A stretch of DNA of 64,000 nt, taken from NCBI GenBank assembly GCA_003388555.1, contig QQVD01000006.1, forward strand, positions 124,001-188,000, read 5' to 3'. Numbering within the stretch: position 1 is the first letter of the stretch; the number at the start of each line of letters is the position of its first letter. The translations under genes were made by a program, and so were the position numbers. Positions 1-64,000 of this stretch are shown here, in pieces. The notes under the pieces are model-generated. The model saw only the letters and a list, made by a program, of their open reading frames with translations, did no database searches and was not told the origin of the DNA. Origin of the DNA: Acidobacteriota bacterium. Lineage in GTDB: Bacteria; Acidobacteriota; Thermoanaerobaculia; Multivoradales; Multivoraceae.

Positions 1-2
1 GC

Positions 3-1685
3 CGCGCCGCGGAGCTGCTCGGCGGCGCCCTCGGCGGCCTCGCCAGCCACGTCTGGCGCGGACCGGCGACCGGCAACCTGGGCGGCTGGCAGATCGCCCG
101 CGCCCTCGAGCTGCTCAACGTCTTCACCGGCTCGGTCGGCACCGAGGGCGGCACCTCGCCCCACGGCTGGCACAAGTTCGTCCCCGCGGCCCACATGAAG
201 CCGCCCGCACAGTCGGTGTGGAACGAGCTGCTCTACCCGCTGGACTATCCGCTCGCCTACCACGAGCAGAGCCCGCTGCTGCCCTACCTGGTGACCCCCG
301 AGAAGCGCATCGACGTCTACTTCACCCGCGTCTTCAACCCGGTGTGGACCTATCCCGACGGCACCGCCTGGATCGAGATGCTGTGCGACGAGGAGCGCGT
401 CGGGCTGCACGCGGCGCTGACCCCGACCTGGAACGAGACCGCGCGCTACGCCGACTACGTGCTGCCGATGGGACTGGCCTCCGAGCGTCACGACCTGATG
501 AGCCAGGAGACCCACGCCGGAGCCTGGATCGGCTTCCGCCAACCGGTGGCGAGGGCGCTGGCCGAGCGCGACGGACACCCGGTGGAGTTCACCTGGCAAA
601 CCAACCCCGGAGAGGTGTGGGAGGAGGAGGAGTTCTTCTTCGAGCTCAGCTGGGCGATCGACCCCGACGGTGCCCTCGGCGTACGCCGTCACTTCGAGTC
701 GCCCTACCGCCCGGGTGAGAAGCTCACCATCACCGAGCACTACCGGTGGATCTTCGAGAACTCCGTCCCCGGCCTGCCGGAAGCTGCAGCCGCCGAGGGA
801 CTGCAGCCGCTCGAGTACATGCGTCGCTACGGCGCTTTCGAAGTGACTCGCGACGTCTACCGCCGGCACGAGCAGGAGCAGCAAGGCGGCGGCAAGGCCT
901 TCGCCACCCCCAGCGGCCAGCTCGAGATCTACTCGCCCACTCTCGACGAGTGGGGCTGGCCGGAGCACGCGCTTCCCGGCAGCATCGAGTCCCAGGTCGC
1001 GCGCGCCGCCCTGGCCGACGGCGAGATGGTGCTGGTGCCGACGTTCCGCCTCGCGGTGCTGATCCACTCGCGCTCGGCGAACGCTCCCTGGCTGACCGAG
1101 ATCGCGCACAAGAACCCACTGTGGGTGCATCCGGCGGACGCCCGTCGCCTCGGGATCGACGAATCGGATCTGGTGCGCGTGGAGACGGAGATCGGTCACT
1201 TCGTCCTGCGGCCCTTCGTCACCGAAGGTCTGCTGCCCGGCATCGTCGCCTGTTCGCACCACCTCGGCCGTTGGCACCGCAGCGGCGATCACGACGCCTC
1301 GGGCTGGGCAAGCGCCGAGGTGGAGATCACCCGGCGGCCGTCCGACGATCCCGACGCACCCGGCGAGATCTGGCGCTGGCGCCGCCTCGGTGAGCCCGAC
1401 GGAGCGCTCAACTGGTGGCGCGAGAGCGGCGTGCACCAGAACATCACCTTCCCGGTACAGCCCGACCCGATCAGCGGCATGCACTGCTGGCACCAGAAGG
1501 TACGGGTGCGCCGCGCCGAGCCGGGCGACCGCTTCGGCGACATCGAGGTGCACCGCGGCAGGGCACGCCACGCCTATGAACGCTGGCGGGCGATGACCCG
1601 GCGACCGCCGGGTCAGCTGCGTCGGCCGCTGTGGTTCGCGCGGGCGGTGAGGCCCGACGACAGCGCCTTCCGGATCAGGCCCTGA
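3..1685 (+). CDS. Molybdopterin oxidoreductase, C-terminal part (cut by window edge)
   Basis: The reading frame is open from the first bases, so the N-terminus, with any Fe-S cluster site, lies outside the window; about 560 residues are visible. The visible part has the family's MGD-binding features: a G-rich start (GNLGGWQIARALELLNVFTG), a segment in which substrate-channel proteins usually carry WNETARYADYVLP, and near residues 340-430 a molybdopterin-dinucleotide-binding domain (VHPADARRLGI, then a G-rich CSHHLGRWH). This places it in the DMSO reductase superfamily, which transfers oxygen atoms or electrons at a Mo centre. Substrate cannot be read from this fragment. No electron-transfer subunit follows it; the next gene is an SDR enzyme 102 bp downstream. 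A partner, if any, must be upstream. Confidence 0.85.
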   Translation, partial: RAAELLGGALGGLASHVWRGPATGNLGGWQIARALELLNVFTGSVGTEGGTSPHGWHKFVPAAHMKPPAQSVWNELLYPLDYPLAYHEQSPLLPYLVTPEKRIDVYFTRVFNPVWTYPDGTAWIEMLCDEERVGLHAALTPTWNETARYADYVLPMGLASERHDLMSQETHAGAWIGFRQPVARALAERDGHPVEFTWQTNPGEVWEEEEFFFELSWAIDPDGALGVRRHFESPYRPGEKLTITEHYRWIFENSVPGLPEAAAAEGLQPLEYMRRYGAFEVTRDVYRRHEQEQQGGGKAFATPSGQLEIYSPTLDEWGWPEHALPGSIESQVARAALADGEMVLVPTFRLAVLIHSRSANAPWLTEIAHKNPLWVHPADARRLGIDESDLVRVETEIGHFVLRPFVTEGLLPGIVACSHHLGRWHRSGDHDASGWASAEVEITRRPSDDPDAPGEIWRWRRLGEPDGALNWWRESGVHQNITFPVQPDPISGMHCWHQKVRVRRAEPGDRFGDIEVHRGRARHAYERWRAMTRRPPGQLRRPLWFARAVRPDDSAFRIRP

Positions 1686-1787
1686 TCCCCCGCCGGGTCA
1701 GTTGACATACTCGGACGGCGTCGGCCGGCAGGAGGGGTTGGCCGACCGGCAACCCGCTGTCTCCCAACGGCCTCGACCTCGGAACAG

Positions 1788-2654
1788 ATGCACGGCACCG
1801 ATCTCGCGAGCCTGCGCGGCCAGCTCGCCGTCGTCACCGGAGCCGCCAGCGGCATCGGCGCGGCGATCGCGGAGAGCTGTGCCATGTACGGCATGGCAGT
1901 GCTGCTCGCCGACGTCGAGGAGGAAGCGCTCGAGCGCACCGTGACCTCACTACGCCGCCGAGGGGCGACCGCCACCGGGCGGGTGGTCGACGTCGGCGAT
2001 CCGCTGCAGGTCGCTTCGCTCGCCGAGGAGGCCTACGCGTCGGGAGAGACGGTTCGTCTGCTGTTCAACAACGCCGGTGTCGGGGTGGTGAGATCGTTCC
2101 TCGAGACGACACTCGAGGACTGGCGCTGGACCCTGGAGGTCAACCTCTGGGGAGTACTGCACGGGGTCCGCGCCTTCCTGCCCCGCATGCTCGAGCAGCG
2201 CTGCCGCGCGCGCATCGTCAACACCGCTTCGGCCGCCGGCCTGCTGGCGCCCGCAGACCTCAGCGCCTACGCGGTGAGCAAACATGGCGTCGTCGCGCTG
2301 AGCGAGTCGCTCCAGGCCGAGCTCGCGGCGGCGGCAAGCGACGTGCGGCTGGTGGTGCTATGCCCGGGACTGGTGCGCACCAACATCCACCAGGCGGAGC
2401 GCAACCGGCCGCGGCGACACCACAACCCCGACGAGATCCTCGATCGCGGCGACGAGCTCGCCGAAGCGATGGAGGCCGCGATGACACCGGAGGAGCTGAC
2501 CCGGATCCTCTTCGCGGCGCTCGAACGCGGCGACTTCCTGGTCTGCAGCCACGGCGAGACGCCGGACCAGCTGCGGGCGCGCTGTGAGCGTCTGCTGTCG
2601 GGCGAGGGGCCACCACCTCCCTGGCCCGACCAAGCGTCGGGGGAGGCCGATTGA
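1788..2654 (+). CDS. Short-chain dehydrogenase/reductase (SDR)
   Basis: A 288-residue classical SDR, an NAD(P)-dependent alcohol/ketone oxidoreductase of the cytoplasm. The cofactor motif TGAASGIG is at residues 17-24, the NNAG motif near residue 94, and the catalytic Tyr161-x3-Lys165 pair (YAVSK) is present, preceded by the NTAS serine segment. Length is slightly above the 250-residue family norm because of a C-terminal extension rich in Pro and acidic residues. The ATG is the first in frame; a purine-rich GGAGGGG lies about 50 bp upstream, too far to be its ribosome-binding site, so the start is chosen by homology of the TGxxxGIG spacing. Its substrate is not predictable. It converges with the DUF427 gene, with 33 bp between the stops. 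Confidence 0.85.
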   Translation: MHGTDLASLRGQLAVVTGAASGIGAAIAESCAMYGMAVLLADVEEEALERTVTSLRRRGATATGRVVDVGDPLQVASLAEEAYASGETVRLLFNNAGVGVVRSFLETTLEDWRWTLEVNLWGVLHGVRAFLPRMLEQRCRARIVNTASAAGLLAPADLSAYAVSKHGVVALSESLQAELAAAASDVRLVVLCPGLVRTNIHQAERNRPRRHHNPDEILDRGDELAEAMEAAMTPEELTRILFAALERGDFLVCSHGETPDQLRARCERLLSGEGPPPPWPDQASGEAD

Positions 2655-2687
2655 GCCCACGGCTCGAACACCGGCGCCCGTGTGCCG

Positions 2688-3236
2688 CTACCAGCCGCCG
2701 GTCCCCGGATCGCCCTTGAACGGCCCGACGATCTCGTCCGTCACCCAGCCGCCGTAGAAGCCTCCCGCCTGTGGCCGCACCACCTCGCCGCCGAGGCGAC
2801 ATGTGACCCGCGACGGATAGAACGAGAGTGTTCCGGCGAGCTCGCGGAACGCCGGCGTCGGATCCTCGTAGGACCAAGCGACGGGCCCGGAGTCCGCCGC
2901 AGCCTCGGCGCCACCGGCGGCCGGGAGATCGAATCCGGCGTGAAGTCTCCAGTAGCTGGCGGTTCCCTTCCATTCGCAGCGGGAGCGTCCTGGCGCCGGC
3001 TCGAGAAGCGAGAGATCGACATCTCTGCGCGGCAGGTAGACGGTGGGCGGGCTGGCCGTCTCGAGCACACGCCAGGCTCGCTCAGACCGCGCCAGCCGGC
3101 GGCCGCCGAAGTCGACCGTGACGAGGCGCCTCTCCGCTTCGATCCGCGGCGGCCGCGGGTAGTCCCAGACCGATTCCTGGCCGGCGCCCGGCTCGACGGC
3201 GAACACCGGACGCCGCCTTCCGTCGTACTCCCACAT
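2688..3236 (-). CDS. DUF427 domain protein
   Basis: A 182-residue protein with the DUF427 fold signature: an N-terminal copy with TVDFGGRRLARSERAWRVLE and YLPRRDVD, followed by the W-K-G-TASYW motif and, in the second half, a further YPSRV element. DUF427 proteins are small cytosolic proteins of unknown biochemical role. The frame stays open 32 codons further upstream, but that extension would be encoded by the 11-bp tandem repeat and is not conserved-looking, so the ATG at 3236 (MWEYDGRRRP) was chosen. It stands alone, convergent with the SDR gene and downstream of the terminator of the next leftward gene. Confidence 0.8.
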   Translation of the reverse strand: MWEYDGRRRPVFAVEPGAGQESVWDYPRPPRIEAERRLVTVDFGGRRLARSERAWRVLETASPPTVYLPRRDVDLSLLEPAPGRSRCEWKGTASYWRLHAGFDLPAAGGAEAAADSGPVAWSYEDPTPAFRELAGTLSFYPSRVTCRLGGEVVRPQAGGFYGGWVTDEIVGPFKGDPGTGGW

Positions 3237-3293
3237 CGCCAGGCGTTTCGAGTGCAGGTCCGGCTCGGATGTCCGCGGCGTCGGACCGCATTT

Positions 3294-3332
3294 GGGCACT
3301 GGCCGGGCACTGGTCGGGCACTGGTCGGGCAC
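3294..3332. repeat. 11-bp tandem repeat, about 3.5 copies
   Basis: Three consecutive copies of GGGCACTGGYC plus a GGGCAC half copy sit just upstream of the DUF427 start. Copy one differs from the next two by one base. It is a short minisatellite; it could vary in copy number between strains. Confidence 0.85.
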
Positions 3333-3362
3333 AGCGAGTTCCGCCGCAGCCGAACAGAAAGT

Positions 3363-3395
3363 GGGCGCACCGGGGAGGGTCGTCCCGGTGCGCCC
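3363..3395 (-). terminator. Rho-independent terminator of the exported protein gene at 3492-4655
   Basis: A perfect 12-bp stem (GGGCGCACCGGG / CCCGGTGCGCCC) with a 9-nt loop. Read leftward it is followed by ACTTTCTGTTC, a T-rich tail, so it ends transcripts coming from the leftward gene whose stop is at 3492. Confidence 0.7.
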
Positions 3396-3412
3396 GTGAC
3401 TCGCGTCGGGAT

Positions 3413-3441
3413 GCGACCGATCCGATCATCCGATCGGTCGC
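3413..3441. repeat. Inverted repeat, 10-bp arms
   Basis: GCGACCGATC and GATCGGTCGC are perfect complements separated by 9 nt. It lies between the stop of the exported protein gene and its terminator hairpin, so it is transcribed and would fold as a second stem; alternatively it is a protein-binding palindrome. Confidence 0.6.
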
Positions 3442-3491
3442 CGCCCGACACGAGCAGGAGGTCTGAAGAGTCCGTTCCCCGGCGCCCGCCC

Positions 3492-4655
3492 TCAGGGACA
3501 GGTGTCGAAGGCGTCGGTGTCGTTGACCGCCACCGCGGCGTTGCCGCCGGTGTTGCGGTAGGTGCGCATCTCACCGGTCTGGGTGTCCCGCACGCTCAGG
3601 GTGTAGGCCAGATCGGTGCTGGCCGCGGCGAAGACCCAGAAGCGGTCGTTGATGGCGCAACCGTCGAGTACCTTCACCTGCGCTTCGATGTTGTCGGGGT
3701 CGAAGAAGAAGAAGAGCGCAGTGTCGGCGGTCGATCCGGGCGCCAGACGCGCCGACTGCGGCAGGATGTCGGTGTTGTAGGTCAGCTCGACCTCGAAACG
3801 CTGGCCTTGCAGGCGAGGCTTGGTCACCGCGCCGGCGACGTCGAACCAGTCGCTGGCGCGCACGAAGTCGTCGCCGCTCTCGTCGGCGGGGCCTTCGAGC
3901 TCGCGCACCACGAAGAAGATCTCGTACATGATCCCCGAGGACAGGAGTGGCAGGTCGGCCACCAGGCCGAACAGCTCGTCCTCCCCCCCGCACTGCGACC
4001 GCACCGACTCGGCGATCAGGTAGACCTCCTTGGATCCGAGCGGCCCCTCTTCGACGCCGACCAGCTCCGGTGTGCAGCCCGTCGGCCAGGTGCCGTAGGC
4101 GAAGGCGGTGCCCGGGTTGCTCTCGCCGATGTTCGCCGTGACGTCGACCTGCACGGGGCTCTCTTCGCCCAGCTCGAAGCTGACGTGCGCCAGCATCGTC
4201 GGCAGGAACGGGGTGTCGATCCAGAGCACCTCGACGTCGTAGAAGCCCGGGTCGTCGAGGGCCGGGATCTCGTAGGTCGCTCGGTAGGGAGTCAGCACCG
4301 TGGCGCAGGCGTTCGGAGGCGGATTCTGCGGCGAGGCGGAAACCTGGACCTCGATGTCGAAACCGTCGACCACGACGTCGCGGCGGAAGACCGGCGGACA
4401 GGCGGACGGCCAGGTTCCCTCCAGAACCAGGGTCAGCGTCTCTCCGGCGCCTGCGCTCGTCGGCAGCACCAGCGCGCTGTCGACCTCGTCGGCCCAGGAG
4501 GAAGCCCCGGCGAAGAGGAGCGCGGCCACGAAGAGGGCGGCCGTCGTCAGGCGCGCCGCCAGCGCGGGGCGTCCCGATCTGCCCTCGCGCGGCGCGTACC
4601 AGCCCGCGCGTCGGGAACCGTTCAGCGATCTGTCCTGCGAACTCTTGCTCATCAT
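3492..4655 (-). CDS. Exported protein with lineage-type C-terminal domain (FFFDPDN...NDTDAFDTC)
   Basis: A 387-residue protein starting at tandem ATGs; the first ATG, with GGGGAG upstream, was chosen. A basic N-terminus followed by a hydrophobic stretch ending in a SSWADE cleavage-like site (about residues 30-52) predicts Sec export. The middle resembles Ig-like beta modules with several Cys pairs. The last 110 residues form a separate module: FEVELTYNT, FFFFDPDNIEAQVKVLDGC, NDRFWVFAA, TLSVRDTQTGEMRTYRN and a terminal NDTDAFDTCP. From memory, this module recurs at the ends of many exported proteins of Thermoanaerobaculia; its function is unknown. A diverged copy seems to be present in the protein at 62097-62540. 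It is a single-gene unit with its own terminator. Confidence 0.8.
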   Translation of the reverse strand: MMSKSSQDRSLNGSRRAGWYAPREGRSGRPALAARLTTAALFVAALLFAGASSWADEVDSALVLPTSAGAGETLTLVLEGTWPSACPPVFRRDVVVDGFDIEVQVSASPQNPPPNACATVLTPYRATYEIPALDDPGFYDVEVLWIDTPFLPTMLAHVSFELGEESPVQVDVTANIGESNPGTAFAYGTWPTGCTPELVGVEEGPLGSKEVYLIAESVRSQCGGEDELFGLVADLPLLSSGIMYEIFFVVRELEGPADESGDDFVRASDWFDVAGAVTKPRLQGQRFEVELTYNTDILPQSARLAPGSTADTALFFFFDPDNIEAQVKVLDGCAINDRFWVFAAASTDLAYTLSVRDTQTGEMRTYRNTGGNAAVAVNDTDAFDTCP

Positions 4656-4903
4656 CTCTGTCTCCCCAATGCTCTCACAGCAACGAGCCGGCCCAGAGAG
4701 TCGTCGCGCCGCCGCGCCAGTACACACGTCGAACCCTCGGATTTGATTTGCGTCGGCGCCGGAAGAGCGATTGTGGTTGAGGGTCCGGACCACGCACGTG
4801 ACGAGGAAACTGTATGTCACTGCAGCATACGATGCAAGCGACGGGAGCGTCCAATCGCGGCCAGCGCGGGCCGCCGACCTCGTCTCGCCGAGACGGCGTC
4901 GAC

Positions 4904-4909
4904 TAGGCT
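4904..4909 (+). promoter_or_regulatory. -10-like TAGGCT box placed for a leaderless ligase transcript
   Basis: TAGGCT ends 8 nt before the ligase ATG at 4918, which would put the transcription start at or next to the start codon. No ribosome-binding site precedes the ATG, which fits leaderless translation. Inferred from position only. Confidence 0.4.
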
Positions 4910-4917
4910 CGCCCCCG

Positions 4918-6522
4918 ATGCTGCTGGCAAGACTGGTCGACGCCGCCGCGACGGTGGCTTCGCGAACATCCCGCTCGGCCAAGATCGAGGCGCTGGCGGA
5001 CCTCCTGCGCGACACCGCCGAGCAGCGCATCGCGGCGGTCACCGCGATGTCGAGCGGCGTGCTGCCGACCGGGCGTATCGGCATCGGACCTGCCGCCGTG
5101 CGCGCGGCGAGACCCAAGACCGCCGCCGAGCGCCCTGGCCTGAGCGTCGACGACCTGCTCGGCGGCTTCGCCGAGATCGCCGCCGTCTCCGGAAAGGGAG
5201 CCAAAACGCGGCGGCAGGAGGTGCTGCGCCGGCTGCTCGAGGCCGCGACGCCGGCCGAGCAGGACTTCGTTTCGCGGCTGCTCCTCCAGGAGCTGCGGCA
5301 GGGAGCGCTGGAAGGCCTGATGGTCGAGGCGATCGCTGCCGCCTTCGACCAGCCGGGAGCGTTGGTGCGCCGGGCCGCGATGCTCCGCGGCGACCTCCCC
5401 AGCGTCGCGAGCATCGCGGCGGTGCAGGGTCGAGCGGGTCTGGAATCCCTGCGCCTCGAGCACTTCAGGCCGGTGCAGCCGATGCTCGCCTCGCCGGTCG
5501 ACGACCTCGAGTCGGCCTGGCAGCGGTTCGCGGCCGGATCCCGGATCCAGCTCGAGCACAAGTTGGATGGCGCCCGGGTCCAGGTGCACCGCGACGGCGA
5601 CGAGGTCCGCGTCTACTCGCGCCAGCTCAACGACGTCAGTACCGCGGTGCCCGAGCTGATCGAGCAGGCGCGCGCTCTTCCCGGCCAGAGCTTCGTGCTC
5701 GACGGCGAGTCCTTCGCCCATGACGGCTCGGGCACGGCGCTGCCCTTCCAGGTGACCATGCGCCGCTTCGGCCGGCGCGCCGACGTCGCCGCGCAGCGCA
5801 TCGAGCTGCCGCTGCGCACCCTCTTCTTCGACTGCCTGGAACGAGACGGGGAGGAGCTGCTGGACGCAGCGCTCGGTGAGCGCCGACGCCACCTCGAAGA
5901 GCTGCTCGGCGCCGAGGCCCTGGTGCCCATCCTGCTCGTCGAGAGCGAGGCCAGCCGCCTCGAGGCGGCCGAGGACTTCTTCGAGCGGGCGCTCGACGCG
6001 GGACTCGAGGGCCTGATGGCCAAGGACCGCCGATCGGTCTACGAGGCCGGCAGCAGGGGGTTCTCGTGGCTCAAGATCAAGCCGGTGCACACCCTCGATC
6101 TCGTCGTGCTCGCCGCCGAGTGGGGCAGCGGCCGGCGCCGCGGCTGGCTCTCCAACCTGCACCTGGGAGCCCGGGACCCGGAGGGCGGCTTCGTGATGCT
6201 CGGCAAGACGTTCAAGGGACTCACCGACGAGATGCTCGCCTGGCAGACCCGCCGCCTGCAGCAGCTGGCGACGCAGGATCAGGACCCCCAGAGCCCCTGG
6301 GTGGTCAGGGTGCGGCCCGAGCTGGTCGTCGAGATCGCGTTCAACAACGTGCAGTCGTCGTCGCAGTACCCCGGGGGCATGGCGTTGCGCTTCGCTCGCG
6401 TCAAGCGCTACCGCCCCGACCGCGGCGCCGAGGACGCCACCACCGTCGCCGAAGTGCGTGAGGTGTTCGAACGCGAGCACCGGCTCGCGCGCGACGCTCC
6501 GCGAGCACGCCGCGAGGGATGA
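4918..6522 (+). CDS. ligB: ATP-dependent DNA ligase, LigB type
   Basis: A 534-residue ligase that seals nicks in duplex DNA using ATP. An N-terminal DNA-binding domain (IEALADLLR, GRIGIGPAAV) precedes the nucleotidyltransferase core. The AMP-accepting lysine is Lys215 in EHKLDGARVQVHR (motif I). Motif III is VLDGESFA, motif IV is EGLMAKD, and motif V is WLKIKP. An OB domain follows, ending with the VRPELVVEIAFNNVQ segment. Order and size match archaeal and mycobacterial LigB. The frame is open further upstream, but the ATG at 4918 begins where homologues begin. The stop overlaps the acyltransferase start as ATGA, so the two are co-translated. The Lhr helicase, nuclease and phosphoesterase genes that often accompany bacterial ATP ligases are not adjacent. 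Confidence 0.93.
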   Translation: MLLARLVDAAATVASRTSRSAKIEALADLLRDTAEQRIAAVTAMSSGVLPTGRIGIGPAAVRAARPKTAAERPGLSVDDLLGGFAEIAAVSGKGAKTRRQEVLRRLLEAATPAEQDFVSRLLLQELRQGALEGLMVEAIAAAFDQPGALVRRAAMLRGDLPSVASIAAVQGRAGLESLRLEHFRPVQPMLASPVDDLESAWQRFAAGSRIQLEHKLDGARVQVHRDGDEVRVYSRQLNDVSTAVPELIEQARALPGQSFVLDGESFAHDGSGTALPFQVTMRRFGRRADVAAQRIELPLRTLFFDCLERDGEELLDAALGERRRHLEELLGAEALVPILLVESEASRLEAAEDFFERALDAGLEGLMAKDRRSVYEAGSRGFSWLKIKPVHTLDLVVLAAEWGSGRRRGWLSNLHLGARDPEGGFVMLGKTFKGLTDEMLAWQTRRLQQLATQDQDPQSPWVVRVRPELVVEIAFNNVQSSSQYPGGMALRFARVKRYRPDRGAEDATTVAEVREVFEREHRLARDAPRARREG

Positions 6523-7616
6523 GGAGCTTCCTGCTCGCCGACGGCCGCGCCTCCGTCGTGGTGCGACGCCTGATCACCGTCACAGCCTACGCGGCGCTCA
6601 CCGCGCTGGTGGTGGCACCGCTGCCGGCCTGGATCATCGTCGCCACCCTGGTCGACCTCGCCAGCCACCGTCCCGGCCGGCGCTGGCCGCTGCTTCGCAC
6701 CCTGCTCTTCTTCGCCTGCTACCTGGTCTGCGAGCTGCTGGGGGTGGCGATCGCGACGGCGCTCTGGCTGCTGCGTCCGATGCTCGGCCGCCGCCGCTAC
6801 CTGCGCGCCAACTTCCGCCTCCAGGTGCACTGGGGCAGCACGCTCTTCGCCGCTGGCAGCCGCCTGTTCTCCTTCCGCGCGCGGGTGCGCGGCGCCGAGC
6901 ACCTCGAGCCCGAGGGGCCGATTCTGCTGATGATCCGCCACTCGAGCATGGCCGACACCGTGCTGGCGGTGTGCTTCGTGTCGGCGCCACACGACATCCA
7001 GCTGCGCTACGTGCTCAAGCGCCCTCTGCTGCTCGATCCCTGCCTCGACATCGTCGGCAACCGCCTGCCCAACTGGTTCTCGACCCACGCGACGCCGCGC
7101 CGCGACCGCGAGCTCGCGGCGGTGGCGCGCCTCGCCGACGACCTCGGGCCGCGGGACGGCGTGCTGATCTACCCCGAAGGCACCCGCTTCTCGACCACGA
7201 AGCGGACGCACCAGCTCGAACGCCTGGCGCGGCGCGGCGCCGGCCGGGACCTCGAACGGGCCAGTCGGCTGCGCCACGTGCTGCTGCCCAGGCGCGGCGG
7301 TCCGGCGGCGCTGCTGCTGCGCAACGCCTGCAGCGAGCGCCCGGCGGATCTGGTCTTCTGCGCCCACACCGGCTTCGAGGGCAGCGCCACTTTCGGCGAC
7401 CTGCGACGGGGCGCGCTGATCGGACGCACGGTGGAGATCGAGTTCTGGCGGGTGCCGGCGTCCGAGCTCCCCGTCGCGACCGATGGTGGACCGTCCGGGC
7501 TCGACGTCGACGCCGCCCAGGATCGGCTGTACGACTGGCTGTGCGAGCAGTGGTGGCGGGTCGACGAGTTCATCGACCGCCACCGCGGGGAGACGGAGCC
7601 GAGCCGGTCGCGGTGA
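6519..7616 (+). CDS. Membrane lysophospholipid acyltransferase (PlsC-like)
   Basis: A 365-residue glycerolipid acyltransferase. Two hydrophobic segments (about residues 18-42 and 60-85) anchor it in the inner membrane. The catalytic H-x4-D motif is RHSSMADT with His141 and Asp146, and the phosphate-binding motif is YPEGTR at residues 218-223. Both are standard for PlsC-type enzymes that acylate lysophosphatidic acid or related acceptors. At 365 residues it is longer than bacterial PlsC (about 250) owing to the N-terminal membrane part and a C-terminal extension. Its ATG overlaps the ligase stop by 4 bp, so translation is coupled. Functional linkage between ligase and lipid synthesis is not obvious. 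Confidence 0.85.
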   Translation: MRSFLLADGRASVVVRRLITVTAYAALTALVVAPLPAWIIVATLVDLASHRPGRRWPLLRTLLFFACYLVCELLGVAIATALWLLRPMLGRRRYLRANFRLQVHWGSTLFAAGSRLFSFRARVRGAEHLEPEGPILLMIRHSSMADTVLAVCFVSAPHDIQLRYVLKRPLLLDPCLDIVGNRLPNWFSTHATPRRDRELAAVARLADDLGPRDGVLIYPEGTRFSTTKRTHQLERLARRGAGRDLERASRLRHVLLPRRGGPAALLLRNACSERPADLVFCAHTGFEGSATFGDLRRGALIGRTVEIEFWRVPASELPVATDGGPSGLDVDAAQDRLYDWLCEQWWRVDEFIDRHRGETEPSRSR

Positions 7617-7709
7617 GGACCGGGTGGCTCCGCGGCCGCGGATCGCCTGCTGCGCCGGCTGGCATCCGCCTCGCGGCGGCGGCCGCTCGCCACTCTGCAG
7701 GCGGCGACC

Positions 7710-7913
7710 TCAGTCGTCGAGCACGAAGCTCACCCGCATGTTGACGCGATAGTGGGTGATCTTGCCGGCTTCGACGACGACCTTCTGCTCGCTGATCCAG
7801 GCGCCGCTGATGTTGCGCAGCGTCTTCTTGGAACGTTCGATCCCCTGATGGATGGCGTCCTCGAACGACTTGGTGCTGCTCGATGAGATCTCGGTGACCT
7901 TGGCTACGGACAT
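7710..7913 (-). CDS. Dodecin (flavin-storage protein)
   Basis: A 67-residue protein matching the dodecin family over its whole length. Dodecins assemble as hollow dodecamers in the cytoplasm and bind pairs of flavins between tryptophans. Visible signatures are VAKVTEISSSS at the N-terminus, SFEDAI, the flavin-stacking Trp39 in GAWISEQ with Gln43... (family Gln is close by) and the beta strand YRVNMRVSFVLDD. The ATG at 7913 is preceded by AAGGAG on its strand at good spacing. It stands alone between the acyltransferase and the nitroreductase. Its flavin-buffer role suits a region with several flavoenzymes, but no operon links them. Confidence 0.93.
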   Translation of the reverse strand: MSVAKVTEISSSSTKSFEDAIHQGIERSKKTLRNISGAWISEQKVVVEAGKITHYRVNMRVSFVLDD

Positions 7914-8067
7914 GACGTTAGTCTCCTTGCGTCTGATGGACGATTCATCGGAGCCGCATCGGCGCCGATCCTCATCGAGGGTACACCCTGGCGGCGATCC
8001 ACGCAGTCGACGCGGCCGACGGGAGCGGGTGGGCGGCTCACGCCCGGGACGACCAGGAGAAGCTCGG

Positions 8068-8727
8068 ATGGACCTCTACGAAGTGATGCGCACCACGTTC
8101 GCCGCGCGCGAGTTCACCGACGAGCCGCTACCGGACGACGACCTGCGCCGGATCCTCGACAACGCGCGCTTCGCACCGAGCGGCGGCAACCGTCAGGGCT
8201 GGACCGTGATCGTGGTGTCGGACCGCGAGACGCGGCGCCGCCTCGCCGAGCTCTCGCGTCCCGCTCTGCAGCGCTACGTGGCGCAGCTGCGGGCGGGCGA
8301 AAATCCCTGGAATCCGTTCGAGCCTCCGTCGGTGACGGCGGAGGAGATCGCCGCGGTGCAGCTCGACTGGCCGCTGCTCGACACGCTGCCCACGGCGCCG
8401 GCCCTGCTGGTCGTCTGCATCGACCTTCGGGTCGTCGCGGCGATGGACCAGGACCTGCCTCGTGTCGGGATCATCGGCGGCGCCTCGATCTACCCCTTCG
8501 TCTGGAACATCCTGCTGGCGGCCCGCAACGAGGGCTACGGGGGCACCATCACGACCTTCCTGACGGCTCAGGAGCCCGCGGTGCGCGACCTGCTCGGCCT
8601 CCCCGACCACGTCGCGGTGGCGGCGATGCTGCCGCTGGGCAGGCCGGTCAAGCAGCTGACCAAGCTGAGCCGCAAGGAGGTCGTCGAGTTCACCCGGCGT
8701 GAGCGCTGGGACGGCGCGGCCTTCTGA
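8068..8727 (+). CDS. Nitroreductase family flavoprotein
   Basis: A 219-residue FMN-dependent oxidoreductase. The N-terminal FAAREFTDEP and RFAPSGGNRQGW segments are the FMN-phosphate and dimer-contact elements of the nitroreductase fold, and GYGGTITTFL with LPLGRPV near the C-terminus is the second FMN-binding element. The frame is open upstream, but the ATG at 8068 begins right before the conserved LYEVMRTTF helix. GGAG (8056-8059) lies nearby. Natural substrate unknown; members reduce quinones, nitro compounds or enoates, and many are specific for unknown metabolites. Single-gene unit, convergent with the AAA ATPase. Confidence 0.88.
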   Translation: MDLYEVMRTTFAAREFTDEPLPDDDLRRILDNARFAPSGGNRQGWTVIVVSDRETRRRLAELSRPALQRYVAQLRAGENPWNPFEPPSVTAEEIAAVQLDWPLLDTLPTAPALLVVCIDLRVVAAMDQDLPRVGIIGGASIYPFVWNILLAARNEGYGGTITTFLTAQEPAVRDLLGLPDHVAVAAMLPLGRPVKQLTKLSRKEVVEFTRRERWDGAAF

Positions 8728-8867
8728 GCGCCGCGCGCCCCGACCGCGCCGACCGGAGATCCGAGCCCCCCTCGGCGCCGAACACGGGTCCGCGCCCGGG
8801 TCCGCAGACGTTCGGGATCCCGTAGACGCCCTCACCACCGCGGACCGCCGCGGACGCCGTCCCTGTC

Positions 8868-9728
8868 TCAGAGCCGACGGAGGTAGCGCTCGGGACACTG
8901 CAGGAAGGAGCGGGTGAGCGCGACGTGCTCGACCTCCTCCCAGGCGACCGGACGGATCCCGCCGTCGTCGAAGTGCAGGAGCTCGGCGCCGGGCAACGCC
9001 ATCAGAATCGGTGAGTGGGTGGCGATCAGGAACTGGCTGCCCGCATCCGCCTGCTGCGAGAGCAGCCGCAGCAGCGCCAGCACCCGGATGGGGCTGAGCG
9101 GCGTTTCCGGCTCGTCGAGCAGGTAGAGCCCTCCCGCCACCAGGCGCTGGCCGAGCAGGTCGAGGAACGACTCCCCGTGCGAGCGCGCATCCGGCTGCTC
9201 GCCGTAGCGACCGTCGAAGGCGCTGCGCTGACCGCGCGCCGCTCCGGCCGCGAGCTGTTGGGCCAGGCTGCCGTCGGGGTAGCGGTCGCGAAACTCTCGC
9301 TCGAGCTCGGCCAGGTAGGCCTGCTCGCGCACCACCCGCTTGGTGAACCCGAAGGCGTCCTCGGCGCGGAAGAAGGTCTTGGTCCGCGGGCGGAGGCTGC
9401 CGAACACCGCGACGAGCTCGGCCCGGAGGCAGCGGGCAGCCTCCAACGTCGGATCACGCTCGAGGTCGTCGCTACCCATCGCCACGCAGCCGCACAAGAG
9501 GGCGATCGCCTCGAGCAGGGTCGACTTGCCGCTCCCGTTCTCACCGACGAAGAAGGTGATCGGACGGTTCAGCGCCAGCTGGTCGAGCTCGCGCAGCACC
9601 GGCAGCGCGAACGGGAAGTCGCTGCGCTCGCTGCGCATCGACCGGCGCCACCGCACGGCGCGCAGGAACGGGGCAGACGCCCCGCCGGGTCCCGCCGCGC
9701 GCCGCTCCTGCCTCTTCGTGGGCGTCAT
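8868..9728 (-). CDS. AAA family ATPase (COG3910-like predicted ATPase)
   Basis: A 286-residue ABC-type ATPase head. Walker A is GENGSGKST at residues 62-70, directly after the ITFFVGE strand. A signature-like SHGESFLDLL and Walker B with switch, LYLLDEPETPLSP, follow in the second half; FLIATHSPIL is the H-loop. Unlike SMC/RecF proteins it lacks a long coiled coil, and no nuclease (TOPRIM) domain is attached. The family is widespread and its role is unknown; phage-defence relatives exist but have a partner, which is not seen here. An internal ATG at residue 31 is an alternative start. The gene is divergent from the sigma/anti-sigma fusion. Confidence 0.85.
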   Translation of the reverse strand: MTPTKRQERRAAGPGGASAPFLRAVRWRRSMRSERSDFPFALPVLRELDQLALNRPITFFVGENGSGKSTLLEAIALLCGCVAMGSDDLERDPTLEAARCLRAELVAVFGSLRPRTKTFFRAEDAFGFTKRVVREQAYLAELEREFRDRYPDGSLAQQLAAGAARGQRSAFDGRYGEQPDARSHGESFLDLLGQRLVAGGLYLLDEPETPLSPIRVLALLRLLSQQADAGSQFLIATHSPILMALPGAELLHFDDGGIRPVAWEEVEHVALTRSFLQCPERYLRRL

Positions 9729-9834
9729 CTGGCGCACCGTACACCAGCCGCCGCTGATACGTTCGCGGCGAGCATCGAACGCATCGCGAAGCGCCGATCC
9801 AGCCGACCGACACCGGGCGAGCGGAGACCACGCC

Positions 9835-11124
9835 TTGAGCACCACCGAAGCCGAGCTCAAACGTCGACACGAGAACGAGGTCGAACGCCTGCTCCGGGAA
9901 CAGGGAGCGTGGCTCAGGGAGACGATCGAAGACCTCTGCGGTCAGACGGCCGGCGAGCACATCGACCGCGTCGAGGAGGCCGTGCGGCGCGAGCTGTGGC
10001 GAACCCTCAACGAAGCCGAGGAGGCGCGGCAGGTCTCGCGCAGCCGGGTCCACGCCACGGCGTCGGTTGCCGCGTTGGACGAGCTGCGGCACCTGCAGGC
10101 GAGCGGTGCCTGCCCCCAGCCTGCGGCGGGCGACGAGGGCGATCGCGCGGAGCGCGCGGCGGCGGGCGCGGCTCTGCGCCAGCGCATCGAGCGACTGCCG
10201 ACCTCGCGCCGGACCGCCATCAAGCTGCATCTGCAAGGCTTTCACGCCACCGAGGTCGCCTCGTTCCTGGGCTGGAACGTCCGCCGCACCGGTCCGCGCC
10301 TGCAGCGGGCACTCCGGGCGGTCCGCGGCGGAGCCGTCGACGGGACTTCGTGGGACCCCCTCGGGGTGCGCTCCCTGTACGTCGAGCAGACCCGCAGGCA
10401 CGGCGACCGCGACCAGTGTCCGACCCCGGCCGCGCTCCTCGAGCTTTCGCGAGGCGACGCCGACGCCGAGGAGCGACGCCGTTGCGGAAGGCACATGGCC
10501 GACTGCTCCGACTGCAGCGGCGAGTACCGGTCCCTGCAGCGCCATCCTCTCCAGGAGTGGAGCTCTACCGCGACGCCGAGACAGGACGCGTTGCGGCCGT
10601 TCAACCGCACCCTGCACCGCTGGTGCACCGTGGCGGCGACCACGGGGTTGCTGCTGACCCTGGCGATGGCCTTCTGGCAGACGAGCCTGCTGACGACGAT
10701 CGAGGCTGGTGCCGCGAAGCGCCCGGACGGCGACGACGCGGATCTGCCGCAGCCGCCTCCCTACGCCGTGCTCGGCGAGCCTCCGGCGCTGCTCGCCTGG
10801 CCGGCCGATCCGTCTGCCGCCGACCGGCCGCAGCGCTTCGACGACGTCCCGGCACGCTACCGCGTGCGCCTCTTCGATCCTCAGGGCGCTCTGCTCGACG
10901 ATGCGACGCTGCTGGCGCAGAACTCCTACCTGCTGCCGGGGGCGGTCAGGGAGCGCCTCTCCGCCGGCGGTCGCTTCCTGTGGACCGTCGACTCGGCGCT
11001 GCAACGGATCGGCCCGCTCTGGTTCGAGATCCGAGTCCCGACGGAGGGGCAGCCGGCCGGCGGCGAGGAGTCCGCCAGCGGGCCACCGCCGCTGCCGTCC
11101 GCAGCGTCGAGGGGCGTAGGATGA
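9835..11124 (+). CDS. ECF sigma factor fused to a membrane zinc-finger anti-sigma factor
   Basis: One 429-residue chain joins two proteins that are normally separate. Residues 45-90 match sigma-70 region 2 in its ECF form (VRRELWRTLNEAEEA, TASVAALDELRHL). Residues 112-165 are a region 4 helix-turn-helix (RIERLPTSRRTAIKLHLQGF, ATEVASFLGW). Residues 195-227 hold a zf-HC2 anti-sigma motif with Cys195, His220, Cys224 and Cys227. A membrane helix lies at about 265-281, and residues 308-402 form the extracytoplasmic domain common to anti-sigma factors of this lineage (LLAWPAD, YRVRLFDPQG, RFLWTVDS). TTG is the start, with GGAG 8 nt upstream; no in-frame ATG is suitable. Region 2 is somewhat degenerate. 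The MscS gene follows after 4 bp. Confidence 0.8.
   Translation: MSTTEAELKRRHENEVERLLREQGAWLRETIEDLCGQTAGEHIDRVEEAVRRELWRTLNEAEEARQVSRSRVHATASVAALDELRHLQASGACPQPAAGDEGDRAERAAAGAALRQRIERLPTSRRTAIKLHLQGFHATEVASFLGWNVRRTGPRLQRALRAVRGGAVDGTSWDPLGVRSLYVEQTRRHGDRDQCPTPAALLELSRGDADAEERRRCGRHMADCSDCSGEYRSLQRHPLQEWSSTATPRQDALRPFNRTLHRWCTVAATTGLLLTLAMAFWQTSLLTTIEAGAAKRPDGDDADLPQPPPYAVLGEPPALLAWPADPSAADRPQRFDDVPARYRVRLFDPQGALLDDATLLAQNSYLLPGAVRERLSAGGRFLWTVDSALQRIGPLWFEIRVPTEGQPAGGEESASGPPPLPSAASRGVG
11117..11122 (+). promoter_or_regulatory. -10-like TAGGAT box placed for a leaderless mscS transcript
   Basis: TAGGAT ends 6 nt before the MscS ATG at 11129, overlapping the end of the sigma/anti-sigma gene. 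The transcription start would fall on the ATG. No other ribosome-binding site is seen. Positional inference. Confidence 0.4.
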
Positions 11125-11128
11125 GCGC

Positions 11129-12016
11129 ATGACCTGGCAGCAGCTGCTGACCCGCCTGCGCGAGATCCTCTCCACGGAGCTGTTCGGCATCGGCGACGAG
11201 CGGATCGTCACCGTCGGCACCCTGGTGGTCGTCGGCCTGATCCTGCTGATCAGCTGGTGGATCTCGCGCCTGCTCCAGGTCGCGGTGGTCAAATCGCTGC
11301 GCCGCGCCAGCAACTACGACGAAGGGACGATCCAGGCGTTCCGCCGCCTGGTGCGCTACGTGGTCACCGTCGGCGGCCTCTCGATCGCCATCCACACCCT
11401 GGGCATCAACCTCAGCGCGCTTTTCGCCGCCGGCGCCTTCTTCGCCGTCGCGATCGGCTTCGCGATGCAGAACATCACCGCCAACTGGGTGTCCGGGATC
11501 ATCCTGCTCGGCGAGCGCACCATCAAGCCCGGCGACATCATCGAGTTCGACGGTCGTCTGGTGCAGGTGCGGGACATGAACATGCGAGTGACCGTGGCGC
11601 GCACCCTCGACGACGAGGACCTGATCATCCCCAACTCCTCGCTCGCTCAGGCAGCGGTCAAGAACTACACCTTCCGCGACCAGGCGACGCGGGTACGGGC
11701 CCAGGTCGGCGTCGCGTACTCCTCCGACGTCGCTCAGGTGCGTCAGGTCCTGCAGCGCACCGGCGAGGAGATCCCCTGGCGCACCGACCGCACGCCGAAC
11801 GTCCAGCTCACCGGCTTCGGCTCGTCGTCGGTCGACTGGGAGCTCTCGGTGTGGATCGAGAACCCGTGGAACCTGCGCAACGCCCAGTCCGATCTGCGCC
11901 AGGCCGTGTGGTTCGCGCTCAAGGACGCCGACATCACGATCGCATTCCCGCAGCTCGATCTGCATCTGGACGAAGGCCTCACCGAGGCGCTGCGCACCGG
12001 AGGCAGGAGCACGTGA
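11129..12016 (+). CDS. Small-conductance mechanosensitive channel (MscS family)
   Basis: A 295-residue inner-membrane channel that opens on membrane tension to release solutes. Membrane helices lie at about residues 27-47, 74-90 and 94-118; the pore helix region carries FFAVAIGFAMQNITANWVSG, the conserved MscS element. The beta domain follows with GERTIKPGDIIEFDG and LIIPNSSLAQAAVKNYTF, and a C-terminal mixed domain. Size equals E. coli MscS (286). The gene is 4 bp after the sigma/anti-sigma fusion, and its stop overlaps the start of the MBL hydrolase as GTGA. So a three-gene run is possible, though a separate leaderless promoter is suggested above. Confidence 0.92.
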   Translation: MTWQQLLTRLREILSTELFGIGDERIVTVGTLVVVGLILLISWWISRLLQVAVVKSLRRASNYDEGTIQAFRRLVRYVVTVGGLSIAIHTLGINLSALFAAGAFFAVAIGFAMQNITANWVSGIILLGERTIKPGDIIEFDGRLVQVRDMNMRVTVARTLDDEDLIIPNSSLAQAAVKNYTFRDQATRVRAQVGVAYSSDVAQVRQVLQRTGEEIPWRTDRTPNVQLTGFGSSSVDWELSVWIENPWNLRNAQSDLRQAVWFALKDADITIAFPQLDLHLDEGLTEALRTGGRST

Positions 12017-12954
12017 ACGCGGAGGCGGCGCTGCGCGACGTACCGCTCGGCGGCCACACCACCGCTCTGCTCGGCGTCGACGACGGCAAGTACCCCGACG
12101 CCAACGGCCTGCTCGTGGTCGGCGACGAGCGGACGGTGCTGATCGAGCCGACGCTCGGTGTGCGCAGGCGGATCGAGGCGGGGGATCTGGCTGGCCACCG
12201 CCCGGAAGAGATCGACGCGGTGCTCCTGAGCCACGTGCACGAGGACCACGTGCCGGCGCTGCCACTGCTTCCGGACGCCGACTGCTGGGTGCACGAGGAC
12301 GACCGCGGCGGGCTCGACGACCTCGACGCCTTCCTCGATCTCTACGGCCTGCCCGAGCCGGCCCGCGCCGAGTTCCGAGAGCTGTGTATCGAACGCTTCC
12401 ACTACGCTCCCCGCCCCCGGGCGCGCGACTTCGCCGACGGCCATCGGTGGGATCTCGGCGGCGTCGTGGTGCAGGCGCTGCACACTCCTGGCCACACCCC
12501 GGGCCACTGCTTCTTCGTCGTCCAGCCCGACGAGGTCGTCTACCTCGGCGACTTCGATCTGTCGACCTTCGGCCCTTACTATGGCGACGTCGGCGGCAGC
12601 GTCGACGACTTCCTGCGCACCTGCGAGCGCGCCTCGACGCTCGACGCCCGTTGGTACGTCACCGGCCACCACAAGGCGATCGTCGAGGGCCGCGAGCGAT
12701 TCCTCGAGATGTGCAGCCGCTACGCCTCGGTGATCGCGCAGCGCGAGGAGCGACTGCTCGAGATGCTCGCCGAACCGCTCGACATCGACGAGATCGCCAG
12801 CCGGCGCCTGATCTACCGCTCACACGACGAGGGCCTCTTCGTCGACACCGTGGAGCGCCGCGCGGCGACGCTGCACCTCGAGCGTCTCGAACGCTCGGGG
12901 CTGGTGCAGCGACTGTCGGGAGATCGGAAGCGCTTCGTGGCGAGCACGGTCTGA
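12013..12954 (+). CDS. MBL-fold metallo-hydrolase
   Basis: A 313-residue metallo-beta-lactamase-fold enzyme. The metal-binding S-H-V-H-E-D-H motif is at residues 73-79 (His74, His76, Asp78, His79). The further ligands HTPGHTPGH, the Asp in YLGDFDLSTFG and His in TGHHKAI are present. A C-terminal helical domain of about 80 residues follows (IDEIASRRLIYRSH), which resembles a winged helix. Glyoxalase-II-like or lactonase-like hydrolysis is likely; substrate unknown. GTG at 12013 overlaps the MscS stop by 4 bp, and AGGAG lies just upstream, so translation is coupled. Confidence 0.88.
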   Translation: MNAEAALRDVPLGGHTTALLGVDDGKYPDANGLLVVGDERTVLIEPTLGVRRRIEAGDLAGHRPEEIDAVLLSHVHEDHVPALPLLPDADCWVHEDDRGGLDDLDAFLDLYGLPEPARAEFRELCIERFHYAPRPRARDFADGHRWDLGGVVVQALHTPGHTPGHCFFVVQPDEVVYLGDFDLSTFGPYYGDVGGSVDDFLRTCERASTLDARWYVTGHHKAIVEGRERFLEMCSRYASVIAQREERLLEMLAEPLDIDEIASRRLIYRSHDEGLFVDTVERRAATLHLERLERSGLVQRLSGDRKRFVASTV

Positions 12955-12965
12955 GGCCGCGACCG

Positions 12966-13430
12966 GTGCTCCAGGTACTGAGGACCTCCGCGGTACGGTC
13001 GCGGCGGCGGCGTGCGCCGGGGGCCACGACCGGCGGCTATTCGCTGATCGAGACGCTCGTCGCCCTGGCCCTGCTCAGCACCGCCGGGCTGGTGCTGATG
13101 ACCACCGCCTGGCAGCTGCCGCGGCTGGTCGAGCGCAGCGAGGCCAAGGTCGCCTCCCTGCGGGCGCTCGAGAGCACTCTGGAGATGGTGCGCGCCGGGC
13201 TGATCCCGCCGGTCAGCGGGGTGGTGCCGGCGGCACCGGGAACGTCGGGCGTCCGCCTGCGATCGGGGATCTCGCTGCCGATCGTGCTCGAGCTCGACGC
13301 CGACCCGACCGAGCTGCCGGAAGTCGTCGCGCTCGATCTGCGCGCCACCTACCACCTGCGCGGCAGAGCGACCACCACCACACTGTCGACCAGGGTGTGG
13401 ATCTCCGCCGAGACCGGAGCGACGCCGTGA
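12966..13430 (+). CDS. Minor pilin, PilV/GspI-like
   Basis: A 154-residue type IV prepilin-like protein. The prepilin peptidase site is G24|Y25 with Glu at mature position +5 (GYSLIETLVALALLSTAG) followed by the hydrophobic helix; the leader is basic, as expected. The C-terminal globular part is beta-rich and lacks Cys pairs. GTG at 12966 is the first start in frame after the MBL stop. Its stop overlaps the next start as GTGA, so the three pilin-like genes are translationally coupled. It probably forms part of a pilus tip or type II secretion pseudopilus, but no pilus assembly ATPase or secretin gene is in the window. Confidence 0.8.
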   Translation: MLQVLRTSAVRSRRRRAPGATTGGYSLIETLVALALLSTAGLVLMTTAWQLPRLVERSEAKVASLRALESTLEMVRAGLIPPVSGVVPAAPGTSGVRLRSGISLPIVLELDADPTELPEVVALDLRATYHLRGRATTTTLSTRVWISAETGATP

Positions 13431-13993
13431 GCCCCACAGCGCGGACTTCCCTCGCCGTCGACCCGGGTGCGCAGGCGCCGTCCCCACAGCGAGGCTTCAC
13501 CCTGCTCGAGCTCACGGTGGCATCGTTCGTCGCCATGGTCGTCCTGCTGCTGGCGGTCGACACCCTGCGGGTCAGTCTCCAGTCTGTGGTGATCGTCGGC
13601 GACGAAGCCCGGCTCCCGAGCCGCGAGTGGCCGTTGACGCTGCTGCGCCGCGACGTGCGGCGAGCTGCCGGCTTCGTCGGCTTCAGCGCCGGCTGGACCA
13701 CGGCGCCCCTGGTGCTCGAGAACGAGAGCTCGCGCATCGTCTTCTGGCGCGCCGACGACGGCCACCTGCGGCGCAGCTACCAGTCCACCGCCCCCGGCAG
13801 CGCCGCCGACCAGGGCATCGTGCTCCAGGGCGCCACGACCTGGCAGTGGCGCAGCCTCTCCGCCGAAGCGGTGCAGGTCCGCCTCGGCGTCAGCAGGCGT
13901 CGACCGCGCGCCGACGCCTGGGGCGCCAGGCGCGAGCGCGTCGAGGAGCTCGTGCTGACGCGTCGCGCCGGAGTCCGGGTGGGACGATGGTGA
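13427..13993 (+). CDS. Minor pilin, PilW/GspJ-like
   Basis: A 188-residue prepilin with a cleavage site G23|F24 and Glu +5 (GFTLLELTVASF), then a membrane helix. The globular domain resembles GspJ/PilW (LPSREWPLTLLRRDVRRAAGF, RIVFWRADDG). GTG is the start, overlapping the upstream stop; its own stop overlaps the start of the third gene by 7 bp. Role as for its neighbour: a minor subunit that would prime pilus assembly or bind substrates. Confidence 0.8.
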   Translation: MSPTARTSLAVDPGAQAPSPQRGFTLLELTVASFVAMVVLLLAVDTLRVSLQSVVIVGDEARLPSREWPLTLLRRDVRRAAGFVGFSAGWTTAPLVLENESSRIVFWRADDGHLRRSYQSTAPGSAADQGIVLQGATTWQWRSLSAEAVQVRLGVSRRRPRADAWGARRERVEELVLTRRAGVRVGRW

Positions 13994-14463
13994 ACCGCTG
14001 TCGCGAGCAGTGCCCTCGGCGGCTTCCGGAGCGACGTCTCGCCGTCGTCGGTGAACAGGGCTGGATGCTGATGACGGCGCTCTTCATGCTGCTGATCGCC
14101 ACTCTGGTCATCGGCCTGTTCGCCACCCTCGCCGCAGCCGAGGCGCGCTCGGTGCGGTTCGAGATCGATGCGGTCCGCCTCGAGGCACTGCGCGACGCGG
14201 CGCTGGCCCACGGGCTGGGCCTGGCGAGCAGCGGCGCGGTAGGACCCGGCGAGAGCGTCGACTTCTCTGTCGACATCGGCGACGCCAAGCTGTCGGGCAC
14301 GGTGTCCGAGATCACCAGCCGTCCGCGACCCGGCGGCGAAGGCGTCTACCTGATCGACGGAGAAGTGAGGGCGGGGCCCCACCGTCGGGCGGCGAGAGTG
14401 CGGCTCAACACCGTGCGTTCGCCGCCAGAGGTCAGCGGCTGGAGCCCACGGCAGCCTTGGTGA
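13987..14463 (+). CDS. PilX/GspK-like pilus assembly protein
   Basis: A 158-residue exported-type protein with one strong hydrophobic helix after a basic N-terminus (GWMLMTALFMLLIATLVIGL), as in PilX N-terminal domains, which lack the strict FTLxE motif. The remaining chain is a small beta-rich domain. ATG at 13987 overlaps the previous stop, making a V-W-X-like trio. The 3' end overlaps by 32 bp with the convergent membrane protein gene. Confidence 0.7.
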   Translation: MVNRCREQCPRRLPERRLAVVGEQGWMLMTALFMLLIATLVIGLFATLAAAEARSVRFEIDAVRLEALRDAALAHGLGLASSGAVGPGESVDFSVDIGDAKLSGTVSEITSRPRPGGEGVYLIDGEVRAGPHRRAARVRLNTVRSPPEVSGWSPRQPW

Positions 14464-14878
14464 GAAGCAGCCGCCGCAACCACTGTGCGAGACCCGCACC
14501 GAGCGGCGGGCTGAGCAGCAGGCCCAAGAGGAAGAGCCAGGCGACGTTCTTGCGCGGCAGCCGCGCCGCCGGAGCCGACAGGGCGTCGAACTCCCACAGC
14601 GCCGCCATCAGGGCGAGCAGGAAGGCGAAGAGGCAGGCGACGACGACGCCGCGGGGCGGCTCCAGCAGAGCACCGTAGACCGCGCCGACCAGGAGCACCA
14701 CCAACCAGGTGGTCACGTGCGAAGCGAGCCCGAGCGCGGCGCTGCCCTCGACCCCCGCCGCCGGGGGATCGTCGCCGCGCATCAGCGTCAGCACCAGCGC
14801 CGTCGCCAGATAGCCGACCGTCAGCAGGCCCACCACCGAACCGCGCAGAGCTCCGCCAGAGGGCTGCGAACCGCTCAT
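14432..14878 (-). CDS. Small integral membrane protein, four predicted helices
   Basis: A 148-residue protein, almost entirely hydrophobic with helices near residues 14-32, 47-70, 74-95 and 108-130. It has no recognised domain. ATG at 14878 overlaps the MaoC stop as ATGA, so it is the last gene of the leftward operon (HTH-citrate synthase, C25, MaoC, this). Its 3' end overlaps the pilX-like gene by 32 bp on the opposite strand. Confidence 0.65.
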   Translation of the reverse strand: MSGSQPSGGALRGSVVGLLTVGYLATALVLTLMRGDDPPAAGVEGSAALGLASHVTTWLVVLLVGAVYGALLEPPRGVVVACLFAFLLALMAALWEFDALSAPAARLPRKNVAWLFLLGLLLSPPLGAGLAQWLRRLLLTKAAVGSSR

Positions 14879-15375
14879 CGCCCGCCCTCGGCCAGTCGGA
14901 GCAGGTAGGACTGACGGCCTTCGAGCACCACGACGCCGTCCTGATTGCGGATCTCGACCGCCAGCACCACGACTCCCGTGGTGCGTTGAGGGCGCAGCTC
15001 GACGACCTCGAGCACCGTGCTCAGAGTGTCGCCGAGGTAGACCGGCGCCCGGAAGCGACTGCTCTGCTCGAGGAAGCCGATCAGGGCGTCGCCGACGAGG
15101 TGGGGGAAGAGGCCGGCGCCACTGGCGGCGAAGCAGCCGACCTGGAGGCCGTGCGCCAACAGATCGCGATGACCGTGCTCGGCGCAGTACCGGCGGTCGT
15201 AGTGGATCGGGTGATTGTCCCCAGAGAGAGCCTGGAAGGCCGAGAAATGGGCCGACAGCACGGTGCGCGACGGCAGCGGGAAGCGCTGTCCCAGGGTCAG
15301 CCCCTCGAAGCCCACGGGGTCGACGAGGCGGTGCCGGACGCCCGCTTCGCCTTGCGCCGCAGGACCGTCGCTCAC
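14875..15375 (-). CDS. MaoC-like hotdog-fold protein (enoyl-CoA hydratase family)
   Basis: A 166-residue MaoC-type hotdog protein, a fold used by enoyl-CoA hydratases and related acyl-CoA enzymes. The hydratase motif appears as SGDNHPIHYDRRYCAEHG followed by LLAHGLQVG, which has the Asp/His pair (D-x4-H) of the R-hydratase active site. FEGLTLGQRFPL is the start of the hot-dog domain, and RFRAPVYLGDTL is the typical second half. It lies 15 bp after the C25 gene and 4 bp overlaps the membrane gene, in the leftward operon. Substrate unknown. Confidence 0.88.
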   Translation of the reverse strand: MSDGPAAQGEAGVRHRLVDPVGFEGLTLGQRFPLPSRTVLSAHFSAFQALSGDNHPIHYDRRYCAEHGHRDLLAHGLQVGCFAASGAGLFPHLVGDALIGFLEQSSRFRAPVYLGDTLSTVLEVVELRPQRTTGVVVLAVEIRNQDGVVVLEGRQSYLLRLAEGGR

Positions 15376-15390
15376 CGAGCCCGCTCCGCC

Positions 15391-18195
15391 TCAGGGCAGC
15401 TCGGAGGACGTGAGGGAGAGGCCCGACGCCACCGGCGCAGGAACCCTGTCCGGGAGCGTGACGGCGCCGTAGGCATCGAGACCCTGCGCCGGGCTCCAGA
15501 CGTAGACCTGCACCGCGCCGGGCGTTCCCTCGCGCGAGGCATCCCAGCTCGCCTGGAAGGACTCGCTGCCCACCTCCCGGACCTCGTCGCGCAGCGTCAC
15601 GCCCTGCCGATCGAGCCAACGCACCCTGGCCGAACCCTCGAACCGCTCGAAGGGGAGGTCGACCGCGACGGCCACCGCGTCCGCCGTGTCCGCCGCACCA
15701 TCCTCTGCCGCCACCGGGCGCAGCTCCAGTCGCTGCTGCGGCAACGCCAGGGGGATCGCCGGGTCACCGAGCAGGTTGTAGGTCTCGATCAGGTCGCGGC
15801 CGCGGATCTCCTGCTTGGCGCGCAGGATGGCGGTTCCGATCGGCATGCCCGGCCGGGTGAGCCATTCGACCAGCGCCTCGCTGTAGCGCTGCGAAGGTGA
15901 GTTGCGCCACGACGCCGCGAAGACGGCAACGGCCCCGCGGTCGGGCGTGCGCAGGAACTTCTCGCCGATCGAATCGGCGTCGGGGTGGTCGAAGGGCGCC
16001 GAGAAGCAGGTCATCGAGAGGACCACCGGCAGCCGTCCGGTCGGCTCGAGCTCGTCGATGTGCTCCGGCGTGAACAGATCGTGATTCTTGTGGATGTCGG
16101 GAGGCCCGGTGCGCCAGATGAAGCGACCCCCGTGGCCGAGGAAGTGCACCAGCAGCTTGCCGTCGTCGAGCTCTGCCTGCAGCCGGGCCTGGTGCAGCGC
16201 GTTGTCTCCCTCCTCCGGCTGCGGATAGACCTTCGCCGGGGCCAGCCCTTCGGCGAGCAGATCGTCGGCGAGGCGGTCGGTGCGGGTCTGGAAGTGACGC
16301 TGTTCGTTGGTGATCCACAGCACGTCGGCCCGCCACGGCCCGACCTCGGGCGCCTCGGCGTAGGCGATCGTCTTCTTGACCACCGCCGCGACCTCCTCGG
16401 GATCGACGAGCGGCAGGCGACCGATCGCCAGGTCGGGCAGGAGGTCGTCGCCGAGCACCGAGACGAAGTAGTTGTCGCTGGCCGCGTGCCCCTGCGAAGA
16501 GGCATACATCGCGGTGGGGATCAGGTTGCGGTGGGCGACGCCGCCGAGGTGGGTGTAGCGCGGGGCCTGCTGGAACGAGAACTCGCCGTCGCGGGGATTG
16601 AACTCGCGGTCGGCGTAGTTCGCGTAGCGACGGTCGTCGGGCACTTCGCTCTTCACGTCCCAGCTGGCATCGCCGACCAGCAACACGAAGCGGGGCGCCG
16701 GCTGACGCCATTCGAGCTGGGTGTGGCGGACGAAGTCCCGGATCGCCTCCAGGCTGACGATCCCGTGCGAGAACTCGTCGTAGACGTCCTGGACGTCGAT
16801 CAGCTCGACCTCGAGGCCGCGACCCTGGTGAAACTCGGCCAGCGGGCGCACGGCGTCGAGCAGCCGCGGGTGCGAGATCATCAGATAGTCCGCCCGTTGG
16901 CGGGAATCGCGCAGCCGCGACGGCCGGTCGGCCTCGACCGCCGCCACCCGACCGTAGGCGCCGTCGGCGACCAGATGCGCCGCGCGACCCGAGAGTCGCA
17001 GCGCCTCCTCGGCGGCGAGCAGCAGCGGCGCGCCGGGGCGAGCGATGCGCCGCCGACCATCGGCCAGGAACAGCTCCAGCGCGCCGCCGGGGCCGATCTC
17101 GATGGCCAGGGGTCCATGGTCGCGATCCTGCCCCGACGCGTCGAGGAAGACCCTCTTCTGCGTCGACGCGTCGAGCTCCGGCCGCACAGCGTACGAGGCC
17201 TCGATCCAGTTCACCATCACGACGTCGACGATCGGATCGTCCAGGCCGCGCGGAACCCGCGACGGCACGACGAGCTGCAAGGCGGTCGGTCCGATCGGCA
17301 GCGCCGCGGGGTCGAGAGAGATCTCGAGGATGCGCGGGACGGCGCCGTTCCAGCTCGCCGCTCCGACCGTAGCGCCGTCGACGACGACCTCGACCCGATG
17401 GCCCGGGAGGTCGCCGAGGAGCGGCGTCGCGGTCTGGTTCAGGGCTCGCAGGCCGATGCGCAGGTCGAGGGGGCGGCGGCTCTCGGGGTCGCGGTCGGAG
17501 AGATCGAGCGACACCTCGGAACGTTGGGTGCCGCGGTGGGTGAGCTTCTCCCAGAACCACAGATCCGACCCCCAGCCGCCCGTCATCTGGCGCTCGCTGA
17601 GCCGGATCATCATGTTGTCCTCCTCCAGGTGGAGGGAGCGCACCAGCTCGATCGGGGCTCGTAGCCCGGTCCCCGGCCGCGCGGCCGAGTCGGGCCCGCC
17701 TCGGGGCGCGCGCTCGGAGGGCGGCGCGAGGCTCTCCACCGTCGTCCCCAGCCAGCCGTCGTCGGCACGCAGGGACAGCCAGTAGACGTTGTGCTCCGCG
17801 ATGTCGTGGTGGTGGCGCCCGTCCTGCCCGAGCTGCTCGCCGACGAAGAGCAGCGAGTCGCCGGGACCGAACCGGCCGTCGCCACCCGAGTCGTCGACCC
17901 AGAAGGGCACCGCGTGGCCCTGGTTGCGCAGCGCCAGGTCACGGTGTCGGGGAGGGTCGAGCCCCGGCGCGGCGCGCACGATGTCCTCCCAGCCCAGGCG
18001 CAGCACGCCAGCCTCTTCGGTGAGGATGCGGAACTCGGCCGGGCTCCGCGCCGCTGCGGCTGCGGCGACACTGACCGACCACAGGGCGAGGGCGCACACC
18101 AGCGACGTCGCCATCGCCCGCGTCCGCCCGAAGCCGACCGGCGGGCGGCCCGCCGGGCAGCGGCGCCGCCCCTGCGCGTGGTTCTTCCTGGTCAT
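15391..18195 (-). CDS. Exported gingipain-type (peptidase C25) protein
   Basis: A 934-residue exported cysteine-protease-like protein. A hydrophobic segment (residues 28-50, MATSLVCALALWSV...) is the signal sequence; translation could also begin at Met28. Residues about 60-430 are the beta-rich N-terminal part. The C25 domain follows (residues about 480-800): VLLVGDASWDVK, NYFVSVLGDDLLPDLAIGRLP, then catalytic His688 in HFLGHGG and Cys730 in LSMTCFSAPF. A segment resembling RGRDLIETYNLLGDPAIPL ends the domain. The last 120 residues are a beta-type tail. It sits in an operon with the HTH-citrate synthase and a MaoC protein. The His-Cys spacing (42) is wider than in gingipains. Confidence 0.82.
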   Translation of the reverse strand: MTRKNHAQGRRRCPAGRPPVGFGRTRAMATSLVCALALWSVSVAAAAAARSPAEFRILTEEAGVLRLGWEDIVRAAPGLDPPRHRDLALRNQGHAVPFWVDDSGGDGRFGPGDSLLFVGEQLGQDGRHHHDIAEHNVYWLSLRADDGWLGTTVESLAPPSERAPRGGPDSAARPGTGLRAPIELVRSLHLEEDNMMIRLSERQMTGGWGSDLWFWEKLTHRGTQRSEVSLDLSDRDPESRRPLDLRIGLRALNQTATPLLGDLPGHRVEVVVDGATVGAASWNGAVPRILEISLDPAALPIGPTALQLVVPSRVPRGLDDPIVDVVMVNWIEASYAVRPELDASTQKRVFLDASGQDRDHGPLAIEIGPGGALELFLADGRRRIARPGAPLLLAAEEALRLSGRAAHLVADGAYGRVAAVEADRPSRLRDSRQRADYLMISHPRLLDAVRPLAEFHQGRGLEVELIDVQDVYDEFSHGIVSLEAIRDFVRHTQLEWRQPAPRFVLLVGDASWDVKSEVPDDRRYANYADREFNPRDGEFSFQQAPRYTHLGGVAHRNLIPTAMYASSQGHAASDNYFVSVLGDDLLPDLAIGRLPLVDPEEVAAVVKKTIAYAEAPEVGPWRADVLWITNEQRHFQTRTDRLADDLLAEGLAPAKVYPQPEEGDNALHQARLQAELDDGKLLVHFLGHGGRFIWRTGPPDIHKNHDLFTPEHIDELEPTGRLPVVLSMTCFSAPFDHPDADSIGEKFLRTPDRGAVAVFAASWRNSPSQRYSEALVEWLTRPGMPIGTAILRAKQEIRGRDLIETYNLLGDPAIPLALPQQRLELRPVAAEDGAADTADAVAVAVDLPFERFEGSARVRWLDRQGVTLRDEVREVGSESFQASWDASREGTPGAVQVYVWSPAQGLDAYGAVTLPDRVPAPVASGLSLTSSELP

Positions 18196-18206
18196 CACGG
18201 ACGGCG

Positions 18207-18212
18207 AGTCTA
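18207..18212 (-). promoter_or_regulatory. -10-like TAGACT box upstream of the C25 gene
   Basis: Read leftward, TAGACT is 11 nt before the ATG at 18195 and overlaps the citrate synthase stop. It would give a short leader of about 4 nt. This supports the start at 18195 and suggests internal promoter activity within the operon. Positional inference. Confidence 0.3.
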
Positions 18213-19619
18213 TCGCCGCGTCGACGAGGCGTCCGGGAGGTCGACGCTGCCGGCAGGGCCGGACGGCGGCGGCCCCACGTAGCGCGCCCGCGGTCGGATC
18301 AGGCGGTCGCGACGCACCTCCTCGAGGAAGTGCGCCATCCAGCCGATCGAGCGGCCGAGGGCGAACAGGGTCCAGGCAGTCCCCGGCCGCGCCTCGAGGG
18401 CGCGAGCCACGATCGCGAGGCCGAGATCGATGGTCGGCGGCTCGCCCATCAGGTCCGCTCCCTCCTCGACCAGCGCGTCGATCGACCTCCAGAAGGCAGG
18501 TCCGATGCCAGAGGTCGAGCGCAGCACTTCGACCAGCGCGACGAAACGGGGATCGCCGCTCGGATGCAGGGGGTGGGCGAAGAAGCCCGGCACCGTCTCC
18601 CCGCGCTGCAGCCGGGCGGCGAGCGCCCGGCGCACCTGGTCGCGCACGGCACCTTCGCCGGCGGGTACCCGCTGGCGAGGCGACGGCACCGCGATCTCGG
18701 CCAGCAGCGCCTCGCAACGGTCGCTCAGACCGCCATGGCGGCTGCCTCGCAGCGCCGAGATGCCCGCCACCGCACCGTCGTAGGGTGAGGATCCGGCCGA
18801 GGCGACGCAGCGGACGACGAACGACGAGACGTTGAGCTCGTGATCGGCGCAGAGGACCAGGGCCGCGCGGATCGCCGGGCGCAGTTCTCTGCGGCCCGGC
18901 GCCCAGGCCCGCTGCAGCACGCGATCGAACGGCATCGAAGTCGGCCGGGTGATCCCGCTCGCCGCGCGGGAGAGGACCTGCACGACCCTCGCTGCGCAGC
19001 GCGTCATCCGCTCCACCCTGCGGTCGGCAGCGGCGAGGTCCTCGGCCGCTGCGAGCGCAGCCACCGTTTGCAGGAGCACCCCCGGATGCGGCTCCTCGAG
19101 CGTCTCTAGCACGCGGCGCCACTGCGGCGGCAGCGGATCCAGCGAGCGGTCGAAGAGGTCCGTTCCGCAGCCCGCGGCGGCAGCCGTGGGGCTGGTCGAC
19201 GCATCGCGGACGGCACCCGGCGCGCCGGGCTCGGCCGCTTCCGCAGCGGCCTGCCAGAGGTGAGCCGCGACCTCCTCGAGAGTGCGCTCGCGGGCGAGGC
19301 CCAGCAGGGAGACGCCACGCACCCAGATCTCTCCGTCGTCGATCGCGGTGAGCTCGCTGTCGAGCACCGGCGCCCCCCAGTCGAGTGCCGAGCGCGCCGC
19401 CTGCGAGGGATTCCGGGCCGAGCGGCTGCGGCGGCGGAGGCGCTGCAGGTCACGACGACTGTAGAGCCGACGCCGGGTGCCGTGCTGAGGCCGCGACTCG
19501 ATCAGCTCGCGGCTGACGTAGGCGTACAGGGTGCTGCGACGCACCCCGAGCAGCCGCGCCGCCTCGTCGCTGGTGAGCCACTCTCCCGCCACCGCTCCTC
19601 CGCTCGTCGCAGCGCGCAC
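18210..19619 (-). CDS. Citrate synthase-like protein with N-terminal helix-turn-helix
   Basis: A 469-residue protein. Residues about 14-60 are a MerR/excisionase-type HTH (WLTSDEAARLLGVRRSTLYAYV, then RRRLYSRRDLQRLRR). The rest is a citrate synthase fold: small N-terminal domain from about residue 85 (LDSELTAIDDGEIWVRG), then the catalytic core with His295 in GSRHGG, His349 in FFAHPLHPSGDPRF and Asp398 in PPTIDLGLA. All three catalytic positions are retained, so it may bind or process oxaloacetate/acetyl-CoA. Known proteins of this type are annotated as citrate synthase family; their function is not established. ATG at 19619 begins just ahead of the HTH. The gene is divergent from a second citrate synthase across a perfect palindrome and leads an operon with C25 and MaoC genes. 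Confidence 0.85.
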   Translation of the reverse strand: MRAATSGGAVAGEWLTSDEAARLLGVRRSTLYAYVSRELIESRPQHGTRRRLYSRRDLQRLRRRSRSARNPSQAARSALDWGAPVLDSELTAIDDGEIWVRGVSLLGLARERTLEEVAAHLWQAAAEAAEPGAPGAVRDASTSPTAAAAGCGTDLFDRSLDPLPPQWRRVLETLEEPHPGVLLQTVAALAAAEDLAAADRRVERMTRCAARVVQVLSRAASGITRPTSMPFDRVLQRAWAPGRRELRPAIRAALVLCADHELNVSSFVVRCVASAGSSPYDGAVAGISALRGSRHGGLSDRCEALLAEIAVPSPRQRVPAGEGAVRDQVRRALAARLQRGETVPGFFAHPLHPSGDPRFVALVEVLRSTSGIGPAFWRSIDALVEEGADLMGEPPTIDLGLAIVARALEARPGTAWTLFALGRSIGWMAHFLEEVRRDRLIRPRARYVGPPPSGPAGSVDLPDASSTRR

Positions 19620-19674
19620 CGCCGAGACCGGCTCCGGTCGACAGCCGACAGGCGGTGCCCGATCGCACTCATCG

Positions 19675-19700
19675 GTTGATCAGTTGATCGATCGATCAAC
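19675..19700. promoter_or_regulatory. Palindromic operator between divergent citrate synthase genes
   Basis: GTTGATCGATCGATCAAC at 19683-19700 is a perfect 18-bp palindrome. A further half site GTTGATC lies at 19675-19681 and an ATTGATTGTACA stretch follows. It is in the 245-bp intergenic region between the HTH-citrate synthase and the second citrate synthase, the only AT-leaning patch there. A symmetrical site next to a gene for a DNA-binding protein is a classical autoregulatory operator arrangement. The assignment to the HTH protein is inference. Confidence 0.55.
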
Positions 19701-19864
19701 ATTGATTGTACACGCTGCGGGGTTCACTCTCTCCTCACGACGGCCGGCAGATCAGACCGGTTCGGAGCACGGCACGAGCTCTCCTTCCGGCTGTCCGGCG
19801 CCGCCGCATCGAACCCTGAGACCCGGAGCTGGATCCGGATCTCGGCCGCAGAGGAGCGAACCAC

Positions 19865-21055
19865 ATGTCCCTGAACGACAACCCATCCTCCCCCTCGCAG
19901 CCGCCAACCGAACGAGCCACGGCGAAGACCGTACCGCTGCGACCGAGCGCCTCCGGTCTCGATGACGTCGTCGCCGCCGACACCGCACTCAGCGCCGTCG
20001 ACGGCGAGGCGGGTGAGCTGCTCATCGCCGGCTACCCGGTCGACGAGATCGCGCCTTCGGCCAGCTTCGAGCAGACGGTGCACCTGCTGTTGCACGGACG
20101 CCCTCCCGAGGCAGCCGAGGAGGCGGAGCGGGTCCGGGCACGCCTGGCGGACCTTCGCGAGCTGCCCGACTGGTCGCTCGAGGTGCTCGCCGCGGCGCCC
20201 CGCGACACCCCCTCGGTCGAGCTCGTGGCGGCGCTGATCGCGACGCTGGAACGCGACGCCGAACCCGAGCGCCTGGTCTGCCAGCTGACGACGATCGTCG
20301 CCGCCGCGGCCCGGCACCGTGCCGGCGACTCGCCGCTCCAGCCCCGCGTCGACCTCGGACACTCGGCGAACTTCCTCTACATGCTCTCGGGAAGCGAGCC
20401 CACTGCCGCGCGGGTGCGCGCCCTCGACACCTACTGGAACACCGTGGTCGACCACGGCCTCAACGCGTCGACCTTCACGGTGCGCATCGTCGCATCGACC
20501 GGGAGCGATCGTGTCGCCGCGCTGCTCGCCGGCCTCGGCGCACTCCAGGGACCGCTGCACGGCGGCGCACCGGGCGGAGTGCTCGATCTGCTCGACGAGC
20601 TCGACGGTGAGCGGGATCTGCACGCCGCGCTGCGCGCCAAGCTCGATCGTGGCGAGCGGTTGATGGGCTTTGGCCACCGCATCTACCGCACCCGCGATCC
20701 CCGCGCCGACGTCCTGCGCGGCGCCACCGAGCGCCTGCGCCGACTCGAGGGCTCGGACGGCGATCTGTTCGACTTCGCCGGCAGGGTCGAGCAGGCCGCG
20801 CTCGAGCTGCTGCGCGAGCGCTGGCCGCAGCGGGTGCTCGACACCAACGTCGAGTTCTACACCGCGTTGCTGCTGCGCGGCCTCGGCCTCGAGGCAAACC
20901 TGTTCACGGCGATGTTCGCTGCCGGCCGCTGCGCCGGCTGGATGGCGCACTTCGCCGAGCAGCAGGAGGTCGGCCGGCTGGTGAGGCCGCAGAGCCGCTT
21001 CTGCGGTGAGCGCCGGCACTGGTGCTCGACGGAGCCAACTCCGGTCGTGCACTGA
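19865..21055 (+). CDS. Citrate synthase (bacterial type)
   Basis: A 396-residue citrate synthase, condensing acetyl-CoA with oxaloacetate, or a close 2-methylcitrate relative. Catalytic His232 (GPLHGGAPGG) and His271 (GFGHRIYRTRDPRA) are present. The third catalytic position is Glu330 (TNVEFYTALL) where E. coli CS has Asp362; other citrate synthase branches (for example mycobacterial CitA) carry Glu here. Spacing of the three residues matches E. coli. The N-terminal 25 residues are polar and unconserved. ATG at 19865 is chosen because the small N-terminal domain (LIAGYPVDEIAP) follows at normal distance. Divergent from the HTH-citrate synthase and probably under the same palindrome. Confidence 0.9.
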   Translation: MSLNDNPSSPSQPPTERATAKTVPLRPSASGLDDVVAADTALSAVDGEAGELLIAGYPVDEIAPSASFEQTVHLLLHGRPPEAAEEAERVRARLADLRELPDWSLEVLAAAPRDTPSVELVAALIATLERDAEPERLVCQLTTIVAAAARHRAGDSPLQPRVDLGHSANFLYMLSGSEPTAARVRALDTYWNTVVDHGLNASTFTVRIVASTGSDRVAALLAGLGALQGPLHGGAPGGVLDLLDELDGERDLHAALRAKLDRGERLMGFGHRIYRTRDPRADVLRGATERLRRLEGSDGDLFDFAGRVEQAALELLRERWPQRVLDTNVEFYTALLLRGLGLEANLFTAMFAAGRCAGWMAHFAEQQEVGRLVRPQSRFCGERRHWCSTEPTPVVH

Positions 21056-21152
21056 GACCGCTCGGACCGCAGGGAGTCGGGCGGAGCGGCGGCGCCACGG
21101 TTCGTCGCGGGGGCGACGCACCCTCGAGGTCGGCGGGCGGCCGGTCGCCCCG

Positions 21153-21158
21153 TAGAAT
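21153..21158 (+). promoter_or_regulatory. -10-like TAGAAT box placed for a leaderless transcript
   Basis: TAGAAT (5 of 6 to TATAAT) ends 7 nt before the ATG at 21166, so the transcript would start at or next to it. No ribosome-binding site precedes the ATG. Confidence 0.45.
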
Positions 21159-21165
21159 CGCCGCC

Positions 21166-23295
21166 ATGTCGAGTCGCCCGATCAGCGTCCCGTCCGCCGC
21201 CTCGTCCGGGCTGTGGCTTCTCCGCAGCCGGACGATCCGGAGTGCGGCGCTGCTCGTCGCCTGCTCGTCCGCAGGCCTGGCTGCACAGCCGCTGCCGTGG
21301 GAGTACTGGCACGACCTGCTCGAGGTGGCGCGCGTCGACGAGCGGACCCGGCTCTCCCTGCGCAGCTCGTTCTGCCACGACGGCTGCCGCTTCGACCGTC
21401 ACGGAGGCGACGCGGACAGTCGCTTCATCGCCGTGGTCGACGGTCCCGACGGCCCCGAGGGCGTGCTCTTCGACCAGACCGGTCCCGGCGCCCTCACCCG
21501 CATCTGGATGACCAGCGGCTTCGGCACCAGCGTGGCCCTCGGCACCGCCGCGCGCATCCGCTTCTACTTCGACGACGCCAACCAGCCGCAGCTCGACCTG
21601 CCGCTGGAGCAGCTCTTCGACGGCTCCCGACCCCCGTTCATCCCTCCCCTGGCGCTCGACCGGCTGGGCGCCAGTGGCGGCAACATCTCGCTGGTGCCGA
21701 TGCCGTACGCCGAACGCCTGCGGGTCACCCTGCTCGGAGAGACCTCCCAGCCGCTCTGGTTCCAGTTCCACCACCACCGCCTCAGGCCCGATGTCGAGGT
21801 CGAGTCGTGGGATCCCGCCGCGGACCTCGACGCCCTGAGCGCCCTGCTGGCATCGGGCGGTGACGATCCCTGGCCGCCCGGAGGCTCGTGGAGCGAGATC
21901 GCTTCGGAGCTCGATCCAGGCGACGAGATCGAGCTGCGCGCCGAGGGTGAAGGCGTGGTGACCGCGCTGCGGGTGATCGCGCCGGCGCAGAGACGTGGCG
22001 ACCTCGAGCTCGACCTGCAGTTCGACGCCCGCGGCGCCGACCGGGTGCGGCTGCTCGACTACTTCGGTCTCGCCGCGCAGGCGGTCTCGCGCCCGGGCTC
22101 GCTGTTCTGGGCGCCGGCCGACGACGACGAGCTGACCGCCTGGCTGCCGATGCCTCACCGCTCCGCGGCCCGGGTCGTGGTGCGCTCGCGTGCCGGGCGA
22201 GGCGAGGATCCGATCCCGGTGACGCTGGCCCTGCGCCGGACGGCGCGCCCGGTGCCCGAGGAGATGGGCCTGCTGCGGGTCGCCACCACCGCCGACACCA
22301 GCGCGCCCGAGCTCGACGGCAACGATCTGGAGATCTTCGCCGCCGACCGCCCGAGCCGCTGGGTCGGCGTCTACGCAGAGTTGTCGGCCGAGCTCTCCCA
22401 GCACTTCTACCTCGAGGGCGACGAGCGCGTGCGCGTCGACGGGGAGAGCAGCCCCTCGAGCTACGGCACCGGCACCGAGGACTTCTACGGCGGCGGCTTC
22501 TACTTCGACCAGGGGCCCTACTCCTCGGCGCTGTCCGGCATGCTGGAGCAGCGCGGCGCTCCCCCGGCGAGCACCAGCATGTACCGCTGGATGCCGGCCG
22601 ACGGCGCGATCGCACGCGACCGGCTGCGAGCCGGACTCGAACCGGGAGCCGAAGGCGACCTGGCGATGCAGGCACGCCACACCGCATGGTGGTACGAGTC
22701 GAGCGCTCGCGACACCGACGAGTGGACCCGGGTCGACCATTTCGAGGCCGGCGATCCCGGCCAGCGTGCAGCCCACGGTTGGACCTCGCCCCTCGACTTC
22801 GCCGAACGCCAGCTCACCGCCCGCTACGAGGGAGAGCCGCCGGTCGAGGAGACCGTCGCGGTGCTCGAGCGCGGACCCGGACCGAGCTCCTTCCACCTCC
22901 AGGCCCGGGGTTGCGGCGACCTGCTGCGCCTGCGACGTCTCTTCGATGCCGCCGATGCCGGCCAGGCCGCAGAGGTGACGGTGCGGCGAGGCGCCGGCGA
23001 CGACGACGGCGCCGTCGCCCGCACGGCGCTGTCCTTCTCGGTGGCCAACACCCAGCGCCGATGGAGCGAGATCGATCTCGATGTCGCGTTGCCGGCGCCC
23101 GCCGCCGGCGGCGAGATCGTGCAGGTGACCGTCGACGCGCAGCCAGAGAACACCGCAGGCCGCTTCAGCGAGGCACGCTGGGAGCTCTGGTGCTACGCGT
23201 CGACGCTGCTCTTCGGGGACGGCTTCGAGGCCGGCGACGTCTCGAGCTGGTCGGCGACGGCGGGAGTCACGGCGTCGACGCAGCAGCGACCCTGA
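21166..23295 (+). CDS. Exported GH172 (DUF2961) glycoside hydrolase-like protein with C-terminal DGFExGD tail
   Basis: A 709-residue exported protein. A signal sequence runs to about residue 42 (AALLVACSSAGLAAQP). The DUF2961 domain, now glycoside hydrolase family 172, has FDQTGPGALTRIWMTSGFG, IRFYFDDANQPQLDLPLEQL and GTGTEDFYGGGFYF, with Glu438 at the position of the family's catalytic Glu. GH172 enzymes act on fructofuranose- or arabinofuranose-containing glycans; the exact substrate here is unknown. A beta-rich part follows and the last 24 residues begin FGDGFEAGDVSSWS, which matches the tail of the unrelated dehydrogenase at 62820-64000. A TAGAAT box at 21153 suggests leaderless transcription. 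No sugar transporter or regulator lies nearby. Confidence 0.82.
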   Translation: MSSRPISVPSAASSGLWLLRSRTIRSAALLVACSSAGLAAQPLPWEYWHDLLEVARVDERTRLSLRSSFCHDGCRFDRHGGDADSRFIAVVDGPDGPEGVLFDQTGPGALTRIWMTSGFGTSVALGTAARIRFYFDDANQPQLDLPLEQLFDGSRPPFIPPLALDRLGASGGNISLVPMPYAERLRVTLLGETSQPLWFQFHHHRLRPDVEVESWDPAADLDALSALLASGGDDPWPPGGSWSEIASELDPGDEIELRAEGEGVVTALRVIAPAQRRGDLELDLQFDARGADRVRLLDYFGLAAQAVSRPGSLFWAPADDDELTAWLPMPHRSAARVVVRSRAGRGEDPIPVTLALRRTARPVPEEMGLLRVATTADTSAPELDGNDLEIFAADRPSRWVGVYAELSAELSQHFYLEGDERVRVDGESSPSSYGTGTEDFYGGGFYFDQGPYSSALSGMLEQRGAPPASTSMYRWMPADGAIARDRLRAGLEPGAEGDLAMQARHTAWWYESSARDTDEWTRVDHFEAGDPGQRAAHGWTSPLDFAERQLTARYEGEPPVEETVAVLERGPGPSSFHLQARGCGDLLRLRRLFDAADAGQAAEVTVRRGAGDDDGAVARTALSFSVANTQRRWSEIDLDVALPAPAAGGEIVQVTVDAQPENTAGRFSEARWELWCYASTLLFGDGFEAGDVSSWSATAGVTASTQQRP

Positions 23296-23350
23296 CCGCC
23301 GCGACCGTCACCATCTCACCTCGGCCCCCTTCCTCGCTCCGACCCGCCGC

Positions 23351-24247
23351 ATGCTCCAGTTCGCACCCGAAGACCGGGCGGTGGCGCACCGCCGTTTCCT
23401 CGCCGCCCTGGAGCTCGAAACGCTGGGCGACGACGGCTTCACCGCATCCGCCGGACGCGACGGCTCACGACTCTTCGGCGGCCAGCTCGCGGCGCAGGCG
23501 CTGGTCGCGGCGGCGCGCACCCTGCCCGAGCCCAGGCAGGAGGACCGGGCGCCGCGCCGCGCCCATTCGCTGCACGCCTACTTCTACCTCCCCGGCCGAC
23601 CCGGCACCGACCTGCGGATCGGTGTCGAGAGGATCCGCGACGGCCGCTCGTTCAGCGCCCGGCGGGTCGGCATCCGCCAGGCGGAGCGGCTGATCTTCGA
23701 GCTCGCGGCGAGCTTCACCACCGCCCAGCCCGGCTTCGAGCACGGTGAGCCGGCACCCACGGTACCGCCGCCGGAAGAGTGCGGCGATCGCGAAGAGCGT
23801 CGTCTGGAGGTCTTCGGAGAGGGCTGGCTGGAGCTCGGGATCAACGCGGTCGAGGTCCGCCTGACCCAGCCCGAGCTGCTCGATCCGCCGCCCGGCACCG
23901 CGCCCGTGCAGCGCAACTGGGTGCGCTTCCCCTGCGCACATCCGGGCGGTGCGCCGGAGATCCAGGACGCGATGCTGCTCTTCGCCAGCGACCGCGGCCT
24001 GCTGTCGACCGCCGCGCTGCCCCACGGCCTGCAGTGGGGACGCTCGGCCGGCGCCAGCCTCGACCACGCCCTGTGGATCCACGAGCCCGTGGATCTCGCG
24101 CAGTGGCACCTCTTCGTCCTGCACAGTCCACGGGCGGTGCACGGGCGGGCGCTGATGCACACCCGCATCTACGACCGCGAGGGCCGCCACGTCGCCAGCG
24201 CCGCCCAGGAGGCGCTCATGCGCTCTCCTGCGCCGGCCAGATCCTGA
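23351..24247 (+). CDS. tesB: Acyl-CoA thioesterase II
   Basis: A 298-residue double-hotdog thioesterase that hydrolyses acyl-CoA to CoA and fatty acid in the cytoplasm. N-terminal hotdog: FGGQLAAQALVAAARTLP and HSLHAYFYLPG. The C-terminal hotdog has LDHALWIHEP, which carries the catalytic Asp of TesB, with Gln/Thr partners in LHSPRAVHGRAL. Length is as usual. ATG at 23351 starts just before the family helix. It follows the GH172 gene by 55 bp. Confidence 0.9.
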   Translation: MLQFAPEDRAVAHRRFLAALELETLGDDGFTASAGRDGSRLFGGQLAAQALVAAARTLPEPRQEDRAPRRAHSLHAYFYLPGRPGTDLRIGVERIRDGRSFSARRVGIRQAERLIFELAASFTTAQPGFEHGEPAPTVPPPEECGDREERRLEVFGEGWLELGINAVEVRLTQPELLDPPPGTAPVQRNWVRFPCAHPGGAPEIQDAMLLFASDRGLLSTAALPHGLQWGRSAGASLDHALWIHEPVDLAQWHLFVLHSPRAVHGRALMHTRIYDREGRHVASAAQEALMRSPAPARS

Positions 24248-24472
24248 TCGCGCCCACCCGCCACCGCGGCGCCTGCCCTGTTCACGGCTCGACCTGCTCG
24301 CGGCCGGCGGGGGCGTCGGAGGTCTTTGCGGCACGCCCGTGTCGAGAGCGACAGAGCCCCTCAGGGGAACCGCCGACCTGCCGCCGCGACCTGTCACAAT
24401 CCCCCGTCTCCGCCCTGGCGACTGCCACCCCCGGAAAAGGCCACGGCCGCGACCGACTGCGAGGACCGCGAG

Positions 24473-25660
24473 ATGACCGACGACAGACACCACCCTGCCC
24501 CACTCTCCCGCGCGCCGCGCAGGCCGCGCCTGGCGCGGCAGGCGATCTCGCTGCTCTCGCTGCTCGTCGCCAGCTTCGCGGTGGCTCCGCTGGGTGCCTC
24601 CGACTGCCCCACCGAGGCGGGGCGCTCGATCCGCTTCCTGATCGGCAGCTGGAGCGTGCTCGACGCCTCCGGCGCCGAGGTCGGCCGCACCACGATCGAG
24701 CCCGCGGCCGGCGGCTGCGCCCTCCAGGAGCGGTGGCGGGCGGGCTCGGTGTCGGGCGCTGGCCTGATGGTCTTCGATCCCGGCGACACCGTCTGGCTGC
24801 AGCTCGGCGGCAGCAGCGACGGTCGCACCACCAGCTACCGGGGCGAGGTCGAGCAGGGAACCCTCCAGCTCGAAGGCGACCATTCGCTGCCCGACGGCTC
24901 TCAGCTGTCGGCCCGCGCGCTCTTCACGCCGCAGGCCGACGGGACCGTGCGCCACACTCTCGAGCTGAGTCGCGACGGCGGTGCGGTGCCCGGGTTCGAG
25001 GGGCTCTACGTGCCGGTCGGAACCCCGGGCCGCGACCGCCCGCCGACCACCGCGTCGGCGAGCGCGCCGGCCGCCCCCTCGGCGGCGCCGCCGGACGACG
25101 CGGCCCCGGCCTCGGCATCCTCCGACCCTGGGGTGCGAGCGACCAGCCGCACCCGCTCCTCGGCCGAGATCGCTCCTGCGGCCCCGGTCCGGGTCGAGCC
25201 GCTGAGCGCCGAAGCCGAGCTCGAGGACCGCGAGGTGGTCGAGATGGCCTCGCCGATGGTGCTGCGGGTGCCCCTCGGCCCGGTCGAGAAGCTGCCCGAG
25301 GGCTACGCCTGGAGCTCGCGCGAGGTGAGCCGTTACGTGGTCGAGCAGGTCTCGATCTCGCTGCTGCGCGCCTCGCTGAAGCGTCAGCGCGGCCGGGTGC
25401 GGCTGACCGTCGACCTCGACCTCATCGGACGCGCCTTCCGCCAGGTGGTCGATCTCCAGGTAGCGCTACGAGACGCCGACGGTGAGGTGGTGTCGACCGC
25501 AGAGGTCTCCGGCGAGGCGGTCGGGCGCAGCCTGCCTGCCCAGTCGCAGGACGGTTCGGTGCGCAAGTCGCTCCAGCTGGAGATCGACACCGAGGCGTTC
25601 CAGGCGGCGCTCGAGGCGGCCAGCCGACCCGAGCTCGAGATCCAGGTCGACGTACGTTGA
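24473..25660 (+). CDS. Exported protein of unknown function
   Basis: A 395-residue protein. A basic N-terminus and a hydrophobic segment (residues 24-43) ending in LGASDC predict export, possibly with the Cys in the mature chain. Residues about 45-185 form a beta-rich unit beginning SIRFLIGSWSVLDASG and containing LMVFDPGDTVWLQ, which resembles DUF1579/lipocalin-like 'GxW' proteins. A Pro/Ala/Ser-rich linker follows (about 190-255), then a C-terminal module around KLPEGYAWSSREVSRYV and LKRQRGRVRLTVDLDLIG. It does not match a family I know. The stop overlaps a possible TTG start of ilvA (TTGA). Cell location: periplasm or outer surface. Confidence 0.6.
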   Translation: MTDDRHHPAPLSRAPRRPRLARQAISLLSLLVASFAVAPLGASDCPTEAGRSIRFLIGSWSVLDASGAEVGRTTIEPAAGGCALQERWRAGSVSGAGLMVFDPGDTVWLQLGGSSDGRTTSYRGEVEQGTLQLEGDHSLPDGSQLSARALFTPQADGTVRHTLELSRDGGAVPGFEGLYVPVGTPGRDRPPTTASASAPAAPSAAPPDDAAPASASSDPGVRATSRTRSSAEIAPAAPVRVEPLSAEAELEDREVVEMASPMVLRVPLGPVEKLPEGYAWSSREVSRYVVEQVSISLLRASLKRQRGRVRLTVDLDLIGRAFRQVVDLQVALRDADGEVVSTAEVSGEAVGRSLPAQSQDGSVRKSLQLEIDTEAFQAALEAASRPELEIQVDVR

Positions 25661-25680
25661 GGGACTCCTCGCCGAGCGCG

Positions 25681-27300
25681 ATGCTGCAGCGCATCCTGCG
25701 CGCCCGCGTCTACGACCTCGCGGTGCGCACCGAGCTGCAGCGCGCCGAGGGCCTCAGCCAACGCTTCGCCCGACCGATCCACCTCAAGCGTGAGGACCAG
25801 CAACCGGTCTTCTCCTTCAAGCTGCGCGGCGCCTTCCACCGCATGCAGCAGCTCGACGAGGCCGAACGCAGGGCAGGCGTGATCTGCTCCTCGGCCGGCA
25901 ACCACGCGCAGGGAGTCGCCCTCGCCGCCGGCCGCCTCGGTCTGCGCGCGGTCGTGGTGATGCCGAGCACCACGCCGGAGATCAAGGTCGATGCGGTACG
26001 TGCCCTCGGCGGCGAAGTGGTGCTGCACGGCTCGACCTACGACGACGCCCAGGGCGAGGCGAGGCGCCTGCAGCAGGAGCAGGGACTCGTCTTCGTGCAC
26101 CCATTCGACGACCTCGACGTGATCGCCGGGCAGGGCACCATCGCCGTCGAGATCGCGGCCCAGCTCTCGGTGCCCGCCGAGAAGGTCTTCGTGCCGATCG
26201 GCGGCGGAGGTCTGATCGCAGGGATCGCCTCGTACCTGGCAGCGGTCTACCCGGAGACCGAGGTCGTCGGCGTCGAGCCGGAGGACGCCGCGAGCATGAC
26301 CGCGGCGCTGCGTGCCGGCCAGCCGGTCACCCTCGACTCGGTGGGCATCTTCGCCGACGGCGTGGCGGTGCGACGGGTCGGCGACATCACCTTCTCGATC
26401 TGCCGCGACCTCGGCCTGCGCACCGTGCTGGTGAGCACCGACGAGATCTGCGCCGCGATCCAGGACATCTACGAGGAGACGCGGACCCTGGTGGAGCCGG
26501 CCGGCGCCCTCGCACTCGCCGGCCTCAAGCGCGAGATCGCCGACGTGCGGCGGGCGCGGCCCGAGCCGGGCGGCGAGGCGGACGATCAAGCGGAGGCGTC
26601 GCCGAGGCCGTGGGTGGCGGTGAACTGCGGCGCCAACGTCAACTTCGACCGGCTGCGCCACATCGCCGAGCGCGCCGCCCTCGGCGAGCAGCGCGAGATC
26701 CTTCTCGGGGTGCAGATCCCGGAGCGCCCGGGCAGCTTCCGGACCTTCTGCCGCGCCATCGGCGAGCGACACGTGACCGAGTTCAACTACCGCATGAGCC
26801 ATCCCGAGACGGCACGGATCTTCGTCGGCCTCGAGCTGCACGCCGCGGCGCGCCTGCCCGAAGGCGCCGAGCGCGACGCCCGGCGGCTCGCCGAGCGGCG
26901 CGCCATCGTCGAGGCGCTCGAAGGCCAGGGCTACCGGGTGCAAGATCTCTCCGACAACGAGATGGCCAAGCTGCACCTGCGCCACCTGATCGGTGGACCG
27001 GCGCCGGGCATCGCGCACGAGCGGCTGCTGCGCTTCGAGTTTCCCGAACGCCGCGGCGCGCTGCTCCAGTTCCTCGAGGCGATCGGCAGCCGCTGGAACA
27101 TCTCGCTCTTTCACTACCGCAACCACGGCTCCGACTACGGCCGGGTGCTGTGCGGCGTGCAGGTGCCGCCGGACACCGGCGACGCCCTGCGCCGCCACCT
27201 CGACTCGCTCGGCTACGCCTGGAGCGACGAGAGCGACAATCCGGCCTACGCGCTCTTCCTCGCTGCTGACCTCGGTGCACCCAGCGTGCCGACGCGCTGA
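25681..27300 (+). CDS. ilvA: Threonine ammonia-lyase, biosynthetic type
   Basis: A 539-residue PLP enzyme that deaminates threonine to 2-oxobutyrate, the first step of isoleucine synthesis. The PLP lysine is Lys47 in SFKLRGAF; the phosphate-binding loop is SAGNHAQG, and the glycine-rich loop is IGGGGLIAGIA. The C-terminal third has two ACT-like regulatory units (REILLGVQIPERPGSF and RLLRFEFPERRGALLQFLEA), which normally bind isoleucine and valine, so feedback control is expected. ATG at 25681 is preferred; TTG at 25657, overlapping the previous stop as TTGA, would add eight residues. Overall length is like E. coli IlvA (514) plus a 22-residue insertion before the regulatory part. Confidence 0.92.
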   Translation: MLQRILRARVYDLAVRTELQRAEGLSQRFARPIHLKREDQQPVFSFKLRGAFHRMQQLDEAERRAGVICSSAGNHAQGVALAAGRLGLRAVVVMPSTTPEIKVDAVRALGGEVVLHGSTYDDAQGEARRLQQEQGLVFVHPFDDLDVIAGQGTIAVEIAAQLSVPAEKVFVPIGGGGLIAGIASYLAAVYPETEVVGVEPEDAASMTAALRAGQPVTLDSVGIFADGVAVRRVGDITFSICRDLGLRTVLVSTDEICAAIQDIYEETRTLVEPAGALALAGLKREIADVRRARPEPGGEADDQAEASPRPWVAVNCGANVNFDRLRHIAERAALGEQREILLGVQIPERPGSFRTFCRAIGERHVTEFNYRMSHPETARIFVGLELHAAARLPEGAERDARRLAERRAIVEALEGQGYRVQDLSDNEMAKLHLRHLIGGPAPGIAHERLLRFEFPERRGALLQFLEAIGSRWNISLFHYRNHGSDYGRVLCGVQVPPDTGDALRRHLDSLGYAWSDESDNPAYALFLAADLGAPSVPTR

Positions 27301-27330
27301 GCACGTCGCGCCGGGCGGCCGGCGCCGCGT

Positions 27331-29502
27331 TCACCCCTCGTCGAGGAACACTCCCTCCGCTCTCAGCTTGCGGCGCTGCGCCTCGCTCAGGCGCTCGGAG
27401 TCGAGCTCGAGGACCGTCTCGGTCAGCAGCCTGGCGCTGGATCCGAGCGCCGCGAGGGCCCGCGCCGCGGCCTCGGGCCCGGTGCAGCGCAGCACGGTGA
27501 TGCGCTGCGGCTTCACCCAGTGCACCGCTTCACACCAGGCCCTCACCTGCTGCACGACGTTGCCGGGCAGCGGCTGGGAAGAAAGGCGATTGAGCCGATC
27601 GATCAGCTCGTCGGCGCTCAGACCGACGCTCGCCGCGCGCTGGATCGAGGCCCGGGTGATCTCGAACAGCGTGCCCACAGCATCGCCCCGCCGCTGCGCC
27701 GGCGTCGACTCGGCGAGCTCCGCGAAGTCGCTGCTCGCCTGATCGGAAGGCCCCAGGAAGACGACCTCGAAGTTGGGCTGCACGACCGCCCGCCCCGCGC
27801 TCGCCGCAGCGGGCAACCGCACCTCGTCGCTGAGTCCCAGCAGGAAGGCGGCAGGAGGACAGAGTCGGAAGCAGATGCGCTGGCCGGAGAGGCCCAGCTC
27901 GGCGCCTCCGAGCGCCAGCAGCCGCTCGAAGAAGAAGGCCGCGAGCACCAGGAACCACATCCGCTGCACCTCGGCCTCGCCGAGCCAGCTCAGCCTCTCG
28001 GGGCTGAGCTGCTCCTCGATCGGGTTGAGCGCCGCCTTCTGCTGCAGGAAGAGCTCGAGGTCGACCCAGCGGCCGCCGCCAGCGCCACCGTCCGCGTCCG
28101 CGGCATCGCTCGCGACGGCGGCACCGGCGACCGACGACCCGGCGGCGCCCTCGAGCTGGCGGTAGGCGTCGAGGGTCGGGGTGGCGAAGTCGATGTTCCA
28201 CAGGTAGTAGTGCGACGGCCGGTGCGGCAGCAACCTGGTCAGCTGCGCCAGCTCGTCGAGAGACTCGTCGTCGCCGCGCTCGTCTTCGGCCTCCTGTCGC
28301 CCGTCGTCTCCGCCATCGGCCCGGAACTGCTCGAGCAGCGCCCGCAGCCTCTCCTCGACCGGCAGAGAAAGCCAGTCGCGCGCCGCCGCGCTCGGCACCA
28401 GCCGCAGATCGCGTCCCGCCTCGCCGACGGCGGCGGCGTAGCCGAGGCCGAGCGCGGTCCCCACCGCGCGGCCGACGCGAGATGCGTCGTCGGTGGCCAG
28501 CTGCAGCTCGCGGCACCAGGCGGGGAAGGGCGCCAGGCGCTCGGAGATCGCCTTCTCGGCCTTGACGAAGAGCTCGCGGCGGTTCGCCTTGACGCGTGGC
28601 GGATCGTTGGCGCACTCGGTGAGCAGAGCCACCAGGTCGTCCATCAGCTGCGGCCGCCACCAGCGCTCCTGCGGCGCTGCCGCCACCTCGATGTCGACCT
28701 CCTCGGCCGAGCGACGGCGACGGATCACCGTGGCGGCGCGGGGCCAGATGCCGAGGAAGGGTCGCAGCTCGTCGTCGAGTCCGATCAGCACCAGCGCCTC
28801 GCGAAGGACGAAGTGCAGCGCGTCGGCGAAGCGCCAGCGCCCCACCGAGCGCCGCGAGCCTCCAGCGTCCTGGCTCGCCGCTTCCAGCGGCGGTTCGAAC
28901 GGGGCCTCGACGAAGGTCTCGTAGGCGTCGCCGAGCGCCCACGGCGAGCCCTGCTCGAGCAGGATGCGGATCAGGCGGTCGGCGACCTCGAGGGTCTCCG
29001 CATCGACCCGCTCGTAGCGCTCACGCCGCGCCCCGGCGAGAGCGCCCGGCCGATCGCGGTGCAGGAAGGCGAGAACCCACGCCGAGCCGGCGATGCGCGA
29101 GACGATGTGCAGACGCCCCTCCGCCCGGAGATTGCCGAGACGCTCGAGGTCCTCCTGGGTGCAGTGTTCGACCAGGTAGTTGTCGAGCGCCTGCGTCGAC
29201 GCGGCGCGACGCGCCGCTCCGGCCTGGGCCGCCGCGCCGTGCAGCACCGGGGCGCGGAACATCGCCCGCAGCGCCACCACCACCGGCTCGACCGAGGGAT
29301 CGATCTCGAGCCGCGATGCCTCGACCTCCCGGCACCAACCACCCGCCAGAAGGACCTCCACGGTGTCGGGATCGAGGGCCCGCCGCTCGATGCCGCCACG
29401 CGGCCACGCCGCGAGCAGCGCCGCCTGCGACTCGAAGTCGAGCCGCTGCCAGGCGGACAGCAGGTCGAGCGCCTCGAACCAGTCGAGATCGAGGGTCCTC
29501 AT
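27331..29502 (-). CDS. Helicase-associated protein with XPB/Ssl2-like C-terminal domain
   Basis: A 723-residue protein. No helicase core (no Walker A/B) is visible. The C-terminal domain (about residues 545-660) has VVQPNFEVVFLGP followed by LFEITRASIQRAASVGLSADELIDRLNRL, the signature of the helicase-associated 'XPB/Ssl2' C-terminal domain found in bacterial proteins next to XPB-like helicases. The N-terminal part is helical. In actinobacteria such a protein is coupled to an XPB helicase gene; none is adjacent here. Role in DNA repair or binding is thus inference. ATG at 29502 begins with LDLDWFEALDLLSAWQ. Confidence 0.65.
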   Translation of the reverse strand: MRTLDLDWFEALDLLSAWQRLDFESQAALLAAWPRGGIERRALDPDTVEVLLAGGWCREVEASRLEIDPSVEPVVVALRAMFRAPVLHGAAAQAGAARRAASTQALDNYLVEHCTQEDLERLGNLRAEGRLHIVSRIAGSAWVLAFLHRDRPGALAGARRERYERVDAETLEVADRLIRILLEQGSPWALGDAYETFVEAPFEPPLEAASQDAGGSRRSVGRWRFADALHFVLREALVLIGLDDELRPFLGIWPRAATVIRRRRSAEEVDIEVAAAPQERWWRPQLMDDLVALLTECANDPPRVKANRRELFVKAEKAISERLAPFPAWCRELQLATDDASRVGRAVGTALGLGYAAAVGEAGRDLRLVPSAAARDWLSLPVEERLRALLEQFRADGGDDGRQEAEDERGDDESLDELAQLTRLLPHRPSHYYLWNIDFATPTLDAYRQLEGAAGSSVAGAAVASDAADADGGAGGGRWVDLELFLQQKAALNPIEEQLSPERLSWLGEAEVQRMWFLVLAAFFFERLLALGGAELGLSGQRICFRLCPPAAFLLGLSDEVRLPAAASAGRAVVQPNFEVVFLGPSDQASSDFAELAESTPAQRRGDAVGTLFEITRASIQRAASVGLSADELIDRLNRLSSQPLPGNVVQQVRAWCEAVHWVKPQRITVLRCTGPEAAARALAALGSSARLLTETVLELDSERLSEAQRRKLRAEGVFLDEG

Positions 29503-29545
29503 CGCGGCGGATGCGCGCTCGTGGCGCCTGTCTGGCCCTGCGCGA

Positions 29546-29854
29546 TCAGAGGTCGGTCACTTCGGCGACGCGGTAGCGCTTGATGGCGCGCGAGCGGATG
29601 TCGAGGCCACCGATCCGCCCCAGGAAGCGCTCCATGTGGGGTGTCGCGAAGTGCTCCTTCAGGGCCTCGTCCGAGAGCCACTCCTCGAACACCCGGAAGC
29701 GCCCCGTCTCGCCCACCGGTTCGAGGTCGCGGAAGAACTCGTAGCTGACGCAGCCTGCCTCGAGGCGGCTCGCCTCGGCCATCTCCTGCGCCGCCGCGAT
29801 CGCCTCTTCGATGTCCGATGCTGCCACCTCGAAGGTCCCGGAAACCACGATCAT
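29546..29854 (-). CDS. Antibiotic biosynthesis monooxygenase (ABM) domain protein
   Basis: A 102-residue single-domain ABM/YgiN-like ferredoxin-fold dimer. The family includes heme-degrading and quinol monooxygenases. Signatures: MIVVSGTFEV, GCVSYEFFRDLE, RFRVFEEWLSDEALKEHFATPHM. The ATG at 29854 is preceded by GGAG at good spacing, so it is favoured over an upstream ATG at 29890 in the same frame. The role could be quinol oxidation or small-molecule detoxification. Lies between the XPB-like gene and the leftward LLM oxidoreductase. Confidence 0.85.
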   Translation of the reverse strand: MIVVSGTFEVAASDIEEAIAAAQEMAEASRLEAGCVSYEFFRDLEPVGETGRFRVFEEWLSDEALKEHFATPHMERFLGRIGGLDIRSRAIKRYRVAEVTDL

Positions 29855-29974
29855 CTCGCTCTCCTCTCGTTCTCGCATCAGAAGGCGCACCGCCGATCCG
29901 CCTGTCGCGACTCGGACAGCCGGTACGGCAGCCGGCCGCGCGCGGCGACGCGATGGGGCGGCGTGCCCGCCCGG

Positions 29975-30877
29975 TCACTCGAACGCCGCGAAGACCTCCT
30001 CGAAGGCGGTCATCTGGTTGCCGCGCGCAGAGGACGGCACCAGGATGGGGGTCTTCACCCCGGCATCCATCCACGCTTCGACCTGCTCGCGCACGAACGG
30101 CGCCGGCCCCGACAGGGTGCACTCGTTGAGCCAACGGTCCGACATCGCGGCACGCACCTCGTCCTGGTTGCTGCGCTCGAGGGCGCGCTCGGCGCGGTCC
30201 ATCTCCTCGCCGAACCCCGCCTCGCGCCAGTAGTTGCGGTAGTTCGGCAGCGCCACGTAGCCGCTCAGCGTCTTGCGGTGCACCGCCCGCGCCGCCGCGA
30301 CGTCGTCGGCGATCACCGTGGGGATCATGTTGCCGACGAAGAAGCCCTTCTCGGCGTCGCGGCCACCGAGCTGGGACAACGAGTGGCGCATGTGGCAGCG
30401 CGCCGCGTTGGCCCAGACCACGCCGTCGGCGATCTCCCCCGCCAGCCGCGTCATCCCGTCGCGGAGCGCGGCGAGGGTGAGCGGCGGCAGCTCGCTCACC
30501 GGGCTCGAGCGGAGGTCGGCGCAGAACCTGCGGGTGTCCTCGAGCGGCCTGCCCGGCTCGATCCCGAGCCGGCGGTGCACGGGCGCGTGCGAGACGCCGA
30601 CGCCGAAGCGGAACCGCCCACCACTGACCTCGTGCAGGTAGGCGACGTTCTGGGCGAAGTCGACCGGGAGGCGGGTGTAGATCGGGGTGATCGAGGTGCC
30701 GAAGGGGATCGTCTCGGTGGCGTGCGCCAGGCTCAGGCAGAGCGCCAGGCCGTCGCCGAAGCTCGGACAGTAGATGCCCGAGAAGCCGCGGCGCTCGATC
30801 TCGCGAGCCAGCTCCAGCGTGGCGATCCGGCGCCCCGGCACGGCGGCGAGGGAGAGGGCTGGCATCCTAGCGGTCAT
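29975..30877 (-). CDS. LLM class flavin-dependent oxidoreductase
   Basis: A 300-residue luciferase-like monooxygenase fold protein (TIM barrel, FMN or F420). Signature parts: RIATLELAREIERRGFSGIYCP, IPFGTSITPIYTRLPVDFAQ and GRFRFGVGVSHAPVH. Cofactor preference cannot be read. ATG at 30877 is preceded by AGGAG (11 nt away) and was chosen; ATG at 30865 is possible. It is divergently arranged with another LLM enzyme across a 292-bp region. Confidence 0.85.
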   Translation of the reverse strand: MTARMPALSLAAVPGRRIATLELAREIERRGFSGIYCPSFGDGLALCLSLAHATETIPFGTSITPIYTRLPVDFAQNVAYLHEVSGGRFRFGVGVSHAPVHRRLGIEPGRPLEDTRRFCADLRSSPVSELPPLTLAALRDGMTRLAGEIADGVVWANAARCHMRHSLSQLGGRDAEKGFFVGNMIPTVIADDVAAARAVHRKTLSGYVALPNYRNYWREAGFGEEMDRAERALERSNQDEVRAAMSDRWLNECTLSGPAPFVREQVEAWMDAGVKTPILVPSSARGNQMTAFEEVFAAFE

Positions 30878-31169
30878 CTTCGCTCTGCTCCTGGTCGATC
30901 CGGCAGCCGGCCGTGGTCTGCCGTGGCGCCGTGCGCCGTGCCCGGCGGGCGCCAGGCAAGCCGGGCGGGATCCCGCGGGCGGCTCCCGACAGGGGCCACA
31001 CGAGTCCCGGGTCGGCTATCCTGAGCCGGCATTCTGGCATGCCGCTGCAGGCGGCGATCCCAGCGACGGTCGGCTCCGTGGCCGACGCGCGTCCGCCGCG
31101 ATGGAGCGGCGCCACTCGAGCCCTCCACGGACTCTCCGGTGACCCTGCGACGATCCTGAGACGACTCCG

Positions 31170-32207
31170 ATGACCCTCCAACTCGGCCTCGCACTCGGCT
31201 ACTGGGGCGCGCAGCCTCCGCCGGCCGCCCAGCTCGTCGAGCTCGCCCGCAGCGCCGAGCAGCTCGGCTACGACTCCGTCTTCAGCGCCGAGGCCTGGGG
31301 CTCCGACGCGTTCACGCCGCTGGCCTGGATCGGCGCCCACACCTCGCGCATCCGCCTCGGCACCGGCATCGTGCAGATCTCGGCGCGCACTCCGGCCTCC
31401 ACCGCCATGCACGCGCTCACCCTCGATCATATCAGCGGCGGCCGGGTCATCCTCGGCCTCGGCGTCTCGGGGCCGCAGGTCGTCGAGGGATGGTACGGGA
31501 GACCCTTCGCCAAGCCGCTGTCGCGCACCCGGGAGTACATAGACATCGTGCGGCAGATCCTCGCCCGCGAGCAGCCGGTGAGCTGCGACGGCGAGCACTA
31601 CCCCCTGCCCTACCGCGGCCCCGGCTCCTGGGGCCTGGGCAAACCGCTGCGCTCGATCACCCACCCGCTGCGCTCCGATCTGCCCATCTTCCTGGGCGCC
31701 GAAGGGCCCAAGAACGTCGCGCTGGCGGCGGAGATCTGCGACGGCTGGCTGCCGCTCTACTACTCCGCCTTCGACGAGTCGGTCTACGCCGACTCGCTGC
31801 GCGGCAGGCGGCCGGACTTCGAGATCGTCTACCCGACGACGCTCACTGAGACCCGGAGCGACGACGAGGCGGAGCTGGCCAAGGCCCTCGCCCCGATCAA
31901 GCAGCGTCTCGCCTTCTACGTCGGCGGCATGGGCGCGGCGAAGCGCAACTTCCACCGCGAGCTGATGGCCAGGATGGGCTACGAGCAGGAGTCGCTGCGG
32001 ATCCAGGAGCGATTCCTGGAGGGAGATCGCGCCGGCGCCGTCGCGGCGGTTCCCGACCGCTTCGCCGACGACCTGTCGCTGGTGGGCACCGCCTCGCGCA
32101 TCCGCGAGCGCCTGCAGGCCTGGCGCGCCAGCAAGGTGACCCAGCTGCTGATCGGCGCCGGCAGCGCGGGTGAGCTGCGCCGAAACGCCGAGCTGGTCCT
32201 CGGCTGA
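31170..32207 (+). CDS. LLM class F420-dependent oxidoreductase-like
   Basis: A 345-residue TIM-barrel oxidoreductase of the mycobacterial F420-dependent type (family resemblance: LALGYWGAQPP, GYDSVFSAEAWGSDAFTPLAW, TSRIRLGTGIVQISARTPA, HISGGRVILGLGVSGPQVVEGWYG). Such proteins usually use cofactor F420; whether this organism makes F420 is not shown here. The C-terminal helical bundle is intact. The substrate is unknown. Divergent from the shorter LLM gene; convergent with the giant SdrD-type gene 103 bp downstream. Confidence 0.85.
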   Translation: MTLQLGLALGYWGAQPPPAAQLVELARSAEQLGYDSVFSAEAWGSDAFTPLAWIGAHTSRIRLGTGIVQISARTPASTAMHALTLDHISGGRVILGLGVSGPQVVEGWYGRPFAKPLSRTREYIDIVRQILAREQPVSCDGEHYPLPYRGPGSWGLGKPLRSITHPLRSDLPIFLGAEGPKNVALAAEICDGWLPLYYSAFDESVYADSLRGRRPDFEIVYPTTLTETRSDDEAELAKALAPIKQRLAFYVGGMGAAKRNFHRELMARMGYEQESLRIQERFLEGDRAGAVAAVPDRFADDLSLVGTASRIRERLQAWRASKVTQLLIGAGSAGELRRNAELVLG

Positions 32208-32310
32208 GGACGGCCGCCGCCTGCTCGCGATCGCCCCTCGGGCCGCGGCCCGACGAGGGCGGAGGGCGCGGGACGCCGCCTGGCACAGGGGGCCGGGCGG
32301 CGAGTCTCGT

Positions 32311-35300
32311 TCAGGGCTGCAGCGGCACCGCCGGATCGCCGAACAGCTGGTAGACACCCAGCTGCTCGACCGGTCCGTCGAAGCTCCGCACCGCCTCGAC
32401 CCAGGCCTCGCCGAGGGTGGTGGCGCGGCCCTCGAAAGCCTCGGCGAAGAAGCGCTCGCCGATGCGCTCGGAGACGGCGTGGAAGCCGGTGCCGGTGGGA
32501 GCCAGCACGGCGATCGCGCCTCGATCGCTCGCCAGGGTCAGGGTCTCGGCGAGCGAGACCATGCCGGGCACCTCGAAACGACCGACCGAGCAGGTCAGGC
32601 TGGTGACGATCGGCAGCTGGTCACCGTTGTCGATCGTGGCCACGTCGCTGCGATGCAGCAGTGCCTCGGCGGCGAAGCGGTCGGCGGCGCCGTGGCCGTA
32701 GTAGTTCAGCCAGTAGGAGCCGGCTTCGAGCTCGGCCTTCAGCGCGGCGCGCGCGTCGAGCGGGGAAAGCTCGTCCAGGCTGATCGAGGAGATCGCGAAG
32801 GCGCCGCCGATCCGGTCCTCGAGCTGCGAGCTCGAAGCGGCGAAGTCGCCGGCGCCATCTGCATTGTCGGAGGCCAGCAGGACCCGGCCGGAAGACGCCG
32901 CGTTCTCGTGCTCGATCAGCTTCCCGACGTAGGCGAGCGCCTCGCTCGCGGTCAGCGCCGGGATGCGGCCGAAGGCGAACTCGGGCCTGCCGTCATCGCC
33001 CTCCACGTCGGCGAAGGCGAGGTCGCTGGCGTACAGCCCCGTCGGCGTGCGCACCATCTTCGGCGGCAGCAGGTTGCCGCCGAGCCCGAGCACGTTGCGG
33101 ACGTCGAACGAGCCCTTGCCGAAGAGCACCGCGAAGCGGGGCTTGGTGCTCCAGCGCTGCCAGGCGCGCTGGAAGAACACACGGACCGCCTCGGCGTTCT
33201 TCTCGCCGTCGGCGAACGCGGCCTCGAGGGCCTCGAGCTCGACGACCAGGACCTGATACCCCTGGTCGGCGCGGTGCGCCGCGAGCTGCTGCGCCGCCGC
33301 CATCAACTGCCGCGGCGCCACGACGACGTACTCGGCGCCGTCGGTGGGCAGCGTCCAGTCGCTCCACAGATCGGCCGCGGCAGCCGCCTCGGCGCCGTCG
33401 ACGATCGCCACGTACCGCGCGCCGGCCTCGGCGACGAAGCTGACGCGATGGCCGCTGCCGTCGGAGTCGACGGTGGTGTTGACCACCAAAGCGGGATCGA
33501 AGCCGTTGCCGAGGCGGTACACCGTCAGGATCGGCGACGAGAAGCCCTGCACGGTCACCGGCCCGGAGAGCTCGGCGAGCATCTCGAGGCGGTCGCCCGA
33601 GGCGACGAGCCCGCGCTCGTAGTCGAGCTCGAACGCGTCGACGTAGACGAAGCTGAAGGGCACGCCGGCCGGTTTCGCCGCCACCAGCTGCAGCTGGTTG
33701 TCGCCGCCCACCAGCGTGCCACCCGGTACCGCGAAGGAGAACTCGCGCCGCCCGCGGCCCGCCCACTCGGCGACTCCCAGCTCGACCCCGTTGAGACGCA
33801 CCGTCACCTCGTGGTCGACCGCGGCGAAGCCGCCGCTGGCGCCGAAGAGCACCACCCGAAGCTCGGCGGCCCCGCCGAACGGCGCCGGGACCTGCACCGG
33901 AGCCTGGAACAGCCCCTGGCTCGGGTGTCCGCCGTTCAGCGACTTCCAGAACCAGAAGTCCTCGTCGGCGCTGGTGGCGACGACGGTGGCCGCGAAGGCC
34001 TGCTGCTCGAAGCGCAGAGTGTCGGTGAACGAGGCGCCGAGAGCCGGTGCGGGAGCGCCGCCGTCGACCTGCGACATCGGACGTCCGGCGCCACGGCGCA
34101 GGCGGTAGGCGGCGAAAGCAGAGGTCGGATCGTCGCTGGCGCTGCCGTAGAAGACGATCGAGTCGCCGCCGGCGCCGGCCCGCCAGGAGACCTGACGCTG
34201 ACCCTGGGTCAGTCGCAGCTGGCCGTTGCCGATCCAGCGCTTCACCCGCACCAGATCGGTGCCCATGGCGGCCGCGATCTGCTGCGCCTGCACCCGCTGC
34301 AGGCCGCTCTCGCGGACCTGGATCCGCGCCGGCACCAGGGCCTGGGCCTCGGCGTCGATCGACTGCAGGTCGCCGTCGCCGTACCCGGCGCGGCCGAAGG
34401 TCTCGGCGGAGACAGACGTCGCCTCCGGGCCGACGCTGGCGCTCGCCTCGGCGCGCGCGATCTCGAGCCGGCGTGCGACCTCACGCTCGACCGGCCGAGC
34501 GACCACCTCGACGTCGTCCGACGGGCGCGGGCCGCCGGCCGCATCGAGCACCGCCTCGAACGGCCCGTAGGCGCGCTCGCCGCCGCTCTCCTCGCTCTCG
34601 TAGACCACGTAGACGGAGCGCTGCGACGGCGTCGCCTCCGGGTCGAGCACACGGTAGGTGGCGCCGCGCGGCGAGCGGTCCGCGGCGATCGCGTCGCGGT
34701 TCACCTGCACGTAGGAGCCGGACCGCGGATCGAGACGCCAGACGAAGAAGCCCGACGCGCCGAGCTCGGAGACGGTCTCGAACTCGAACACAACGGTGCC
34801 GTCGCCGTCGGCCTGATAGGTGCGCACGTCGGCGATCAGCACCAGGGTCGGCGCCTTGTTGAAGCCGAAGTCGACCTCGGTCGCGTCCTGGCCGCTGGCC
34901 TGACAGGTGGCGAGTGAGGTGGTGTTCGAGCAGGTGTAGGCGCTGCGTGCGGCGCTCGCCGCGGGCTCGGTCTGGTCGGCACCCTCGATCTCGGTGCCGG
35001 GGCCGTCGACCGTGATCACCCACGAGGCCGGCGGCAGGTCGGTGAAGGTGTAGTTCACCGTGGCGCCGACGCCGCCGGAGGTGACCTGGGTGGCGTAGAG
35101 CAGATCGCCGATGCCGTCGAAGTCGAGATCGATGAAGAGCGACACCACGACGTCGTCGACCGCGAAGTCCTCGAGCGGCGTCTGGTTGGTGTAGTCACCG
35201 TCCGGCTGGGCGTCGAAGTAGACCAGGCCCGAGAGGGTGAAGTCGCCGGTTCCGGGATCCGTCACGTAACCGAAGTCGGCCCGGAAGTCGGTCGGCGTTC

Positions 35301-38300
35301 CCGAGCTCAGCGTCGTCGCGTAGGGCGGCGTCTTCGAGACGTTGTCGGCGGTCTGGTCGGGGCAGTTGCCGATCGTGCAGACGCTCGACTGCAGTCCCTG
35401 CAGCACGTTCAGCTCGTCGGTCACCTCGACCACGTAGTCGGCGAAGGGCAGGCCGCGGAACTCGTACTGGCCGTTGGGGTCGGTGAGGATCAGGTCGACG
35501 CAGCCGCGCACGCAGTTGTCGATGCCCGGCTCGATGATGCCGTTGCCGTTGTTGTCGAGCCACAGCTTGACGCTGACGCCCGGGATGCCCGGCTCGCCAG
35601 CCTCGAACAGGCCGGTGACACCACCGCTCAGATCGCGCCACACCTGGTTGCCGATGGTGCCGCGATCGCGCGGCGCGTAGCCGAAGTCGGCGTTGTCGTA
35701 GTTGCTGCCCGGGGCGAGCGGCGGCACGTCGCCGGCGGTCGGCGGGGTCGAGACGTTGAGCTCCTGCAGCACGTTGCCGAGGTCGGTGACCACGACGACC
35801 CAGTTGAACGCCGGGTCGACGCCCTGGAAGTCGTAGTTCCCGTTCAGGTCCGTCGTATCGACATCGACCTGGGGCTCGCCCGGATCGGCGATGCCGTTGC
35901 CGTTGGTGTCGCGCACCAGCGCCACGGTGACCCCCTCGATCCCCGGATCGACGCCGTCCTGGACGCCGTTGCCGTTGCGGTCGAGGAACACCGTGTCTCC
36001 GACGCTGGCCAGTCCGACGCCGAGGAAGCCGAAGTCGGCGTCGATGCGATCGACTCCCGGCTGCACCGAGAAGTCCTTCGGGTTCTGACCGTTGGGATCC
36101 TGCGGCGTCACGAACGAGGTCGTGGTCTGGGTGAGCGAGGCCGGGATCGCGCTGCAGGTGCCGCCCGGGAAGGTGGCGGCGGTCAGCGCGGTGCACACCG
36201 TGACGTAGTAGTCGGTGGTCGCTCCGATCACCGGCAGCTGGTACAGGTAGCGGCCGGCAGCGTCGGTCTGCACGATGGCGAAGCCGCCCGGGATACCGGG
36301 GCCGTTGATCCTGACGTCGACGCCGGCGAGGCCGACCTCGCCGCCCTGCTTGAGGCCGTCGCCGTTGGCGTCGTAGAAGATCGTGTCGCCGATCAGCTGG
36401 CCGGTGCCCGGCGACGGACGCCAACCCGAGTCGGCGAGGTCGTACACGGCGCCCTCGGACAGGTTGATGACCGCCGACGTGCTGGTGCCGGAGTCGGTGC
36501 GGCTGTAGCCGGCCAGCGGCGTGCCGCCGTTGCCGACACCGCCGGTCGAGTCGGCGAAGCGCACGTAGTAGTTGCCCGGCGGCAGGGTGGCGAAGAGATA
36601 GCGCCCGTCGAGCGCCGTCGTCGTGGTGGCGACCAGGGTGTCGTCGCCGCCGCCGATCGCGCCGTCGGGGCCGACGGTGTAGAGCTCGACCGTGGTGCCG
36701 GAGATGCCGGACTCGGAGCCGTTGAGCTGGCCATCGCCGCTGGCGTCGAGCCAGACGGTGTCGCCGATGCTGCCGGTGCGCGCATCCCGGGCGTAGCCGA
36801 AGTCGATGTCCTCGACCGGCGAGCCCGCGACGGTGATCGGGATCGCGTCGAGGCCGCTGGTCAACTCGTAACCGACCAGGATCTCGGCGTCATCGGTGAC
36901 TCGGACGGTGTAGCTGCCGGCCGGCACGTCGGTGAACTCGTAGTCGCCGGACCCGTTCGTCGTCGCGGTCGAGACCACGACTCCGCTGGAGTTCACCAGC
37001 ACCACGGTGACCGACGGGAAGCCGGGCTCGCCGGTGGCGTCGAGGAAGCCGTCGCGGTCGGCGTCGAGGAAGACGGTGCCGCGCACCGGGGGCAACAGCG
37101 GGTTCAGATAGCCGAAGTCCTGGTCGAGGTTCGAGGAGGTGCCGGCGCCGGTGGCGATCAGGGTGCGGAACTGCTCGTCGCTGGTCGGGCTCAGGAGGTG
37201 CTGGTCCGGCGTGCCCGGTGAGGTCAGGAATCCGCTGAGAGCCGGCTGGATGCGATCGATGCTGACGATGTAGGGGCCAGCGCCGAGACCCGAGAACAGG
37301 TACGAGCCGTCCGCTGCGGTCACCTGGGTGCCGAGCAGCGCATCGCCGCCGTCGAAGAGCCCGTTGCTGTTGGAATCGCGGTAGAGGCGCACCGTGACGC
37401 CGCCGAGCAGCACCTCGCCGCCGTCGATGAGCCCGTCCCCGTCGCTGTCGATCCACACCGTGTCGCCGATCGATCCCGGGCGGTTGTATCCGAAGTTGGT
37501 GCCGCTGACGTTGCCGCTCAAGTTGGGCACGGCCAGGGTGCCGGTCCCCGCGGCAGCGGTCGTCGGATCGAACAGCACCAGCTCACCGCGCACGTCGGTG
37601 ATCAGCAGCAGGTAATCGGTGGTGCCGTCCGAGGGCACGCCGGCGAAGGAGAAGTTGCCGGTCGCGTCGGTGAGGTCGGTGGCGACGATGGTGTCGATGC
37701 CGGGCTCCCAGACGCCGTCGCCGTCGTCGAGCACCAGGCTCACCGTGACGTTGCGGATGCCGGGGTCGGTGCCGCCGTCGTCGGTGCCGTCGCTGTCGAG
37801 GTCGAACCACACCCGGTCGGCGATGGTGTAGACCGTGGCGGCCTGCGCGACGTAGGGGAAGTCGGCCTCGAGGTAGTGGTCGTCGCCGAGCACGGAGAGC
37901 GCGTTCGAGGCATCGTCCTGGCCCTGCGGGCAGGCGTCCGTCGCGGCGCAGGTCGACATCCGCCAGCCCGCCAGCGGCGTGGCCGCGATGCCGAGGTTGG
38001 TCGAGTTCACCGAGTCGAGCACGTCGACGCGGTAGGTGCCCGGGGCGACGTTGAAGAAGTAGTAGACGCCGCTCGCCAGGCTCGTGGTGGTGTCGACGGT
38101 GACGTCGTCCCCGGTGCCGAAGACGCCGTCCGGACCCGCCGAGACGAGAGCCAGGTCGACGCCGCCGAGGCCCGGCTCGCCGGCATCGCGCACACCGTCG
38201 TCGTCGGCGTCCGACCACACCAGGTCGCCGACCAGGGCGAGGGTGTCGTCGGCCTGCACGTAGCCGAAGTCGAGATCGAAGAAGGCGTTGGCCGATCCGC

Positions 38301-41300
38301 CGACGGTCACCAGCGCGCTCGGGTTCACGTTGCCGGGCGCCAGCACCAGATCCTGGCCAGGGTTGCCCGGGTCGTCCGGCAGGGTCGTCTCGTTCACCGC
38401 AGTGAAATAGGTGCCCGGGACGCTGCCGCTGAACTGGTACTGCCCGTTGACGTCGGTGGCGGTGACTGCGACGACGCAGTCCTGCGCCGGGTTGGAGATC
38501 GCCGAGCACAGTTGCGGGTTCGGCTCGGCGATGCCGTCGCCGTCGTCGCGGTAGAGGGTCACCAGCACCTGGGGAATGCCCGGCTCACCGATGTCCTCGA
38601 TGCCGTCGCGGTCGAGATCGAGGAACACCGTGTCGCCGAGCACCCAGGCGAACTGCGCCTCGTAGCCGACGTCGACGTTGGCGGTGGTCGCGGCGCCGGT
38701 GACGACGACGCCGGTGACCTGACCGTTGGCCGGCGAGGCGTCGGAGTCGACGGTGTCGTCGCCGCCCTGGTTCTGCAGCGTCGGCCGCAGGTTGAGCGGA
38801 TTGTCGAACTGCACCCGGTAGGTCGCCGGCGGCAGGCCGCAGAACGAGTAGGTGCCGGAAGCGCTGGTGGTCGTGGTGATCGGGTTGCCGGCGCCGTCGA
38901 GCACCGCGGCGCCAGCGGAGGTGAGCAGCCTGACCACCACACCGGCGCGCAGCGGCTCGCCGACGTCACGGATGCCGTCGACGTCGGTGTCGTCCCAGGC
39001 ACGGCCGGAGATGCAGCCGAGGAAGTAGTCCTCGACCTCGCCGGTGATGGCGATGCCGGTGGGAGCGACCCCCGCCAGATAGTCGGTGGACTGCTGGGTG
39101 AAGCGGAAGCGCAGGGCCAGCGGCGAGGTGAGCGTCCCAGGCACCGCCAGGTCGTTGATCAGGTTGGAGCCCGCCACGAGCGCCTGGTTGGTCACCACCT
39201 GTTCACCGGCGCCGAAGCCGCCGCTGCCGTCGTAGTCGGCCCAGACGTTGAGCACGCCCGCTGCCGAAGCGACCACGGTGATGTCGCCGGGCCTGCCCGC
39301 GGCGAGCGGCGTGGTGAAGGTGACGCCGTCCTCGTCGTCGACGCCGGCGGCGTCGTCGCCGGTGGCGGTGGCGTTGGGCTGGCCATCGGTCTCGCCGTCG
39401 ACCTGGGAGCCGAGGAAGAAGCCGGGAACCACCGAGTGGTTGGCGCCGTTCGAGGCCGCCAGGGTGGCGTAGGAGTTCGGCAGGTCGCCCCAGTCGACGG
39501 TCACCGAGCGCACGCCGAAGTCGCGGGTCTGGTCGTTGGAGCCGGGACCGCCGGTGGTGAAGGCGATGGTCGAAGCGGTGGCGACGATCACGGCGTTGTC
39601 GCCGTCGCTGTCGTGGAGGTCGCCGTTCAGCGCGTTGCCGTTGTAGTTCTGGGTGGTGACGCCGAGGCCAGCTGGCAACGTCGAGAGCACCAGGCGCAGC
39701 TGATAGTTGCGGTGCGGATCGATGCTCTGGCCACCGGTGAGATTCAGATTCGAGGCGCCGCCGAAGAGGAAGCGGCCGTTGGCGTCGGTGGTGACGCTTC
39801 CGATCTGGGCGTCGACCGAGCCGTTGGCGTCGGTGTCCTCCCAGATCTGCACGGTGACTCCGGCGAGCCCTGGCTCGCCCGGGTCCTGCACGCCGTCGCG
39901 GTCGTGGTCGCGCCACACACGGTCGCCGACCTGGATCGGCGCAGCGTTGCAGAGCAGCTCGAGATCGCCGAGGCCGTTGGCCTTGCCGAAGAACTGCGAG
40001 CCGTCGGTGTCGGGGTCGTAGACCTCGCGACGACGTAGCAGGGTGCCGGCGTCGGCGTCGAAGGAGCGCACGCCGGCCGAGAAGTCGTTGTTGCCGACGC
40101 CGGAGCCGTTGAGTGGGTCCATACCCGACGTCGCCACCTCGTTCGAAGGTGCGTGGTTGGCGATGCCGCCCGAAGCGGTCTCGGAGTGGGCGTAGGTACC
40201 GTCGTTCCACTCGTCGACGGCATAGAACTCGGTCGCCTCGGCTGCCGAGGCGACTGAAATCGTGTAGGTGAGCCCGTCGCCGTTGAGCGTCGCCCGCAGC
40301 AGGTCACCTACAGCGTCCGCGGTGCCTTGGTCGGTGCCGCCGAATCCGTCCGGTCCGCTAGCGTTGTTGGCGTCGGGGAAATCGTTGTCGTACCCCATCT
40401 GATCGCCAAAGCGATCGCGGAGACCGAGCAGCAGGGAACCCTGCGAGTCGAACTCGAGGTCGGTGAGCATCGGCTGCGGGTACCCGACCTCTCGCGAGCC
40501 ATTGCCGATCGTGCCGTGATCGATCAGGTTCTCCGGGATCCAAGTGGAAGCGCTGGCGTCGATCCAGGCGCGCCAGTTCGAGGTGTTGTTGGCTGGCGTC
40601 GAGCCGGCGTTGGTGCCGTTGAAGCACGTGCCGCTGTTGGACAGCAGGCAGCCACGGGTGTAGTCGAGCGTGAAGTTGACGATCGGAGTGGTGTCGAAGG
40701 TCCCCGTGATCGGGTTGAAGCGGAAGACGAGGGCCCGCGGGAACTGAGTCGGCGGCCCGAACGGTGCCGTCGTGTCGACCACGCCGGTGCACACCGCACC
40801 GACGTAGACGCGCTGCTCGTGCGCCTTCACCGCAAAGGGACGGAAGTCGCCGAGGCCGGTGCAGTTAGAGAACAGCCCCGCCATCGAGAAGGTGCTGACC
40901 TGTCCCGAGGACGTCGGCGCCACCGGCGCCGACGGGTTGGTTCCCAGCGGGACGCGGTAGAGCTGACGGTCGTTGAGGTTCACGACCCACAGGCTCAAAC
41001 CGTCGTCCGAGATGTCGATGCCGCCCATGCCCCGCTTGCCGATCAGCGAGAAGGACGCGGTGTCGACCTGGAAGTCGTTCTGGGTGCCAGACGCGCCGGT
41101 GTGGGGATTTGCGCCGAAGACGTTCGACCCGAAGAGGGTGTTCAGGTTGACGAAGGCCACCGGAGCGTTGCCGCCGCCATCGACGCTTCCGTTGCCGGGG
41201 TTCGGAATGCGGTAGAGGATGCCCGTCGGCGAATTGCTGGCGCCATTGTTGTTGTTGCCGAAGCCGGTGTGTCGCTTGAGGTAGGAGCCGGCGAAGAGGT

Positions 41301-41940
41301 TGTTCGAAGAGCGCTGGTAGGCCAGGCCCCAGGTGGTGCCGATCTGCTGCGCCTGTGCTTCAGGTCCCTTGGTCTGGGTGTTGGTGCTCTCGCCGGTCTC
41401 GAGGCGGGCGAACGAGACCAGGACGTCACCAGTGCTGCCCACCTGATTGCCGTCGACGTAACAGTTCACCACCAGGTCGGGGTTGTTCTGGCAGAACTCC
41501 TTCGGCTCGGCCAAACCGATCGCCAGATTGGTCGTACCGTTGGCGACGAACGAGACGCGGCCCGCGCCCGACAGAGAAGTCGGCGCCATCGCCAGCCCGC
41601 CGGCCAGGGTCGACGGGGTCACCTCGATGCGGTAGGTACCGGCGCCGAGGGTCAGCGTGAAGGCGCCGCTGGCGTTGGTGGTGGCGCTGGCGACCGGTGT
41701 GTTCGGATTGGCGCCAGAGAAGGCCGAGACGACCGCTCCGCGCACTCCTGGCTCCGCCGGAATCGAGCCCGAGGCGGCGTCCTGCACTCCGTCGAGGTCG
41801 ATGTCGCGGAAGACTGTGCCGGAGATGTCGGCGGCGGCGAGCGCAGCGACCAGCTGGATCGCGACGAGCAGGATCGCCGCGACCGGAACGCGGCGCGCCG
41901 TGACGCACGGAGAGTCAGGGGAAGAGAGGCGATCGGGCAT
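32311..41940 (-). CDS. Giant exported SdrD-repeat protein with C-terminal gingipain (C25) domain
   Basis: A 3,209-residue exported protein. The signal peptide (residues about 18-37) leads into an SdrD B-like module (SGTVFRDIDLDGVQD). Residues 120-660 form a beta-propeller-like region. From about 668 come further SdrD modules; a GEVED domain (about 815-985, starting DWGDLPNSY) interrupts them. I count 13 SdrD-type modules in all, each with a D-x-D-x-D-G calcium-type loop (for example DLDRDGIED, DSDGDGLID). A beta linker (2345-2860) precedes a C25 domain from about residue 2870 with catalytic His3083 (YYGHGAAD) and Cys3117 (SLTCSVGRF). The His-Cys spacing of 34 is close to the gingipains' 33. 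The start is ATG 41940; a GTG further up is less likely. Neighbour: divergent TPR protein, 580 bp away. Confidence 0.85.
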   Translation of the reverse strand: MPDRLSSPDSPCVTARRVPVAAILLVAIQLVAALAAADISGTVFRDIDLDGVQDAASGSIPAEPGVRGAVVSAFSGANPNTPVASATTNASGAFTLTLGAGTYRIEVTPSTLAGGLAMAPTSLSGAGRVSFVANGTTNLAIGLAEPKEFCQNNPDLVVNCYVDGNQVGSTGDVLVSFARLETGESTNTQTKGPEAQAQQIGTTWGLAYQRSSNNLFAGSYLKRHTGFGNNNNGASNSPTGILYRIPNPGNGSVDGGGNAPVAFVNLNTLFGSNVFGANPHTGASGTQNDFQVDTASFSLIGKRGMGGIDISDDGLSLWVVNLNDRQLYRVPLGTNPSAPVAPTSSGQVSTFSMAGLFSNCTGLGDFRPFAVKAHEQRVYVGAVCTGVVDTTAPFGPPTQFPRALVFRFNPITGTFDTTPIVNFTLDYTRGCLLSNSGTCFNGTNAGSTPANNTSNWRAWIDASASTWIPENLIDHGTIGNGSREVGYPQPMLTDLEFDSQGSLLLGLRDRFGDQMGYDNDFPDANNASGPDGFGGTDQGTADAVGDLLRATLNGDGLTYTISVASAAEATEFYAVDEWNDGTYAHSETASGGIANHAPSNEVATSGMDPLNGSGVGNNDFSAGVRSFDADAGTLLRRREVYDPDTDGSQFFGKANGLGDLELLCNAAPIQVGDRVWRDHDRDGVQDPGEPGLAGVTVQIWEDTDANGSVDAQIGSVTTDANGRFLFGGASNLNLTGGQSIDPHRNYQLRLVLSTLPAGLGVTTQNYNGNALNGDLHDSDGDNAVIVATASTIAFTTGGPGSNDQTRDFGVRSVTVDWGDLPNSYATLAASNGANHSVVPGFFLGSQVDGETDGQPNATATGDDAAGVDDEDGVTFTTPLAAGRPGDITVVASAAGVLNVWADYDGSGGFGAGEQVVTNQALVAGSNLINDLAVPGTLTSPLALRFRFTQQSTDYLAGVAPTGIAITGEVEDYFLGCISGRAWDDTDVDGIRDVGEPLRAGVVVRLLTSAGAAVLDGAGNPITTTTSASGTYSFCGLPPATYRVQFDNPLNLRPTLQNQGGDDTVDSDASPANGQVTGVVVTGAATTANVDVGYEAQFAWVLGDTVFLDLDRDGIEDIGEPGIPQVLVTLYRDDGDGIAEPNPQLCSAISNPAQDCVVAVTATDVNGQYQFSGSVPGTYFTAVNETTLPDDPGNPGQDLVLAPGNVNPSALVTVGGSANAFFDLDFGYVQADDTLALVGDLVWSDADDDGVRDAGEPGLGGVDLALVSAGPDGVFGTGDDVTVDTTTSLASGVYYFFNVAPGTYRVDVLDSVNSTNLGIAATPLAGWRMSTCAATDACPQGQDDASNALSVLGDDHYLEADFPYVAQAATVYTIADRVWFDLDSDGTDDGGTDPGIRNVTVSLVLDDGDGVWEPGIDTIVATDLTDATGNFSFAGVPSDGTTDYLLLITDVRGELVLFDPTTAAAGTGTLAVPNLSGNVSGTNFGYNRPGSIGDTVWIDSDGDGLIDGGEVLLGGVTVRLYRDSNSNGLFDGGDALLGTQVTAADGSYLFSGLGAGPYIVSIDRIQPALSGFLTSPGTPDQHLLSPTSDEQFRTLIATGAGTSSNLDQDFGYLNPLLPPVRGTVFLDADRDGFLDATGEPGFPSVTVVLVNSSGVVVSTATTNGSGDYEFTDVPAGSYTVRVTDDAEILVGYELTSGLDAIPITVAGSPVEDIDFGYARDARTGSIGDTVWLDASGDGQLNGSESGISGTTVELYTVGPDGAIGGGDDTLVATTTTALDGRYLFATLPPGNYYVRFADSTGGVGNGGTPLAGYSRTDSGTSTSAVINLSEGAVYDLADSGWRPSPGTGQLIGDTIFYDANGDGLKQGGEVGLAGVDVRINGPGIPGGFAIVQTDAAGRYLYQLPVIGATTDYYVTVCTALTAATFPGGTCSAIPASLTQTTTSFVTPQDPNGQNPKDFSVQPGVDRIDADFGFLGVGLASVGDTVFLDRNGNGVQDGVDPGIEGVTVALVRDTNGNGIADPGEPQVDVDTTDLNGNYDFQGVDPAFNWVVVVTDLGNVLQELNVSTPPTAGDVPPLAPGSNYDNADFGYAPRDRGTIGNQVWRDLSGGVTGLFEAGEPGIPGVSVKLWLDNNGNGIIEPGIDNCVRGCVDLILTDPNGQYEFRGLPFADYVVEVTDELNVLQGLQSSVCTIGNCPDQTADNVSKTPPYATTLSSGTPTDFRADFGYVTDPGTGDFTLSGLVYFDAQPDGDYTNQTPLEDFAVDDVVVSLFIDLDFDGIGDLLYATQVTSGGVGATVNYTFTDLPPASWVITVDGPGTEIEGADQTEPAASAARSAYTCSNTTSLATCQASGQDATEVDFGFNKAPTLVLIADVRTYQADGDGTVVFEFETVSELGASGFFVWRLDPRSGSYVQVNRDAIAADRSPRGATYRVLDPEATPSQRSVYVVYESEESGGERAYGPFEAVLDAAGGPRPSDDVEVVARPVEREVARRLEIARAEASASVGPEATSVSAETFGRAGYGDGDLQSIDAEAQALVPARIQVRESGLQRVQAQQIAAAMGTDLVRVKRWIGNGQLRLTQGQRQVSWRAGAGGDSIVFYGSASDDPTSAFAAYRLRRGAGRPMSQVDGGAPAPALGASFTDTLRFEQQAFAATVVATSADEDFWFWKSLNGGHPSQGLFQAPVQVPAPFGGAAELRVVLFGASGGFAAVDHEVTVRLNGVELGVAEWAGRGRREFSFAVPGGTLVGGDNQLQLVAAKPAGVPFSFVYVDAFELDYERGLVASGDRLEMLAELSGPVTVQGFSSPILTVYRLGNGFDPALVVNTTVDSDGSGHRVSFVAEAGARYVAIVDGAEAAAAADLWSDWTLPTDGAEYVVVAPRQLMAAAQQLAAHRADQGYQVLVVELEALEAAFADGEKNAEAVRVFFQRAWQRWSTKPRFAVLFGKGSFDVRNVLGLGGNLLPPKMVRTPTGLYASDLAFADVEGDDGRPEFAFGRIPALTASEALAYVGKLIEHENAASSGRVLLASDNADGAGDFAASSSQLEDRIGGAFAISSISLDELSPLDARAALKAELEAGSYWLNYYGHGAADRFAAEALLHRSDVATIDNGDQLPIVTSLTCSVGRFEVPGMVSLAETLTLASDRGAIAVLAPTGTGFHAVSERIGERFFAEAFEGRATTLGEAWVEAVRSFDGPVEQLGVYQLFGDPAVPLQP

Positions 41941-42520
41941 GGGAGGGACTCTCTCAAGTGGCCGGTCGAGCGCCGATCCGGCGGAATTGGCCGGGCGACT
42001 CACGGAGCGGCGTCGTGGAAACGGAAAGGAGCGCGCGGGAGCGCAACGTAGGCGGGAGTCAGACTAGCACCGAACTGTGCCGTTTCGACCCAAGCGAACC
42101 CCACCAGAGCGGGTTTCACGAGGTGCAGCGGCGGGGTTCGGCTCCGCGCTTGGTTCCTGCGCAGATCACGTGCCAACAGAGGGTGTTCCAGACCCGGATC
42201 CGTTCCGTGAATCGGCACGCGAGGTGAGGTCGGACCGGGCAGGCCGGGATCGCAGGGTGCCCGCACCGCAACCGACCCCACCCGACGTCGACTGCTACTC
42301 TCTTCGCCGGAGAACCGAGCGCTCTGCAGCGAAGTCGCGGGCGCCATCGGCCTCCCTCCGGTCCAACCTTCGACCGCTTCATCGCGGCCGCCGCGCTCCC
42401 CGACACCCCCGTGTCGGGGACGACGCCGCGACCGGTGCGCACCGACTCCGGCCGAGGCCGGCCCCCGTTCCGAGGGCCCGGAGAGCCTGGCCAGCAAATA
42501 CCCTTAGGAGCAGAGACCCC
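41941..42520. other. 580-bp intergenic region between giant protease and TPR gene
   Basis: No credible gene is seen. The region holds the divergent regulatory sequences of the two exported proteins, and the 42397-42420 hairpin in the leader of the rightward gene. No strong -35/-10 pair stood out by eye. Confidence 0.6.
42397..42420 (+). other. Perfect leader hairpin (10-bp stem, 4-nt loop)
   Basis: TCCCCGACAC / GTGTCGGGGA with a CCCC loop, about 100 nt upstream of the TPR gene's ATG. There is no T-run after it, so it is not a typical terminator; it could stabilise the messenger or act in regulation. Confidence 0.6.
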
Positions 42521-43756
42521 ATGATCCCGAACCAGCGACGCCCTCGCGTCGGCATCACCCTCGCCCTCGCCCTCTTCGGCGTCCTCTTCGCGTTCTCGAG
42601 CAGCCCCGCGGCGGCGCAGGACACGTTGGAGGTCGAAGTCGTCGACCAGAAGGGCAAGAAGGTGGCCGAAGCCCAGATCGTGGCGACGCCGTCGGAAGGC
42701 GGTGAGCCGGTGACAGGAACCGCGAACAAGAAGGGCAAGTACACCGCGGCCCTGGCTCCCGGGGCCTGGGACCTGGTCGTCACCGCTCCCGGCTTCGGCG
42801 CCACCAAGGCTGCGGTGCAGATCGAGGCGGGCATGACCTACAGCGGCACCATCACCATGGTCGACGCCGAGACGGCGCGCCTGCAGGAGGCTCGTGACGC
42901 CTTCAACGCCGGCGTCGCCAGGATCCAGGAGAACGACGACGAAGGCGCTCTCGAACAGTTCGAAAAGGCCGCGTCGATCGACGACTCGTTGTCGGAGGCC
43001 CATCGTCTGATCGCCCTGATCACCTCGCAGTCGGGAGACATCGACCGCGCCGAAGCGGCCCTCGAGCGCTACTTCGAGCTGCAGCCTGACGGGATGCAGC
43101 AGATCGCTCCTGCCGCCTACGAGGTCTACCGGGCGCGCGGCGACGCCGAGCGGCTGCCGGCAGCTCGCCAGGCGGTACGCGACATCGGCGCCGCCCGCGA
43201 CCTCGCCAGCAAGGTGTTCAACGAGGGCGTGGCGAAGAACCGCGAGGACGACAAGCAGGGGGCGATCGCACTGTTCGAGGAGGCCGCGGCCCTCGATCCG
43301 ACCCTGGCGGCCGCCTTCCGCAGCATCGCGGCCCTGCACTTCAACGACCAGGAGTACGAGCAGGCGCTGGCGGCGCTCGACAGCCTGCTGGGACTCGACC
43401 CCGAGCACAAGGAGGGCCTGCGCATGGCCTTCTTCAGCCACTACGAGCTCGGCGACCCCGAGAAAGCAACCGAGTACGGCCGGCGCTGGGTGGCGCAGGC
43501 TCCCGGCGCCACCAACGAGGTCGTCGACACGGCGAAGCGGACCTTCGAGGGCAACAACCCCGAGGACGCGAGAAAGCTGCTCGAAGTGGCGCTGGCCTTC
43601 GACCCCGACCACGCCGTCGGCCACTACACCCTGGGCCGGGTCTACGCGGGCCTCGGCGACATCCCCGCGGCCAAGAAGCACCTCAACCGATTCCTCGAGC
43701 TGTCGCCGAACCACCCCGAGGCGGGCGACGCCCGGAGCATGCTGGAAGGCCTCTGA
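42521..43756 (+). CDS. Exported TPR protein with N-terminal carboxypeptidase-regulatory-like domain
   Basis: A 411-residue protein. The signal peptide ends near AAAQDT (residue 35). Residues about 36-115 resemble a carboxypeptidase regulatory-like (CarboxypepD_reg) beta module (LEVEVVDQKGKKVAEAQIV ... PGAWDLVVTAPGF). The rest is a series of TPR repeats with the usual 34-residue period (ALEQFEKAASIDD, AIALFEEAAALDP, ARKLLEVALAFDP, AKKHLNRFLELSP). It is probably a periplasmic scaffolding protein. ATG at 42521 is preceded by TAGGAG ten bases upstream. A stem-loop at 43797-43826 follows the stop. Confidence 0.85.
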   Translation: MIPNQRRPRVGITLALALFGVLFAFSSSPAAAQDTLEVEVVDQKGKKVAEAQIVATPSEGGEPVTGTANKKGKYTAALAPGAWDLVVTAPGFGATKAAVQIEAGMTYSGTITMVDAETARLQEARDAFNAGVARIQENDDEGALEQFEKAASIDDSLSEAHRLIALITSQSGDIDRAEAALERYFELQPDGMQQIAPAAYEVYRARGDAERLPAARQAVRDIGAARDLASKVFNEGVAKNREDDKQGAIALFEEAAALDPTLAAAFRSIAALHFNDQEYEQALAALDSLLGLDPEHKEGLRMAFFSHYELGDPEKATEYGRRWVAQAPGATNEVVDTAKRTFEGNNPEDARKLLEVALAFDPDHAVGHYTLGRVYAGLGDIPAAKKHLNRFLELSPNHPEAGDARSMLEGL

Positions 43757-43796
43757 GCCACTGAACCAATGAGCCTCTCCAAGAGAGCCCGCCAGC

Positions 43797-43826
43797 GGAC
43801 CCCGAGCCGACCCGGGCTCGGGGTCC
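43797..43826. terminator. Stem-loop between convergent genes
   Basis: GGACCCCGAGCC / GGCTCGGGGTCC, a perfect 12-bp stem with a 6-nt loop, in the 117-bp gap between the TPR gene and the homocysteine methyltransferase. It lacks a T-run, so it is called a terminator only by position; it could act on either strand. Confidence 0.45.
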
Positions 43827-43873
43827 GGACGGCGCGCCTTCGGGTCGCCGGCTGACGGCTCGCGGCGGGCCTC

Positions 43874-44905
43874 CTACCCGGGTCCCTCCACCCCCTCCAC
43901 GCCGTCGCGGAGCCGCAGCCGCTCCACCTGTCGCGCCGTCGCCGCGATCTCCGTCTCTCCGATGCGGCAGCAGCCGCCCAGCCAGCGGGCGCCTGCGTCC
44001 CACCAGCGCTCGACGTCCGCCTCCCAAGCGTCCGTCGGCGCCACGGTCGCGGCCGCCGGCTCGCCCACCAGGCCTGCCTCGCGCCCACGCCAAGCGCCGT
44101 GCTCCCACACCTCGCCCGAGTTCGGGTAGGCGACTAGCGGCAGCGTGGTGAGACCGCGCAGCCTGTCGAGGGCCGGCGCGACGACCCCGGGCGCGACGCA
44201 GTTGACGCCCACCGCCACCAGCTGCGGGCAGCCCAGCACCGACTCCAGCCAGGAGGCCTCGAGAGGTGTGCCATCGGCGAGCGAGCTCTCGTCGCGCAGG
44301 CTGAAGCTCATCCACGCGCCGGGGGCGCCCTCGACCGAGCTGCCTCGCGCCGCCAGATCGTGCACCAGCTCGGCGAAGACCTGCGCCTCCACGGCCGAAG
44401 GGATGGTCTCGAGAGCCACGAGATCGGGTTGCGAGCCGGTCAGCAGCTCGAGCCGACGGCGGTGGAAGCGACGTAGACCGCGGGAGTCGATCGAGTAGTC
44501 GCCGCGATACTCCGAGCCGTCGGCGAGCGCGGCTCCGTAGGGCCCGACACTGGCCGCGACGAGCACCGGCCGCGACACCCCCGAGAGCGCCCGACGCCCC
44601 GCGTCGACCGACTCCGCCAGCAGTCGCTCAGCGCTCACCGGGCTGGCGCCGTGGGCGATCAGCCCTTCGACCGTCGCCTGGTAGGTGGCGGTGGCGACGC
44701 ACTCCGCGCCGGCACGGACGAAGGCCCGCTGCGCCTCTGCGATCCGCTCGGGGGCGTCGATCAGGGCGCGAGCCGACCACAGCGGTCCCCGGGTGTCGTA
44801 GCCGGAGCGCTCGAGCCAGGTCGCCAGTCCCCCATCGAGCACCAGACTCTGCGGAGCCCCGGCGCGGCGAGCGCCGGCAGCACCATCGCCGGACGGCTCG
44901 ATCAC
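43874..44905 (-). CDS. mmuM: Homocysteine S-methyltransferase
   Basis: A 343-residue zinc enzyme that makes methionine from homocysteine, using S-methylmethionine or SAM as donor. The three zinc cysteines are visible: GVNCVAPG and the GGCC pair. LVLDGGLATWLERSG is the typical start of the barrel, and VASVGPYGAALADGSEYRGDY a characteristic family motif. Start is GTG at 44905, overlapping the upstream stop as GTGA, so the pair is co-translated. Length is like E. coli MmuM (310). Confidence 0.88.
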   Translation of the reverse strand: MIEPSGDGAAGARRAGAPQSLVLDGGLATWLERSGYDTRGPLWSARALIDAPERIAEAQRAFVRAGAECVATATYQATVEGLIAHGASPVSAERLLAESVDAGRRALSGVSRPVLVAASVGPYGAALADGSEYRGDYSIDSRGLRRFHRRRLELLTGSQPDLVALETIPSAVEAQVFAELVHDLAARGSSVEGAPGAWMSFSLRDESSLADGTPLEASWLESVLGCPQLVAVGVNCVAPGVVAPALDRLRGLTTLPLVAYPNSGEVWEHGAWRGREAGLVGEPAAATVAPTDAWEADVERWWDAGARWLGGCCRIGETEIAATARQVERLRLRDGVEGVEGPG

Positions 44906-45699
44906 TGGACCCACAGCTCGAACTCCGGTGTCTCGACACAGGGCTGGCGACGCGACAGGCGCAACGGCCCGATCGAGCAGCGCTCGGGCCACGCCCGCAG
45001 GCGGACGAACGCTCCTCCCGGTCGGCCCTCCGGTACCGGCGGCTCTTCCGCGGAGCCTGCCGCGGAGCCCGCCGCCAGACGCTCGAGCAGCCACTGCGTG
45101 GCCTCGCCGCGCGCCGCGAGCCGGAGGTGGATGGCGTCAGCGGAGACCCAGCGCTCGGGCCACTGCGAGAGCTGGCAGCTCCGCCTCCCGGCGAGGTCCA
45201 GCAGCGCCTCGTCGAGCTGCGACAGGCGCTCGATGAGGACCTCGCGCGGCATCGCCCGGCCGGGGAAGAAGAGCCGCCGCAGCAGCCCGAAGCGCACTCC
45301 GTCGAGTCTCTGCACGCTCGCCACCGGCGGCCGGATCAGCATCGTGGGAGGCTCGCCGGCCGACGCGATCAACCGCTCCAGCGCCTCCACGACCGCCTGC
45401 ACCGACGCACCGTAGAGCACGTCGAGCCCCAGGTCCATCACCAGCAGCCGGTCGAGCGCCCACGGCAGCGCCGGGGCGGCCTCGTCGGCCCCGGGCGAGG
45501 GCGCGGACGGCGGCAGAGCCCGCACCAGGAAGCGGCTGCGACAGGTGAGAGCACGCCCGTGTCCCGCGCGCACGGCGAGACGCGCGACCGGCGCGCGGCG
45601 CACGAGGTGCGGCAGCAGCAGGGTCAGATTGCTCGCCCCCACCAGCATCCACGCCGGCCCCGGGGTCGGGACTCCAGGATCTGATGTCCAGACACTCAC
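44902..45699 (-). CDS. Protein of unknown function, SGNH-like N-terminus
   Basis: A 265-residue protein co-translated with mmuM (GTGA overlap). The N-terminus VGASNLTLLLPHLVRRAP resembles the block I region of SGNH hydrolases, and LLVMDLGLDVLYGAS a later core strand, but the Ser position (GASN) and a C-terminal Asp-His pair are not convincingly conserved. No signal peptide. I do not recognise a definite family. GTG at 45699 is the start; no ribosome-binding site is clear. Co-transcription with mmuM suggests a link to methionine metabolism, unproven. Confidence 0.5.
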   Translation of the reverse strand: MSVWTSDPGVPTPGPAWMLVGASNLTLLLPHLVRRAPVARLAVRAGHGRALTCRSRFLVRALPPSAPSPGADEAAPALPWALDRLLVMDLGLDVLYGASVQAVVEALERLIASAGEPPTMLIRPPVASVQRLDGVRFGLLRRLFFPGRAMPREVLIERLSQLDEALLDLAGRRSCQLSQWPERWVSADAIHLRLAARGEATQWLLERLAAGSAAGSAEEPPVPEGRPGGAFVRLRAWPERCSIGPLRLSRRQPCVETPEFELWVQ

Positions 45700-45742
45700 T
45701 TCAATGGCTTCGGTGTTTCCACTAAGATCTTACGCCCGGCGG

Positions 45743-45772
45743 TTGACAAGCGCCGCCCCCCTTCCCTACCAT
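45743..45772 (+). promoter_or_regulatory. groESL promoter
   Basis: TTGACA at 45743-45748 and TACCAT at 45767-45772, with 18 nt between. The -10 end abuts the CIRCE operator, as expected for HrcA-controlled promoters. Transcription would start near 45779, inside the operator. Confidence 0.65.
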
Positions 45773-45798
45773 TAGCACTCGTCAGCGGCGGCTGCTAA
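45772..45798 (+). promoter_or_regulatory. CIRCE operator (HrcA site), second arm imperfect
   Basis: TTAGCACTC, 9 nt, then GGCTGCTAA. The consensus is TTAGCACTC-N9-GAGTGCTAA: the first arm is exact, the second has 7 of 9. CIRCE is bound by HrcA, which represses groE until heat stress. hrcA itself is not in the window. Confidence 0.8.
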
Positions 45799-45970
45799 CG
45801 ACGTCCGGTGCGCCAGCCCGTCCGGCGGGTCAGATCGCGAGTCCGCTGCCGCTCGAACCCCGACAATCCACCCCGCTCCGGGACGCTGCCGTTCGCGTCG
45901 ACACCGTGTCGCCGCGCGGACCGATCACGGGCGGGCCGACCTACAGAAACGAACCGAAGGAGGTTTGCAC

Positions 45971-47985
<2,015 letters not shown>

Positions 47986-47999
47986 GCCGCGCGTCCACC

Positions 48000-48021
48000 A
48001 GCGGGCTCCGACGAGCCCGCT
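48000..48021 (+). other. Stem-loop downstream of groEL
   Basis: AGCGGGCTC / GAGCCCGCT, perfect 9-bp stem with a CGAC loop, 14 nt after the groEL stop. No T-run follows, so it may be the first part of the transcript's 3' stabilising structure. Confidence 0.6.
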
Positions 48022-48037
48022 GAGGACCGCCTCGCAG

Positions 48038-48087
48038 GGGACGGCCTCGGAGCTCTCGCGAGCATCCGAGCCGTCCCTTTCTTCTTT
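48038..48087 (+). terminator. Rho-independent terminator of groESL
   Basis: GGGACGGC(C)TCGG pairs with CCGAGCCGTCCC with a single bulge, and the second arm runs directly into TTTCTTCTTT. It lies 52 nt after the groEL stop. Confidence 0.75.
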
Positions 48088-48173
48088 CCGGCGCACTTCC
48101 GAAGCGAGGCGCTCTTGCCAGGCGCCCTCTCCCGGAACCCGACACGGACGCTGACCGTCCGCAGAGCTTCAGC

Positions 48174-49817
48174 TCACCGGGACTCAGCCGTCGGCGGGTC
48201 GGCGCGTCGACCGTCGAGCGCGGCACGCGCCGCCGCCGCGAGGGTGCGGCGCGAAACCGGCTTCTGCAGGAAGCGCGTGCCCGGGCCTTCGTCCTCCCGC
48301 AGGTGCACCCCGGGCACGTAGCCCGACGTGAACACCACCGGCAGGCCGGGTCGCCTGCGTCGTGCCCGCGCCGCCAGCGTGCGCCCGTCCATCTCGGGCA
48401 TCACCACGTCGGAGATGAGCAGGTCGACGCGGACGTCCCCGGCATCCAGCATCTCGAGGGCCTGAATTGGATCCGGCGCCGCGATCACACGGTAGCCGAG
48501 GTCGCCGAGAATGCGCTCCACGAGCCGTCGCAGCGGCTCCTCGTCGTCGACCAGCAGGATGGTCTCGTCGCCCCGCGCGGTCGCCATGCCCTGTGCCGGT
48601 TCGCCCTCGGCCGAGGCGCCAGGAGCGGCGCCGGTTTCCAGCTCGAGCGGCAGCAGGATCTCGAACCTGGTTCCCTCCCCCGGCCGCGAGGCGACCTCCA
48701 CCGTGCCTCCCGCCTGGCGGACGATGCCGTACACCGTCGCCAGGCCCATGCCGGTGCCGTGGCCGGGCGCCTTCGAGGTGACGAAGGGCTCGAAGATACG
48801 GGGCAGCAGATCCTCGGCGATGCCGCTGCCGTCGTCGCTGGCGACCAGGCGCACGGCCTCCGCAGTCCGGCTCCCATCGCCGCGTTCCAGCGCACCGGGG
48901 CGAGCCCGTCGGAACTCGACCCGGAAGGTGCCGCCTCGCGGCATGGCGTCGCGCGAGTTGACGGCCAGGTTCAGCAGCACCTGCTCGAGCTGCGAGCGAT
49001 CGATGCTCACCGGCGCCACCGCGCCGTCGACCCGGAGGTCCAGCTCGACTCCGTCTCCGAGCGCCTGACGCAGCAGCGATGCGCTGCCGCGCAGCGCCGC
49101 GGCGAGGTCGATCGCCGGCGGACGCTCCACCGTCTTCTTGCGGGCCACCGCGAGCAGCTGACCGGTGAGGCGCTGCGCCCGCTGCCCGGCCTCGCGGATC
49201 TCGGCCAGCAGCTCCCCCAGCTCGTCGCGGTCCGCCGTGGCGGCGAGCTCGACGTTGCCGAGGATGATCCCGAGCACGTTGTTGAAGTCGTGCGCCACGC
49301 CTCCGGCGAGCTGGCCGATCGCCTCGAGCTTCTCCGACCGGCGCACTCGCTCGTCGGCTTCGCGCAGTGCCGACTCGTACTCCGACCGCGCCAGCGCGTA
49401 GCGCACCGCGCGGGCCAGGAGATCGGAGGTCAGCGAGTCCTTGGGCAGGTAGTCCGTGGCGCCTTCCCGGATCGCCGAGCGCGCCAGCTCGAGCTCGCCG
49501 TGGCCGGAGAGCACGACGACCGGGCGGTCACCGCGTGCTCCGGCAAACCAGCCGCGCAAGGTGTCGAGACCGCGGCTGTCCGGCAGGTTGAGATCGAGGA
49601 GCACCAGCTCCACGGCCTGCTCGTCGGCGACCCGCAGCGCCTCGGCCAGGCTCCGGCAGACGCGCCACGCGATGTCGTCGAGACCTCGCCGGGCGAGGAT
49701 CTCGACGCGGCGGGCGTCGGCTGGGTTGTCCTCCACGAGCAGCGCCCGCACGGGGCCCGCGACCCGGTCATCGGAAACGGGCCGGGCGGCAGTTGGCGTG
49801 GCCTGGGGCGGCGACAT
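48174..49817 (-). CDS. Hybrid histidine kinase, REC-HisKA-HATPase-REC
   Basis: A 547-residue cytosolic kinase without membrane segments. An N-terminal receiver has phospho-acceptor Asp75 (LVLLDLNLPD). The dimerisation helix carries His176 (GGVAHDFNNVLG), a ZraS/CckA-like HisKA. The ATPase domain has the N box LNLAVNSRDAM and G boxes DDGSGI and GHGTGMGL. A second receiver at the C-terminus carries DLLISDVVMPEMDG. This kinase thus reads input from another kinase through REC1. ATG at 49817 is the start. It is divergent from a single-domain receiver protein. A promoter is suggested at 50000-50029. Confidence 0.9.
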   Translation of the reverse strand: MSPPQATPTAARPVSDDRVAGPVRALLVEDNPADARRVEILARRGLDDIAWRVCRSLAEALRVADEQAVELVLLDLNLPDSRGLDTLRGWFAGARGDRPVVVLSGHGELELARSAIREGATDYLPKDSLTSDLLARAVRYALARSEYESALREADERVRRSEKLEAIGQLAGGVAHDFNNVLGIILGNVELAATADRDELGELLAEIREAGQRAQRLTGQLLAVARKKTVERPPAIDLAAALRGSASLLRQALGDGVELDLRVDGAVAPVSIDRSQLEQVLLNLAVNSRDAMPRGGTFRVEFRRARPGALERGDGSRTAEAVRLVASDDGSGIAEDLLPRIFEPFVTSKAPGHGTGMGLATVYGIVRQAGGTVEVASRPGEGTRFEILLPLELETGAAPGASAEGEPAQGMATARGDETILLVDDEEPLRRLVERILGDLGYRVIAAPDPIQALEMLDAGDVRVDLLISDVVMPEMDGRTLAARARRRRPGLPVVFTSGYVPGVHLREDEGPGTRFLQKPVSRRTLAAAARAALDGRRADPPTAESR

Positions 49818-50209
49818 GGGAATCGGGTCCGATCTGCTTTGCGAGTTGAGCCGGTGAGGCTGTGGGAACGAAGGGAACTCGAGACGGGCGAACCGGGAAC
49901 CGGTACAGTGCTTCGGGGCTCGCGACGGTCGTCGGGGCGGCGAGCCGTTGCCGAGCTGCGGTCTGTGGAGCGACAGAGACTCTTTTTGCTCCGTAATCTA
50001 GTATAACTAGATGACGCCGTCAGTGTAAACCCGACATGCCTGGGGGAGCACGGCGACGGGCAGGATGGCAGGATGGTCGCGCGGAGCGGCGGAGGTGGCG
50101 CCACCTTCCGCCTCCATCTGCCCCGCTCCGGTCCACCCACCGGGTCCCGTCTTCCGCCACCGGCGCCGAGGCCGTGGGAGCGAACGGCCGAGAGAAGGAG
50201 CATCCCACG
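49818..50209. other. 392-bp divergent regulatory region of kinase and receiver
   Basis: No gene is seen. An AT-rich patch around 49981-50030 contains a leftward promoter-like pair and an inverted repeat. The remainder is GC-rich and featureless. Confidence 0.55.
49996..50029 (-). promoter_or_regulatory. Leftward promoter with overlapping inverted repeat
   Basis: Read leftward: TTTACA (50029-50024), 18 nt, TATACT (50005-50000). It is among the best sigma-70-like pairs in the window. The -10 box lies within ATCTAGT-ATA-ACTAGAT (49996-50012), a perfect inverted repeat with 7-bp arms, which could be an operator. The kinase ATG is about 180 nt further on. Confidence 0.5.
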
Positions 50210-50692
50210 ATGAGCGAGAAGAGCGTCTCGTCCCTGCTGATCGTCGACGACAGCGCCAGCGACGTCTTCCTGGCCGACTACTTCCTGCGTCAGACCAACC
50301 GCTTCCGCTACATCTTCAGCGTCAACGACGGTCGCGAGGCCCTGAGGCTCTTCGCCGAGTACCAGCGGCGCCGGTCGGACGACCCCAACCGCTTTCCTCC
50401 GATCGTCATCCTGCTCGACATCAACATGCCGGTCGTCGGTGGATTCGAGTTCCTCGACGCGCTGCAGGAGCTCATCCCCGAAGGCGAGGCGCCTCCCAAC
50501 GTCGTCATGCTGACCTCCTCCGACGACGCCGGCGACCGGGCGCGCGCCTTCGCCTCACCCCTGGTGCGCGACTTCATCGTCAAGCCGCCGTCGATCGAAG
50601 ACGGCCGCCGCATCGCGGACGAGTTCGGCGACGTCGAGGATCGGTGGGAGTCTCCACCGGGCTCGTCGCGATCTCGCGACGAGGCGCCCTGA
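50210..50692 (+). CDS. Single-domain response regulator (Rcp1-like)
   Basis: A 160-residue receiver without an output domain. The acidic pair is in LLIVDDSASDVF, the phospho-acceptor is Asp70 (ILLDINMPVVGG), and the conserved Thr and Lys are in MLTSSDD and DFIVKPP. The ATG at 50210 has GAAGGAG nine bases upstream. The size and the long loop before the Asp are like Rcp1-type regulators that relay to other proteins. It lies opposite the hybrid kinase and is its likely partner. Confidence 0.9.
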   Translation: MSEKSVSSLLIVDDSASDVFLADYFLRQTNRFRYIFSVNDGREALRLFAEYQRRRSDDPNRFPPIVILLDINMPVVGGFEFLDALQELIPEGEAPPNVVMLTSSDDAGDRARAFASPLVRDFIVKPPSIEDGRRIADEFGDVEDRWESPPGSSRSRDEAP

Positions 50693-50738
50693 CTGTCCGG
50701 GCGGCGCGCTTCGGTACCGCCTCTGTCCTGAGGTCGGC

Positions 50739-51236
50739 TCAGCGCGAACCGGCGCGATCCAGCACCTCGATGAACTGGCTCGGGCTCAGCAACCGGGGCC
50801 GTCCGTCGACGACCTCCATCCTGTCGACCCTCGAGACCACCTTGCTTTCGGCCGAGTGCACGAAGAGAGCCGGGAAGCCGCGCACGCCGTAGCGCCGGCT
50901 CACCTGCGCGTCGCCGCCGCCCTTCTCGGGGTTGATGCGCACCGCGAGCACCTCGTCACGCAGATAGCTCTGCACCTCCTCGGAGGCCAGCAGGTCGCGC
51001 TCGAACTGTCGGCAGTAGCCGCACCAGTCGGTGTAGAAGTAGACCAGGATCGGCTTCGGATTGGCATCGAAGCGCTGGGTCGCCTCGAGCATCCCCGAGG
51101 CTCCCTCGAGCCAGGTCGAGAAGTCGACGCCGTTGCGGTTCTCGGTCGGGGCGGCCGGCAGCGCCAGCAGCAGCCCCAGGAGGACGAGGCAGCCGGCGGT
51201 CGTGGCGGTGCCGGCGGTACGCGTTGTGGAGTGCAT
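50739..51236 (-). CDS. Exported thioredoxin-like protein
   Basis: A 165-residue protein. A signal sequence (about residues 14-32) directs it to the periplasm. The thioredoxin fold carries the redox pair Cys72-Gly-Tyr-Cys75 (TDWCGYCRQFERDLL) and the cis-proline of GVRGFPALFV. It resembles thioredoxin-like DsbD-gamma or thioredoxin_7 proteins that reduce or oxidise exported disulfides. Start is ATG at 51236. It is a single leftward gene convergent with the receiver gene. Confidence 0.85.
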   Translation of the reverse strand: MHSTTRTAGTATTAGCLVLLGLLLALPAAPTENRNGVDFSTWLEGASGMLEATQRFDANPKPILVYFYTDWCGYCRQFERDLLASEEVQSYLRDEVLAVRINPEKGGGDAQVSRRYGVRGFPALFVHSAESKVVSRVDRMEVVDGRPRLLSPSQFIEVLDRAGSR

Positions 51237-51732
51237 CGATGGAGTCCCGATGAGTGGTCTCAGGCCAGAGGGGGGTCGGGTCGCTGCCGGCGGTAGGTGT
51301 CAGGCGCTGTGGTGGTGGTGGTGGTGGGCGGGGGAGCCGGCCGGGGCAACGACCGCTCCGGCAGAGCGCCGCCGCAGTCCGCTGCCTGCCGGATCCTGCC
51401 AAACGGCGGCCCGCGGGCCAAGATTCCGCGGATCCAACGGTCCGCCGGAGCGCCACACCTCGATCGGGCGACGAGACCTCAGGCCCGCACAGGCGCGCCG
51501 CGATCCCAGCTGCCGATCGGGCTCTGGCCATCCCGGCCCGGGGCCCCTCGACCTGGGCCAGGCCCCGCGCACGCGACTCGAAACGTCGGCGCCTGGCAGC
51601 GCGATCGCGCCGCGGGATCCCGGGTCACCTGCGCCGACTTCGGATATCCTGACCGCTTGTCGCGGCGCACCCAGGCAGCACCGCGGTACAGGCCAGCGGG
51701 CCAGCCAGAGACCACCACAGAGGTTCGCGACC
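51237..51732. other. 496-bp intergenic region upstream of hflX
   Basis: The hflX frame is open through much of this stretch, but the protein it would encode has no conserved-looking sequence and no suitable start near the gene. A (GTG)5 run lies at 51309-51325. A TATCCT box at 51645-51650 could be a -10 site for hflX; its -35 is weak. Confidence 0.45.
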
Positions 51733-53472
51733 ATCAGCCAGATACACGGAACGACCCAGGGCCTCAAGTCGGCGCATCGCCGGGCCCTCGAGCGCACCTT
51801 CCGGCGCAAGGTCGCCCCCGACCAGGTGGTGTCTCCCGAGCTGGCGCGGCACCTGGCGCAGATCTCGCGCGAGATCAATCGCCAGGTCGGCGTCCTCATC
51901 GACCGCCGCGGCTCGGTCACCCACGTGATCGTCGGCGACGCGGCGACCATCCAGATCCCCGATCTCGGGCGCATGCGCGCTGGCTCGGGCCGCTTCCGTG
52001 GCCTGCGCCTGGTGCACACGCACCTGCGCGGCGAGCCACTGACCCGGGACGATCTCAACGATCTGGCGCTGCTGCGCCTCGACCTGGTGGCGATGGTCGC
52101 CGCCGAGGAGGACGGCGATGCCGGACGCATCGAGCTCGCCCACCTGGCGCCGTCCGAGGAGCTCGGCAGCGACGCCCCCGAGCTCGCCGCCGAGGACCCT
52201 TTCGTGCGCGTCGAGGCGCCCGACGTCTTCCGTCTCGAGTTCGACTTCGACGAGGTCATCCGGGCGCTCGAGGACGAGTACGCTCGGCTGTTGCGCGGGC
52301 GCGCCGGCAAGAGCGACACGGAACGCGCCCTGGTCATCGGCGTGCGCGACGACGACGACCACTTCGAGGAGACGCTGGAGCTGGTGCGCGCCGCCGGAGT
52401 GACGGTCGCTGGCACGGTGCGCCAGAGGCGCCGCAGCGTGCATCCACGCACCGTGGTCGGCCCCGGCAAACTGACCGACATCGTGCTCGAGGGCATGCGC
52501 CTCGGCGCCTCGGTGGCGATCTTCGACGTCGACCTCAAGCCGGCGCAGGCGCGCGCCTTCGAGCAGGCGACCGAGCTCAAGACGATCGACCGCACCCAGC
52601 TGATCCTCGACGTCTTCGCCCAGCGCGCCCGCAGCCGCGACGGCAAGCTCCAGGTCGAGCTGGCGCAGCTCAAGTACGCCCTGCCACGCCTCAGCGAGCG
52701 CGAGGAGGGGCTGTCGCGCCTGGCGGGCGGCATCGGCGGACGTGGACCCGGCGAGACCGTGCTCGAGGTTTCGCGGCGCCGGGTGCGCGACCGCATCCGC
52801 ACCCTCGAGAAGGAGATCGACAAGCTCGGCGCGCAGCGCGACCTGCGGCGGCAGCGTCGGCGCTCGAGCGGCATCCCGACCCTGTCGATCATCGGCTACA
52901 CCAATGCCGGCAAGAGCACCCTGCTCAACGCCATGACCCAGAGCGAGGTCGAGGCCGCCGACCAGCTCTTCATGACCCTCGATCCCACCAGCCGGCGTCT
53001 GCGCTTCCCGCGTGAAGGCGAGGTGGTGATCACCGACACCGTCGGTTTCATCGCCGAGCTGCCCGAGGACCTCGTCACCGCCTTCCGCGCCACCCTCGAG
53101 GAGCTTGCCGACGCCGACCTGCTGCTGCACGTGGTCGATGCGTCGGATCCACATCTCGACGACAAGCGCCACGCGGTGCGCGGCATCCTCGAAGAGCTCG
53201 AGCTCGACGAGATCCCCCGTCTGCTGGTGCTCAACAAGTCCGATCTGCTCGATCCGGCGACGGCCCGTGGCCTCGCCACGCGCGAGAACGGGGTGCTGAC
53301 CAGCGCCACGAAACGCCAGGGGCTGCGCGAGCTGATCGAGCGCGCCGAGCAGATGCTTGGCGGCACCAAGTCGCTGCTCAACGACTACGGCGCCCCAGCC
53401 GGGGCGCACGCCGAGACCGGCAGCGACGGGGACGCGGCGGGCTCTGAGGCCAGTGGTGTCAGCCGCGGCTGA
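51733..53472 (+). CDS. hflX: GTPase HflX, apparently with an ATC start
   Basis: A 579-residue ribosome-associated GTPase that splits stalled or heat-damaged ribosomes. The extended N-terminal domain (TQGLKSAHRRALERTFRRKV, SPELARHLAQISREI) is the long form. The HflX ND domain follows (RTVVGPGKLTDIVLEGM), then the G domain: Walker A GYTNAGKST, DTVGFIAELP, NKSD. No ATG, GTG or TTG lies near the beginning of the conserved N-terminus; the only start that gives the family's M-x-x-I-H-G opening is ATC at 51733, preceded by AGAGG (51719-51723) at 9-nt spacing. A sequence error or a far upstream start is the alternative. Confidence 0.88.
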   Translation: MSQIHGTTQGLKSAHRRALERTFRRKVAPDQVVSPELARHLAQISREINRQVGVLIDRRGSVTHVIVGDAATIQIPDLGRMRAGSGRFRGLRLVHTHLRGEPLTRDDLNDLALLRLDLVAMVAAEEDGDAGRIELAHLAPSEELGSDAPELAAEDPFVRVEAPDVFRLEFDFDEVIRALEDEYARLLRGRAGKSDTERALVIGVRDDDDHFEETLELVRAAGVTVAGTVRQRRRSVHPRTVVGPGKLTDIVLEGMRLGASVAIFDVDLKPAQARAFEQATELKTIDRTQLILDVFAQRARSRDGKLQVELAQLKYALPRLSEREEGLSRLAGGIGGRGPGETVLEVSRRRVRDRIRTLEKEIDKLGAQRDLRRQRRRSSGIPTLSIIGYTNAGKSTLLNAMTQSEVEAADQLFMTLDPTSRRLRFPREGEVVITDTVGFIAELPEDLVTAFRATLEELADADLLLHVVDASDPHLDDKRHAVRGILEELELDEIPRLLVLNKSDLLDPATARGLATRENGVLTSATKRQGLRELIERAEQMLGGTKSLLNDYGAPAGAHAETGSDGDAAGSEASGVSRG

Positions 53473-53477
53473 GTCGC

Positions 53478-54548
53478 TCAGTCGGAAGTCGCGCCGACGA
53501 ATGCGAATCGGGTGAGGCTGGGCGGCTTGTCGCCGCCGGTCTTCTCGAGCACCACCTCGAGCCCCGGACCCGCGGTGTCCTGCACCCTGCGGTAGGTCAG
53601 GCGCGCCCAGCGATCGCCCTCGCGCGCCGACCAGACCGCCGACCCTGCCTCCAGCGCGGTGAGCTCGAAGGTCGCCATCTCGGCCTTCTCCTCCCACGCC
53701 ACCAGGCCGTCGCCGAAGTGCTTGATGCGCAGCTGCGGTCGGACCGTCACCGTGCCGTCGGCATCGACGGTCCGCCGTGCGTCGATCGTCTGGAACTCGT
53801 AGAAGACGGGGGAGCCGTCGCGCCGCATGCGGAAGGTGCCGAGGGACTCGCCATCCACCAGAGGGGTCCAGGTCTCCTCGATCCAGCGCGAAGCATCGCC
53901 GCCGGTCCATCGTCCGGTGACGAAACCGAGGCCCTCCTCGACCTCGTCGCGTGCCATCACCGGGTGGTGGATGCGGGTCAACCAGCGCTCCGGATCGGTC
54001 TCGACCGTCGGGTCGGTGACGTAGTACTCGGTGGCGGGACCCACCGCGACGAGCCCCTGCTCCGCCCACCAGGCCTGCAGCGCGGCGTGCCCGGTCGGCA
54101 GCTCGTGGTACGGACCGTAGTGGTCGACCACCGCGGTGCGATGGGCGGGGAGCCTGCCTGCCTCGACCGGACCGAGCGGCGAGGAACCGGCTTCCGTGAC
54201 CGGAGCGTCGACCTCGACGCCGGCCTCGATCAGCATCGACGCTCCCTCGGCGTGCAGCACTCGCGAGAAGGCGAGCCCGGGCACCCGGCCCTGGGCGACG
54301 GCGTGCTGGTAGGCGGCCGGCAGCACCTGGGCGAACTTGCCGGTGAGGTCCGCAGCCTCGGCCTCGAAGCGCACCACCACCGCGAAGCGCTCTGGCGGCT
54401 CGTCGAGAGTCATCTCACCGAGGGTGCCGGCGCCGAGCGGGGTCGCGACGACCGCCGCCAGCACCAGGAGGATCCACGCCGAAGCGGCTGGGGCTCCGTC
54501 TCGGCCGGTCGTGGATCCGTGGGGACCGAGCTCCTGATGGGTTCGCAC
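53478..54548 (-). CDS. Exported GyrI-like effector-binding and DUF6265 fusion protein
   Basis: A 356-residue protein. The signal sequence is near residues 22-40. Residues about 50-200 form a GyrI-like/AraC effector-binding fold with two repeated units, ending in RTAVVDHYGPYHELPTGHAALQ, a small-molecule pocket motif. Residues about 215-345 are a DUF6265 beta domain (FVTGRWTGGDASRWIEETWT, GTFRMRRDGSPVFYEFQTI). Such effector-binding domains usually sit on cytosolic transcription factors, so an exported version is unusual. GTG at 54548 has AGGAGG five bases upstream. It is convergent with hflX, 5 bp away. Confidence 0.75.
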   Translation of the reverse strand: MRTHQELGPHGSTTGRDGAPAASAWILLVLAAVVATPLGAGTLGEMTLDEPPERFAVVVRFEAEAADLTGKFAQVLPAAYQHAVAQGRVPGLAFSRVLHAEGASMLIEAGVEVDAPVTEAGSSPLGPVEAGRLPAHRTAVVDHYGPYHELPTGHAALQAWWAEQGLVAVGPATEYYVTDPTVETDPERWLTRIHHPVMARDEVEEGLGFVTGRWTGGDASRWIEETWTPLVDGESLGTFRMRRDGSPVFYEFQTIDARRTVDADGTVTVRPQLRIKHFGDGLVAWEEKAEMATFELTALEAGSAVWSAREGDRWARLTYRRVQDTAGPGLEVVLEKTGGDKPPSLTRFAFVGATSD

Positions 54549-54749
54549 GACGACCTCCTCGAAGCTTCGTGGACGCGGCAGGGGCCGCGACGGTTCGTCG
54601 GGTGGCCGGTACCCGCGTCAGGGCGCGCCGCCCGAGCGTCGTCGGCTCTCCGTTGGCTTCTCCGCGTTCGGAAGCACTCTATCGCCGCCTGGTCTCTGCC
54701 GATTCGGCGCCGACCCGGAACCGCAGATCCACCGTCCCTCCGACGATGG

Positions 54750-54755
54750 TAGAAA
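54750..54755 (+). promoter_or_regulatory. -10-like TAGAAA box placed for a leaderless transcript
   Basis: TAGAAA ends 7 nt before the M50 ATG at 54763. No ribosome-binding site. Same arrangement as four or more other genes here. Confidence 0.35.
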
Positions 54756-54762
54756 GCGCTGC

Positions 54763-55452
54763 ATGGATCCCGAGCTCCTGCCGCTGCTCCTGGCGTGGTT
54801 CTTCGCCTTCGTCTTCTCCACCACCCTGCACGAGGCGGCGCACGCCTGGGCCGCCCTGCGGCTCGGCGACGAGACCGCCTACCAGGGCGGCCAGGTGTCG
54901 CTGAACCCGCTGCCGCACATGCAGCGCGAGCCGATCGGCATGGTGGTGGTGCCGCTGATCTCCTTCTTCCTGATGCAGGGCCGTTGGATGATCGGCTGGG
55001 CGAGCGCTCCGTACGATCCCACCTGGGCGCGCCGCCACCCCAAGAAGAGCGCCCTGATGGCCCTCGCCGGGCCGGTCTCCAACCTGCTGCTCTTCGTGCT
55101 GGCAGGGATCGCGATGCGCGTCGGGCTGCAGAGCGGCTACTTCCTGCCGGGCGGCGGCTCGCTCAGCGCCCTCATCCTCGGCAGCGGCGCCACCGCGTCG
55201 GCCGGCCTCGCCACGGTGCTCAGCGTCTTCTTCACCCTCAACGTGGTGCTCTTCGCCTTCAACCTGATCCCGGTTCCGCCGCTCGACGGCAGCGGCGTGA
55301 TCCAGCTCTTCATGCCCGACGACCTGGCGCGCCGCTACCAGGAGCTGTTCACCAACCCGATGTGGTCGATCGTCGGCCTGGTGGCCGCCTGGCGCCTGTT
55401 CGACTTCGTCTTCGGGCCGATCTTCCGGCTCGCCCTGCTGATCGTCGTCTGA
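54763..55452 (+). CDS. Site-2 protease family (M50) membrane metallopeptidase
   Basis: A 229-residue multi-spanning zinc protease. The zinc motif HEAAH is at residues 23-27, in the first helix, and the third ligand is the Asp of NLIPVPPLDGSG. Length matches the short M50 branch (without PDZ domain) seen in many bacteria. Proposed role: intramembrane cleavage of a regulator. ATG at 54763 lies directly after a TAGAAA box. It is convergent with yceH. Confidence 0.9.
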   Translation: MDPELLPLLLAWFFAFVFSTTLHEAAHAWAALRLGDETAYQGGQVSLNPLPHMQREPIGMVVVPLISFFLMQGRWMIGWASAPYDPTWARRHPKKSALMALAGPVSNLLLFVLAGIAMRVGLQSGYFLPGGGSLSALILGSGATASAGLATVLSVFFTLNVVLFAFNLIPVPPLDGSGVIQLFMPDDLARRYQELFTNPMWSIVGLVAAWRLFDFVFGPIFRLALLIVV

Positions 55453-55505
55453 GCAGGGGATCGGCGCGCGCGGCGCGGGCCCACGTCAGCGTCCGCCCCA
55501 GCTCC

Positions 55506-56204
55506 TCAGTCGACGCCGAGCTGGCTCTCCAACCGCCCGAGACGGCGCTCGAGCTCGGCGACCCGGCGTTCGAGCTCTCCCGTCCGGTCGTCGCCATCCG
55601 GTGCCACCGCGTCCTCGCTCGACTCGTCGGCGCTCCCGCTCGCGTCCGGCGTTCCCACCGGAGGCCCTGCCGACCGCCCGATCGAGGGTCCGCCGGCGGG
55701 CGTCTCATCGGAACGCACCATGAGGTGCCGCCAGCGGTTCTCGCGCTGGCCCGGCTGACGCGGCAGCTCCTGCACCAGGGGATCGTCACCCTCGGCGAGT
55801 GCCCGCAGCGTGTCCTCCACCTGCGCGACGTCGGCGAAAGAGTGCAGCCGCTCGCTGCGCGAGCGCAGCTCGCCGGGGGTCTGCGCTCCGCGCAGCATGA
55901 GCAGAGTCATCACCGCCAGTCCCGGAGCGTCCAGGTGCCAGCGCGACTGCAGCCGATGCTCCCACTTGGCGACGCGGCCGCCGGTGACCCGCCACACCAG
56001 CACGTCCCTGCGCAACCGCTCGAGCGCCTCCTTGACCTGCGCCTCGGTGAGCTCCAGCACCGGATCGCGGTTGCTCTTCTGGTTGCAGGCGAGCACCAAC
56101 GAGTTGAGGGTGAGCGGGTAGCCGTCGGGGGTCGCCTGCTCCTTCTCCATCAGGGCGCCGCAGATGCGCTCCTCGATCGGATCCAGCCTGCGGGTGTGCG
56201 CCAT
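55506..56204 (-). CDS. YceH family protein (DUF480)
   Basis: A 232-residue protein with tandem winged-helix domains as in YceH. Signatures: LDPIEERICGALMEKEQATP, YPLTLNSLVLACNQKSNRDP, and LMLRGAQTPGELRSR. A C-terminal coiled coil (ELERRVAELERRLGRLES) is typical. The role of the family is unknown; a DNA- or protein-binding role is likely. ATG at 56204 has GGAGG close upstream. It lies 46 bp beyond the M42 stop on the same strand. Confidence 0.9.
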   Translation of the reverse strand: MAHTRRLDPIEERICGALMEKEQATPDGYPLTLNSLVLACNQKSNRDPVLELTEAQVKEALERLRRDVLVWRVTGGRVAKWEHRLQSRWHLDAPGLAVMTLLMLRGAQTPGELRSRSERLHSFADVAQVEDTLRALAEGDDPLVQELPRQPGQRENRWRHLMVRSDETPAGGPSIGRSAGPPVGTPDASGSADESSEDAVAPDGDDRTGELERRVAELERRLGRLESQLGVD

Positions 56205-56250
56205 CGAGACCTCCGAGTCGATGCGGCGGACCCTGTCGTGGGCGCCGGGG

Positions 56251-57309
<1,059 letters not shown>

Positions 57310-57318
57310 TCGCCGTCC

Positions 57319-57441
57319 TCAGCTGCGATTGCGTCGATGGTCGCCGGAGCCCGGCACCGGCCGATCCGTTCGCAGGACCCTAGTCGACTGCGGTGACGAA
57401 ATCGACGGGCAGCCGCGAGGCTCCGTTCCGATCAGGCACAT
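57319..57441 (-). CDS. Possible 40-codon leader frame before the M42 gene
   Basis: ATG at 57441 has a consensus AGGAGG (57457-57452) ten bases upstream and the frame ends 9 bp before the M42 start. The peptide (MCLIGTEPRGCPSISS...) is not conserved-looking. Good initiation signal, weak coding evidence. Confidence 0.3.
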   Translation of the reverse strand: MCLIGTEPRGCPSISSPQSTRVLRTDRPVPGSGDHRRNRS

Positions 57442-57601
57442 CTTGGGGTAACCTCCTGTCAGACAAACCCTTGCAATCCCCTCTACCGGTGTGCCGCGTA
57501 ACGGCGCCGCGTTGGATCGTCGGCGGCCTGGCTCAGGGCGTTTCGAGCCCGCGCAGCACGATCCGATCTTCCCTGGCGGTCCGCTGGCCCGGACTTTGCC
57601 A

Positions 57602-57629
57602 TCGACATCCTCGACGGCTCGGGTACACT
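57602..57629 (+). promoter_or_regulatory. Promoter-like pair upstream of a candidate small RNA
   Basis: TCGACA (57602-57607) and TACACT (57624-57629) with 16 nt between. No protein gene follows on this strand before the terminator. Confidence 0.4.
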
Positions 57630-57635
57630 CAGTGC

Positions 57636-57846
57636 GGCAACGACGCGCACGCGACGTCACGAGCACCAGCGCGAGATCGGCGAAGAGCCACAGCGCACCG
57701 AAGCAGCGAGTATCATCTTTCAGCAATTCGACGATCGACGGACTTCTCTTGTGCCTCAACCCCCCAGTGGGGGTCTCGGAGGCAGGGCTCCGGTTCAGCT
57801 AGCCCCCCTTGTCCTCAGCCTCTGAGCCGGAGCCCCACATTTTTTC
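57636..57846 (+). ncRNA. Candidate small RNA, about 210 nt
   Basis: The unit is defined by a promoter-like pair upstream and a strong rho-independent terminator downstream, both rightward, in a 744-bp gap flanked by leftward genes. Inside it is an extra hairpin at 57753-57783 (GCCTC...ACCCCC/GGGGGT...GAGGC). I find no signature of tmRNA, SRP RNA or RNase P. It may instead be an antisense or leader transcript. No protein frame in it looks convincing. Confidence 0.35.
57785..57846 (+). terminator. Rho-independent terminator, rightward
   Basis: GGGCTCCGGTTCAG (57785-57798) pairs with CTGAGCCGGAGCCC (57822-57835) over 14 bp with one G-U, loop 23 nt. CCACATTTTTT follows, giving the T-run. Confidence 0.75.
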
Positions 57847-58053
57847 CGTCGCCGGATTCCGCGACCAACGGCTGCCTCGATCCCGCGGACCCGCGTCGCC
57901 AGGCGATCGGGCGTGGATGACCGACGCAGGGCGCGTCGGGCTGAACCCCGCGCCGCCCTACCGGCCCTCTCGACCCCTCTCGACCCCTCGGCGCCTCTCG
58001 GTGCCGTAGGCCCGAGACCGAGCCTCGTGAACCCGTGAGTGAGCCCACAGGGC

Positions 58054-58935
58054 TCAGCCCGGCGGCGATTCCGGTTCCACCAGCCCGAAGCAGCGCATCG
58101 CGTTGGCGCGGGTGACCGCCGCGAGCTCGGCCACGTCGACCTGCTTGAGCTCGGCGAGCGCCGCGCCGGTGAGGACGACGTGGGCAGGCTCGTTGACCGC
58201 AGCCTTGGCAGCGGAGCCTCCGACGCCAGCCGCCGCACCGCGCGGAGTCAGCCAGGGAGCGTCTGTCTCCAGCAGGCAGAGCTCGAGCGGCGTCCGGCGG
58301 GCGGCCTCGCGCACGTTCTCCGCCTTGGGGTAGGTGAGGATGCCGCTGAACGAGATCGGCCAGTTCCAGTCGAGGAACGGCTCGACCTCCGCCGCTTCGC
58401 CGGCGAAGCAGTGCACGATGCCGCGCAGCCCGCGTTCGGCGGCGCGGCGCAGCTCCGCGGCGGCCTCGGCATAGGCGTCGCGGATGTGCAGCACGAGCGG
58501 CAGATCGACCCGGAGCGCCAGCTCGACGTGACGATGCAGCCACTCGACCTGGACCTCGCGCGGCGAATCGGGCCAATAGAAGTCGAGGCCGCTCTCGCCG
58601 ACCGCGACGACTCGCGGATCCCGCGCCGACGCCAGCTCCTCCACCGCCTCGAACTCGCCGGCCCGCTCGGCCGCCGCGGCGGTGCCGGTGGGGTGGATGC
58701 CGACTGCGGCCCACACGCCGGGCAGCGCTGCGGAGAGCTCCACCGCCCGCCGCGACGACGCGGCGTCGCTTCCCACCACCACCGACCGGTCGACCCCGTT
58801 GGCGCGAGCCCGGCGCCATGTCGCGTCGGCCTCGGCCTCGAGTGGATCGAGGTTGAGGTGGCAGTGGGTGTCGAACCAGCCCGGACCACCGGCGGCGGGT
58901 GGCTGCACTGGCTCGCCGGAGCGAGGTGTCGTCAT
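58054..58935 (-). CDS. TatD family metal-dependent hydrolase
   Basis: A 293-residue TIM-barrel hydrolase of the TatD type, 3'-5' exonuclease or DNase and quality-control roles. Metal ligands: DTHCHL, Glu in GESGLDFYW, His in VLHIRDAY, His in IVHCFAG and the Asp of LETDAPWLTP. Length is normal plus a C-terminal tail. The ATG at 58935 is 20 residues before the barrel. It is a single leftward gene; the next leftward gene (M42) is 744 bp downstream. Confidence 0.92.
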   Translation of the reverse strand: MTTPRSGEPVQPPAAGGPGWFDTHCHLNLDPLEAEADATWRRARANGVDRSVVVGSDAASSRRAVELSAALPGVWAAVGIHPTGTAAAAERAGEFEAVEELASARDPRVVAVGESGLDFYWPDSPREVQVEWLHRHVELALRVDLPLVLHIRDAYAEAAAELRRAAERGLRGIVHCFAGEAAEVEPFLDWNWPISFSGILTYPKAENVREAARRTPLELCLLETDAPWLTPRGAAAGVGGSAAKAAVNEPAHVVLTGAALAELKQVDVAELAAVTRANAMRCFGLVEPESPPG

Positions 58936-59054
58936 CTCGTGTCGGGTCTCTGCGTTCGTCCTCGAGGCCTCGTCGTGCCCAGTCGACGGCAGACTGTAGC
59001 GGTAGCCGGCCGTGGCCCGCGGATCTCAGCTGACGGCGGCCGGCTCCGCCGGCG

Positions 59055-60416
59055 CTAGCGGCCCGTGCCGGGCCACCGGATCCGCAGGCTCGCCTCCTCG
59101 GCGGGAACGCCGATGCGCACCGGGAACCCGTAGTGGCCGAGGCCGCGGTGCACGTAGAGCCGGTGCGGCGTAGCGCTGCCGTGGCCGAATCCCCAGAGGC
59201 CGTGATCGAGCGGCTGGCTGGAGAAGAGTCGCAGCAGCGTCCACGAGCCTCCCAGCCGCAGGGTTCCGAGCTGGCCGCCGTGCAGGTGGCCCGAGAGCAC
59301 CAGGGTGGGCGGCCATCGGGCCTCGATCGGCAGCCGGCGCACCGCGTGGGGATCGTGCAGCAGCACGATGCGCCGCGGCGCGGTCAGCAGCGGGCCGAGC
59401 CGGTCGAACAGGTCGCGGAGACGCTGCCGCGATTCGCGGAAGTGGAAGCCGAGCCCCACCACGTCGACCTCGCCGCCAGGCGTCGACACGGTGGTTGCGG
59501 CGTCCACCAGCAGCACCACGCCCGCCGCCTCGCAGGCGCTGCGAACCGTTTCCAGTGCCTCGAGGTCGTGGTTGCCGAGGCAGGCGAAGACCCTGCCGCG
59601 CAGCCTCGCCAGCGGCGCCAGGGCCTCGATCAGGGCATCGCCCTCGCGCTGCGACTCCATGGTCAGGAAGTCGCCGGTGATCGCGATCAGATCGGGTTCC
59701 GCCGCCACCGCCCGCTCGCAGGCCCGGCGCAGGCGACGCGGCGACACGAAGGCGCCGAGGTGGGGATCGGAGATCTGCACCAGGTGCAGCCCACCATCCG
59801 CTGTGTCCCGGGGCCCATGGGGTCGGTCGCCGGCGCGCCATCGGTACAGCACGTCGCCACCGACAGGTAGCAGCCGGCGCAGCTGGATCGGCGGCGGCTC
59901 CGCCTCGTCGACCCCCTGCGGCGGGGCGTCCTCCTCACCGCCGAGGTCGATCGACACCAGCGACCGCATCGCGCCGCTCGACTCGGCCAGGCCCATCGCC
60001 GCCAGCACGAACGGCAGCCACCAGCCGTACGGCCTGAAGCCGAGGCCCGCGGCGATGGCCCAGGGCAGCGCGAGCAACGATCCGGCGAGCGTCCACAGGG
60101 CCGGCCAGGTGACCAGCAGCCTGAAGGGCAGCGGTCTCAGCCGCGCGCGGACCAGCGACAGGAAGTGCAGCAGCACGCTCGACTGCAGCGCCGCGACGAT
60201 CGCGAGCGGTAGCGAGCCGCCGCTCCCCCACCAACGTCCCAGCCCCGCCCAGGAGAGCGACGCCAGCCCGAAGACCACCAGCACGAAGAGAGCGAACGGA
60301 CGACCACGCCCCATCCACGCCACCAGCACGGCGGTCGCCACCAGCGCCCCGAGCCACCAGGGGCCGGTCACCCAGGCGATGACGTGGCCCTCCTGCCCGG
60401 CGGCCGCCCCGGCCAC
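59055..60416 (-). CDS. Membrane metallophosphoesterase
   Basis: A 453-residue protein. The N-terminal half has four or five hydrophobic helices (about residues 18-160); the C-terminal half is a calcineurin-like phosphoesterase with the usual ligand series DPHLG, GDFLTM, GNHDLE, LLHDPH and GHLHGGQ. Such YkuE/LpxG-type proteins hydrolyse phosphoesters, some in lipid metabolism. The start is GTG at 60416. No clear ribosome-binding site was seen. A single leftward gene divergent from the TPR gene at 60614. Confidence 0.87.
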   Translation of the reverse strand: MAGAAAGQEGHVIAWVTGPWWLGALVATAVLVAWMGRGRPFALFVLVVFGLASLSWAGLGRWWGSGGSLPLAIVAALQSSVLLHFLSLVRARLRPLPFRLLVTWPALWTLAGSLLALPWAIAAGLGFRPYGWWLPFVLAAMGLAESSGAMRSLVSIDLGGEEDAPPQGVDEAEPPPIQLRRLLPVGGDVLYRWRAGDRPHGPRDTADGGLHLVQISDPHLGAFVSPRRLRRACERAVAAEPDLIAITGDFLTMESQREGDALIEALAPLARLRGRVFACLGNHDLEALETVRSACEAAGVVLLVDAATTVSTPGGEVDVVGLGFHFRESRQRLRDLFDRLGPLLTAPRRIVLLHDPHAVRRLPIEARWPPTLVLSGHLHGGQLGTLRLGGSWTLLRLFSSQPLDHGLWGFGHGSATPHRLYVHRGLGHYGFPVRIGVPAEEASLRIRWPGTGR

Positions 60417-60613
60417 CCCGCTCGGGTCCGCAGCGCAGCCGCCGGCCGTCGCCCCACGGTGGCAGCGTCCGGGCGCCCGTCGATAGACTGCGGTCTCATC
60501 TTTCCCGGCATCCCTCGCGGAGTCGAGCGAGTCCCTCTCGACCTCGACTCACGCCCGCACGCGCGCCGACGGCGGCGGACGGACCGCGGGCATGGGCCGG
60601 TCTCTTGGAACTC

Positions 60614-61099
60614 ATGCAGATATCCGAACGCGAACGGATCGCGCGCGCCGTCACCCTGTGCCGGGAGAACCGTCTCGAGGACGGCTACGCCCTGCTCAAA
60701 CACGCCGCGATCGAAGGTTTTCCGAAGGACTCGCCCTCGGCGGCCTACTCCTACCTCGGCTACGGCATGGCGGTCTTCGAGGCGCGCTACAACGACGGCG
60801 TCGCGGCCTGCCAGCGAGCGCTCGAGGTGGAGTTCTATCAGCCGGAGAACTACTGGAACCTCGCTCGCACCTACCTGCTGCTCGGAGCCCGGCGCAAGGC
60901 GGTGCAGGCGCTGAACGCCGGCCTGCGCGTCGATCCCGGCTACGCCCCGCTGCTGCGCCTACGACGCGAGATGGGCAGCCGCAAGCGGCCGGTGCTCCGG
61001 TTCCTCCGCCGCGACCACTGGCTCAACCGGATGCTCGGCTCGGTGCGGCACGAGCTCAAGAAGCCGCCGCAGAGCCGGCGCAATCAAGAGGGCGACTGA
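60614..61099 (+). CDS. Cytosolic TPR protein
   Basis: A 161-residue protein. TPR-like helices (DGYALLKHAAIEGFP, AVFEARYNDGVAACQRALEV, YWNLARTYLLLGARRKAVQA) make up most of it; the tail is basic (KRPVLRFLRRDHW). No signal sequence. TTG at 60605 could add three residues (MEL). A TAGACT box at 60484-60489 suggests a leader of about 120 nt. No function beyond protein interaction can be suggested. Confidence 0.75.
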   Translation: MQISERERIARAVTLCRENRLEDGYALLKHAAIEGFPKDSPSAAYSYLGYGMAVFEARYNDGVAACQRALEVEFYQPENYWNLARTYLLLGARRKAVQALNAGLRVDPGYAPLLRLRREMGSRKRPVLRFLRRDHWLNRMLGSVRHELKKPPQSRRNQEGD

Positions 61100-61251
61100 A
61101 GGCGCCAACCGTCCGCTCGACGGCCGCGCCCCGCCGCACGGTGGGCTGGCTCGTCTGTTGCCGGGAATCTCGCCGACGCGCACTGCCGTTCTCGGGCAGC
61201 GGAGGGACCCGTACCGCGGCGTTTCGAGTCCGTCGCCGAGAGAACCGAACC

Positions 61252-61722
61252 ATGCATCGATCCGACCAGCTCCAGCGCCGCGCCGCGACAGGCCGACGCG
61301 GCTTCGACACCCGAGCAGGCCTCCTCCGGGTCGCCCTCGTCATCCTCGTGGTCATGGCGACCGCCGCGGCCCTCGCCTGCGGAGCCGGTGGCAAGGGCTA
61401 CATCGATTCGGACCTGGCCTTCGAGTACCGCTCGCGAGTGGAGACGGGCTCGATCCACCCGCGCTGGCAGCTGGTGCAAGTGGCGCGGCGGCTCGACCGG
61501 CCCGACCGTCTGGTGCACGTGGTGCAGATCCCGCCCGAGGACGCCGGCGAGCTGATGATGCTCAGCGATCGCGAGCGCGCCAGGACCGTCGCCGGGATCG
61601 CCTGTCCGAACGCCGACGACCCGATCTGGAGCCGGCTGTCGGGCGGGCACGACGTGGAGGTGGACATGACCTCCGACAACGGGCTGTTCGACACCGTCAG
61701 CTGCCGCGACCAGCTCTTCTGA
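61252..61722 (+). CDS. Exported protein, possible lipoprotein
   Basis: A 156-residue protein with a basic N-terminus and a hydrophobic helix (VALVILVVMATAAALAC) ending in A-L-A-C-G, which resembles a lipobox although the -3 Leu is displaced. The mature part has a Cys pair at its end (ACPNADDPIW, VSCRDQLF). The family is unknown. ATG at 61252 is the choice since the preceding frame is not conserved-looking. Placed 152 bp after the TPR gene. Confidence 0.6.
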   Translation: MHRSDQLQRRAATGRRGFDTRAGLLRVALVILVVMATAAALACGAGGKGYIDSDLAFEYRSRVETGSIHPRWQLVQVARRLDRPDRLVHVVQIPPEDAGELMMLSDRERARTVAGIACPNADDPIWSRLSGGHDVEVDMTSDNGLFDTVSCRDQLF

Positions 61723-61789
61723 GGCACATCGCCCTGTCGTCGCGTGGCCTGCCGCGGACCCGCCGCGCCTCCGCTCTGCACCCACTCTC

Positions 61790-62017
61790 GTGAAAGACGC
61801 CGAGGACCAACGGGTCGACCGTGTCGACCGGGTCGACCCTTCCGGCAGCTGGATCCGGCGGCTGGTCGATCGGTGGGGGCTGCAGGTGACGCTCTACGCC
61901 TTCATGTGGATCGTGCTGCTCGCCGCGATCGCCGTCGGCGCCCTCGTGCTCGGCCCGCGTTCCTGCGTCGAGCCGGAGCCGCGCGTCGACCCCGCCTTCG
62001 ACCGCCGCCTGCCCTGA
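61790..62017 (+). CDS. Small single-helix membrane protein
   Basis: A 75-residue protein starting at GTG. One hydrophobic helix (about residues 34-54, LYAFMWIVLLAAIAVGALVL), charged N-terminus rich in Asp/Arg. No family recognised. Short proteins of this type often anchor a partner. Coding status is moderate: frame, helix and absence of competing genes support it. Confidence 0.45.
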   Translation: MKDAEDQRVDRVDRVDPSGSWIRRLVDRWGLQVTLYAFMWIVLLAAIAVGALVLGPRSCVEPEPRVDPAFDRRLP

Positions 62018-62096
62018 CACCCCACTGCCGTCGCTTCGAGCTCAGGCGGCTACCGCCTCGCAACCCCACCGCCGCGCCGGCAGACGGCCGCCGAGT

Positions 62097-62540
62097 TCAG
62101 CGCACGCGGGAAGCGAGACGATCGACTCCCTGGCTGGTCGAGCGCGGCACGAGATCGACCAGGCCCCACCCGGTTCCGGCCGGCCGGTGGTAGACGCGGG
62201 TGCGATCCAGATCGCGGTCCTTGACCTCGACCCAGATCTCGCGCTCCGAGAGCGAGCCGATGAAGATCCGGTCCGCCAGCCTCTCACCACCCTGCGGCAG
62301 CTCGAACCTGGCTGGCTCGATCCGCACCACCACGTCGAGATCGTCCGGGTCGGCGAAACCGAAGCCGGCCGCGCCGCCGCCCAGCGAGCGACCGCTCGAT
62401 CCACGCACCCGCACTTCCAGTCGGCCACGTTCGAGACAGACGCGATCGCCGCCGTCGCCGCAGGCCTCGGGACCGCCTTCGGGACCGAGCACGAAGAGCA
62501 GCCCGGCGAGCACCAGGCTGAGCAGGACGATGGAGCGCAT
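62097..62540 (-). CDS. Exported protein related to the NDTDAF-type domain
   Basis: A 147-residue protein with a short signal sequence (residues 2-19). The body, DRVCLERGRLEVRVRG, FGFADPDDLDVVVRIEP, DRIFIGSLSEREIWVEVKD, TRVYHRP, has the same strand order as the C-terminal domain of the protein at 3492-4655 (FEVELTYNT, FFFFDPDNIEAQVKVLDGC, NDRFWVFAA, TLSVRD, RTYRN). It lacks the C-terminal NDTDAF sequence, so it is a diverged, stand-alone form. A CATAAT box lies directly before its ATG. Confidence 0.6.
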   Translation of the reverse strand: MRSIVLLSLVLAGLLFVLGPEGGPEACGDGGDRVCLERGRLEVRVRGSSGRSLGGGAAGFGFADPDDLDVVVRIEPARFELPQGGERLADRIFIGSLSEREIWVEVKDRDLDRTRVYHRPAGTGWGLVDLVPRSTSQGVDRLASRVR

Positions 62541-62546
62541 GAGCGG

Positions 62547-62552
62547 ATTATG
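62547..62552 (-). promoter_or_regulatory. -10-like CATAAT box placed for a leaderless transcript
   Basis: Read leftward, CATAAT ends 6 nt before the ATG at 62540, so transcription would start at the ATG. Confidence 0.4.
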
Positions 62553-62819
62553 TCACAGAAGCATGGGAGGCGCGGAGCGGGACTACGGCAGACCTTCAGC
62601 GGGGCTCACGGCCCGGCGCAGCGGATGCGGACGCCGCCGCTTCAAGAGCCCCGCGCACCCGGATCATGCCCGAGTGATTGCCGCGGGCGCGCCGTCGGAA
62701 GCGCACGCTCCGCACGGTGCATCCCCAAAGGTCCCTCGCAGCCGCAACCGCCCGAGCAGGAGCCCGGGCGCCGCGAGGCGGTGCCACGCCGGTACGCCAC
62801 CGGAACCCTGTTGCAGACC

Positions 62820-64000
62820 CTACGGCGTGGTCACCGACCAGGCCATGGTGTCTCCCGATTCGAAACCGTCGTCGAAGATCGGTCCGCCGCAGTCGCTCTC
62901 GCTCTCGAAACGAGCCACGCTGCCGCCCTGCGAGATGTAGAGCTCGCCGTCCTCGTCCTCGCCGAAGCCGAAGACGCTGCCCGGCAGGTTGACCCATTCG
63001 CTGGCGCTCCAGACGCCGGGCGAGGTCTCGGTGCCGAAGAAGACCCGCGCCTGGCAGTAGTCGGCGTAGACGTAGGTCCCCTGGAGGCCCTGGATGCAGC
63101 CGCGGTAGCGGTAGCCGCCGGTGATCGAACAACCGAGGGTGTGGGTGTAGGTGAGGATCGGCTCGACGAACGTCGGCCCCGTGCAGCTCGGCTGACCGTT
63201 TCCCGGCCCGGCGATGTTGCCCTCACGGCAGTTCCAGCCGTAGTTGAGCCCGCCGACAGCGTCGGCGGCCTCGAACGAGACCTCCTCGACCGTGCTCTGG
63301 CCGACGTCGGCGATGAGCATGTCGCCGGTGTCGCGGTCGAAGCTCCAGCGGTACGGGTTGCGGAAGCCGATGCTCCAGATCTCCTCCGGCACCGTGCCGC
63401 GCATCATCACGAACGGATTGTCCGGCGGGATGGTGTACGGGTCTTTGCAGCTCGGGATGTCGCACGGCGCGATGCGCAGCATCTTGCCGAGCAGGTTGGT
63501 CAGGTTCTGAGAGGTCGCGCTAGACGAGCCGCCGTCGCCGAGACCGATGTAGAGGTAGCCGTCGGGACCGAAGTGGATGTCGCCACCGTTGTGGTTGCCG
63601 GCCGGCTGGCCGAGGGTGAAGATCTCCACCGCCGAACCGACGTTGGCCAGGTTGGGATCGCCCAGCGACACCGAGTAGCGCTCGATCACGGTCTCCAGCG
63701 AGTTGCCGCCGGTGCCGTCGCGCGTGTACGAGACGTAGAAGTAGCCGTTGCTCGCGTAGTCGGGATGGAAGGCGAGGCCGAGCAGACCACCTTCGAAGAA
63801 GGTGTCGACCTCGCTCGTGATGTCGAGGAACGGCGTCGGGAGCAGGGCACCGCTCGAGTCGACGATCACGATGGTGCCATCGCGCTCGACGACGAACAGG
63901 CGCCCCGAGCCGTCGCCGGCGTGACGCATCGCCAGCGCCGTGGCGAAGCTGTGGCCGAGGTCGACCAGCTCGAGGTCGCCGGGCGGTTGGGCCCGTGCGG
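62820..64000 (-). CDS. PQQ-type sugar (sorbosone/glucose) dehydrogenase, N-terminus cut by window edge
   Basis: The frame is open to the right edge; about 393 residues are visible. The six-bladed propeller of soluble aldose sugar dehydrogenases is recognisable: FEGGLLGLAFHPDYASNGYFYVSYT (in two parts), NHNGGDIHFGPDGYLYIGLG, IWSIGFRNPYRWSFD and GLNYGWNCREG. The enzyme oxidises sugars with PQQ in the periplasm. The last 19 residues begin FDDGFESGDTMAWS, the same tail type as the GH172 protein. No PQQ synthesis gene is in the window. Confidence 0.85.
   Translation of the reverse strand, partial: ARAQPPGDLELVDLGHSFATALAMRHAGDGSGRLFVVERDGTIVIVDSSGALLPTPFLDITSEVDTFFEGGLLGLAFHPDYASNGYFYVSYTRDGTGGNSLETVIERYSVSLGDPNLANVGSAVEIFTLGQPAGNHNGGDIHFGPDGYLYIGLGDGGSSSATSQNLTNLLGKMLRIAPCDIPSCKDPYTIPPDNPFVMMRGTVPEEIWSIGFRNPYRWSFDRDTGDMLIADVGQSTVEEVSFEAADAVGGLNYGWNCREGNIAGPGNGQPSCTGPTFVEPILTYTHTLGCSITGGYRYRGCIQGLQGTYVYADYCQARVFFGTETSPGVWSASEWVNLPGSVFGFGEDEDGELYISQGGSVARFESESDCGGPIFDDGFESGDTMAWSVTTP

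Follow-up and report, generated by a model that had tools for sequence, protein, structure and literature searches.

A citrate synthase-fold protein with a MerR-type DNA-binding domain as a predicted metabolite-sensing repressor, and the conserved operator beside its gene

A number of transcription factors sense their ligand through an enzyme fold joined to a DNA-binding domain, good examples being GabR/MocR (aminotransferase fold), NrtR (Nudix fold) and BirA; we know of none among these that uses the citrate synthase (CS) fold. In Bacillus subtilis, the gene for CitA (citrate synthase I) lies divergent from that for the LysR-type regulator CitR, while in propionate metabolism the PrpR protein of the Salmonella type is a sigma-54-dependent activator; a comparative study of propionate regulation by Suvorova, Ravcheev and Gelfand (J Bacteriol, 2012) is said to have proposed new prp regulators in proteobacteria. 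In Streptomyces coelicolor, sco5831 and sco5832 (citA3/citA4) are adjacent genes for putative citrate synthases that share an intergenic regulatory region, a probe of which is bound by MtrA (PMC12323332).

Here, we describe a locus from an Acidobacteriota bacterium, contained in a 64,000-nucleotide stretch of contig QQVD01000006.1 (the window), that resembles each of these systems in part. Like GabR/MocR, NrtR and BirA, the protein at its centre, referred to here as HTH-CS, joins a DNA-binding domain to an enzyme fold as the putative ligand sensor, and like the MerR family it carries an N-terminal MerR/HTH_17 winged helix, but here the sensor has the CS fold. As with CitA and CitR of B. subtilis, a CitA-type CS gene is accompanied by its own divergent regulator gene, although CitR is of the LysR type whereas the predicted regulator here is itself built on a CS fold. 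In four pseudomonadotal loci, relatives of HTH-CS are divergent from prpB-prpC, a position in which a prp regulator is commonly found, but they are proteins of another kind than Salmonella-type PrpR. The likeness to sco5831/sco5832, compared by description only, is that of an adjacent CS-type pair, which in S. coelicolor is treated as two enzymes (PMC12323332). A full-text literature search, outside whose coverage most subscription papers fall, returned no description of the HTH-CS family.

The HTH-CS gene (18210-19619, minus strand) has a GTG start and encodes 469 aa, with a winged helix at about residues 14-69 and a CS fold at about 70-460. A preliminary description of this DNA had recognized the protein as a MerR/excisionase-type domain joined to a CS core, and Pfam bears this out, the N-terminus matching HTH_17 (E 3.7e-09, 37.2 bits against a cut-off of 27) and MerR_1 (E 7e-07, 29.7 bits against a cut-off of 21.6), and the remainder matching Citrate_synt (PF00285) over the whole domain (E 4.4e-47, 161.3 bits, profile positions 3-357 of 357). 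An AlphaFold2 model built with 28 sequences (pLDDT 87, pTM 0.82) places a helix-helix-wing domain in front of the CS fold, an arrangement in which we have high confidence at the level of the model, and a structure search with it retrieved citrate synthases up to a Z score of 37.5 (1a59); as the HTH did not dominate these matches, no structural family is claimed for it from that search. The HTH residues are conserved among the relatives of the protein. A large open reading frame on the same strand (15391-18200) adjoins the gene and looks by eye like a gingipain-type (C25) peptidase.

The partner gene (19865-21055, plus strand; 396 aa) is divergent from HTH-CS, at the coordinates given in the preliminary description, but the two genes lie back to back and do not face each other as was written there. 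Its product had been called an ordinary citrate synthase: it is a CS (Pfam Citrate_synt, E 1.1e-101) but one of the accessory CitA type, scoring 365 bits against PRK12350 (NF009005), above the NCBIfam cut-off of 332, with B. subtilis CitA (2c6x) as its closest relative in the PDB. Its substrate residues are invariant in 61 partner proteins, and Glu330 occupies the position of the catalytic Asp. We considered whether this Glu marks an inactivated enzyme and rejected the idea, as the same residue is found in B. subtilis CitA (2c6x) and in an M. tuberculosis CitA chain, and is invariant in the 61 partners. The genome holds one further CS gene, of canonical type I, on another contig, and the HTH-CS/CS pair is therefore accessory; the earlier suggestion that the pair controls citrate synthesis as a whole thus finds no support, the predicted target here being an accessory CS.

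Between the two genes lies the 18-bp perfect palindrome GTTGATCGATCGATCAAC, at exactly the position first reported (19683-19700). No other perfect palindrome in the window is as long, the next having 16 bp, and at up to three mismatches the sequence has one match in the window (0.03 expected) and none elsewhere in the 6.8-Mb genome. The intergenic region has four TTGAT half-sites (19676-19680, 19684-19688, 19695-19699, inverted, and 19702-19706), of which the palindrome holds two.

The significance of this arrangement emerged from relatives. Using the HTH-CS protein as query against genome contigs, we obtained 80 loci from Acidobacteriota, Chloroflexota, Rubrobacter, Gemmatimonadota, Myxococcota, Pseudomonadota and others, in most of which a CS gene is divergent from HTH-CS. 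Their intergenic regions share a motif of three half-sites, GTCAAT-N-TTGATT-N4-AATCAA, found within three mismatches in 74 of the 79 loci whose HTH region is intact, whereas a search of equal length in gene bodies gave 1/79 at that level; elsewhere in 774 kb there was one weak (three-mismatch) match. Orthologous pairs lacking any palindrome, which the preliminary description had named as counting against its proposal, were looked for, and the site proved to be present in all 62 CS-paired loci. It is absent directly beside HTH-CS in 11 loci, in eight of which it lies farther up, beside the CS promoter, with inserted sequence between. In eight loci from Chloroflexota (L024, L033, L046, L050, L053, L061, L065 and L068), extra sequence separates CS from HTH-CS, with the operator beside the CS promoter, and some snippets of this sequence resemble a MutS-type ATPase by eye. 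Among distant relatives (A1 scores below about 100 bits; loci such as L081, L121, L201 and L202), a recognizable operator is often missing.

Read against this consensus, the last three half-sites of the window form the predicted operator (19684-19706, minus strand; ATCAAT-G-TTGATC-GATC-GATCAA), a GC-richer version with three mismatches. The palindrome corresponds to operator half-sites 2 and 3, and the extra half site pointed out at the start is half-site 1. The fourth TTGAT (19676-19680, plus strand) is specific to this locus and stands outside the consensus, the corresponding flank not being kept as a half-site in other loci. With a degenerate operator pattern at up to two mismatches, the 6.8-Mb genome has no match besides the window site.

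Because the motif had been learned from the first set of loci, other genomes were searched for further loci using a profile restricted to the HTH region. This gave matches in 8/297 genomes of the window's own phylum, and in the phyla of a betaproteobacterial MAG, of Rubrobacter and of an Anaerolineales MAG it gave matches in 53/398, 30/296 and 18/201 genomes, respectively. At 58 loci that had played no part in motif derivation, some from genomes close to those of the first set, so that the phylogenetic independence of the two sets is incomplete, the first two half-sites were present in 50 (against 1/455 control windows) and the full operator in 47 (against 0/455). The spacer from TTGAT to ATCAA measured six bases in 14 loci, seven in 28 and three in five. 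Exact scans of whole genomes found the seven-base form as a single match, at the HTH-CS locus, in 10/10 genomes, with no matches to a reversed control pattern, and the six-base form likewise in 8/9, the exception (G304) having two. Counting the window's own genome, 19 of the 20 genomes scanned have a single match; because these matches are single and lie at the HTH-CS locus, HTH-CS looks like a one-site local regulator. One match with a five-base spacer (L226, in G627) adjoins LysR-like and epimerase-like reading frames, as judged by eye, with no visible link. The three-base spacer occurs in some large actinobacterial genomes (L158, L161 and L162; for example GTCAATATTGATTGAATCAAT) and suggests that the DNA-binding heads are arranged differently in that clade. 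In L185 and L186, a related but different site, GCAATATTGATCTATAAAATCAACAT, perhaps a diverged operator, lies close to HTH-CS, which in L185 has a neighbour of the TctC type.

The divergent partner is not always a CS. A census of 101 further loci, including the 58 above, gave a CS in 62 (operator in 59), a family III CoA transferase in six (operator in all six), a relative of the HMGL-like homocitrate/isopropylmalate synthases in five, counting L089 (operator in all five), a methylisocitrate lyase in four (operator in all four) and a TctC protein in two (operator in one). The divergent neighbour in Roseomonas (L091) is a DUF2332 protein, and an operator with a seven-base spacer is present there. 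As the site persists with CoA transferase, homocitrate synthase-like or prp partners, the operator is tied to the HTH-CS gene and not to CS. The four methylisocitrate lyase loci, all from Pseudomonadota (L207-L210), run on into prpC, giving prpB-prpC in 4/4, with acnD shown in two, and their HTH-CS is likely an alternative regulator of the methylcitrate cycle. One of the regulators of the 2012 propionate study may belong to the HTH-CS family, and the novelty of the prp-linked branch is uncertain.

On this comparative evidence, it is very probable that HTH-CS acts on the intergenic site as a transcription factor, and we infer that it is most likely a local repressor and autorepressor which senses oxaloacetate, citrate or methylcitrate through its CS-derived pocket. 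In alignments to solved structures, with residue roles that we take to be those of the pig enzyme, His260, Arg358, Arg423 and Arg444 fall at oxaloacetate-binding positions, and His295, His349 and Asp398, named as catalytic in the preliminary description, indeed align with the His/His/Asp of citrate synthases. All of 157 family members have His260 and Arg358, and the others are kept in 155 (His295), 154 (Asp398, the other three having Glu), 155 (Arg423), 148 (Arg444) and 149 (His349). The near invariance of the first six of these residues, His349 left aside, points to a ligand of the oxaloacetate/citrate type, in keeping with one half of the original proposal of substrate sensing; its other half, acetyl-CoA, finds no support, as the position equivalent to pig Arg324, a CoA contact, is Pro in 135/157 members (Pro353 in the window protein) and always Lys or Arg in partner CS. 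The identity of the partners, enzymes making or breaking citrate, methylcitrate or similar acids, points the same way with regard to a carboxylate ligand.

The same residues bear on the possibility that HTH-CS is a trigger enzyme, a functional second CS as well as a regulator, that turns over oxaloacetate and an acyl-CoA and thereby signals flux. This would add catalysis to the local-repressor explanation, with which it is compatible, and it draws on the catalytic positions being mostly kept, all three of them in the window protein. Against it stand the frequent Pro at the CoA-contact position and the loss of His349 in 8/157 members, five of them in loci that retain both a CS partner and the operator, and among the eight those of L018, L064 and L074, with operator and partner in place. 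Catalysis, which the preliminary description had implied to be retained, is thus not supported in that form, and we consider a trigger enzyme rather unlikely; the residue pattern is what would be expected if selection acted on the binding of a carboxylate ligand and less strongly on catalysis.

How the predicted repressor would act is suggested by the placement of the operator with respect to promoters. On the CS side, a TATAAT-like box lies exactly 17 bp after the TTGAC(A) of half-site 1, matching at four or more of six positions in 30/63 loci, whereas the other spacings between 5 and 44 give such a box in 0-9 loci, and many loci combine a near-consensus TTGACA with this optimal spacing. On the HTH-CS side, 23 loci have leaders of 60 nt or longer, and in 12 of these a -10 box is found 17 bp from half-site 2 (TTGATT), a place where TATA-like repeats at the operator edge score as well. 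The window has weak -10 boxes, CACTCT (19725-19730, plus strand), 17 bp from half-site 1, and ACCGAT, so the promoter reading here rests on the relatives: half-site 1, TTGATT (19702-19707, plus strand), is the predicted -35 of the CS promoter by alignment to 62 loci, and half-site 2, TTGATC (19694-19699, minus strand), that of the HTH-CS promoter from the -10 spacing of relatives. The operator thus appears to supply the CS promoter with its -35 element, and probably the HTH-CS promoter too, and since half-sites 1 and 2 are the predicted -35 elements of divergent promoters, a protein bound there would cover both -35 regions, as expected of a local autorepressor.

The explanation that we favour, at a probability of roughly 0.78, is that HTH-CS is a local CS-fold transcription factor that binds the three half-sites containing the -35 elements of both divergent promoters and represses the neighbouring CitA-type CS gene together with its own. 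It would be switched by a di- or tricarboxylate in the former active site, in this locus oxaloacetate or citrate and in the relatives beside prp operons probably a 2-methylcitrate-related ligand, most likely by way of the change from open to closed form that citrate synthases are known to undergo. Activators are common in the MerR family, and HTH-CS could instead use the same operator to activate the CS promoter, in a MerR-like manner or as a class II activator; the site covers the -35 of that promoter and the DNA just upstream of it, where a class-II-like activator would overlap as well. However, MerR-family operators lie in the 19-20 bp that separate -35 from -10, and activation there works by distorting the DNA, whereas the operator here lies over the -35 elements and the -10 of the CS promoter is 17 bp from the -35 half-site, such that a near-consensus promoter of this kind should need no activation, and the regulator's own predicted promoter is covered by this site as well. 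Activation is accordingly a doubtful prospect in our view, and repression is the more probable sign of regulation.

That the site belongs to another regulator, for example of the MtrA/GlnR type in Streptomyces, with HTH-CS a neighbouring enzyme bearing a vestigial HTH, could appeal to the binding of MtrA to the sco5831-sco5832 probe (PMC12323332). We think this very improbable, given that the operator stays with the HTH-CS gene in different phyla and beside different partner genes, that the HTH residues are conserved and that a single site in nearly all genomes tested would be unexpected for a global regulator. Regulators and partner CSs form separate deep clades (support 100 and 98), and their divergence is correlated (r = 0.80, 0/999 permutations), with shared species history explaining part of this correlation. 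A mixed oligomer of HTH-CS and CS, by which the HTH would bring an enzyme complex to DNA, could invoke that correlation and the dimeric or hexameric state of citrate synthases, but is hardly credible for proteins of separate clades in a family that keeps the same operator beside non-CS neighbours.

Beyond the repressor proposed for this locus, we lean, with some reserve, towards a multi-phylum family of transcription factors in which the CS active site has become a ligand pocket and domain closure on an oxaloacetate/citrate-type acid moves the DNA-binding heads, with one near-universal operator and with members that would control CS, the methylcitrate cycle, homocitrate/citramalate-type enzymes or CoA transferases. 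Central carbon metabolism is entered at oxaloacetate, citrate and methylcitrate, for which we know of few direct sensors; a regulator built from the very enzyme that joins oxaloacetate to an acyl-CoA would, if this is true, provide a direct read-out of that branch point. The short and highly conserved operator makes the proposal testable at once and lends itself to use in biosensors. Many proteins now annotated as 'citrate synthase' or 'citrate synthase family protein' would then be regulators, and metabolic models that count them as enzymes would be distorted.
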